NCBI GenBank assembly: GCA_004297985.1
Contig: SCRA01000025.1
Span: forward strand, 1 to 32,016
Direction: 5' to 3'
Source: a bacterium
GTDB lineage: Bacteria; Vulcanimicrobiota; Vulcanimicrobiia; Vulcanimicrobiales; SCRA01
Length of the DNA: 32,016 nucleotides
The position numbers and the translations under genes are program-made. Shown one piece after another: positions 1-32,016 of this stretch. Each line of letters starts with the position of its first letter. Position 1 is the stretch's first letter. The notes below the pieces were generated by a model. The model was not told the origin of the DNA. It was given only the letters and a program-made list of their open reading frames with translations, and did no database searches.

Positions 1-65
1 CGGGCCAGCTCGACGACGTTATGCCGGAACTCCGGCGGGTAGGAACGAGGGTGCTTTCTGGCCAT
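1..65 (-). CDS. IS3-family transposase OrfA, N-terminal fragment (runs off left edge)
   Basis: Only the first 21 codons are inside the window, starting at ATG 65. The peptide contains SYPPEFRHNVVELA, which matches the usual beginning of IS3-family OrfA proteins (a basic start, then Y/PPEFR and VELA leading into the helix-turn-helix). A purine-rich ribosome-binding site lies about six bases upstream. OrfA binds the element's ends and is normally joined by frameshifting to OrfB, the DDE transposase; both would lie to the left. Its position shows that the element points away from darT, with its 5' end next to the darT 3' end. Confidence 0.6.
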   Translation of the reverse strand, partial: MARKHPRSYPPEFRHNVVELA

Positions 66-119
66 TGGTGGACCTTTCTCCGCCAAGCGGAGAGTATCCA
101 CGGAAGCGGGCCAGCTTCA
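1..119 (-). mobile_element. End of an IS3-like insertion sequence
   Basis: The left edge holds one terminus of an insertion sequence. Read on the minus strand, the DarT frame changes at about base 119 from family-typical sequence to a stretch beginning TGAAGCTGGCCC. About 50 bases later a transposase orfA starts, behind a good Shine-Dalgarno (AAAGG). A short hairpin (6-base arms CTCCGC/GCGGAG, 3-base loop, 78-92) lies between the tip and orfA. The exact terminal inverted repeat and the target duplication cannot be confirmed, because the other end of the element lies outside the window. The IS3 family call rests on the orfA N-terminus and the TG-type tip. Confidence 0.6.
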
Positions 120-810
120 ACTCTTTCTTGACCTCGACCTTTGGTCGATGCGCGGCCCCGCTCATAGCGCTTACCACCCTCAACGCGATACCTTGGGAAT
201 ACACTCCGATGCGTTCAACGAGATGCCAAGGAAACGATCGCTGGACGAGGAATTCGGCCTGCTTGGCTTCCTGGATGTCCGCCGGACGAAAATCGCTCGC
301 CGCGACGGCATCCCAATCGATCTCACCCAGTTGATCCAGCCGCGCGCGAAACTGAGTATAGGCCGCCGTCGCATTCGATAGCGAGAACGTCCAGTGCCGC
401 CCGTTCGCCCCCGCCCATTGAACGACCTGATGCAGATCGGCCTCAAGATGCACGATCGGCTGCTGGCCGCCCCGATAGGCAAGGTCCGGGTGGTTCGCGC
501 GGTGGATAACAAACAACATTACTGAACGTGGACAAAAATAGAACGGGACACAATCGCCCACCATCAGACCTTTGTGGCTGGAGACGGCGCGGCCAAGCCG
601 CCACTGCTTGATGCGGCTCATGCCGATGACGGTGATATCCTGACGCCGAACCATGACCGCGTCCGACCATAGGCAACCGTCCGCGATGATCGACGAGATA
701 TTGTCGACGTGCACGATATGGTAGATCTTGGGCTGGGCAGGAATGGACACACTCAGGCTGTTGCCCTCCGTTTGCCATTTAGTCGATAGCCGCTTCGAGG
801 TCATCGCCAT
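19..810 (-). CDS. darT: DarT-like DNA ADP-ribosyltransferase toxin, 3' end replaced by an IS
   Basis: DarT (DUF4433) transfers ADP-ribose from NAD+ to thymidine in single-stranded DNA and is normally neutralised by the macrodomain antitoxin DarG. Hallmarks are visible, numbered from the upstream GTG 837: KIYHIVHVDN (37-46, NAD-pocket His), VPFYFCPRS (97-105) and QAEFLV (193-198), whose Glu195 matches the family's catalytic Glu. ATG 810 is preferred because GGTGAG lies seven bases upstream; the GTG at 837 and ATG at 804 are alternatives. After residue 239 the frame enters the IS and gains about 33 foreign residues, so the usual aromatic ending (...WYY/F) is missing. All predicted catalytic parts remain. 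darG normally follows darT, but here the IS begins at that point, so toxin and antitoxin are separated or darG is lost. Toxicity is not shown. Confidence 0.8.
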   Translation of the reverse strand: MAMTSKRLSTKWQTEGNSLSVSIPAQPKIYHIVHVDNISSIIADGCLWSDAVMVRRQDITVIGMSRIKQWRLGRAVSSHKGLMVGDCVPFYFCPRSVMLFVIHRANHPDLAYRGGQQPIVHLEADLHQVVQWAGANGRHWTFSLSNATAAYTQFRARLDQLGEIDWDAVAASDFRPADIQEAKQAEFLVQRSFPWHLVERIGVYSQGIALRVVSAMSGAAHRPKVEVKKELKLARFRGYSPLGGERSTNGQKAPSFLPAGVPA

Positions 811-966
811 CGAGCGACTCACCGCAGCCGCATGCACATCGAACCTGCCGATGACGACATCGGCAAACTTATGCGCGACCAGCGCGAAGCCCTCGCCGAG
901 CGGTTTCGACCCGGTATGCCGACGAGCTGTGGGAATGCTCCTGGGGCTGCCCGGATTTTCCTTACC

Positions 967-2382
967 CTACCGCGAGTCGTGCCAAGGGTGCCAGCGCGGC
1001 GCCGATCGCGTGGACGCCCCCACCCGCCGCACCACCGCCGACGTGCCGGCGCCCACGCCGAAGGCGAAGGCCTTGCCGCCGGTGGAAGTGATGTAGACGC
1101 CGCTGGGCACCACTGCCGGCGAGGCGTAGACGAAGCTGCCGGTATCGTAGGACCACAGCAGCGCTCCGCTGGAGAGGCTGCGCACTTGGAGCGTATTGTC
1201 GATCCCCGTAACGACGACGTCCGCGGTGATGGCCGGCGAGGAGAACTCCTCGTATGCGAAGGGACCCGCGCTCCAGCGCAACGAGCCGTCGAGCCCGTAG
1301 TCGTAGAGCCGGCTGCCGGGGCTTGCGTTTGCGTCGGCATCGGTGAGCGCGCCGCTCTGCGTGACGACGTTGACGCCGTCGGTGGCTGGCGTGGCGATGC
1401 TCCCGTAGCCGGGGTCGGAGCCGAGCGAGATCTGCCACACCTGCGCACCGTCGGCGAGCCCGATGGCATAGAAATAGCCGTTCTTGCCGGTGAAGAATCC
1501 CAGACCGCCAGCCTCTGCCACGCCGCCGCCGACGTCGATATCCGGCCCATGGTGCAGCGTCATCGCCTGCCAGTCGAAGGCGCCGCTAGCGCCGTTGAGC
1601 GCGATGACCGACTCCGCGTACTGGAAGTCTCCGCACGAGTTCCCCGTGCCGAAGAGGACGTCGCCATTGGGCGCCAGCGAGATGGGGGACCACACCGCCA
1701 CACCTTGGCCGGGTTGCGCCGTGCGCCAGCTCCACATCGGTGCTCCGGTGGCCTCCGAGAGGGCCGCGAGCGTGCCAGGGTTGCAGTCCGGCGGATCGCC
1801 ATCGGCAGAACCGACGTATACGGTGCCATTGGCCACGAGTGGCTCCGTGCGCACGCTGCCGATGGCACCCCACGCCGTAACCGGCGTCTGCCAGAGCACG
1901 GATCCGTTGGCCGCGTTGAGCGCCACGACCGAACCCGGAATGTAGACGCCCACGATCAGGATGGAGCCATCGAGCGTGGGCGTGGCATGCACGGGTCCGG
2001 GCACCGTGGTATTCCAGAGCACGTTGCCGCTGGCGGCATCCAACGCGGCCACCTGCCCCGCCTCGGTAGCGATGTAGATCCGCCCGCCCACCGCGAGCGG
2101 GCTGGCCGTGATGGGCGCGCCGAAGTCATTCGCCCAGCGCAGGGCAAGACGCGATGCGGTGCCGGAGGAGAGACCCGTCGTCTCGCCCTGGAATCCGTTG
2201 CGCTGCGGATTGTGGCTCTGCATCGCCCAATCATCGGACCTGACCGAGGTGGCGGGCAGCGGTGACGGCAGGGCGACGGGGGTATGGCCGCTTCCCTGCG
2301 GCGCGCCGCTGCTGCAGCCGGTGGCTATAGCGACCAGGAGACAAACGCACGGTAACGATAGAGCAAGCCGGGATAGAGCCAT
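967..2382 (-). CDS. PQQ-like beta-propeller lipoprotein
   Basis: A 471-aa exported protein. The N-terminus is a type II signal peptide (hydrophobic 5-20) with a lipobox-like IATGC and Cys23 as the lipid anchor, followed by a Pro/Ser-rich linker. From about residue 60 it carries repeated blades of the PQQ/WD-like type: 'G.IYIAT..GQVAALDA.SGNVLW' near 103-127, then 'VVALNAANGSVLWQTPV', 'GTLAALSEATGAPMW' and further copies. Such propellers occur in BamB-like scaffolds and quinoprotein dehydrogenases; no dehydrogenase active site or haem motif was recognised, so a scaffold or binding role is more likely. ATG 2382 has no clear Shine-Dalgarno. A -10-like TACAAT lies about 11 bases upstream (2393-2398) without a convincing -35. 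It follows hldD in the same direction after 70 bases. Confidence 0.8.
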   Translation of the reverse strand: MALSRLALSLPCVCLLVAIATGCSSGAPQGSGHTPVALPSPLPATSVRSDDWAMQSHNPQRNGFQGETTGLSSGTASRLALRWANDFGAPITASPLAVGGRIYIATEAGQVAALDAASGNVLWNTTVPGPVHATPTLDGSILIVGVYIPGSVVALNAANGSVLWQTPVTAWGAIGSVRTEPLVANGTVYVGSADGDPPDCNPGTLAALSEATGAPMWSWRTAQPGQGVAVWSPISLAPNGDVLFGTGNSCGDFQYAESVIALNGASGAFDWQAMTLHHGPDIDVGGGVAEAGGLGFFTGKNGYFYAIGLADGAQVWQISLGSDPGYGSIATPATDGVNVVTQSGALTDADANASPGSRLYDYGLDGSLRWSAGPFAYEEFSSPAITADVVVTGIDNTLQVRSLSSGALLWSYDTGSFVYASPAVVPSGVYITSTGGKAFAFGVGAGTSAVVRRVGASTRSAPRWHPWHDSR

Positions 2383-2452
2383 GACGGGCGCGATTGTAGC
2401 ACCGCCACCTGGGATTTAGCCGAGAGCAGGAACACTCCGAAGTAGTGAAGGC

Positions 2453-3454
2453 TCACGGGATTGCCGGACCAAGGCGGCGATCCGGGACGAGATAGTTCTT
2501 GACGTAATCACTGACTGCGTCCGCTAGTGGCGTTATTGGGTCGTCGTAGCCGCTCGCGCGTAGACGACCAATCTGTGCACAGGTCGAGTACTGGTATTTC
2601 CCGCGCAGCATCTCCGGCATCTCGATGAACTCGATGCGCTCAGGCAGGTCCAACGCGGAAAAGATTGGACGCACCAGATCAAGCCATGTTTGCGCCTTTC
2701 CCGAGCCCACGTTGACCAAGCCGCTCGCTTCAACTTCCGCAAGATGAATCGTCATCGCCACAGCATCTTTGACGTAGAGGAAATCTCGTTCCTGATGCCC
2801 GTGCGCGAATTCGGACCGGTAGCTCTTGAACAACTTGACGCTGCCCGACGCTCGGATCTGCTCGTAAGCTTTCTGCACGACGCTGCGCATATCGCCTTTG
2901 TGATTCTCGTTGGAGCCAAAGATATTGAAGTACTTAACGCCACAGATGCGGTCGTGCCACCCATGCTCACGGGCGTAGAGGTCGAACAGGTGCTTCGAGT
3001 ACGCGTACATGTTGAGTGGGCGTAAGCTCCTGAGCTCACATTCCTCAGAGAGATTCTCTTCTAGCGCTCCGTAGGTCGCAGCGGACGACGCGTAGACGAA
3101 GCGTTGTCCGTGGTCGATCGCCCAATTCGCGAGGTTCTTCGTATACTCGTAGTTGTTGCGAATTAGAAACCTCGCATCCAACTCGGTAGTAGCTGAGCAT
3201 GCACCAAGATGAAAGACTGTGCGAATATCGCCCAATGTAGTCGGAGCGTCGAGTACACGCTGCTCGAAGTCGTCCGCTTCCATGTAGTCGGCATAGCGTA
3301 GCGGGACGAGATTCTTCCACTTTTCGCTCGAATCAAGCCGGTCTACGACCAGAACATTCTCTATGCCGCGACAGTTCAACGCCCAAACCAGCGCACTTCC
3401 GATTAGACCGGCCCCTCCCGTAACGACCGTTCGACCCACAGACATGTCGTGCAT
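2453..3454 (-). CDS. hldD: ADP-L-glycero-D-manno-heptose 6-epimerase
   Basis: A 333-aa short-chain dehydrogenase/reductase-type epimerase that converts ADP-D-glycero-D-manno-heptose to the L-glycero form, the donor for lipopolysaccharide core heptose. The Rossmann nucleotide-binding motif GGAGLIG is at 13-19, the family signature HLGACSATTE at 82-91, the catalytic YxxxK at Tyr150/Lys154 (MYAYSKHLFD), and the HldD-specific YFNIFGSNENHKGDMRSVV near 175-193. Length matches the family. Translation could begin at ATG 3454 or at the fourth codon (ATG 3445). It is the last sugar-nucleotide gene of the minus-strand locus, separated by 176 bases from the xylose synthase gene, so it may have its own promoter. 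The other heptose genes (gmhA, hldE, gmhB) are not in the window. Confidence 0.92.
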   Translation of the reverse strand: MHDMSVGRTVVTGGAGLIGSALVWALNCRGIENVLVVDRLDSSEKWKNLVPLRYADYMEADDFEQRVLDAPTTLGDIRTVFHLGACSATTELDARFLIRNNYEYTKNLANWAIDHGQRFVYASSAATYGALEENLSEECELRSLRPLNMYAYSKHLFDLYAREHGWHDRICGVKYFNIFGSNENHKGDMRSVVQKAYEQIRASGSVKLFKSYRSEFAHGHQERDFLYVKDAVAMTIHLAEVEASGLVNVGSGKAQTWLDLVRPIFSALDLPERIEFIEMPEMLRGKYQYSTCAQIGRLRASGYDDPITPLADAVSDYVKNYLVPDRRLGPAIP

Positions 3455-3630
3455 AGAAGCTTCACTTTCTCACCATCGGGCTACGCAATCGGATCCAGAC
3501 GACGCCTCAACAAACGTTTGATCAGCAGCGACGTCTCGACGTTTATACGAGTAGGGCGATCTACAACTCTTATTCGATACGAGTGGTCTCAGCGGCGATA
3601 ATACTCACGCGGATCTTGGTCGAGGTGTTT
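3455..3630. other. 176-base intergenic leader upstream of hldD
   Basis: This is the longest gap inside the minus-strand locus. It contains a perfect 10-base palindrome CAAACGTTTG (3511-3520), a second small inverted repeat ACGTC-TC-GACGT (3530-3541), and on the minus strand a TATAAA (about 3541-3546) that could be a -10 box but has no good -35 at the right distance. I see no small ORF with coding character. A promoter or operator for hldD is plausible but unproven. Confidence 0.3.
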
Positions 3631-4602
3631 TCACAGTGCACGACCAGCGTTAGTGCTGAAAGCTTCAACGGTGCGGCGCAGACCCTCCTCGAGGGAAACC
3701 TGAGGCGACCAGCCAAGCAACGCCTTCGCACGAGTGATGTCAGGACAGCGGCGGCCTGGATCGTCCGCCGGCATCGGACTGTACTCGATACTCAACGGCA
3801 TACGTGTGATTTCGCAAACGACGCGAGCGAACTCCGCGATCTCCCGCTCGTCCGGATTGCCGAGGTTCACCACGACGCCGCGCGTTGCATCGGAGGCTGC
3901 GCAACGCACAATCCCCTCTATCAGGTCGTCGACGTAACAAAAAGAGCGCGTCTGCTTACCGTTGCCGAAGATAGTTAGCGGTTTTCCTGCCAACGCCTGC
4001 GTGACAAAGTTGGGGACGACGCGCCCGTCATTCCGCCTCATACGGGGGCCATAGGTGTTAAAAATGCGTATCACGCGCGCATCGAGGTTGCGCTTTCTAA
4101 GAAATGCGAAGACCAGTGCTTCACCGAAGCGCTTGGCCTCGTCGTAGCACGAGCGCGGCCCATTAGGATTGACGTTGCCCCAATACTCCTCGCGCTGCGG
4201 ATGTTCCCTAGGATCGCCGTAGCATTCAGATGTCGATGCGAAGAGCAAGCGGGCATCGTGTTTGAGCGCAAAGCGGGCGCACTGTTCGGTCCCGACGCTG
4301 TTGACGGCCATGGTCTCAAACGGATGGTTCGCGTAGTCAACAGGGCTCGCTGGCGACGCAAAGTGCAGGATTAGATCGACGCCCATCATGTGCTCGTGGA
4401 CAGCAGCTGCGATCGCGGCCCAGTCTCCGGTAACGTCAGCCTCGACGTACCGGAAGGCCGCATTTTGGCGCGCCTCCTTGAGGTTCTCAAGGCTTCCCGT
4501 GATCAAGTTATCAGCGGCCACCACATGGTGACCGTCGGCCAGATAGCGGTCCGCCAGATGAGACCCGACAAAGCCCGCGCTACCGGTAATCAACACCCTC
4601 AC
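3631..4602 (-). CDS. UDP-glucuronate decarboxylase (UDP-xylose synthase)
   Basis: A 323-aa SDR enzyme that oxidises and decarboxylates UDP-glucuronate to UDP-xylose. Visible features are the NAD-binding GSAGFVG (7-13), the acidic residue after beta-2 (D31), ASTSECYGDP (122-131), and the UXS-typical run YWGNVNP...GPRSCYDEAKR with the catalytic Tyr153/Lys157. It ends at the usual length, without the extra membrane anchor of eukaryotic UXS. The ATG overlaps the stop of ugd by four bases (ATGA), so the two are translationally coupled. That fits the substrate relationship, since Ugd makes the UDP-GlcA this enzyme consumes. The nearest alternative, a generic dTDP-glucose 4,6-dehydratase-like epimerase, fits less well because of the WGNVNP/GPRSCYDE signature. 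Confidence 0.88.
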   Translation of the reverse strand: MRVLITGSAGFVGSHLADRYLADGHHVVAADNLITGSLENLKEARQNAAFRYVEADVTGDWAAIAAAVHEHMMGVDLILHFASPASPVDYANHPFETMAVNSVGTEQCARFALKHDARLLFASTSECYGDPREHPQREEYWGNVNPNGPRSCYDEAKRFGEALVFAFLRKRNLDARVIRIFNTYGPRMRRNDGRVVPNFVTQALAGKPLTIFGNGKQTRSFCYVDDLIEGIVRCAASDATRGVVVNLGNPDEREIAEFARVVCEITRMPLSIEYSPMPADDPGRRCPDITRAKALLGWSPQVSLEEGLRRTVEAFSTNAGRAL

Positions 4603-5960
4603 GAGTGGTGCTCTTCCGCTAGGTTCGCTCGCGTTGCAGATTCTTTGTCGATCACGCCATTGCGCGGACGTCCCACACCGACATAAACGAACCCCTGAGC
4701 CTCTGCATCGCTCGGGTCGTAGATGTTGCGCATATCGAAGATAAAGCGCCCCTTCATCAACTTCCGCAGCATCGAGAAGTCGACCTGCTTATACTCGTTC
4801 CAGTCCGTTGCGATGACCAGTGCTTCGGCGTCGTTAGCGCTCTCGTAGTAGTCGTTCATGTAGAGAACGCGGTCGCCCAACCGCTCGCGGGCTGTCTCGA
4901 TCGCCACCGGGTCGTGCGCTGCTACAGTAGCTCCGCCTGCGATCAAACGCTCGGCGAGAGCGATCGCCGGCGACTCTCGCACGTCGTCCGTATTTGGTTT
5001 GAAGGCCAGCCCCAGCAAGCCTACGCGGCGATCCTTTAGGTTACCAAGTGCCTCTGTGATCTTTGTACAAGCACGTTCAATCTGGCGCTCATTTACCGTC
5101 AGGACGGCATCGAGGATCCGTGGCTTAAGGCCATGCCCCTCGGCTATGCATTGGAGGGCCATCACGTCCTTGGGAAAGCATGAGCCACCAAACCCCAGAC
5201 CGGGATTCATGAATGCCGCGCCAATGCGCCGATCACTGCCGGCGCCGATCACCACGTCCTTGACGTCGGCTCCAACGTGTTCACAGATCGCGGCGATCTC
5301 ATTGATAAATGATATCTTGGTCGCAAGGAAGGCGTTGGCCGTGTACTTGATCATCTCTGCGGTCCGCACGTCGGTCACGATGATCGGTGCCTCGAGCGGG
5401 GCATAAAGCGCACGCATGAGGCCTTCGGCCACGGGAGTCTCTACCCCCAGCACGATGCGATCGGGCTTCATGAAATCGGCGATGGCCGACCCTTCGCGTA
5501 GGAATTCCGGGTTCGAGACCACGTGCACGTCGTAGTCGGAAGTCTTGTGTTCGCGAATGATCGATGCAACCAGGTCGCCAGTTTCTACGGGTACGGTCGA
5601 CTTATTGACCACGACCTTCGGCGAGTCCAGCGAGCGCGCAATCTGCATTGCTACCTCGCGGACGTGGCGCAGATCCGCGTGACCGTCGTCGGCCATAGGC
5701 GTGCCGACCGCGATGAAGATGACCTCCGAGCCTCGCGTCCCCTCGGCGACCTCACGCGCGAACGACAAGCGCCCACCGTGCTGATTCCGCAGGACGAGCT
5801 CCAGGAGGCCAGGCTCGAAGAAGGGTAGACGCCCCTGCTCCAGAGCATCGACTTTACGGGCGTCTGAATCGATACAGACGACTTTGTTTCCAAGCTCCGC
5901 AAGACAAGTACCGGTCACGAGGCCGACGTACCCCGTCCCAACTACGGCAATATGTCGCAT
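4599..5960 (-). CDS. ugd: UDP-glucose 6-dehydrogenase
   Basis: A 453-aa enzyme oxidising UDP-glucose to UDP-glucuronate with two NAD+. The N-terminal Rossmann motif GTGYVGLVTG is at 8-17, the conserved NPEFLREG at 150-157, the catalytic Lys in AEMIKYTANA (Lys205), and the catalytic Cys261 in GFGGSCFPKD. The C-terminal UDP-binding domain with GLAFKPNTDDVRESP is present. Full length for the family. A purine-rich GGGGAAG sits immediately before ATG 5960. The gene is coupled to the downstream UDP-xylose synthase by an ATGA overlap and lies 64 bases after the 784-aa membrane protein gene. It supplies UDP-GlcA for the polysaccharide directly and as the precursor of UDP-xylose. Confidence 0.95.
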   Translation of the reverse strand: MRHIAVVGTGYVGLVTGTCLAELGNKVVCIDSDARKVDALEQGRLPFFEPGLLELVLRNQHGGRLSFAREVAEGTRGSEVIFIAVGTPMADDGHADLRHVREVAMQIARSLDSPKVVVNKSTVPVETGDLVASIIREHKTSDYDVHVVSNPEFLREGSAIADFMKPDRIVLGVETPVAEGLMRALYAPLEAPIIVTDVRTAEMIKYTANAFLATKISFINEIAAICEHVGADVKDVVIGAGSDRRIGAAFMNPGLGFGGSCFPKDVMALQCIAEGHGLKPRILDAVLTVNERQIERACTKITEALGNLKDRRVGLLGLAFKPNTDDVRESPAIALAERLIAGGATVAAHDPVAIETARERLGDRVLYMNDYYESANDAEALVIATDWNEYKQVDFSMLRKLMKGRFIFDMRNIYDPSDAEAQGFVYVGVGRPRNGVIDKESATRANLAEEHHS

Positions 5961-6024
5961 CTTCCCCTAACTACTGCGCTGTCGAAAAGGTCGGGAGGTA
6001 CTTTCCAAGGAGTCCAAGCGATTC

Positions 6025-8379
6025 CTATGCCCGCTTTCGGGCTCCGCCCCCATAGGCGTGAAGGGCCGTCAGCGCTAGTAGAGCAACAATCCACGCTATC
6101 CCAAAGACCTCGAACAAGGCTTGGATCGCCGCAGCGTATTCGATGATAATGATATGCCCTGGTTTCCACCCTTCGGGCAATAGCCAGCCGTTTACCGTCA
6201 TGTCGACACGCACGTGCGATAATACCTTCCCGTCGAATAAGGCCACCCAGTTGCGGTTAAAGGCCACGTTGTACCGGATTAGCCGCCCCTCGCGGTGCGG
6301 GATATCTGCAACGGCTAGCCATGGCATCACGCCCCTGAAGGGGATAGCGATGGCGCGAAGCGTGGTCGGCTCCCCTGAGATGCCCCGCGGTACGATTCCT
6401 TGAACAGCAACCACACACTCGCCGTCGCAGGTGACAGTGCTCACGCTCGGCGGAACGCGGACCCACTTGTAGCGGCGCGTTGATCCACTGATGACCTCAC
6501 CTCCCCTGCCGACCAGCCGGCCGCGAACGTAGACCAAAGCGTCGATCCCAGGCGCCACGCGGAGCGGGACGCGGCGCGCCGTCGTGAGCGCGCCGCCGAA
6601 TGCCTGCGCGAGACGCGGCTCTGCGATGAACCCGAGCCGTGCGTCGATCCAACCATCGGTAGCACGCAAGAAACGATGCGAGAAAACGATGGGCGTTACC
6701 CGCGGCAGCGACCGCCAAGACGTCGGCACGCCCGGGCCAGCCAGCCCCGCCGCGTCGCCAAAGAATATGTTACCCCCGCCGATGCGGTCCACCACCGAGC
6801 CGATCGCCGGCATCTCCAGCAAAGCGAGCATCGGTGCAGCATCGATTCGTCTCGCGCCGGCGCGCTTCGGCGATGCGGGGAAAGCACCCAACGGTAGAGC
6901 CGACTGTTGGCTAAGCGAGAATGTATCCGTGGCAAGCCAAGGCCGGGCAATGACTTCCGAAACGGAGAGCGCTGAGAGCGTGGCGGTATCGCCAGTTTGG
7001 GCGTACTCGGCAAGCGCACTGCCGACCGGGTATCTCGGGAAGTACATGTTGAGCGGCACAACGCCATCAGACAACATCAGCGCGTCCGGATCGGCGCCAG
7101 ATCCTCGGTCTTGGAAACGCAAAGGCTGAAACGCCGGGAGCAATGCGTATCGCGTATTCGGCGCGTTGCTCACGGTGATGCGCGGAATCGCGCGCCCGTC
7201 GACCCAGTAGCGCGAAGGCGGCATCCATACCCATGCACCGGCCACGACTAGTGCTGCTGTAAGCCAGAGATAAGCGGCGCCGCGCGCGGACACAGACGAC
7301 GCCGCGGCGAGGGCTATGACACCGATGAGTACCAAGCCAACGATATCGTACAGTTCGCGGAAAAGCCGAGCTACGGGAACATGCACCGCGACGACATTAT
7401 AGATCGGCGCCAACGGCCCGAGTGTCCCCATCGCGTAGAGCAGCAGTGCAGCGGTCAGCAGGCCAATCACCCGAACCCGGCGAGATCGCCATCCCATAAA
7501 TATCCCCGCTGCGGCGATCACCATCTGGCACGCGACGGCGGCTTGGAACGTCCACCCCCAACTCGCGGTGTAGCGGGCGAAATATCCCTGCAGTAAGAGC
7601 GCCTTAGCTGGAGCAATCGACTGCGACGATTCCCATGCCAAAGTATACGGCACGTTCAACAGCACGCTCTTGCTGAACGCCAAGCCTACAAGGCCAGCCA
7701 CGGCCAGTACGAGCACATTCGCAACCGGAAGCATCCGTCGCGAACGGACCCCATAGAGCACCACAGCTAACGCGGCAACCACGAAGAACTGGAGCTGCTG
7801 CAAGGTCACTACCGTCAAAAGAGCAACCACCAGCGGCCGCGGACTTGTTCGCAGCAACTCAGCGGCGAGCCACAGCAAAGCGCCGAACGCCATAACCATG
7901 AACAGATGACCAGCTATGACCTCGGTGTACGTCCACGGATTCAAGACCGCCATCAATGCGGCGGCCGTCTGCGCCCAGACCCCGGCCCCCATCGACCGCG
8001 CCAGATTCACGCCCCCCGCCGCACAGACGGCCGCGGTCAGCATGGCCATAGCAAATAACCAATGCGTCTTGAAGAGCAGGATCGCGACAATTACGGCACT
8101 ATCGAGTGCGAATGCGTTGCAGTAAAGACTCGGCTGACCCAAACCCCTAGGATCCCACCCGCTTAAGCCAAGCGCGAAGAGGCGAAGGGCCTCTAGCGGA
8201 GACGTAGGGGTTAACCAATCTTGCCTTAGTACGGGAAGGCTGTGGCCCGCGACCTCATAGGCAAAAAGCGCGGCGCTAATCAAAGCAACCGCGGCGACTC
8301 CCAACTCTGCCCCAACGCGCCGCCATAGCTCGCCGAATGGCCAGCTGTGCTCAGGCGCGTCGCGCCCGATGCCCGACAT
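6025..8379 (-). CDS. Large GT-C-like membrane protein with C-terminal periplasmic domain (784 aa)
   Basis: No exact family recognised. The layout is a long polytopic region (about residues 25-410, roughly ten or more hydrophobic segments), then a soluble part (about 410-750), then one final membrane helix (about 752-775) and a basic tail. The first extracytoplasmic loop carries acidic residues (RQDWLTP, Asp54), where GT-C polyprenyl-sugar glycosyltransferases keep their catalytic acid. The end of the soluble part (FNRNWVALFDGK ... GWLLPEGWKPG) resembles the membrane-proximal beta domain of YfhO-like and arabinofuranosyltransferase-like proteins. This suggests a transferase or ligase acting outside the cytoplasmic membrane on lipid-linked sugars. 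The start overlaps the end of the GT4 gene by 29 bases. A polymerase role is possible because no Wzy is seen. Function is inferred from layout only. Confidence 0.6.
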   Translation of the reverse strand: MSGIGRDAPEHSWPFGELWRRVGAELGVAAVALISAALFAYEVAGHSLPVLRQDWLTPTSPLEALRLFALGLSGWDPRGLGQPSLYCNAFALDSAVIVAILLFKTHWLFAMAMLTAAVCAAGGVNLARSMGAGVWAQTAAALMAVLNPWTYTEVIAGHLFMVMAFGALLWLAAELLRTSPRPLVVALLTVVTLQQLQFFVVAALAVVLYGVRSRRMLPVANVLVLAVAGLVGLAFSKSVLLNVPYTLAWESSQSIAPAKALLLQGYFARYTASWGWTFQAAVACQMVIAAAGIFMGWRSRRVRVIGLLTAALLLYAMGTLGPLAPIYNVVAVHVPVARLFRELYDIVGLVLIGVIALAAASSVSARGAAYLWLTAALVVAGAWVWMPPSRYWVDGRAIPRITVSNAPNTRYALLPAFQPLRFQDRGSGADPDALMLSDGVVPLNMYFPRYPVGSALAEYAQTGDTATLSALSVSEVIARPWLATDTFSLSQQSALPLGAFPASPKRAGARRIDAAPMLALLEMPAIGSVVDRIGGGNIFFGDAAGLAGPGVPTSWRSLPRVTPIVFSHRFLRATDGWIDARLGFIAEPRLAQAFGGALTTARRVPLRVAPGIDALVYVRGRLVGRGGEVISGSTRRYKWVRVPPSVSTVTCDGECVVAVQGIVPRGISGEPTTLRAIAIPFRGVMPWLAVADIPHREGRLIRYNVAFNRNWVALFDGKVLSHVRVDMTVNGWLLPEGWKPGHIIIIEYAAAIQALFEVFGIAWIVALLALTALHAYGGGARKRA

Positions 8380-9610
8380 CCCTACGCTTTATAGCCGCTT
8401 GATATGCTTCGACATAGCGTTCTCCGATGACTGCCCAGTCGAACCGTCCTTCGACGAACTCCCTTGCAACCAGACGCTCCTTCTCTACCGCCACCCGATC
8501 AGGCGCCAGATCCATGATCGCGCGGCACATCGCTTCATCGTCGCCACACTGTACCACTCTGGCAGGTGCACCCATCGCCGCGATAGAGCGCGACCCCGAA
8601 TTCTCCGCTAAGACGAGCGGCAAGCCCGAGGATAGAGCCTCTAGGTAGGCAGTAGCCAAGCCTTCATGCTCGGATCCGCTTACAAACACATCGCCCTCCC
8701 GATAGACTCTCCCTACCTCGCTATTCGGTATGAAGCCGAGCCATCTGACGTACTCCCGAATGCCCAACTCGGTTGCGAGACACATCAGCGCCTCTCGCTC
8801 AGGTCCATCACCAGCCATCGTCAGGCGCACCTCGCGGTCCCTCTCAAGTAGGCGTCGAACCGCACGTAACACCGTATCGATTCGCTTTCGCTTCAATAGG
8901 TACCCGACGCTAAGCAACTCAAGACGTTCCCCTGAACGCTCCTGACGAATTGAAAACCTCTTCGTATCCACCCCTGGCGGAATAATGACGACCTTATCCC
9001 GTTCGATCTCGTCTGGAAGCGCATCAGCGGCTTCTTGCGTAATCGCTACAACGATGTCTGCGCGCTTCAGTAGGTGAGTATTGAGAATCGTTAGGATACT
9101 TCCGAGACGCGCTGCGATACGATTTGCGAGCGGCGCGCGTGTCGTCGCGCCCTGATTTGTCTTGACGCCGCCTAGCGACATTTGCTCAAAATGCGCCCGG
9201 TAGGAGTGCCCCTGGACTGGACCGACCACGAAGGGCCGATCACCCAGAAATAACAAGAGCGGATTGAACGTCTGACCAAGCCCAAATGGTAAAACATGAT
9301 GCACAATATCGGGCTTCATCATCCAGAACTCACGGATTGCGGCCACGGAATATCGTGCAACAAAACGGGCAGCTATCGCCGCCGAAAGGAAGTTATCCCC
9401 GCGTTTGCCTCCCACCGATACGACTCGCACATTCTCAGGGAGGTCTCCGGCAATGACATAACCCGTCACAGCAACGACCTGCGAGCTCAGTAACGCTACG
9501 GTGCGCACGATCTCGTGTGCCCAAAGCGGCTCGCTGCCGCCCTCCTTACCGTCCATGAAATAGTGGGCTGGAGCGCATAGCACCCGCAGTGCTGAGCGAG
9601 TGTGGTTCAT
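8351..9610 (-). CDS. Glycosyltransferase family 4 (GT-B fold)
   Basis: A retaining GT-B glycosyltransferase, expected to act at the cytoplasmic face on the growing lipid-linked glycan. The N-terminal acceptor domain begins LRVLCAPAHYFMDGKEGG. The C-terminal nucleotide-sugar domain starts around LLSVGYLLKRKR and carries the family-defining GSEHEGLATAYLEAL (the E-x7-E motif) near the end. The frame stays open to 9682, but that would overlap the preceding methyltransferase. ATG 9610 (MNHTRSALRVL) leaves a 25-base gap and has AGGATGAG about ten bases upstream, so it is preferred. The 3' end overlaps the start of the 784-aa membrane protein gene. Donor and acceptor sugars cannot be told from sequence. 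Confidence 0.85.
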   Translation of the reverse strand: MNHTRSALRVLCAPAHYFMDGKEGGSEPLWAHEIVRTVALLSSQVVAVTGYVIAGDLPENVRVVSVGGKRGDNFLSAAIAARFVARYSVAAIREFWMMKPDIVHHVLPFGLGQTFNPLLLFLGDRPFVVGPVQGHSYRAHFEQMSLGGVKTNQGATTRAPLANRIAARLGSILTILNTHLLKRADIVVAITQEAADALPDEIERDKVVIIPPGVDTKRFSIRQERSGERLELLSVGYLLKRKRIDTVLRAVRRLLERDREVRLTMAGDGPEREALMCLATELGIREYVRWLGFIPNSEVGRVYREGDVFVSGSEHEGLATAYLEALSSGLPLVLAENSGSRSIAAMGAPARVVQCGDDEAMCRAIMDLAPDRVAVEKERLVAREFVEGRFDWAVIGERYVEAYQAAIKRRDVGHRARRA

Positions 9611-9635
9611 CTGACGCTCATCCTGATGAGCTATA

Positions 9636-10505
9636 TTACGTATCACGCGTCGCGAGCTTTTCGGCAACGACAAACACCGCACCGACTATGCTACGGAGAA
9701 TAGGCGTTTCGCCGATCTTCTCGTAGATCAGCGAAAAATAGCGATCCGTCCCGCTGGCGTATACGATACGAAGCCCCTTGTTTTGAAGCGCCGCCGCCAT
9801 ATCGACTGGATTTGTTACCACAATCGCGTCGTCATCCGGTTCAAACACAGGACGAACGATCGGTTGCATCATTTCAAATTCGTATATTCCGGTCACATGG
9901 TAACGAGCAGCCTTCGAAAAGAGCTGAACCGCGTTCGCAATCTTTCTCACAAAGCCCCTGGTTCGCGGATGGTGCGACGCAAGTCCCACGAATTTAAGGA
10001 AATTCGGGCATGCGACGACGAACCGCCCTCCTGGCTTTAGGACGCGGACCTGCTCACTAAGGAACAGCTCAGGGTCGCCGACGTGCTCAATTACCGTATA
10101 TGAACCAACACAATCAAAGAATCCATCCGGATACGGGAGATAATAGTCATCGAGTAACTGAAACGTCGCCTGTCCCGCGCAGGCGGCCGCGTCTATCGCC
10201 AAGTGGTTTGCGTCAACGCCGTATGCGGCATACCCTCTGGCCGCAAGAACATTCGCCACATAACCGACTCCACATCCGACATCGAGGACGCTAGCACCCG
10301 GTACCGGCACCGACATCCAGTCGAGATACTTGCGGTATGTCTCAGAGTCGATACCGCGAAGCGTTTCGAAGACTGCCTCGTTCGCCTTGTAGTACGCGGA
10401 AAAATTATGCGGCGCAGTCTTCCTAATTACCGGATCCGACATAGCCCTAATCCATCCCTCCGGACGGCTAATTGCGCTTCCAAGGCTTTCCCTCCTCGTT
10501 GCCAT
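9636..10505 (-). CDS. Class I SAM-dependent methyltransferase
   Basis: A Rossmann-fold methyltransferase of the Methyltransf_11/23 type. Numbered from ATG 10505, motif I is VLDVGCGVG (73-81), followed by the ribose-binding acidic Asp of YGVDAN (about 98). Further on come FFDCVGSYTVIEHV (motif IV/post-motif) and VRVLKPGGRFVVACPN. The C-terminal 80 residues carry no membrane segment. The frame is open to 10592, which would overlap the previous gene. ATG 10505 starts 20 bases after that gene's stop; ATG 10442 (MSDPVIRK) is an equally possible start with AGGG just upstream. Sitting between another methyltransferase and a GT4, it probably methylates a sugar or a lipid-linked intermediate. Local GC is lower than in the flanks. 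Confidence 0.8.
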   Translation of the reverse strand: MATRRESLGSAISRPEGWIRAMSDPVIRKTAPHNFSAYYKANEAVFETLRGIDSETYRKYLDWMSVPVPGASVLDVGCGVGYVANVLAARGYAAYGVDANHLAIDAAACAGQATFQLLDDYYLPYPDGFFDCVGSYTVIEHVGDPELFLSEQVRVLKPGGRFVVACPNFLKFVGLASHHPRTRGFVRKIANAVQLFSKAARYHVTGIYEFEMMQPIVRPVFEPDDDAIVVTNPVDMAAALQNKGLRIVYASGTDRYFSLIYEKIGETPILRSIVGAVFVVAEKLATRDT

Positions 10506-10524
10506 GAGTACCGTGGTTAACGCG

Positions 10525-11346
10525 TTATTCGCGTTTCTTGAAGACCGCAACGAGATTGTCACCGCAGTTGAAAAGTCGCGCGGGGATATCAATCAGCATT
10601 AATGGTAGCCCATAGTCGAGGTTGGAGCGCGAAGTAACCGCCACGAGCTCTGCATCTGCTGCCTTGGCGACAACGCCAATGGTCTGAGCTGTGAAGTGCC
10701 AGAGATGCTGTTTGACACCATATCCATACCATGCGGCCCCCAGCAGCCTTGGGAATAGCCCATCCATGTTTGGCGACTCAATAGCCACGACACCACCCGG
10801 AGCGGTGATGTTTAGGAGTGCGCGTATCGCCTCATGCGGTCGAGGAAGGTGTTCCAGTACCTGCGTTAAGGTTACAGCCTGGAAGGTTGCCGACCAGGTA
10901 CGCAGATCCTCTATTGACGCGTTTTCGGCGTCGAGTCCTAGGACATCTCTTCCGTAGGCAATTGCTCTCTTATTGATATCGATTCCTCGAGAGGTCCACC
11001 CCCACTGCTGAGCCTCAAGGATTAGTGCGCCCACGTTACAGCCGACGTCTAAGAGATTGCGAGGGCCCGCTGGGACGTGACTCTCCAACACACGAAGCAG
11101 GTTACGTGCATACGCTCGAAACCGGCGGAGGTTCGAGACGTGGTGCCGTACGTCCGTATCGCCCTGGTAGTCCGTTTCCTCAAGTAGCGCTACGTCTGGC
11201 TGCGGCCAGGTTCTGCACAGACCACAATTGGGGCATCGGCGTATTTCAACGCGATCTCCGCCGCGCGATAGCCCAGCGACGACGATCGCACCAACCTTCG
11301 CCTCGCCGCAAATACACGGGACCACTGCATTCATGGCGGTATCCAC
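10525..11346 (-). CDS. SAM-dependent methyltransferase with N-terminal Cys-rich (zinc-ribbon-like) motif
   Basis: A 273-aa protein. Residues 11-13 (CIC) and the later CPNCGLCR near 38-45 form a C-x-C...C-x2-C pattern typical of the small zinc-ribbon that precedes the methyltransferase domain in sugar C-methyltransferase relatives. Motif I is LLDVGCNVGALI (about 98-109), with the Asp of GIDINK after it, and LTQVLEHLPRPHEAI and APGGVVAIESPN further on. The start is GTG 11346 (AAGG a few bases upstream) or ATG 11334. Such proteins occur in polysaccharide loci near deoxysugar genes. The substrate is unknown, and C- or O-methylation cannot be told apart here. Confidence 0.8.
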   Translation of the reverse strand: MDTAMNAVVPCICGEAKVGAIVVAGLSRGGDRVEIRRCPNCGLCRTWPQPDVALLEETDYQGDTDVRHHVSNLRRFRAYARNLLRVLESHVPAGPRNLLDVGCNVGALILEAQQWGWTSRGIDINKRAIAYGRDVLGLDAENASIEDLRTWSATFQAVTLTQVLEHLPRPHEAIRALLNITAPGGVVAIESPNMDGLFPRLLGAAWYGYGVKQHLWHFTAQTIGVVAKAADAELVAVTSRSNLDYGLPLMLIDIPARLFNCGDNLVAVFKKRE

Positions 11347-11388
11347 CCTTCTTGCTTGGCTCTAGTGCGACCGGTCATGCGAATTCGG

Positions 11389-11589
11389 TTAAGTTTGGCC
11401 GGCTGGCCGCAGCACCTCGTCTGCAAAGATCCTGACCAGAATACCGGCGATTAGCAAGCACGAGCCCGCGACGGCCAGTTGCCACAAATCCGCCCCCGGC
11501 TCCGACGCAAAAAGACTTACTGCAAAGAGCAGCCCGATCCAGATCAGCAACTGCCCGACGATGAAGAATGGCCGCCTAGTTTCTTTCAT
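11389..11589 (-). CDS. Small two-helix membrane protein (66 aa)
   Basis: No family recognised. From ATG 11589 the 66-aa product starts basic (MKETRRPFF), then has two hydrophobic segments (about residues 8-26 and 37-54), separated by the polar turn SEPGADLW and ending with a short charged tail. A GGGA lies about seven bases upstream. The gene begins inside the last codons of the 1273-aa membrane protein gene (14-base overlap) and in another frame, which suggests translational coupling and supports it being real. A TTG at 11601 is an alternative start. It could be an accessory subunit of the neighbouring GT-C-like protein, judged on position only. Confidence 0.55.
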   Translation of the reverse strand: MKETRRPFFIVGQLLIWIGLLFAVSLFASEPGADLWQLAVAGSCLLIAGILVRIFADEVLRPAGQT

Positions 11590-14500
11590 AGTGGGTCCCA
11601 ACTGGCCTCATGAGATCGAGTACCACTATCGCCAGCATTCCTAGGAATAAAAGGCCGCTTGCTAGCTCCGCCCATGGCACAAACAGGTTAGGGCGATAGG
11701 ATAGAGAGTAGTTCCCGATGAGGCCTCCCGGTACGTACCAGGCATTTAGGAATCCAAAGGCGCGTAGGTGGATTCCCACCTCCGCACCCTTTGAGTCGTT
11801 GAGTACCCACCCCGAATCGTAGCTCTCAGCATAGATGAGCCATTTCGTATCCTTCTTCGTGGAGACGTGGAAACGGCGACCATCGGATTGAATCGGGAAG
11901 AACTCGTGCATTGGCAATATACCACGCGAATAATCCACTGCTAACTGCGCAACTCCCGTCAGCGGCGTATAGATACGGCCATCGAATCTTACTCCTACAC
12001 TCGGCCCTTCCTTGACCTCCGAGCTAACCGCAAGAGTACTGGTAAGCTTTGGCTGACCCGCAATGACGTATGGCTCAGAAAGGCGCACCATTCCCGCGCC
12101 GGGCGTAGTGCCCGCGTTACGTATGACAAGGCGTATACCAACCACGTGGTATCCTGAGCCCAACTCAAGCTCCGGATTCTTCAGATCGAGACGGAGATTG
12201 ACGTCGGGACCCCACAAGCTTGGCTGGGCGGCCAGGGCCTGCTCAGCCTCCTGCCACGTCATCAGCGTATAGGGAGCACCAATCGCATACATGGGCGTGC
12301 CTCGCCCGATGGGTCTAGCGATCCGCAACACTGCAGTGAGGTTCATACCGGAGTGCATGGTCGATGCATCTACTGCTGCAATCCATTGCTTTCTTTGGTC
12401 GATTTTCGGTATCGGCACATCGATCGTCGTTGTCATCAAAGGCGGCACCCGGTAGACAACCGGACCAAAGGGCTGCCGCGCTACTACATTTGTTCCTGGC
12501 GAGATTCTTAGCAGCCCAAACGGTACCGGAATCGCCTCTTGAACCGCCACTCCATGCGGGCTGCCCGTCTTCACCGTAAAGCGTGCCACGGCCGTTCGCT
12601 CAATAGGCCCATCGCTCCGCTGCGTACCGAAATCCCCTTCCCGGTTTGGTACGTGCGCCGGGATGGCGATGACCCCAATACCGTCGAGTTGCAGTTTGTC
12701 ATACGAGTCCATGCGTGCTAAAGCTGGCAACTCCCCAGCCCCTCCAGCAAGAGCCTGCCAAACAAGATTGTGGAGATCCCACGAGCGCATCGAACCTTCG
12801 AACGGCGCAACACCCAAGTATGTGATCCCACTAGTTGGATCTCTCAGCGAGAACAGTGCCATCAAGCGCTGATCCTTAGCGGCGCCAGGAAACGCCGATA
12901 GGGTGACGATTGGATCCGCCCATAACGGCATCTCCTTCACGCTTCGCATCATCCACCGAAGGCCTGTCGCGGGGGCTCCCGCGACTGCTGTCATGGAGAG
13001 GAGGGCAGGATCCGTTGGCCAATTCCATCGCGTCGTTCCGCTAACAGCAACGCTGCTAGCGCCTGACGGAGCGATCCACGATGCCATTAGCACCCCCGCT
13101 CCGTCGGTCGATCCGACACGTTCTCCGTTTACAGAGATCCTGATGTCACGGCTTAGCTCAGGCACCCTGAGCGCGATACGAACCGGCGTTGGTAGCGCAT
13201 TCTCGACCCTATAGACCAAGCTCCCGCTACTCATAGAATCCGCTGCTGGCTGAAGAGAGGACGCAACTCGTATAAAAGTGACCGCGCCATCTCTCCCCGA
13301 CTCGAGCAGAGTCCCCAAGGGCGGCACATCTTGTTTTGATAGTGCCAGCCATGGGCTCGCGGCAAAGAACGCGTCACCCGTCAGCGTCGCAAGTCCATAC
13401 GATGAACGAATAGCCCACGGTCCACCGGGGGGCGCTAGTGCATCGATGATGCTGTCTCCGTCCTCCGGGCCTCTCAAGAGACTATCAGCCGCGACTATCC
13501 AGTCGCTGCGCCGCCACGCGGTCGAAAAACCAATCCGCGCATGCGCTGCAGTCGGCTCGGTCCTCAGCAATGTATCGAAGGGAATACCTGTCCCCGATGC
13601 ATCTCCCGCTAAGACGATCGCACGACCGCTAAGAAGTTCCCTGAACGGGGCCGCAGCAACAAGAGAGCGCTCGTCACCGTCTACAATACTCGCCACATTT
13701 GTCGACCAAATGAGTGGCATAACGTGCCGCACGCGGTAGAGTAGGATATTCCCAATCCGCCCGGCTGCACTGACGGCGTGCGATTCGTCAAGTTCGTGAG
13801 TAATCGTCATCAGCGTATTGCTACCGCCTTGAACCGTCGCGTCGTTCTCGACATCGAGTGGAACGGCTACATAGGACGTCCCTGCCCATGAAAGCAGCTG
13901 ACCAAATAGCGGCGAACGCACATACGAGAGCGCGTCGACTTGACCATCCGTTTCGTTGCACCACGGCCTAAACTCACCGTTCCCGATCGATTGCCCGTCT
14001 ATACCGGGGTGTACTTCAGTTGCGGCATACCATCGAGGCATCTCGGGCAACCAAAGTACTCTACCGAAGCGCTGGTCGCGGCTCATCAACGCGTTGAAAC
14101 GACGATACTCGTCTGGGATGGCGCGGGTGACCGCGATTCCGCCGATGGAGGGGCTAAGGCCATGCCTGACGACCGCAAGTAATGCGAGCGAGATCAGCAC
14201 ACCCATAACGTGCGCGCGTGGCCTTCCCCAACGAATCTCGGCTTCGGAGAACAGCAATGCTAGGAGCATCGCAGATGAGATCAATGGGACAAAACCGAAG
14301 ATTCCCGGGTCGCGATATGCGTCCATTAGCGGAACATGTATAAACATCCAGACGTACGATGCGCCTAACGGCGGGTTTGCACCAGCTGTGAACACGGCGC
14401 CGACTACGTACGTCAGTCCGAAAAATAGGGTCATCTTTCGTCTTGACAGTAGAATCGCCGAAATCGACGCGATAGGGATGAAAGCCCCGATTATCGGCGC

Positions 14501-15397
14501 GTGCTGCATCAGGATGGGCGGGCGCCACCACGCGTTTACAAAGTAGGGATTCCAGGCTGCTAACGAGTCACGGAAGGTAATGACGCTTCCCATTGTCGCC
14601 CATTTGGGGTCGAGATTCCCTGCTGGCACAGCCGGTGCAGAGCCGTGCGCTAGCACGTGAGGAAGCATCCAATACAAGTTCCCCGTGAGGAGACCGATGA
14701 CGAGACTAGCGGCAGCAAGACAGGCGTTCCAGAACACCTGTATCGAGCGATGACACCACCAAGCGGCCGTGGCGAAGGCGGCGGCGAAAAGCACCGTAGG
14801 CGGCACCCACCGAAGGTCGTGAGCCCCTTGAGCTGCGATGGCAATAGCCAATACCGCGAACCATGCTGGCCGGCGCGACCTTACCAATTCAAGCGTCGCG
14901 AGCAGCACCCAAGGTACCATCGCTGTTGCGTTTGTAAAATTTGGCTCGCCACCAAGCGCAACAGTAAGCACCCAACCGTTTAGTAGTACGAATAGCGCTG
15001 CGAGGCCGCTTGCGAGGCGACGGTGCGTAATGCGATATGCAAGCAGGTAGATTCCCGTCAATAGCGCCGGCGGAAATAGCCAAAAGAATAGGATACGCTC
15101 ACCGATCGCATAGCCGATGCCAATGTGCGATAGCCAGCCAAAAATACTGTAAAATGGCGCCCATAACGGCGTCCCGATTCCAAGACCGTACTGGGGCAAC
15201 CATAGTGAGATGAACGGAAATATGTGCGATACTGTTTCTGGCTGGAGCACCTTAAAATCGCCGAAGGTGAGAAAACCCTTCGAAAAATACCAGTTCCGAA
15301 ATAGATAAAGGGCAAGCCCGCAAACCAGCCAGAGCGGCCACATCTCAGCGGCGACGCAAACGGTCCTGTTTTGTCGCCGCGAAGAAGACCCCTCCAA
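11576..15397 (-). CDS. Very large GT-C-like membrane protein with periplasmic beta-rich region (1273 aa)
   Basis: No exact family recognised. The layout is a polytopic membrane region (about residues 20-405), a soluble region of more than 800 residues with several beta-rich stretches, and one C-terminal helix (about 1240-1262). Loop 1 has TFGDFKVLQP (Asp47), the position where GT-C enzymes keep an acidic catalytic residue. The overall plan recalls mycobacterial AftD/DUF3367-type arabinofuranosyltransferases, which carry carbohydrate-binding modules behind a GT-C core, but no specific signature was confirmed. The end (YDSGWVLNDS ... RAFGFLNAWYVPGG ... GNYSLSY) matches in style the end of the 784-aa protein in this locus. 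The start is TTG 15397, four bases after the acyltransferase stop with GGAG upstream, or ATG 15343, which has no ribosome-binding site. The likely role is extracytoplasmic glycosyl transfer, by inference. Confidence 0.6.
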   Translation of the reverse strand: MEGSSSRRQNRTVCVAAEMWPLWLVCGLALYLFRNWYFSKGFLTFGDFKVLQPETVSHIFPFISLWLPQYGLGIGTPLWAPFYSIFGWLSHIGIGYAIGERILFFWLFPPALLTGIYLLAYRITHRRLASGLAALFVLLNGWVLTVALGGEPNFTNATAMVPWVLLATLELVRSRRPAWFAVLAIAIAAQGAHDLRWVPPTVLFAAAFATAAWWCHRSIQVFWNACLAAASLVIGLLTGNLYWMLPHVLAHGSAPAVPAGNLDPKWATMGSVITFRDSLAAWNPYFVNAWWRPPILMQHAPIIGAFIPIASISAILLSRRKMTLFFGLTYVVGAVFTAGANPPLGASYVWMFIHVPLMDAYRDPGIFGFVPLISSAMLLALLFSEAEIRWGRPRAHVMGVLISLALLAVVRHGLSPSIGGIAVTRAIPDEYRRFNALMSRDQRFGRVLWLPEMPRWYAATEVHPGIDGQSIGNGEFRPWCNETDGQVDALSYVRSPLFGQLLSWAGTSYVAVPLDVENDATVQGGSNTLMTITHELDESHAVSAAGRIGNILLYRVRHVMPLIWSTNVASIVDGDERSLVAAAPFRELLSGRAIVLAGDASGTGIPFDTLLRTEPTAAHARIGFSTAWRRSDWIVAADSLLRGPEDGDSIIDALAPPGGPWAIRSSYGLATLTGDAFFAASPWLALSKQDVPPLGTLLESGRDGAVTFIRVASSLQPAADSMSSGSLVYRVENALPTPVRIALRVPELSRDIRISVNGERVGSTDGAGVLMASWIAPSGASSVAVSGTTRWNWPTDPALLSMTAVAGAPATGLRWMMRSVKEMPLWADPIVTLSAFPGAAKDQRLMALFSLRDPTSGITYLGVAPFEGSMRSWDLHNLVWQALAGGAGELPALARMDSYDKLQLDGIGVIAIPAHVPNREGDFGTQRSDGPIERTAVARFTVKTGSPHGVAVQEAIPVPFGLLRISPGTNVVARQPFGPVVYRVPPLMTTTIDVPIPKIDQRKQWIAAVDASTMHSGMNLTAVLRIARPIGRGTPMYAIGAPYTLMTWQEAEQALAAQPSLWGPDVNLRLDLKNPELELGSGYHVVGIRLVIRNAGTTPGAGMVRLSEPYVIAGQPKLTSTLAVSSEVKEGPSVGVRFDGRIYTPLTGVAQLAVDYSRGILPMHEFFPIQSDGRRFHVSTKKDTKWLIYAESYDSGWVLNDSKGAEVGIHLRAFGFLNAWYVPGGLIGNYSLSYRPNLFVPWAELASGLLFLGMLAIVVLDLMRPVGTHYERN

Positions 15398-15401
15398 GAG
15401 G

Positions 15402-16043
15402 TTACGCTCCCTCCGTGGTCAGGCGCTCACCGGTCGAACCCAGCAACCTTGCCGGCACGCCCCCGATGATGCTGAAGGGCAGAAACGACCGGGTCACGAC
15501 CGCACCCGCACCCACAATGCAGCCTTCGCCCAGCGTCACCCCCGCCATGACAGCGGCCCGCTCTCCGATCCAGGTCCCGTCGCCGATCACAACAGGCTTG
15601 ACTACCAGCGGGGCATGCAGCGGGTTCTCTCCGCGCGCGCCCGCACCGTGGTTTGCATCGCCGATGTATACCCCGCCGGCAATCAGCACGTCGCTGCCGA
15701 TCGTCACCGACCCGGCGCACGTGAGATGTAAATCGAACTCGATAAAGGTTCGGTCCCCAATCACCACGTGCGGTTGATGCGTCACGCCCGCGAAGTGCCT
15801 GATCGCCTCGAGCCGCGCTCCCTCGCGAATCGTCACATTCTCGCCGATCTCCATGAAACGGGGATTGGTCAAAAGGCGCGGCTTAAGCACAGCGCTGTCT
15901 CGTCCAATGGCCTTAAACTGCCAGCGGTTCCTCGCGTAAGCGAGGCGGCGCCTGACCTCGAAAATGGCGAAAGACCACACATCCCCGACCGCGTGGATGC
16001 CGTCGTGATGCAGGCGGCGCTTGAGCTCCTCGACGGCCCTCAT
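15402..16043 (-). CDS. Left-handed beta-helix (hexapeptide) acyltransferase
   Basis: A 213-aa protein of the LbetaH/WbbJ-like O-acetyltransferase type, which transfers acetyl from acetyl-CoA to a sugar hydroxyl. After about 60 N-terminal residues without repeats, hexapeptide repeats of the [LIV]-G-x4 kind run from MEIGENVTIREG (64-75) to the end (VVIGDGTWIGERAAVMAGVT; VGAGAVVTR). The loop GDANHG places a candidate catalytic His at 132. The C-terminus ends GVPARLLG, the usual cap. The ATG overlaps the stop of the GT2 gene (ATGA). Local GC is clearly higher here than to its left: one sampled row at 15421 is 68%, against 58% at 14341. It probably decorates the glycan with acetyl groups. Confidence 0.88.
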   Translation of the reverse strand: MRAVEELKRRLHHDGIHAVGDVWSFAIFEVRRRLAYARNRWQFKAIGRDSAVLKPRLLTNPRFMEIGENVTIREGARLEAIRHFAGVTHQPHVVIGDRTFIEFDLHLTCAGSVTIGSDVLIAGGVYIGDANHGAGARGENPLHAPLVVKPVVIGDGTWIGERAAVMAGVTLGEGCIVGAGAVVTRSFLPFSIIGGVPARLLGSTGERLTTEGA

Positions 16044-17083
16044 GCGGCCGGCTTTGACTTCAGCACGGGGATGCCGTCGCGGCGCAGCTTAACCAGCTTC
16101 CCGATGCCCCAGTAAATCGTTCGGAGGACCTCCGATTCCGGGACAACGCGTCCACGCTGCACCGCCGCGCGCTTACGCAGCAGCATGGGCAGGTTCCTCG
16201 CCACATCGCGCAAGGCGTGCAGGTTGATGGGCGCCAGGCCACGCTTGCCAAGCAGCCATAGCACCGCGGACTCGACAAGCATCGAGAAAGTGTTGACCAC
16301 TGCATACGGAGCGAGCATCCACCACGCGTAGCATTTTATCGCCATGTACCAGCAGTTACGCTCGCGCAGGTAGAGGCGCATCTCCGAGGTTTCGTAGCGG
16401 CCGTTCTTGCCTCCGTACTCAGCAGTGGCACCACCGACGTGCCGTACCAAGACCTTGGGCGTAGCGGCCAGCTTCCAGCCGCGCAAGCGCATACGCCACG
16501 AGAGATCGGTATCGTCGGTGAACAGAAAGAAGTCGGGGTCCATCCCCCCGACGTCGCGGTACGCCTGGGAGCGAAAGATCGCGGCGGCCGTGCAGAGGTA
16601 TCCGGTGTCCACGATCTCCTCGCCAGGAAGCGTCTCCACGGCTGCACCTTCCCAAGCATCGTGCGGGAAGCAGAGCGGATCGAAGCGTGGCTGGAAATGT
16701 TGGATGATCGATGACTTATTGTACTCTACGAGCGTAGCTCCCAAGCCCCCGACTTCCGGGTTGCGATCGAGAAGGTCCGCCAGGCGTTCCACGGCCATCG
16801 GCTCAGCTTTGGCATCGGGGTTGAAGAGCAGATAGTATTCATATCCCTCGTAGTCCAGAACTGCATTGTTGGCCGTGGCGACGCCCACGTTGCCCCCGCT
16901 GTCGCGCACCGCGATCTGCGCGAAGCGCTCCCGTAGACACTGCGCGCTGCCGTCGGTTGATTGGTTGTCCATTACAATCACGTCCACGGGCACTGTTTGC
17001 GCCAGAAGTGACTCCACGGCTGCCTCCACCCAATGACCACCGTTGTAGTTGACAATGACGGCCAGCACGCGTGATTTAGGCAT
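16040..17083 (-). CDS. Glycosyltransferase family 2 (rhamnosyltransferase-like)
   Basis: An inverting GT-A enzyme of 347 aa. From ATG 17083 it starts MPKSRVLAVIVNYNGG, the classic GT2 beginning. The donor/metal region is LLFNPDAKAEP (Asp90), with the later FLFTDDTDLSWRMRLRGW near the acceptor site, as in WbbL-type rhamnosyltransferases. A hydrophobic segment near the C-terminus (NTFSMLVESAVLWLLG) may associate with the membrane. The frame stays open to 17212, but that would overlap the epimerase gene deeply. ATG 17083 overlaps the preceding TAA by eight bases, which is the coupling seen across this locus. With a dTDP-L-rhamnose 4-epimerase just upstream, a deoxyhexose donor is a reasonable guess. 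Confidence 0.85.
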   Translation of the reverse strand: MPKSRVLAVIVNYNGGHWVEAAVESLLAQTVPVDVIVMDNQSTDGSAQCLRERFAQIAVRDSGGNVGVATANNAVLDYEGYEYYLLFNPDAKAEPMAVERLADLLDRNPEVGGLGATLVEYNKSSIIQHFQPRFDPLCFPHDAWEGAAVETLPGEEIVDTGYLCTAAAIFRSQAYRDVGGMDPDFFLFTDDTDLSWRMRLRGWKLAATPKVLVRHVGGATAEYGGKNGRYETSEMRLYLRERNCWYMAIKCYAWWMLAPYAVVNTFSMLVESAVLWLLGKRGLAPINLHALRDVARNLPMLLRKRAAVQRGRVVPESEVLRTIYWGIGKLVKLRRDGIPVLKSKPAA

Positions 17084-18140
17084 GGCCGCCCACGAGGCTT
17101 TCCTTAGCCCAGCCGACAAAGGCACGCAACCCATCCTCGAGCCGTGTGGAGCAGTCGTATCCCATTGCCTGGCGCGCTCGCGCAGTATCGGCGAAAGCAT
17201 AACGGATGTCACCGGGCCGAAAGTGACCCGTTATCTCGAAGGGTACGTCGCGGCCTAATACAGCGGAGAATGCCGCCACTATGTCGAGCAGCGTCGTGGC
17301 CCGGCCAGTGCCCACGTTGAGGACCTCGCCTGCCAGCGCGGCGCGGCCGACCCCGTCGAACAGCGCCGTGACCACGTCATCGACGTAGACAAAATCCCGT
17401 ATGACGCGGCCGTCTTCGTAGACGTCGAGCGTCCTGCCTTGCTCGATCTGTGATGCCCAGATCGAAAGAATGCCGGTGTATGGATTCTTGAGCGACTGCC
17501 CCGGACCGTATACGTTCTGAAAGCGTAGCGTTACGTGCTCCACGCCAGCGGCATCGCACGCCTGACGCACCAGTAGCTCCTGGGCCAGTTTGGTCGTGCC
17601 GTAGACTGAGGCCGGGTTCGGGGACGTGTCCTCCCGCGTCGCGACGGGCGCGGTCGCGCGTTGGCACACGGGACACCTGGCCTCAAAATCTCCCGCACTC
17701 AAGTCCTCGCGCCGGCGCGGCGGTGGACTGACCAAATCGTGCTCCTCGCAGCGGTGGAGTCCTTCTCCATAGATCGCGCGCGAGGAGGCCACCACCACGC
17801 GGTGCGCCCCACTCTCACGAACAGAGTCCAAGAGCACGGCCGTTCCGCCGATGTTGGTAGAAACGTATCGCTCGATCTCGTCCAGCGACTGTCCTGTCCC
17901 CGTTTCGGCCGCCAAATGCACGATAGCGTCGACGGGAAAGAGCGCGCGCCAAGCAGCGGCATCGCGCACATCGCCTCGCACGAAGCGCGTCTCGCGCTCA
18001 ATCAGCGCTGGCGCGGGTTTATCGCCGTGGACCTGAGGATGCAGATTATCCAATACCGCGACCTCGTGGCCCGCGCTCAGCAGGCGCTTCACGAGCTTGA
18101 AACCGATGAAACCGGCCCCACCGGAAACCAGCACTCTCAT
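17076..18140 (-). CDS. Probable dTDP-L-rhamnose 4-epimerase
   Basis: A 354-aa SDR epimerase with the NAD-binding GGAGFIG (7-13) and catalytic Tyr180/Lys184 in VYGTTKLAQE. The key feature is an insertion between the active-site Ser region (ASSRAIYGEG) and YxxxK. It carries Cys131, His134, Cys156 and Cys159 in a C-x2-H ... CPVC arrangement, a probable zinc site. This insertion, with R-C-E-E-H and R-R-R-E-D-L, is characteristic of dTDP-L-rhamnose 4-epimerases (WbiB-like), which make dTDP-6-deoxy-L-talose. The dTDP-rhamnose genes rmlABCD are not in the window and must be elsewhere if this is right. The ATG overlaps the galE stop (ATGA). The alternative is a GDP- or UDP-sugar epimerase, which usually lacks the Cys insertion. 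Confidence 0.75.
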   Translation of the reverse strand: MRVLVSGGAGFIGFKLVKRLLSAGHEVAVLDNLHPQVHGDKPAPALIERETRFVRGDVRDAAAWRALFPVDAIVHLAAETGTGQSLDEIERYVSTNIGGTAVLLDSVRESGAHRVVVASSRAIYGEGLHRCEEHDLVSPPPRRREDLSAGDFEARCPVCQRATAPVATREDTSPNPASVYGTTKLAQELLVRQACDAAGVEHVTLRFQNVYGPGQSLKNPYTGILSIWASQIEQGRTLDVYEDGRVIRDFVYVDDVVTALFDGVGRAALAGEVLNVGTGRATTLLDIVAAFSAVLGRDVPFEITGHFRPGDIRYAFADTARARQAMGYDCSTRLEDGLRAFVGWAKESLVGGHA

Positions 18141-19126
18141 CGGCTACCTCGGACCGCGAAGCGGCTCTTGGCGAAGCGCCAGGCGTCTCCGACGATAGTG
18201 GCGAGGTCGGACCGCTCCGCCTTCCATCCAAGCAACGCATGCGCGAACGATGGGTTCGCGACTAAGCGCGGTGGGTCTCCGGAGCGCCGCGGCATGGCGA
18301 CGATCGGGACCGGGCTGCCAGTAACATCCTCGATACACGAGAGGACCTCGCGAACCGAATAGCCACGACCCGTACCGAGATTCGCAGCCGTGAAACTGGT
18401 TCGTCCATCCTTGAGCAAATCAAGCGCGTGCAAGTGCGCTGTCGCCAGATCATCTATGTGGATATAATCCCTGACACACGTCCCATCGGGGGTCGGATAA
18501 TCATTTCCAAAGAGCGTAAAGGGCTCTCGAGCCTCCAGCACAGCTGTCAGCCCTTTTGGAATGATATGTGTTTCAGGATCGTGCTCCTCGCCAAAGTTTC
18601 CGCTCAGATCGGCGCCGGCAGCGTTAAAGTACCGAAGAGCTATCGCGTCGAGAACGCCGGCCGCCGCTAGATCGCGTAAGAGCATCTCAAAAACGAGTTT
18701 TGTCTCTCCGTAGGGATTAATGGGTCGCTGCAAGGTCGATTCGTCGATCAGATCGACGTCAGGCTGGCCATATGTTGCGCAAGACGACGAAAATACCACT
18801 TTCCGCACACCAGAAGCTATGAGCCCGCGCAAAAGTCCGATGCCATGAACGACGTTGTTCTCGTAGTAGTCAAGCGGGGATTCCACGCTAGCTCCCACAT
18901 AGCAACTTGCCGCAAAGTGGACAACCGCACTGACCTCATGGCGGCGGCACACACTTGACACGAGTTCAACATTGCCTATGTCGCCGACGACTAGCCTCTC
19001 TCGAGGCACATTGTTGGCATTGCCTTCGCGCAGGTCATCGAGAACAAGAAACTCCACACCTCTCGCTTGGCATGCCCGAACGAACGCAGAACCGATGTAG
19101 CCGGCCCCTCCGGTAATAAGGATCAT
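18137..19126 (-). CDS. galE: UDP-glucose 4-epimerase
   Basis: A 329-aa SDR enzyme interconverting UDP-glucose and UDP-galactose. The motifs are GGAGYIG (6-12), SSSCATYG (113-120, catalytic Ser) and NPYGETK with Tyr139/Lys143. GalE-specific stretches follow: LRYFNAAGAD, HIIPKGL, TPDGTCVRDYIH and NLGTGRGYSV. Length is normal for the short bacterial type. ATG 19126 has a good ribosome-binding site (GGTGGGAG, about seven bases upstream). An 87-base gap separates it from the GT9 gene, so a promoter or processing site may lie there, though I see no convincing -35/-10 pair. It supplies UDP-Gal for the glycan. Confidence 0.93.
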   Translation of the reverse strand: MILITGGAGYIGSAFVRACQARGVEFLVLDDLREGNANNVPRERLVVGDIGNVELVSSVCRRHEVSAVVHFAASCYVGASVESPLDYYENNVVHGIGLLRGLIASGVRKVVFSSSCATYGQPDVDLIDESTLQRPINPYGETKLVFEMLLRDLAAAGVLDAIALRYFNAAGADLSGNFGEEHDPETHIIPKGLTAVLEAREPFTLFGNDYPTPDGTCVRDYIHIDDLATAHLHALDLLKDGRTSFTAANLGTGRGYSVREVLSCIEDVTGSPVPIVAMPRRSGDPPRLVANPSFAHALLGWKAERSDLATIVGDAWRFAKSRFAVRGSR

Positions 19127-19213
19127 TAGTAAACTCCCACCTTAGTATCCCCAAACGTTGATTCTATTCGACCAGGCGGCTAGAGAAACGGGCCGAACAT
19201 GCCAACCGTATGG

Positions 19214-20266
19214 CTAACTGGTTTCCATTACCGAGTTAGGGCGTATCGGTTTGGCATCATGCTGAAGTAGATCCAGTAACCGCCTGTGAACGAGATCAAC
19301 TGGAAGGTCACGCTTCAGACACGCGAAGTTAGGATCAAGAGCACATCCAACGTTTAGCCGCCTCACATCGAAGCACGGCGGGAAGAGAGTCGGACGAAAC
19401 GCCACTGCTCGTTTACCGTAGGGCCCAAATTCTACCGGAGTAGGTCCATGTAGCGCAAGAACTGCGGCGCCTGCTGCTGCGGCGAGATGCGCTATCCCAC
19501 TATCATTGCTGACCGTGGCCGAGCATGTCGACAAAAAACGCGCGACTTCGTCAAGCGCACCTTCGAACACACGCGCTTCCGGCACTTGTGCGGAAATACG
19601 CGATACGATATCGCGTTCAGCTGGTCCCGAGATGAGTGTGACCTCGTATCCATCTTTGAGAAGCCGCTGGGCTAGTTCCCGGAAGTTGTCTTCGGGCCAG
19701 CGCTTCATCTCCAAACCACCATGTGCGATAGACCCAGGATGGATCGCGATGCAACGTCGTTGAGGTCCATCTATGCGCCAGCTCGGCGGTACAACGTACG
19801 TCGTACTTCTATCTACTGGGAAACCAGCGGCTGCTACGAGGTCGAGGTTCCTCAAGATGTTATGGTACTGACCAACCTCTACGAGAGTCGTGTGCAGCCA
19901 AAGTAAATTTGTTATGGTGATTCGGTCGTAACGGTGGGCATATCGCCGGCGTGCCCCGAACGCGCGAGTTGCGAAATGATACTCTCCGCGCGCAGCTGGG
20001 TATGAGAGAAAACTCGCGTCATAGTGCCGCGATCTACAATGTGCGATTAGCGATAAGGTGAACGCAACCGCCCCTTTCTCCCAGTATGGCAAGTAGATTA
20101 CGTTCCGAACGAGGTTTGGGAGGCCCGAAAAGAGTAGCCGCGGGCCCGGCCGGGTGACTACGACGTCTATCGACGCGTCTGGTATCGCGCGCTTTAGCGC
20201 CGCCACGATTGGTGTGGCCTCGAGCGAGTCCCCTAGCCCCTGGGGAGATACAACGAGGAACTCCAA
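19214..20266 (-). CDS. Glycosyltransferase family 9 (heptosyltransferase-like)
   Basis: A 350-aa GT-B protein of the ADP-heptose:LPS heptosyltransferase superfamily. The start LVVSPQGLGDSLEATPIV has the family's GxGD motif (10-13). The C-terminal donor domain has IAIHPGS, LISGPAERD and CSATVSNDSGIAHLAAAAG, the last being the most conserved GT9 block. It ends in a Cys-containing tail (CFDV...NVGCALDPNFACLK) often found in GT9 members. The start codon is TTG 20266, directly after the TAG of the preceding GT2 gene with no spacer, and GGAG lies about ten bases upstream. The presence of hldD in the same locus makes a heptose donor plausible, but GT9 members can use other sugars. Confidence 0.85.
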   Translation of the reverse strand: MEFLVVSPQGLGDSLEATPIVAALKRAIPDASIDVVVTRPGPRLLFSGLPNLVRNVIYLPYWEKGAVAFTLSLIAHCRSRHYDASFLSYPAARGEYHFATRAFGARRRYAHRYDRITITNLLWLHTTLVEVGQYHNILRNLDLVAAAGFPVDRSTTYVVPPSWRIDGPQRRCIAIHPGSIAHGGLEMKRWPEDNFRELAQRLLKDGYEVTLISGPAERDIVSRISAQVPEARVFEGALDEVARFLSTCSATVSNDSGIAHLAAAAGAAVLALHGPTPVEFGPYGKRAVAFRPTLFPPCFDVRRLNVGCALDPNFACLKRDLPVDLVHRRLLDLLQHDAKPIRPNSVMETS

Positions 20267-21640
20267 CTAGACTCGCTCCACCGTATCACGTAGTGGCTCG
20301 AGACGAATCGAGGGTAGCGTCCCAACATTCACTCCTTCCGGTGCAAGGAGCAATGGTAGACGCCGCACGGACAAGTCATTGCCACGCTCAATCAATATCC
20401 ACGAACCGTCAGCCTGTGCGCAAAGGCGTGGTCCTCCCCGAATGATTGTCGCATCAATCAGCTCGGCCAGATCCATGGCAGTTGATGGTACTGCACGCGC
20501 CAGTCGCGTCTTTCCATAGATCGCCGGTAAGCGGTCCCTCAGAGGCGAGAAGACGAGTTTTGGCTTAAGCGAGAATAGCGGCGTCCACCAGAGTCGGCCC
20601 GTCGGACTCAACTCGATTACACAATCGAAACGATCCTTTAGCGTGCTAAGGTATAAAAACGGCAGACGAAGCCTCGCTAGCCGCCTTCGTTTTACCAAAG
20701 CCCCTTTCTCGACGCGGTCCGCACTTAAGGCAGCGGCGGCACAATAGGTGAAACGATAGCGCTCGCCACGTAACTTTGAGCAGGTTTCGAAGAACTCGTG
20801 CTCGATCACCGAAGTTGCGGCACTATGCGGACTATGTTCCGAAAGCACGAGGACGTCTAGAGTCCGTCGCGCTGCGATTGGCTTTAGTTTGGCAAGGCGA
20901 TCGAGCAAAGGAACGACAAAGCGGAACGGCGAGTATTTCAAACGTAGCCGAACCATCGATGCGAACATGCGAGGTACGGCCGTCTTAACATCGACTGAGG
21001 AGCCCGCACGATCTGCCCAATGGCTCGGCTCTTCTTTTACGCACTTGTCGAGTCGGCGAAGTTGATAGAGCAGATCAACGTCAAAAGAGAAATCTGATGT
21101 CTCAACGGATTCCATGGCGTCCTGGATCGCCGATCGCTTGAAAATCTTCGCTCCACATTGGGTGTCACAGTACGGCAACTTAAAGAGTACTCGTATCAGA
21201 TAGTTAAATCCACGGCTCAGGATTCGACGCTTGAGAGACTGCTGAGTCTCTACGATTGCGCCTTTCTTCCATCGCGACGCGATAACGCCATCGGCGTTGC
21301 CGAGCACATCAACAAGCCGTCGTAATTCTTCGGCTGGTGTCGCTCCATCAGCGTCAACAAACGCAACCACGTCACCGCGGGCGAGATTGAAACCGACGCG
21401 AACTGCCCCGCCTTTGCCAACAACTGCGGGGATATCTGCGAATGTTAGCAGCGGGTCGTGTAGCGCGATGCCACGTAAGATCTCAACTGTGCGGTCTGTG
21501 CAATTATTGGCAACAACGCAGATCTCCGCAGTCGGCAAGGCACTCCGAAGATCTGCCAGAGTTCTTTGAATTCGATGCTCTTCATTATGCGCAGGAACGA
21601 TTACGCTAAGCCACGTCGTTCTCTCAACCAATTGGTGCAT
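20267..21640 (-). CDS. GT2 glycosyltransferase fused to an unrecognised C-terminal domain
   Basis: A 457-aa protein. Residues 10-245 are a DPM1/Alg5-type GT-A domain: LSVIVPAHNEE at 11-21, GKGGAVRVGFN near 75-85, the metal/donor motif VDADGA (95-100), and the CGAKIFKR and FSFDVDLLY signatures. Such enzymes charge polyprenyl phosphate with a sugar. From about 260 to the end lies a second alpha/beta-looking domain (LDVLVLSEHSP ... FDCVIELSPTGR ... KLVFSPLRDR) with no transmembrane helix, which I cannot assign. Its FDCVIELS resembles the core strand of GT-B folds such as GT9. GGAGAG sits six bases before ATG 21640, and the start overlaps murJ by 17 bases. Local GC is low, with one sampled row at 53%. 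Confidence 0.8.
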   Translation of the reverse strand: MHQLVERTTWLSVIVPAHNEEHRIQRTLADLRSALPTAEICVVANNCTDRTVEILRGIALHDPLLTFADIPAVVGKGGAVRVGFNLARGDVVAFVDADGATPAEELRRLVDVLGNADGVIASRWKKGAIVETQQSLKRRILSRGFNYLIRVLFKLPYCDTQCGAKIFKRSAIQDAMESVETSDFSFDVDLLYQLRRLDKCVKEEPSHWADRAGSSVDVKTAVPRMFASMVRLRLKYSPFRFVVPLLDRLAKLKPIAARRTLDVLVLSEHSPHSAATSVIEHEFFETCSKLRGERYRFTYCAAAALSADRVEKGALVKRRRLARLRLPFLYLSTLKDRFDCVIELSPTGRLWWTPLFSLKPKLVFSPLRDRLPAIYGKTRLARAVPSTAMDLAELIDATIIRGGPRLCAQADGSWILIERGNDLSVRRLPLLLAPEGVNVGTLPSIRLEPLRDTVERV

Positions 21641-23255
21641 TGTTGCTCTCCGCGGGGCTCGGCAGTCCGCCCTGCAGCTTATCCTTGAGGAGACGAATCG
21701 TCAGGTCTACTTCTGGCGCGCGAAGCGCCCCCGCTACCGCAAGGAAAGCAAAGGCACCGATCGCCAGTTGTCCCACCAGATACTCGATCCGGGCGAAGAG
21801 GCTCGGAGCGATCGGACCGCTGATGTGCTGGATCCATAAGAGCGTCGCGCCCATCACGAGCGCCGCGCCAACCACCCGCAGCATTGAGAAACTCACGCGG
21901 CGGATCCTCAGTCCCTTCACCAGATGACGCACCAGGAACATCATGGCGACCATCTGCGCGGTCTGGCTCACGCTGTTGGCCAGCAGCAGCCCGCGCGCCC
22001 CAAGCGTCGGCAGCCAGGTGATCGATAGCGCGACGTTGAGCAGCACGCTCCCCACGGCAAAGGCCACCGGCCAGCGCGTCTCGCAGCAGGCGAAGGCACA
22101 GCGCGTCAGCACGATATTCGCGCACAGCGCCACCAGGCCAACCGCCGCGAACGGCAGCAGGCCGGCCGTCAGGTCGGTCGCCGTCGAGCGGAAGGCGCCC
22201 CGCTCGAAGAGCGTGGCCACGATCGGCCGCGCCAGGATGATCAGCGCCACCACGGCCGGCACGCTGATGAAGTTGACCATCCGTATGCCGGTAAGGACTG
22301 TCTCGCGCAGCGTCTCATTATCTTTGCGGGCAAACTGGCGGGAGAGCAGCGGGAAGATCACCGTGGCAATGGCGGCGGCGAAGATCTGCTGGGGGAAGCC
22401 CACCAGTTTGGTCGCGTAGTTCATCCCGCTGATGTAGCCCGGCGAGAGCTGGCTAGCGAAGAAGCGGTCGAAGAACAGCGCCATCTGCCCGGCGGCCGAG
22501 CCGATGATAATCGGTCCCAGCAGGTCGGCGATCTTCTTGAACGCCGGGTCGCTCAAATCGATGAACAAGCGATAGCCCGGCTTGGCGCGCAGCAGCGGCG
22601 GGATCTGCACGGCAAGCTGCAGCGCCAAGCCGATCGCCGTGCCGAACACCAGCGCGAAGATGCCGAAGTGCCCGTGCCACAGAAGCACGCCGCCGATCGT
22701 GGCGAAGTTGATGGCGATGCCCTGCACGGCCGGCGCCTTGAAGCGGTGGTGCGAGTAGAGAATGGCCGAGAGCACGCCCGCCAGCGAGGTGCACATGATG
22801 GTCGGCAGCATGATGCGCGTCATGTGGACGCAGACGCCCATCTGCGGGGCCGGGAAACCTTTGGCCACGAACGGCACGTAGAGCGGCGCCAGCAGCCAGC
22901 CCACCACCACGCCGAAGCCCAGCACGATGACCAGCGCGTTGATCACGCTGCTGGCCACGCGCCACGCCCGCTCCTCTTCGCCGCGCTGCACCAGCTCGGA
23001 GAAGACGGGCACCAGCGCATTGACTAGCGCCCCATTGAAGACGCCGAACAGGATCGTGGGGATGACGGCCGCCGCCAGGAAGGTGTCCATCTCCCACGAG
23101 GTACCGAAGTACTTGGCGTTGATGACTTCGCGCATGAAGCCCAGCATCGTGGAGGCCAGCGTGGCCACCGCCACCAGCACCGTCGAGCCGGCCACCTGTC
23201 GCCGCGTGGGCAGCGGGATAACCTTGCGCCCTGGCTGCGGGCTAGTGAGCGCCAT
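21624..23255 (-). CDS. murJ: MurJ/MviN-type lipid-linked oligosaccharide flippase
   Basis: A 543-aa polytopic protein of the MOP exporter superfamily with about 14 hydrophobic segments. The N-terminal STVLVAVATLASTMLGFMREV and the following AKYFGTSWEMDTFLAA are classic MurJ sequence. Also visible are FNGALVNALVPVFSE, the central YATKLVGFPQQIFAAAIATVIFPLLSR, and LLPFAAVGLVALCANIVLTRCAFA. MurJ flips lipid II, but members inside polysaccharide loci may carry other undecaprenyl-linked glycans. Here it lies between the priming transferase and glycosyltransferases, overlapping both (14 and 17 bases), which argues for service to this glycan. GC is high (one sampled row 68%), unlike the next gene downstream. 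Confidence 0.9.
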   Translation of the reverse strand: MALTSPQPGRKVIPLPTRRQVAGSTVLVAVATLASTMLGFMREVINAKYFGTSWEMDTFLAAAVIPTILFGVFNGALVNALVPVFSELVQRGEEERAWRVASSVINALVIVLGFGVVVGWLLAPLYVPFVAKGFPAPQMGVCVHMTRIMLPTIMCTSLAGVLSAILYSHHRFKAPAVQGIAINFATIGGVLLWHGHFGIFALVFGTAIGLALQLAVQIPPLLRAKPGYRLFIDLSDPAFKKIADLLGPIIIGSAAGQMALFFDRFFASQLSPGYISGMNYATKLVGFPQQIFAAAIATVIFPLLSRQFARKDNETLRETVLTGIRMVNFISVPAVVALIILARPIVATLFERGAFRSTATDLTAGLLPFAAVGLVALCANIVLTRCAFACCETRWPVAFAVGSVLLNVALSITWLPTLGARGLLLANSVSQTAQMVAMMFLVRHLVKGLRIRRVSFSMLRVVGAALVMGATLLWIQHISGPIAPSLFARIEYLVGQLAIGAFAFLAVAGALRAPEVDLTIRLLKDKLQGGLPSPAESNNAPIG

Positions 23256-23925
23256 CGCCTCGCACCACCGCTGGGATGGTTTTCAGCAGAATCTTCAGAT
23301 CGCCCAGCGGCGTCCAGCGGTCCACGTAGCGGTTGTCCAGCGCCATCCACTCATCGAAGGTCACGCTGGAGCGCCCGTTGACCTGCCAGGAGCAGGTGAT
23401 GCCCTGCTGGACCGAGAGGCGGCGCATGGCGAACGCATCGTAGCGCTCCACTTCGCAGGGCAGCGCCGGGCGCGGGCCAACCAAGCTCATGTCGCCCTTG
23501 AGCACATTCCACAGTTGGGGCAGCTCGTCGATGCTGGTGCGCCGCAGCACGCCGCCCAGCGCATGCAGACGCGGATCGTCGATCACCTTCAGCACGGGGC
23601 CGGGCACGTCGCTGTAGGCCCGCATCCGCTCGTGCTCCAAGTGCGCGCCGTCGTACATGGTGCGCAGTTTATAGAAGCGGAAGCGCCGCCCGCCCTTGCC
23701 GACGCGCTCCTGCACGAAGAAGGGGTTGCCGGGCGAGACGGCCACGATGGCCAAGGCCGCGACAACGATGATGGGCAGCGCAACGATCAGCGTTAGCCCC
23801 CCGATGACCAGATCGGTGGCGCGCTTCCAGATCAGCCATGAGCGGGGAACGGCACGCGCACGAAGCGCGGCGACTGGCCGCGCGTTGGGTAATGTCTGAA
23901 CCTCGTCCGCGTATGACGTTCGCAT
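23242..23925 (-). CDS. Undecaprenyl-phosphate sugar phosphotransferase (priming enzyme)
   Basis: A 227-aa monotopic phosphoglycosyl transferase (WcaJ/PglC-like short form). It starts polysaccharide synthesis by moving a sugar-1-phosphate to undecaprenyl phosphate. It has one hydrophobic re-entrant segment (about 37-62), then FVQERVGKGGRRFRFYKLRTM, DDPRLHALGGVLRRTSIDELPQLWNVL with the catalytic Asp-Glu pair, and KGDMSLVGPRPALP. The end (GITCSWQVNGRSS...DLKILLKTIPAVV) is family typical. The N-terminal four-helix region of long WcaJ proteins is absent, which is normal for the short form. ATG 23925 has TAGGG about five bases upstream and follows deoB after 16 bases. It overlaps murJ by 14 bases. 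Confidence 0.92.
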   Translation of the reverse strand: MRTSYADEVQTLPNARPVAALRARAVPRSWLIWKRATDLVIGGLTLIVALPIIVVAALAIVAVSPGNPFFVQERVGKGGRRFRFYKLRTMYDGAHLEHERMRAYSDVPGPVLKVIDDPRLHALGGVLRRTSIDELPQLWNVLKGDMSLVGPRPALPCEVERYDAFAMRRLSVQQGITCSWQVNGRSSVTFDEWMALDNRYVDRWTPLGDLKILLKTIPAVVRGDGAH

Positions 23926-23941
23926 CGTTCCCTACAAGCCG

Positions 23942-25093
23942 TTACCGCGCAGCCGCGCCTGAGACTAACGTTGTGCGAACGATCGCCCCGATCGTCCCTA
24001 AGCCTTCGAGCACGCCGGCGTCGCCGTGCTCACATCCGTAATCGAGTAAGGGAACGTACTCCCTGGTATGGTCGGTTCCCGGGGCCGTGGGATCGCACCC
24101 GTGATCCGCAGTGATCAAGAGCCGGTCGCCTTCCTGCAGGTTGGAAAGCAGGCCTCTCAACTTGGCGTCTAGTTGTTCCAAAGCCCGACCGTACCCCCGA
24201 ACGTCCCGACGGTGTCCGTACTTGGAATCGAAGTCATTGAGGTTGGTAAAGACCAGGCCGTGGTCCATACGGGCCAAAGCCTCACGGGTCCGCGCCATGC
24301 CCTCGAGGTTATCCGCCGTCCGTTCCGACGACGTTACACCTCTGCCACAATAGATATCGGAGATTTTGCCGATGGCATGCACCGGCCCGCCGCTCTTGGC
24401 CAGCTCGTCGAGCAGCATCGGCGGCGGCTCCAGGGCGTAGTCGCGGCGGTTGGCCGTGCGCTGGTAGGCGCCGGGTGAGCCCAGGAAGGGCCGGGCGATG
24501 ACCCGGTTGACGTTGTGGGGCGGCTTCAGCACCTCGCGAGCCGCTTCGCACCACGCGTAGAGCTGTTGAAGTGGGACGGTCTGCTCGTGGCAGGCCACCT
24601 GGAAGACCGAATCGGCGGAGGTATAGAGGATGGGGCGGCCGGTCTTCTGGTGCTCCTCGCCCAGGCGCTGGATGATCTCCGTGCCGCTGGCGGGCTCGTT
24701 GCCCAAGGGCAACTTGCCGGCGATGGCGGTGAACCGGTCCATCACGTCCTGCGGAAAGCCGTGCGGGTAGGTGGGAAACGGGATCTCCGTCACGATCCCC
24801 ATCATCTCCCAGTGGCCGGTGATCGTGTCCTTGCCTTGGGAGCGCTCGCGCAGGCGGCCGTAGCGGGCTCTTGGCTGTACGCCTTGGCCTTGGCCGCTGG
24901 CCTGGCTGCTTCGGTCGCTCTGGTTGAGGATGGCGGCCAGCCCCAAGCTGTCCAGGGTGGGGAGCTGCAGACCGCCGAGCGCCCGAATGGTGTTTCCGAT
25001 GGTATTGGCGCCCGGCGCGTCGCCGAAGGCCGCGGCATCCGGAAGCGCCCCGACCCCTCCGGAATCCATCACCAGAATCACCACGCGAGACAT
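23942..25093 (-). CDS. deoB: Phosphopentomutase
   Basis: A 383-aa enzyme of the alkaline-phosphatase superfamily, interconverting ribose/deoxyribose 1- and 5-phosphates in nucleoside salvage. The metal-site start is VVILVMDSGGVGALPDA (Asp10). DeoB-specific blocks follow: GANTIGN, GKDTITGHWEMMG (phosphorylated Thr region), EIIQRLGEEH, YTSADSVFQVACHE, NLNDFDSKYGHRRD and ITADHGCDPTAPGTDHTREYVPLL with the Asp/His metal ligands. Full length. A strong GAGGAGGG (25097-25104) precedes ATG 25093. It comes 53 bases after the RES toxin gene and 16 bases before the priming transferase, all in one direction, so it may be the first housekeeping gene of the long transcript. The link to polysaccharide synthesis is positional only. 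Confidence 0.95.
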   Translation of the reverse strand: MSRVVILVMDSGGVGALPDAAAFGDAPGANTIGNTIRALGGLQLPTLDSLGLAAILNQSDRSSQASGQGQGVQPRARYGRLRERSQGKDTITGHWEMMGIVTEIPFPTYPHGFPQDVMDRFTAIAGKLPLGNEPASGTEIIQRLGEEHQKTGRPILYTSADSVFQVACHEQTVPLQQLYAWCEAAREVLKPPHNVNRVIARPFLGSPGAYQRTANRRDYALEPPPMLLDELAKSGGPVHAIGKISDIYCGRGVTSSERTADNLEGMARTREALARMDHGLVFTNLNDFDSKYGHRRDVRGYGRALEQLDAKLRGLLSNLQEGDRLLITADHGCDPTAPGTDHTREYVPLLDYGCEHGDAGVLEGLGTIGAIVRTTLVSGAAAR

Positions 25094-25146
25094 ACACCCT
25101 CCTCAGGAAGTAAACGCGGGTTTCGCACCGCACGTGCCTGTGGCCT

Positions 25147-25707
25147 CTAGCGGTGCCGTCCAACGATATCAACCGCCATGATGTCGGCGGCGGCGACGAT
25201 GGCGGAGTGGTCGAGCGAAAGTTCCTCGATGCCATACGCAGTAATGGCATCGTGTCTCCAGAGTCCGACGCTTACCCAACGCGCATCACAGTACGACCAC
25301 CAAGCCACACCCAGCCAGCGTCTCTCGTTCCAGATGGCCAGGGCCCAGCGTCGCGTGATCTCATAGTCGCGCGTGATGACCAGCGATGGTCGTAGGTTTC
25401 GTTGGCGCAGCTCGTCGGGCGCGTCCAGATTGCAGATGGGAGCATCATCCGGAAGGTCGTACCAGGCAAGGACGCGCCGGTCCCCAGTGGACAGCGGCTG
25501 GAGCATCTGCGCCTCCCATCGCTGCCGCTGGTTACCGCGGTAGAAGACCTCCGCGCAGACACCGGCGGCACTGTTGCCGACGTAGAGCGCACCGTAGTGC
25601 GATGGGTTGTCGATGCGGCCCCGGCCTTGCGCGGGGACATAGAGAGCGCCGCCCCGTTCGGTCGGGGCGGCGTTCTCATGATAGAAGAGCACTCGGTACA
25701 GCCTCAC
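25147..25707 (-). CDS. RES-domain toxin (NAD+-degrading family)
   Basis: An 186-aa RES-family toxin; characterised members such as MbcT deplete NAD+. The start is GTG 25707, overlapping the antitoxin TGA by four bases (GTGA); a longer frame to 25824 runs through the antitoxin gene and is not believed. The conserved polar residues appear as GRGRIDNP (Arg31), ALYVGNS (Tyr42) and CAEVFYRG (Glu53), the Arg-Tyr-Glu set of the family. The rest (LAWYDLP, NLDAPDEL, ITRDYEITRRWALAIW, GVAWWSYCDARWVSVGLW) fits RES proteins. No frameshift or stop is seen, so the toxin looks intact. It is transcribed with its antitoxin and could read through into deoB. Confidence 0.85.
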   Translation of the reverse strand: MRLYRVLFYHENAAPTERGGALYVPAQGRGRIDNPSHYGALYVGNSAAGVCAEVFYRGNQRQRWEAQMLQPLSTGDRRVLAWYDLPDDAPICNLDAPDELRQRNLRPSLVITRDYEITRRWALAIWNERRWLGVAWWSYCDARWVSVGLWRHDAITAYGIEELSLDHSAIVAAADIMAVDIVGRHR

Positions 25708-26138
25708 ACGAGCACCCCGGCGTAGATCCCCTCCAAGGCTTCGATGATGGGGCCCGGCCCTTCTCGGGCGAGCACATTGAGCGGGATGCGCTCGGCGAGC
25801 AGCGGTTCCGGCGAGGTGAGCCACGGTCCGATTTGGCCGGCGTGCATCGCGCGAATCGCGCGGTCGAGAATGTACTCCAGGTCACTGACGCGCCGGGCGA
25901 GCTCTGAACCGACTGCTTCGGTTCCCTTGAGGCAGCGGTTCAGTTGAGAGCGATCCACGTTGAGCATGTCGGCGGTCGTATTGAGCCCAAGCGCCGTGAC
26001 CAGGCGAGCCAGCTTGGGCAGGGTTGGGAAGGCCTGCTCGGCTCCTGGACGCAGCTCGACTGGGCGGTTTGCGCCCTTCCACGGACCCAGGCGCGAGGCG
26101 CGTTTTTTTCGGGCTGTGGCCGCAGGTCGTTCGGTCAT
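25704..26138 (-). CDS. Xre/MbcA/ParS-type antitoxin (DUF2384)
   Basis: A 144-aa antitoxin partner of the downstream RES toxin. ATG 26138 has GGGGGAG about five bases upstream; the longer frame to 26705 crosses hicB and is rejected. The basic, disordered N-terminus (about 1-30) is followed by a helical DNA-binding region (LPKLARLVTALGL, then DMLNVDRSQLNRCLKG, helix-turn-helix-like). The C-terminal Xre/MbcA toxin-binding domain (DRAIRAMHAGQIGPWLTSPEPLLAERIPLNVLAREG) carries the usual W-L-x-x-x-P-x-L pattern. Antitoxins of this group repress their own promoter, and an inverted repeat lies just upstream at 26161-26183. The order antitoxin-then-toxin with a four-base overlap is standard for this system. 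Confidence 0.85.
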   Translation of the reverse strand: MTERPAATARKKRASRLGPWKGANRPVELRPGAEQAFPTLPKLARLVTALGLNTTADMLNVDRSQLNRCLKGTEAVGSELARRVSDLEYILDRAIRAMHAGQIGPWLTSPEPLLAERIPLNVLAREGPGPIIEALEGIYAGVLV

Positions 26139-26160
26139 TTCGGCTCCCCCGCTCTTATCA

Positions 26161-26183
26161 TACTCCACATTACTTGTGGAGTA
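26161..26183. promoter_or_regulatory. Inverted repeat, candidate Xre operator between divergent TA modules
   Basis: A perfect 8-base inverted repeat (TACTCCAC - 7-base spacer ATTACTT - GTGGAGTA) lies 23 bases upstream of the antitoxin ATG and 80 bases before hicB. On the minus strand a TATGAT at 26156-26161 touches one arm and could be the antitoxin's -10 box; no good -35 was found. The site would suit autorepression by the Xre antitoxin. Whether it also controls hicB is unknown. Confidence 0.5.
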
Positions 26184-26262
26184 CACTGGGCCGCTCGCGC
26201 GACGGTCATCTGAGGCGGCCCAAAGGAGCCTGTATGGGTTCTCTGCGAAGCCTGCGAGCACC

Positions 26263-26487
26263 ATGCAGCTCGAGTCCACCGCGGTCTTCCAACCCGTCGC
26301 GGAAGGTTTCATCGGCTTCAACGAGGAGCTTCCAGGCGCAAACACCCAGGGGGCTACACTAGACGAAGCTCGCGAGAACCTCCGCGAGGCGGTTCGGCTT
26401 ATCGTGGAAACGAATCGCGCTCTTGCCGAAGAGTCGATCAGCGGACCAGCCGTCATTCGCGAATCGCTGGCCATCACGGCCGCGTGA
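26263..26487 (+). CDS. hicB: HicB-family antitoxin
   Basis: A 74-aa protein with the HicB partial RNase-H-like fold. TAVFQPVAEGFIGFNEELPGANTQG is followed by the helix ATLDEARENLREAVRLIVETNR, which is the family signature, and then a short tail. HicB binds and blocks the mRNA interferase HicA. The chosen start is ATG 26263, with only a weak ribosome-binding site. A better one (AAAGGAG, 26223-26229) stands before an out-of-frame ATG at 26234, so the true start is somewhat uncertain. The gene's last bases overlap a GTG that begins a shortened hicA (GTGA). It is divergent from the Xre/RES module. Confidence 0.8.
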   Translation: MQLESTAVFQPVAEGFIGFNEELPGANTQGATLDEARENLREAVRLIVETNRALAEESISGPAVIRESLAITAA

Positions 26488-26603
26488 AGCGTCGCGACCT
26501 CATACGGCACTTGCATTCCCATGGATGCCGGCAGGCGCGCGAAGGCGCTAGCCACGCCGTCTATTTCAATCCGGAGAATCGCAGAACGTCGACGGTACGG
26601 TAG
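26484..26603 (+). pseudogene. hicA: Truncated HicA mRNA interferase (39 codons)
   Basis: Starting at GTG 26484, four bases into the hicB stop, the frame encodes KRRDLIRHLHSHGCRQ and then REGASHAVYFNPENRR. This is a clear HicA N-terminus including the catalytic His (His24 in the G-x-x-H motif). Normal HicA proteins of about 60 residues continue after S-T-V with P-R-H and a final strand and helix. Here a TAG at 26601 ends the frame after 39 codons, and the sequence beyond does not resume HicA in any obvious frame. The stop lies one base before the ATG of the outer-membrane barrel gene. The toxin is therefore probably inactive, leaving hicB as a solitary antitoxin. This gene is too short for routine ORF calling. 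Confidence 0.75.
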
Positions 26604-26604
26604 C

Positions 26605-28344
26605 ATGATGACGCGCGCAATAGCGGCACTCTTCTTGATTGTCCTCTGCATGGTATCCACGGAGCCGTCCCGTGCCGCCATGCCCTCCCCGGCGCCTTCG
26701 GCCACTGCGGTTGGGCCTGCGGATGTGGGTGCGCCTGCGCCGGAGGCGTTTCGCGTGAGCGCCGATCGCTTGGCGTATTACAGCGATCGCTACGTGATCG
26801 TAGGCACAGGGCACGTGCAGGTGGACTACGGCAGCGCCGTGATCACCGGGCAGCGCTTCTCGATGGATCTGCGGCTCAACCGTTTCCTGGTGGCCGGAGG
26901 CGTGCATCTGCAGGCCCCGGACGGCGCGTATGACGGTGCCGCCTTCGCCGAGTACATCGACTTCCATCGTTCCTACTTCATCCCGGTCTCCCCGGAGCCC
27001 GACCGCTGGACGTTTCTCGACGGTTCGTACGGCTCGCACAATCCCGGGCGCGAGACGCCTGGCGACACGTTCTTCCTGCCGAATGCCGAAGGCTCCACGC
27101 TCTTCCTGACGGCGCGCACGGCGGAGATCCGCCCGCGTTCCTCGGTGACGTTCCGCCCCGCCACGCTGCTGGCCGCCGGGGACCGCACGCTCCTGCCCAC
27201 GCCCTCGTACGTGCTGAACTTCGCGGCCAACCCGTACTTCGGTCAGAACTCGCTCTCCGGCGCGCAGTTCGACGGCCCGGATTTCGTTCTGGGAGGGCCC
27301 AACCAGCTCGGGGCGCTGCACCTGCGCTACAATGGGCAGGATCGCGCGTTCTTGTCGTTCGAGGAACGGTTGGTAGAGGGCCACGACGGCCAACGCGGCT
27401 ACCTGGTCTTCTCCGGCAATCCGCTCACCCGTCCGGACAAGCAGTTCAACCTCATCGAGTACCACAAGTTCAGCGACCGCACATCCGGGCAGTTAGTGAC
27501 CCAGCTCTTCACCGATCAGCCGGGGCTCTCGCAGCCCCTCTCTTCCTCCGGCTTTGCCACATACCAGCTCGTGCATTCGCTACGCGAGTCGTTCGTGGCG
27601 CTGACGGGGACGCAGAGCGAGGGGAACCTGCTGGCGCCCAATCCGCTGGGCTACTACGGCGATCCCTCCCACGGCATCGTGCCGAATCACCCGTTCAAGG
27701 GATCGTTGAGCTGGACGGGTTTCGCCCACAATCTCGACAAGCACTACAACACGTTCTTCCGCCTGCGCTCGGGGATGGACTACGATCACGACGTGTACGG
27801 CGTACTGCAAGGCCACAACGGCGACGTCTATCCCACGCTCTGGGACCGCTACGTGGGCGCCACGCTCTACACGAAGTCGTTCGACGTGGGGCGCGGGGTG
27901 AAGCTGAACGGCTCGCTGGATCGCCAGCTCACTTCGTACAGCTACCCGCATGTGAACACGTCGACGAGCACCACGCTGACGGCCAGCAAGTTCTTCACTA
28001 CCCACGAGGCCGTGGTGGCCCAGATGCAGTTCGGCGACTCCGTGGATCAGTGGCCGCCATTTTCGCGCAGCGGTGCGCTGCAGCGCAGCTTCATTTTGAG
28101 CAACTACTTCACGCCCAGCCCCGAGTTCTCGCTGCAGCTCTCCTATGAGCACAATGACGACACACCGTCCGTGCTGCCCGTTTTGCCGGGCCAGCTCTTG
28201 ACCACGCGGCCCTCCAATCAGCTCTTGGCGGATCTGCGCGTCCGGCTGACCCGATCGCTGAGTGTGGACATCGCGCGCACCTACTTCTTCAACTTCGGCG
28301 TCCAGAAATGGTCGCCGGGCTTCGCGATCACCTTCGGACCATGA
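26605..28344 (+). CDS. LptD/OstA-like outer-membrane beta-barrel protein, copy 1
   Basis: A 579-aa exported protein. The signal peptide is MMTRAIAALFLIVLCMVSTEPSRAA (cleavage near 25), then a Pro/Ala-rich linker. Residues 48-110 form an OstA/LptA-like segment (FRVSADRLAYYSDRYVIVGTG ... VDYGSAVITGQRFSMDL). The rest is rich in alternating aromatic/polar strands and ends in a Phe-containing strand (FAITFGP), as outer-membrane barrels do. LptD places lipopolysaccharide in the outer membrane, but this protein is shorter than classical LptD and the usual LptD cysteines are not seen, so another export or binding role is possible. It starts at ATG 26605 or 26608, one base after the hicA fragment stop and without a strong ribosome-binding site. 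The next gene overlaps by ATGA. It is a full-length paralogue of the gene at 29158-30654. Confidence 0.7.
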   Translation: MMTRAIAALFLIVLCMVSTEPSRAAMPSPAPSATAVGPADVGAPAPEAFRVSADRLAYYSDRYVIVGTGHVQVDYGSAVITGQRFSMDLRLNRFLVAGGVHLQAPDGAYDGAAFAEYIDFHRSYFIPVSPEPDRWTFLDGSYGSHNPGRETPGDTFFLPNAEGSTLFLTARTAEIRPRSSVTFRPATLLAAGDRTLLPTPSYVLNFAANPYFGQNSLSGAQFDGPDFVLGGPNQLGALHLRYNGQDRAFLSFEERLVEGHDGQRGYLVFSGNPLTRPDKQFNLIEYHKFSDRTSGQLVTQLFTDQPGLSQPLSSSGFATYQLVHSLRESFVALTGTQSEGNLLAPNPLGYYGDPSHGIVPNHPFKGSLSWTGFAHNLDKHYNTFFRLRSGMDYDHDVYGVLQGHNGDVYPTLWDRYVGATLYTKSFDVGRGVKLNGSLDRQLTSYSYPHVNTSTSTTLTASKFFTTHEAVVAQMQFGDSVDQWPPFSRSGALQRSFILSNYFTPSPEFSLQLSYEHNDDTPSVLPVLPGQLLTTRPSNQLLADLRVRLTRSLSVDIARTYFFNFGVQKWSPGFAITFGP

Positions 28345-29153
28345 GAGCGATGCGCGTACTCTTCCTTCTGCTGGCTTTCGCGCTCGCCGCGCCGGCGGCA
28401 GCGCAGGTACCGGCAGCGGCGCAACAGCAGCCGATTCAGATCTCCGGGCAGATCCTCGACGTGCAGAACGGCTATCTCTTCTTCACCACGGGAGACGCCT
28501 TCAAACTCGCGCAGGACGCCAAGATCAATGGTTACCACCTCACCGGCACCCGAGCCGCGCCGCCTTTCGAAGTGGGAACCTATGCCTTGGCCGACCTCGA
28601 TACGGGCAGCAAGAGCATCGTTACCGTGCAGCTCAGCACCGCGCCGATCAAGGGCGGCATCGCTCCGAACCACGTGGACCGCGCCTACGTGGTGGCGCTC
28701 TCGCCGCCCGTCGCCAACCCGGACCTGGTTCCGAAGCAAAGCCAGTACGGCCACGCCGCCGGTTACACGGGGCGCGACGTGCTGGTGACCTTCCGCGTGG
28801 AGGTGCCGCCCAACACGCCCATCGCAAGCGACGTCTTCATCGCTACCGACGTCAGCGACTGGCGCGCCGACGCTATCAAGCTCCATCGCCTCGACGGCTT
28901 GCACTTCGCCGTCACCTCGCGTCTGCCGTCGGGCACGATCATCCACTACCGCTATACGCGCGGCTCGTGGCAGACGGGGGAGCGCAACAAGGCCGGCCAG
29001 GAAGGCCGCGTACGACAATACATCGTCCCCGAGGCCGACACCGCCCAGCGCGACGACACCGTGCCCAACTGGGCCGATCTGCTCCCCGGCGGCGCGGTGC
29101 CGCAGATCCTCGGCGCGCCTCCGACGCCGGCGCCGGTGATCAAGGCGCCATAG
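28341..29153 (+). CDS. Secreted protein with starch/glycogen-binding-like domain, copy 1
   Basis: A 270-aa protein from ATG 28341 (ATGA overlap with the barrel gene). It has a signal peptide MRAMRVLFLLLAFALAAPAAAQ. An N-terminal beta-rich segment contains ISGQILDVQNGYLFFTTGDAF (34-54). From about 146 to 230 there is a beta-sandwich resembling CBM20/CBM48 (E-set) modules: LVTFRVEVPPNTP, DVFIATDVSDWRADA, LPSGTIIHYRYTRGSW. The Trp and YRYTRGSW positions are those used for glucan binding in such modules. No catalytic domain is attached. It ends DDTVPNWADLLPGG and a Pro-rich tail. Its likely place is the periplasm or cell surface, together with the barrel. The ligand is not known. Confidence 0.7.
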   Translation: MRAMRVLFLLLAFALAAPAAAQVPAAAQQQPIQISGQILDVQNGYLFFTTGDAFKLAQDAKINGYHLTGTRAAPPFEVGTYALADLDTGSKSIVTVQLSTAPIKGGIAPNHVDRAYVVALSPPVANPDLVPKQSQYGHAAGYTGRDVLVTFRVEVPPNTPIASDVFIATDVSDWRADAIKLHRLDGLHFAVTSRLPSGTIIHYRYTRGSWQTGERNKAGQEGRVRQYIVPEADTAQRDDTVPNWADLLPGGAVPQILGAPPTPAPVIKAP

Positions 29154-29157
29154 CGCC

Positions 29158-30654
29158 GTGCTCGAGACCTTCGCTGCGAGCCAGATCGCGCTCTACGTCA
29201 ACGCGGGGGTCATCGAGGGGCGCGGGCCCGCACAGGTGGACCTGGGCAACGGCCGACGCGCGGACGCCGACGCGTTCGCCTACGACTTGCGTTCGGGGCG
29301 TCTAGTGTTGGCGGGCCATGTGGATCTCACGCAGGACGGCGGCAAGGCCGCGCTCCACGCGGCCGCCGTCGTGCGCACGCCCAACGGCACGATCTACGCG
29401 CTGGTGACGCAGCCGCGGCCGGTGCGCGAGCGCATCGACCCCCGTACGCTCAAAGCGCAGGATGACGACGTCCCAGGCGACGCCTTCGCCTTCCCCAATA
29501 TCGCGGAGTTGCCGTGGATGGTGGCCGATACGGCGGAGGTCGTTCCTCAGACGCTGGTCACGCTGCGCCACGCCACCTTCCTCTACCCCACGCGCGGCGC
29601 CACCGTGCCCAGCTACGTCTACGTCTTCTCCTCCAATGCGTACTACGGCAACTCCACGCTGCCGTACGCCAGCTTCGACCAGCCCTGGCCCTACCACGGC
29701 GGAGCTCACGCACTCGAGACGGTTCATCTGCGCTACGAGCAGACTGCGGGCGCATCGCTGGGATTCGACCATCGCCTGGTCTTCGGTGACCGCGCCTACG
29801 CACTGCTCTCGCTCGCGCCGCTCACCCAGAGCGATCGCCGCGGCGCGCTCACGATCTACCAACGCATGAGCAACTCGATATACCAGACCTTCAGCGCCTA
29901 CGGCTACCGCCAAGGCGATCCGCTGCGCCTTCCGCAGCAAGCCAGCGCCGCCTTCGGCTACACGCTCACCGACGCGCTGCACCAGTCCTACCTCCAGCTC
30001 TCGCTCAACCAGAGCTACGACTCGCTGGTGGCCGGCGGCGTGCCCAACCATCCCAGCGGCGCGCAACTGGGCTGGTACGGCTACGATCACGCCCTCGGGC
30101 ACTCGGACTTTCACTATCGTCTGCACACCACGCTGAGCTACGGTCACGACGCCTTCGGCTTGGGCTCGCAAGTCGACCCCGCCGCGGCCACCGACGCATG
30201 GACGCGGGGTGCCGGCATTGCGCTGAGCAGTCCGGTCTTCACGCTCCCGCTGAGCATCCAGCTCTCGGCCTACGGCGAGCGCGACCTCTCGTGGTACTCC
30301 ACAGGGCCCGGCTACGGCCGCGTGGGCGACGATCTGGTGCTCACGGCGGCGCGGCGCATCAGCTCGCGCCTGGGCGCCGTGGCCAGCTACCAGGTGCTCG
30401 ACGCTTCGAACCCCGCCGCGCTCTACCGCACCACCGCGCTCAGCCTCACCTACGACGGGCCGGCGCAAACCCAGGTGGTGCTCTCGCTCCAGCACGCCGA
30501 CGACGTCAACGCCGTGCGCGTGCCCTACCAGGCATCGCTCGATCTGCGCCTGCGCATCTCGCGCTACGGCGTACTGGAGATTCAGCGCGCCTACCTGTTC
30601 AACTACGGAGGGCAGACGTGGTCGCCACGCTTCACCTTCTCGCTCTTGCCGTAG
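29158..30654 (+). CDS. LptD/OstA-like outer-membrane beta-barrel protein, copy 2 (no visible signal peptide)
   Basis: A 498-aa paralogue of the 26605-28344 product. Matching blocks include PGDAFAFPN versus PGDTFFLPN, NAYYGNSTLPYASFD versus NPYFGQNSLSGAQFD, VHLRYE versus LHLRYN, GGVPNHPSG versus GIVPNHPFK, and the final AYLFNYGGQTWSPRF versus TYFFNFGVQKWSPGF. The N-terminus begins directly in the OstA-like region (IALYVNAGVIEGRGPAQVDLG). The start is GTG 29158, four bases after the previous stop. An in-frame TGA at 29137-29139 prevents any longer N-terminus, so no signal peptide is encoded, which is odd for an outer-membrane protein. Loss of the 5' end or a non-standard export route is possible. 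The next gene starts inside its 3' end. Confidence 0.7.
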   Translation: MLETFAASQIALYVNAGVIEGRGPAQVDLGNGRRADADAFAYDLRSGRLVLAGHVDLTQDGGKAALHAAAVVRTPNGTIYALVTQPRPVRERIDPRTLKAQDDDVPGDAFAFPNIAELPWMVADTAEVVPQTLVTLRHATFLYPTRGATVPSYVYVFSSNAYYGNSTLPYASFDQPWPYHGGAHALETVHLRYEQTAGASLGFDHRLVFGDRAYALLSLAPLTQSDRRGALTIYQRMSNSIYQTFSAYGYRQGDPLRLPQQASAAFGYTLTDALHQSYLQLSLNQSYDSLVAGGVPNHPSGAQLGWYGYDHALGHSDFHYRLHTTLSYGHDAFGLGSQVDPAAATDAWTRGAGIALSSPVFTLPLSIQLSAYGERDLSWYSTGPGYGRVGDDLVLTAARRISSRLGAVASYQVLDASNPAALYRTTALSLTYDGPAQTQVVLSLQHADDVNAVRVPYQASLDLRLRISRYGVLEIQRAYLFNYGGQTWSPRFTFSLLP

Positions 30655-31235
30655 CGCTGCAGATCCACGCGCAGGTGCTGGCGCTGCAGGACGGGCTGCT
30701 GGTGTTGACCAGCGGCGATGCGCTGCGCGTGGACCCCGCGCTCGACCCCCAGGTGGAGCGCCAAGCCGCACCGGGGCGCTACGTGCTGATCTCGCTCGAC
30801 GAGCGCGGTGTGGTGCGCGCCCTGCGCGTGGGCGATCACCCCTTTACGCAAGGAGAGGCGCCGAGTGCCGTGCCCGCCGCGCTCTTCGTCACGCCGCCGC
30901 ACCGCGCCGCGGAGAGCGCGCAGGAGACGAGCGTGACGGTCACGCTGACGGTGCGCGTCCCCTCTTCCACGCCGCCGAACGACGCCGTCTACGTAGCGAC
31001 GGCGGCGAGCGAATGGAACGCCAATCAAGTGCGCTGCACGCAGCTCGACGGCATCACCTGGCGCTGCTCGCTGACGCTCCCGGACGGCGCGCCGCTGGCC
31101 TATCGCTATACGCGCGGCGCCTGGAGCACGGCGGAGAGCGATCCCGCGGGCGGCCAGCCCGCAGCGCGCACGCTGACCGCGCGCGCCAACCTCACCGCGA
31201 GCGATACGGTGGCGCGCTGGAGCGACCAGCGCTAA
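30618..31235 (+). CDS. Secreted protein with starch/glycogen-binding-like domain, copy 2
   Basis: A 205-aa paralogue of the 28341-29153 product. GTG 30618, inside the last 37 bases of barrel copy 2, gives a credible signal peptide (VVATLHLLALAVALQIHA, cleavage before Gln19); the longer frame to 30198 is antisense-like noise. The N-terminal VLALQDGLLVLTSGDAL (20-36) matches ILDVQNGYLFFTTGDAF of copy 1. The beta-sandwich at about 103-191 has VTVTLTVRVPSSTPPNDAVYVATAASEW split by short variable loops, then LPDGAPLAYRYTRGAW, and it ends SDTVARWSD like DDTVPNWAD. Two cysteines (Cys140, Cys150) are unique to this copy and could form a disulfide. No catalytic domain. Its 3' end converges with the lipoprotein gene, five bases apart. 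Confidence 0.7.
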   Translation: MVATLHLLALAVALQIHAQVLALQDGLLVLTSGDALRVDPALDPQVERQAAPGRYVLISLDERGVVRALRVGDHPFTQGEAPSAVPAALFVTPPHRAAESAQETSVTVTLTVRVPSSTPPNDAVYVATAASEWNANQVRCTQLDGITWRCSLTLPDGAPLAYRYTRGAWSTAESDPAGGQPAARTLTARANLTASDTVARWSDQR

Positions 31236-31240
31236 CGCCC

Positions 31241-31903
31241 CTAGTGTACGCGGACGGGCAACTGCGCCGTCGCGGCGCGCCCGCCGGTGGTGACGGCGGT
31301 GATCTCCAACGTGTAGCCGCGCTTGAGGAAGAACGGGATATGCGGTACGGTGTAGCTCACCGTGAAGACCCCAGCGTCCTCGCGGTGGAAGCCGATCGTC
31401 ATGCCCTCGAGGCTGGCGCGTACGGCCGCGACGTTGGTGGTGGTGACGACTTTGCCGAAGACCCGCTCGCCGGAGCCCGGCGTGTCGTCGGAGATCTCGA
31501 CGCTGAAGATGCGCGGAGGATCTTCCGGCGCGGCGATGCGCCCAGCGTAGCGCCCGTCCTGGGGCACCACGTGCACCTTCGGCCGCGCGGGCGTGGCGGG
31601 CGCGAGCGCCACGATGTCGGTGCGCACGTTATCCGCGGGAGCCAGCGTGGGCTTGGGAATCGGCGTGGCGATGACCTCCACTACCTTGCCTTGGCGCGGT
31701 AGCGGCGTGGGCAACGGCGTCGGCGCCGGGGATGCCGTTGGGGCTGGCGTAGGGGGCGGCGCCGGTGAGGGCGTGGGAGCCGGCGTGGGCGAGGGCGTCG
31801 ATGCCACGACGGCCTGCTGCGCGTTCTGTTTCGCACTGTGAGTGCAGGAGCTGAGCAGCAGGATGCCGGCGAGGAACGGCGCGATGCGGCGGGCGAGAAT
31901 CAC
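31241..31903 (-). CDS. Pro/Thr-rich lipoprotein with C-terminal Ig-like domain
   Basis: A 220-aa lipoprotein starting at GTG 31903. The signal peptide ends in a lipobox LLSSC (Cys20). A low-complexity Pro/Thr/Ala/Ser linker (about 35-70) follows, of the kind that spans peptidoglycan or projects from the surface. The C-terminal 90 residues (PPRIFSVEISDDTPGSGERV ... PHIPFFLKRGYTLEITAVT...AQLPVRVH) look like a single beta-sandwich (Ig/E-set) domain. No enzyme motif is seen and the family is not recognised. It is convergent with the secreted-protein gene at 30618-31235, with only five bases between stops and no clear hairpin terminator there. Confidence 0.7.
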   Translation of the reverse strand: MILARRIAPFLAGILLLSSCTHSAKQNAQQAVVASTPSPTPAPTPSPAPPPTPAPTASPAPTPLPTPLPRQGKVVEVIATPIPKPTLAPADNVRTDIVALAPATPARPKVHVVPQDGRYAGRIAAPEDPPRIFSVEISDDTPGSGERVFGKVVTTTNVAAVRASLEGMTIGFHREDAGVFTVSYTVPHIPFFLKRGYTLEITAVTTGGRAATAQLPVRVH

Positions 31904-31909
31904 GGGCCT

Positions 31910-32016
31910 CTAATGCGCGGTCGAGGGAGGCCGTCCCTCGTCGGTGCGCCAATGCTCTCCCGCGACGATGGAGTTCTCACCGCTCGATTTCTCGGGCATT
32001 GCCGTCACCGATTTGG
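31910..32016 (-). CDS. Possible 3' end of a gene running off the right edge
   Basis: On the minus strand a frame enters at the right edge and ends with TAG at 31910-31912, six bases before the lipoprotein GTG. The 34 visible residues (SVTAMPEKSSGENSIVAGEH, then WRTDEGRPPSTAH) are polar, as in a disordered C-terminal tail. The tight spacing suggests an operon with the lipoprotein. An internal ATG at 31999 could instead start a 29-residue peptide. Function cannot be assigned. Confidence 0.35.
   Translation of the reverse strand, partial: KSVTAMPEKSSGENSIVAGEHWRTDEGRPPSTAH

Follow-up and report, generated by a model that had tools for sequence, protein, structure and literature searches.

The window, that is, the whole stretch of 32,016 nucleotides that was analyzed, contains four forward-strand genes (26605-31235) in the order A1-B1-A2-B2. 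A1 (26605-28344) encodes a signal peptide, one OstA/LptA-like domain (approximately residues 45-130), and then a predicted outer-membrane beta-barrel of ~450 residues; cysteine is absent after the signal region. B1 (28341-29153) encodes a signal peptide without a lipobox, an N-terminal beta domain of ~90 residues, a predicted C-terminal CBM20-fold domain, and a proline-rich tail. A2 (29158-30654) is a paralog of A1 (33% identity) with the same architecture but no recognizable signal peptide. B2 (30618-31235), a paralog of B1 (35% identity), starts with a GTG codon within A2 and has a CBM20-like domain but no proline tail. Inspection by eye identified signal peptides in A1, B1, and B2. In the window and in its nearest relative (locus L004 of the MAG FW021_bin.74, 85% identity), A2 begins directly at the OstA domain (window 29158-29230); the A2 proteins of other genera have a signal peptide. 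Either an unusual export route, a mis-called start, or decay may account for its absence here.

The A1/B1 junction is a 4-nt overlap (ATGA) that is kept in L004 and represents ordinary translational coupling. B1 and A2 are separated by a 4-nt gap, and A2 and B2 overlap by 37 nt, with the signal peptide of B2 starting inside A2. Because the junctions are tight from A1 to B2, the four genes are probably co-transcribed and translationally coupled. A scan for sigma-70 promoters and terminators gave no excess over shuffled sequence. Sequence searches related A1 to A2 with E=3e-45 and B1 to B2 with E=3e-20, a degree of paralogy that is far beyond chance. The first-pass annotation had described two successive barrel-plus-sandwich gene pairs that are paralogous across units, share short motifs, and have the second gene of each unit starting inside the first. 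All of these claims were confirmed, and the motifs were found as FNFGVQKWSP/FNYGGQTWSP in the A proteins and as YRYTRGSW/YRYTRGAW and DTVPNWAD/DTVARWSD in the B proteins. None of the four proteins had a significant family match in Pfam or NCBIfam.

Distribution, pairing, and duplication of the A-B unit

A related-locus search returned L004 as the only relative because the A-B family diverges quickly. A matches were found in 107 of the 117 genomes of the class (66 of the 70 near-complete ones), and B matches in 102 of the 117 (65 of 70), with genes in the relatives called by a simple codon-usage script. A is present in every genome with B, and the two are same-strand neighbors in 97 of these 102 genomes. 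In all, 65 A and 57 B sequences were gathered. No full-length A was found outside the class by a profile search, and tblastn against phage and plasmid sequences returned nothing. Chance or a local oddity, considered as the source of the pairing, was ruled out by the class-wide conservation. Within the class, the A-B pair is nearly universal and not a local trait.

A-B-A-B arrays occur in approximately 18 genomes of several genera and span ~4.6-5.1 kb. One of them, with its units at 2908367-2913202 of the chromosome, is locus L080 of G104, a genome of the window's order that putatively represents Vulcanimicrobium alpinum, where the genes touch or overlap throughout. B and A are not adjacent in G006, where two PQQ-type genes separate them. 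In maximum-likelihood trees, the first-position proteins form one group for A (support 100/97) and also for B (support 98/98), and the second-position copies fall outside; the mutual grouping of these copies is not fully settled. In the simplest reading of the trees, the whole A-B unit would have been duplicated once, early in the class, and the second unit would later have been lost in many genera. The earlier suggestion that the barrel and the sandwich protein work together could have been weakened if they were rarely adjacent in other genomes. The pair proved to be almost always adjacent, and it was duplicated as a unit; both results support the suggestion.

Several variant loci were also seen. 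A diverged A paralog without B is present at loci L133-L135, L138, and L176-L179 of the sister order (f3), and at L133-L135 it lies between aminotransferase-like and NAD-epimerase-like genes. B-like CBM20-type proteins at L139 (6959-7837) and L140 (4776-5540) adjoin a fructose-bisphosphatase-like gene, and A is absent there. An 817-aa A protein with an N-terminal pentapeptide-repeat stretch (PF00805, best E=1.3e-57 among A members) is encoded at L084 (9432-11882).

Relationships of A to Lpt proteins and of B to CBM20 domains

Single A members gave weak Pfam matches to LptD_N, LptC, and OstA_2. The A profile also found an LptD of a sister class (E=1e-8) and, elsewhere within its own class, lptC/lptA-type genes that adjoin lptF. 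When A was aligned with four sister-class LptD proteins using hhalign, the two families were colinear over 426 columns with 96% probability. The N-domain of the A1-type proteins matched LptC at 93% and LptD sets at 67-82%, compared with 0.1% for porin and BamA controls. Judged from these profile comparisons, the N-domain of A is homologous to LptC/LptA/LptD. The barrel part alone matched LptD weakly, at 1-6% for the A1-type and up to 35% for the A2-type. PF04453, the Pfam model of the LptD barrel domain, did not match A, and the same model also misses the true LptD of the class. A PDB sequence search with the A profile found nothing.

The region after the N-domain of A exhibits beta-strand alternation with z values of 2.7-5.2, compared with 5.9 for LptD, 4.5 for a porin, and negative values for soluble and alpha-helical controls. 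The AlphaFold model of A, which was built from 4 sequences only, is poor (pLDDT 30), so that the barrel cannot be read from it. The best 32 Foldseek matches of this model among 350,542 PDB chains were all LptD, LptA/LptH, or LptC. We infer that A is an outer-membrane beta-barrel protein. The first-pass annotation had called it LptD/OstA-like, which agrees with the hhalign and fold matches. When a known family that matches the barrels at full length was looked for, no Pfam or NCBIfam family was above the cut-off for A.

A profile of sister-class LptD detected an LptD in all 72 of 72 genomes, mostly 800-900 aa long and beside an lptF/G-type gene. The window genome's own LptD (contig 2, 67631-69505, 833 aa) adjoins lptG. 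None of the LptD proteins in the 72 genomes was above the cut-off of PF04453. While that model found none, A itself appeared likely to be the LptD of its genome; this candidate was ruled out when each of the 72 genomes proved to have an LptD apart from A. A TTC motif between the N-domain and the barrel is present in 19 of 20 LptD proteins and in 0 of 65 A proteins. Together with the separate LptD, its absence makes A an LptD-like paralog that presumably has a different job. LpxC is present in 70 of the 72 genomes and LptF/G in 72, and the window genome carries a bam-lpx-lptC-lptB-lptF cluster. An LPS-covered outer membrane has been reported for Vulcanimicrobium alpinum WC8-2 of the phylum Eremiobacterota (PMC9758169), and LPS-synthesis genes and BamA had been reported earlier in the phylum (PMC6664022). 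Since LPS transport is served by its own LptD, A would be free for another cargo. In another genome, the bam-lpx-lpt cluster includes a gene for an 873-aa SLH-domain porin-like protein (PF00395; L075, 14844-17465).

In the members of the B family, a signal peptide that lacks a lipobox is followed by a small beta domain and then by the sandwich at the C-terminus. The Pfam CBM_20 model matched 3 of 27 B members weakly (best E=0.0022), and its gathering score was not reached by the B proteins of the window. In the AlphaFold model of B, the sandwich part has a pLDDT of ~50-80, with the best parts at 70-81. The top Foldseek matches of the sandwich were all CBM20-bearing proteins (glucoamylase, STBD1, CGTase, and beta-amylase; best E 1.9e-6). 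A PDB sequence search with the B profile or with the sandwich alone found nothing. On the basis of the model, the C-terminal domain of B is a CBM20 by fold, in agreement with its initial description as a CBM20/48-like sandwich. CBM20 domains classically bind starch-type glucans. The tryptophans of the SxW and GSW motifs, which presumably occupy the expected positions of the site 1 pair of CBM20, are conserved in most B1-type proteins, whereas many B2-type proteins have Phe or Tyr instead. B differs from glucoamylase, CGTase, and STBD1 in that it has no attached enzyme, carries an N-terminal beta domain, and falls below the Pfam cut-off in sequence.

Glycan genes at the loci and a candidate outer-membrane translocon

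The 25 kb upstream of the array in the window is a glycan-synthesis locus. Its members include a MurJ lipid II flippase family gene (21624-23255, reverse strand) and an undecaprenyl-phosphate sugar-1-phosphate transferase gene (Bac_transf; 23242-23925, reverse strand). At most of the examined loci of the window's order, deoB, the Bac_transf phosphoglycosyl transferase gene, and murJ adjoin A-B in divergent orientation. In the sister order, the genes are co-directional and run from an Ig-like protein through deoB, the phosphoglycosyl transferase directly upstream of A-B, and often a Wzy_C O-antigen ligase/polymerase to A and B. Several junctions of this operon overlap by 1-7 nt (L078, L092, L137, L182-L184, and L187). 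The Ig-like protein resembles in sequence a proline-rich putative lipoprotein (LLSSC) with a C-terminal Ig-like domain that is encoded after B2 in the window (31241-31903, reverse strand) and has no Pfam match. At most f1/f2 loci, its homologs are encoded downstream of A-B, and in the sister order they open the operon; it is likely to be an accessory protein. DeoB is a nucleoside enzyme, so the membership of the operon is not purely glycan-related. The operon with the phosphoglycosyl transferase and Wzy_C is the strongest pointer to the function of A-B, and it strengthens the glycan role that had initially been suggested for the pair.

Other genes of the window are noted here. A 1273-residue protein without a Pfam match is encoded within the glycan-synthesis locus (11576-15397, reverse strand). 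A RES-domain toxin gene (PF08808; 25147-25824, reverse strand) lies between deoB and A1 and is absent from that place in L004; a likely antitoxin gene without a Pfam match lies upstream of it (~25704-26130, reverse strand). A short HicB-like/UPF0150 antitoxin-type frame, below the Pfam cut-off and with no obvious HicA, is located just upstream of A1 (26263-26487, forward strand). At the window edge is a gene for a DarT-type DNA ADP-ribosyltransferase (PF14487, E=1e-60; 19-837, reverse strand).

We propose, with about an even chance of being correct, that A and B form an outer-membrane translocon dedicated to one surface polysaccharide or glycolipid, with B as the periplasmic glycan-handling partner. 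Synthesis of the cargo would start with the neighboring phosphoglycosyl transferase. By analogy with the docking of LptA, LptC, and LptD, the single OstA domain of A may receive the cargo in the periplasm, and the barrel would then pass it to the cell surface. B would act in the periplasm, where its CBM20-fold domain may keep the sugar portion of the cargo close to the mouth of the barrel; alternatively, B might gate or plug A in the way that LptE does with LptD. Each of the two A-B units probably acts on its own glycan or at its own stage. Some observations argue against a translocon, namely the weak match of the barrel part alone to LptD, the low pLDDT of the A model, the f3 subfamily in which A has no B next to it, and the B-like domains without A.

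The closest working analogy is EpsX/EpsY of Myxococcus, a composite OPX/beta-barrel translocon linked to a Wzx/Wzy-type polysaccharide pathway (PMC9601211). There, too, a barrel and a periplasmic partner are co-encoded and linked to a polysaccharide pathway, and the transferase-(Wzy_C)-A-B operons likewise encode the barrel together with a polyprenyl-phosphate glycan pathway. However, the EpsX/EpsY barrel is AlgE-like and its partner is an OPX protein, whereas the barrel of A is predicted to be LptD-like and its partner has a CBM20 fold. OPX exporters (Poly_export, PF02563) are present in 46 of the 70 near-complete genomes and were not found in 24, a result in favor of the translocon, and no OPX match lies at an A-B locus. 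Given the 46 genomes that have them, A-B is no simple replacement for OPX.

Usually, LptD is described as one protein whose partner is LptE. A resembles it in its OstA/LptA-type N-domain and in the predicted barrel that comes after this domain, but A is shorter (~500-650 aa versus ~830), and its partner is the CBM20-fold B without a lipobox instead of the LptE lipoprotein. A could nevertheless be a second LptD that is fed by the ordinary Lpt bridge and places a particular LPS form (e.g., O-antigen-capped) or another glycolipid, with B recognizing the sugar part. The OstA domain, which is of the type that docks on LptA/LptC, the lptB, lptC, and lptF genes of the window genome, the LptF/G proteins throughout the 72 genomes, and the Wzy_C O-antigen ligase-type protein of the sister-order operon would fit such a role. 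In Borrelia, an Lpt system without LPS cargo has been described, and its LptD-type protein was proposed to carry other glycolipids (PMC10353723); it is the only LptD reported there, whereas A is an extra paralog with a dedicated partner. We consider a second LptD unlikely because the TTC motif is missing from A, A is located away from the lpt genes, and no LptE-like lipoprotein is linked to it.

Slightly less likely still is a structural or biogenetic role without transport, in which B is a folding factor or plug for A, or serves to anchor a glycan to the outer membrane. Translational coupling and co-duplication would suit an obligate chaperone or plug, and the loss of aromatic site residues in second-type B proteins suggests that binding may not matter. 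The initiating transferase and Wzy_C encoded in the operon point instead to a glycan path, and a CBM20 fold is not needed for plugging. An uptake system, in which B captures alpha-glucans and A is an importing porin, would be in line with the classical starch binding of CBM20 and with the fold match of B, but it is improbable. Genes for a hydrolase or a SusD-like protein were seen neither within the pair nor next to it, the signal peptide of B has no lipobox and hence predicts no surface anchor, and OstA domains belong to export. The universal conservation and the linkage to glycan synthesis are also ill-suited to a catabolic locus.

A second LptD-like lineage that is spread through the class and has a partner and a glycan-synthesis operon of its own would mean that the outer-membrane design of the Lpt system has been reused for another cargo. 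It would also reveal part of the envelope machinery of a phylum from which very few members have been cultured. A bolder version, which we regard as possible but doubtful, is that an LptD paralog gave rise to a separate class of glycan translocons with a sugar-gripping CBM20-fold periplasmic subunit, and that, near the root of the class Eremiobacteriia, duplication of the module gave two specificities. Such a translocon would add one more route for surface polysaccharide to those through OPX pores, OPX/barrel composites, synthase barrels, and LptDE. The first-pass annotation had not recognized the pairing with an OstA-type barrel as described, and we likewise found no description of an LptD paralog paired with a CBM20 protein in the open-licence full-text literature. 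The function of A-B can be tested now, since the cultured Vulcanimicrobium alpinum, putatively G104, carries both units.
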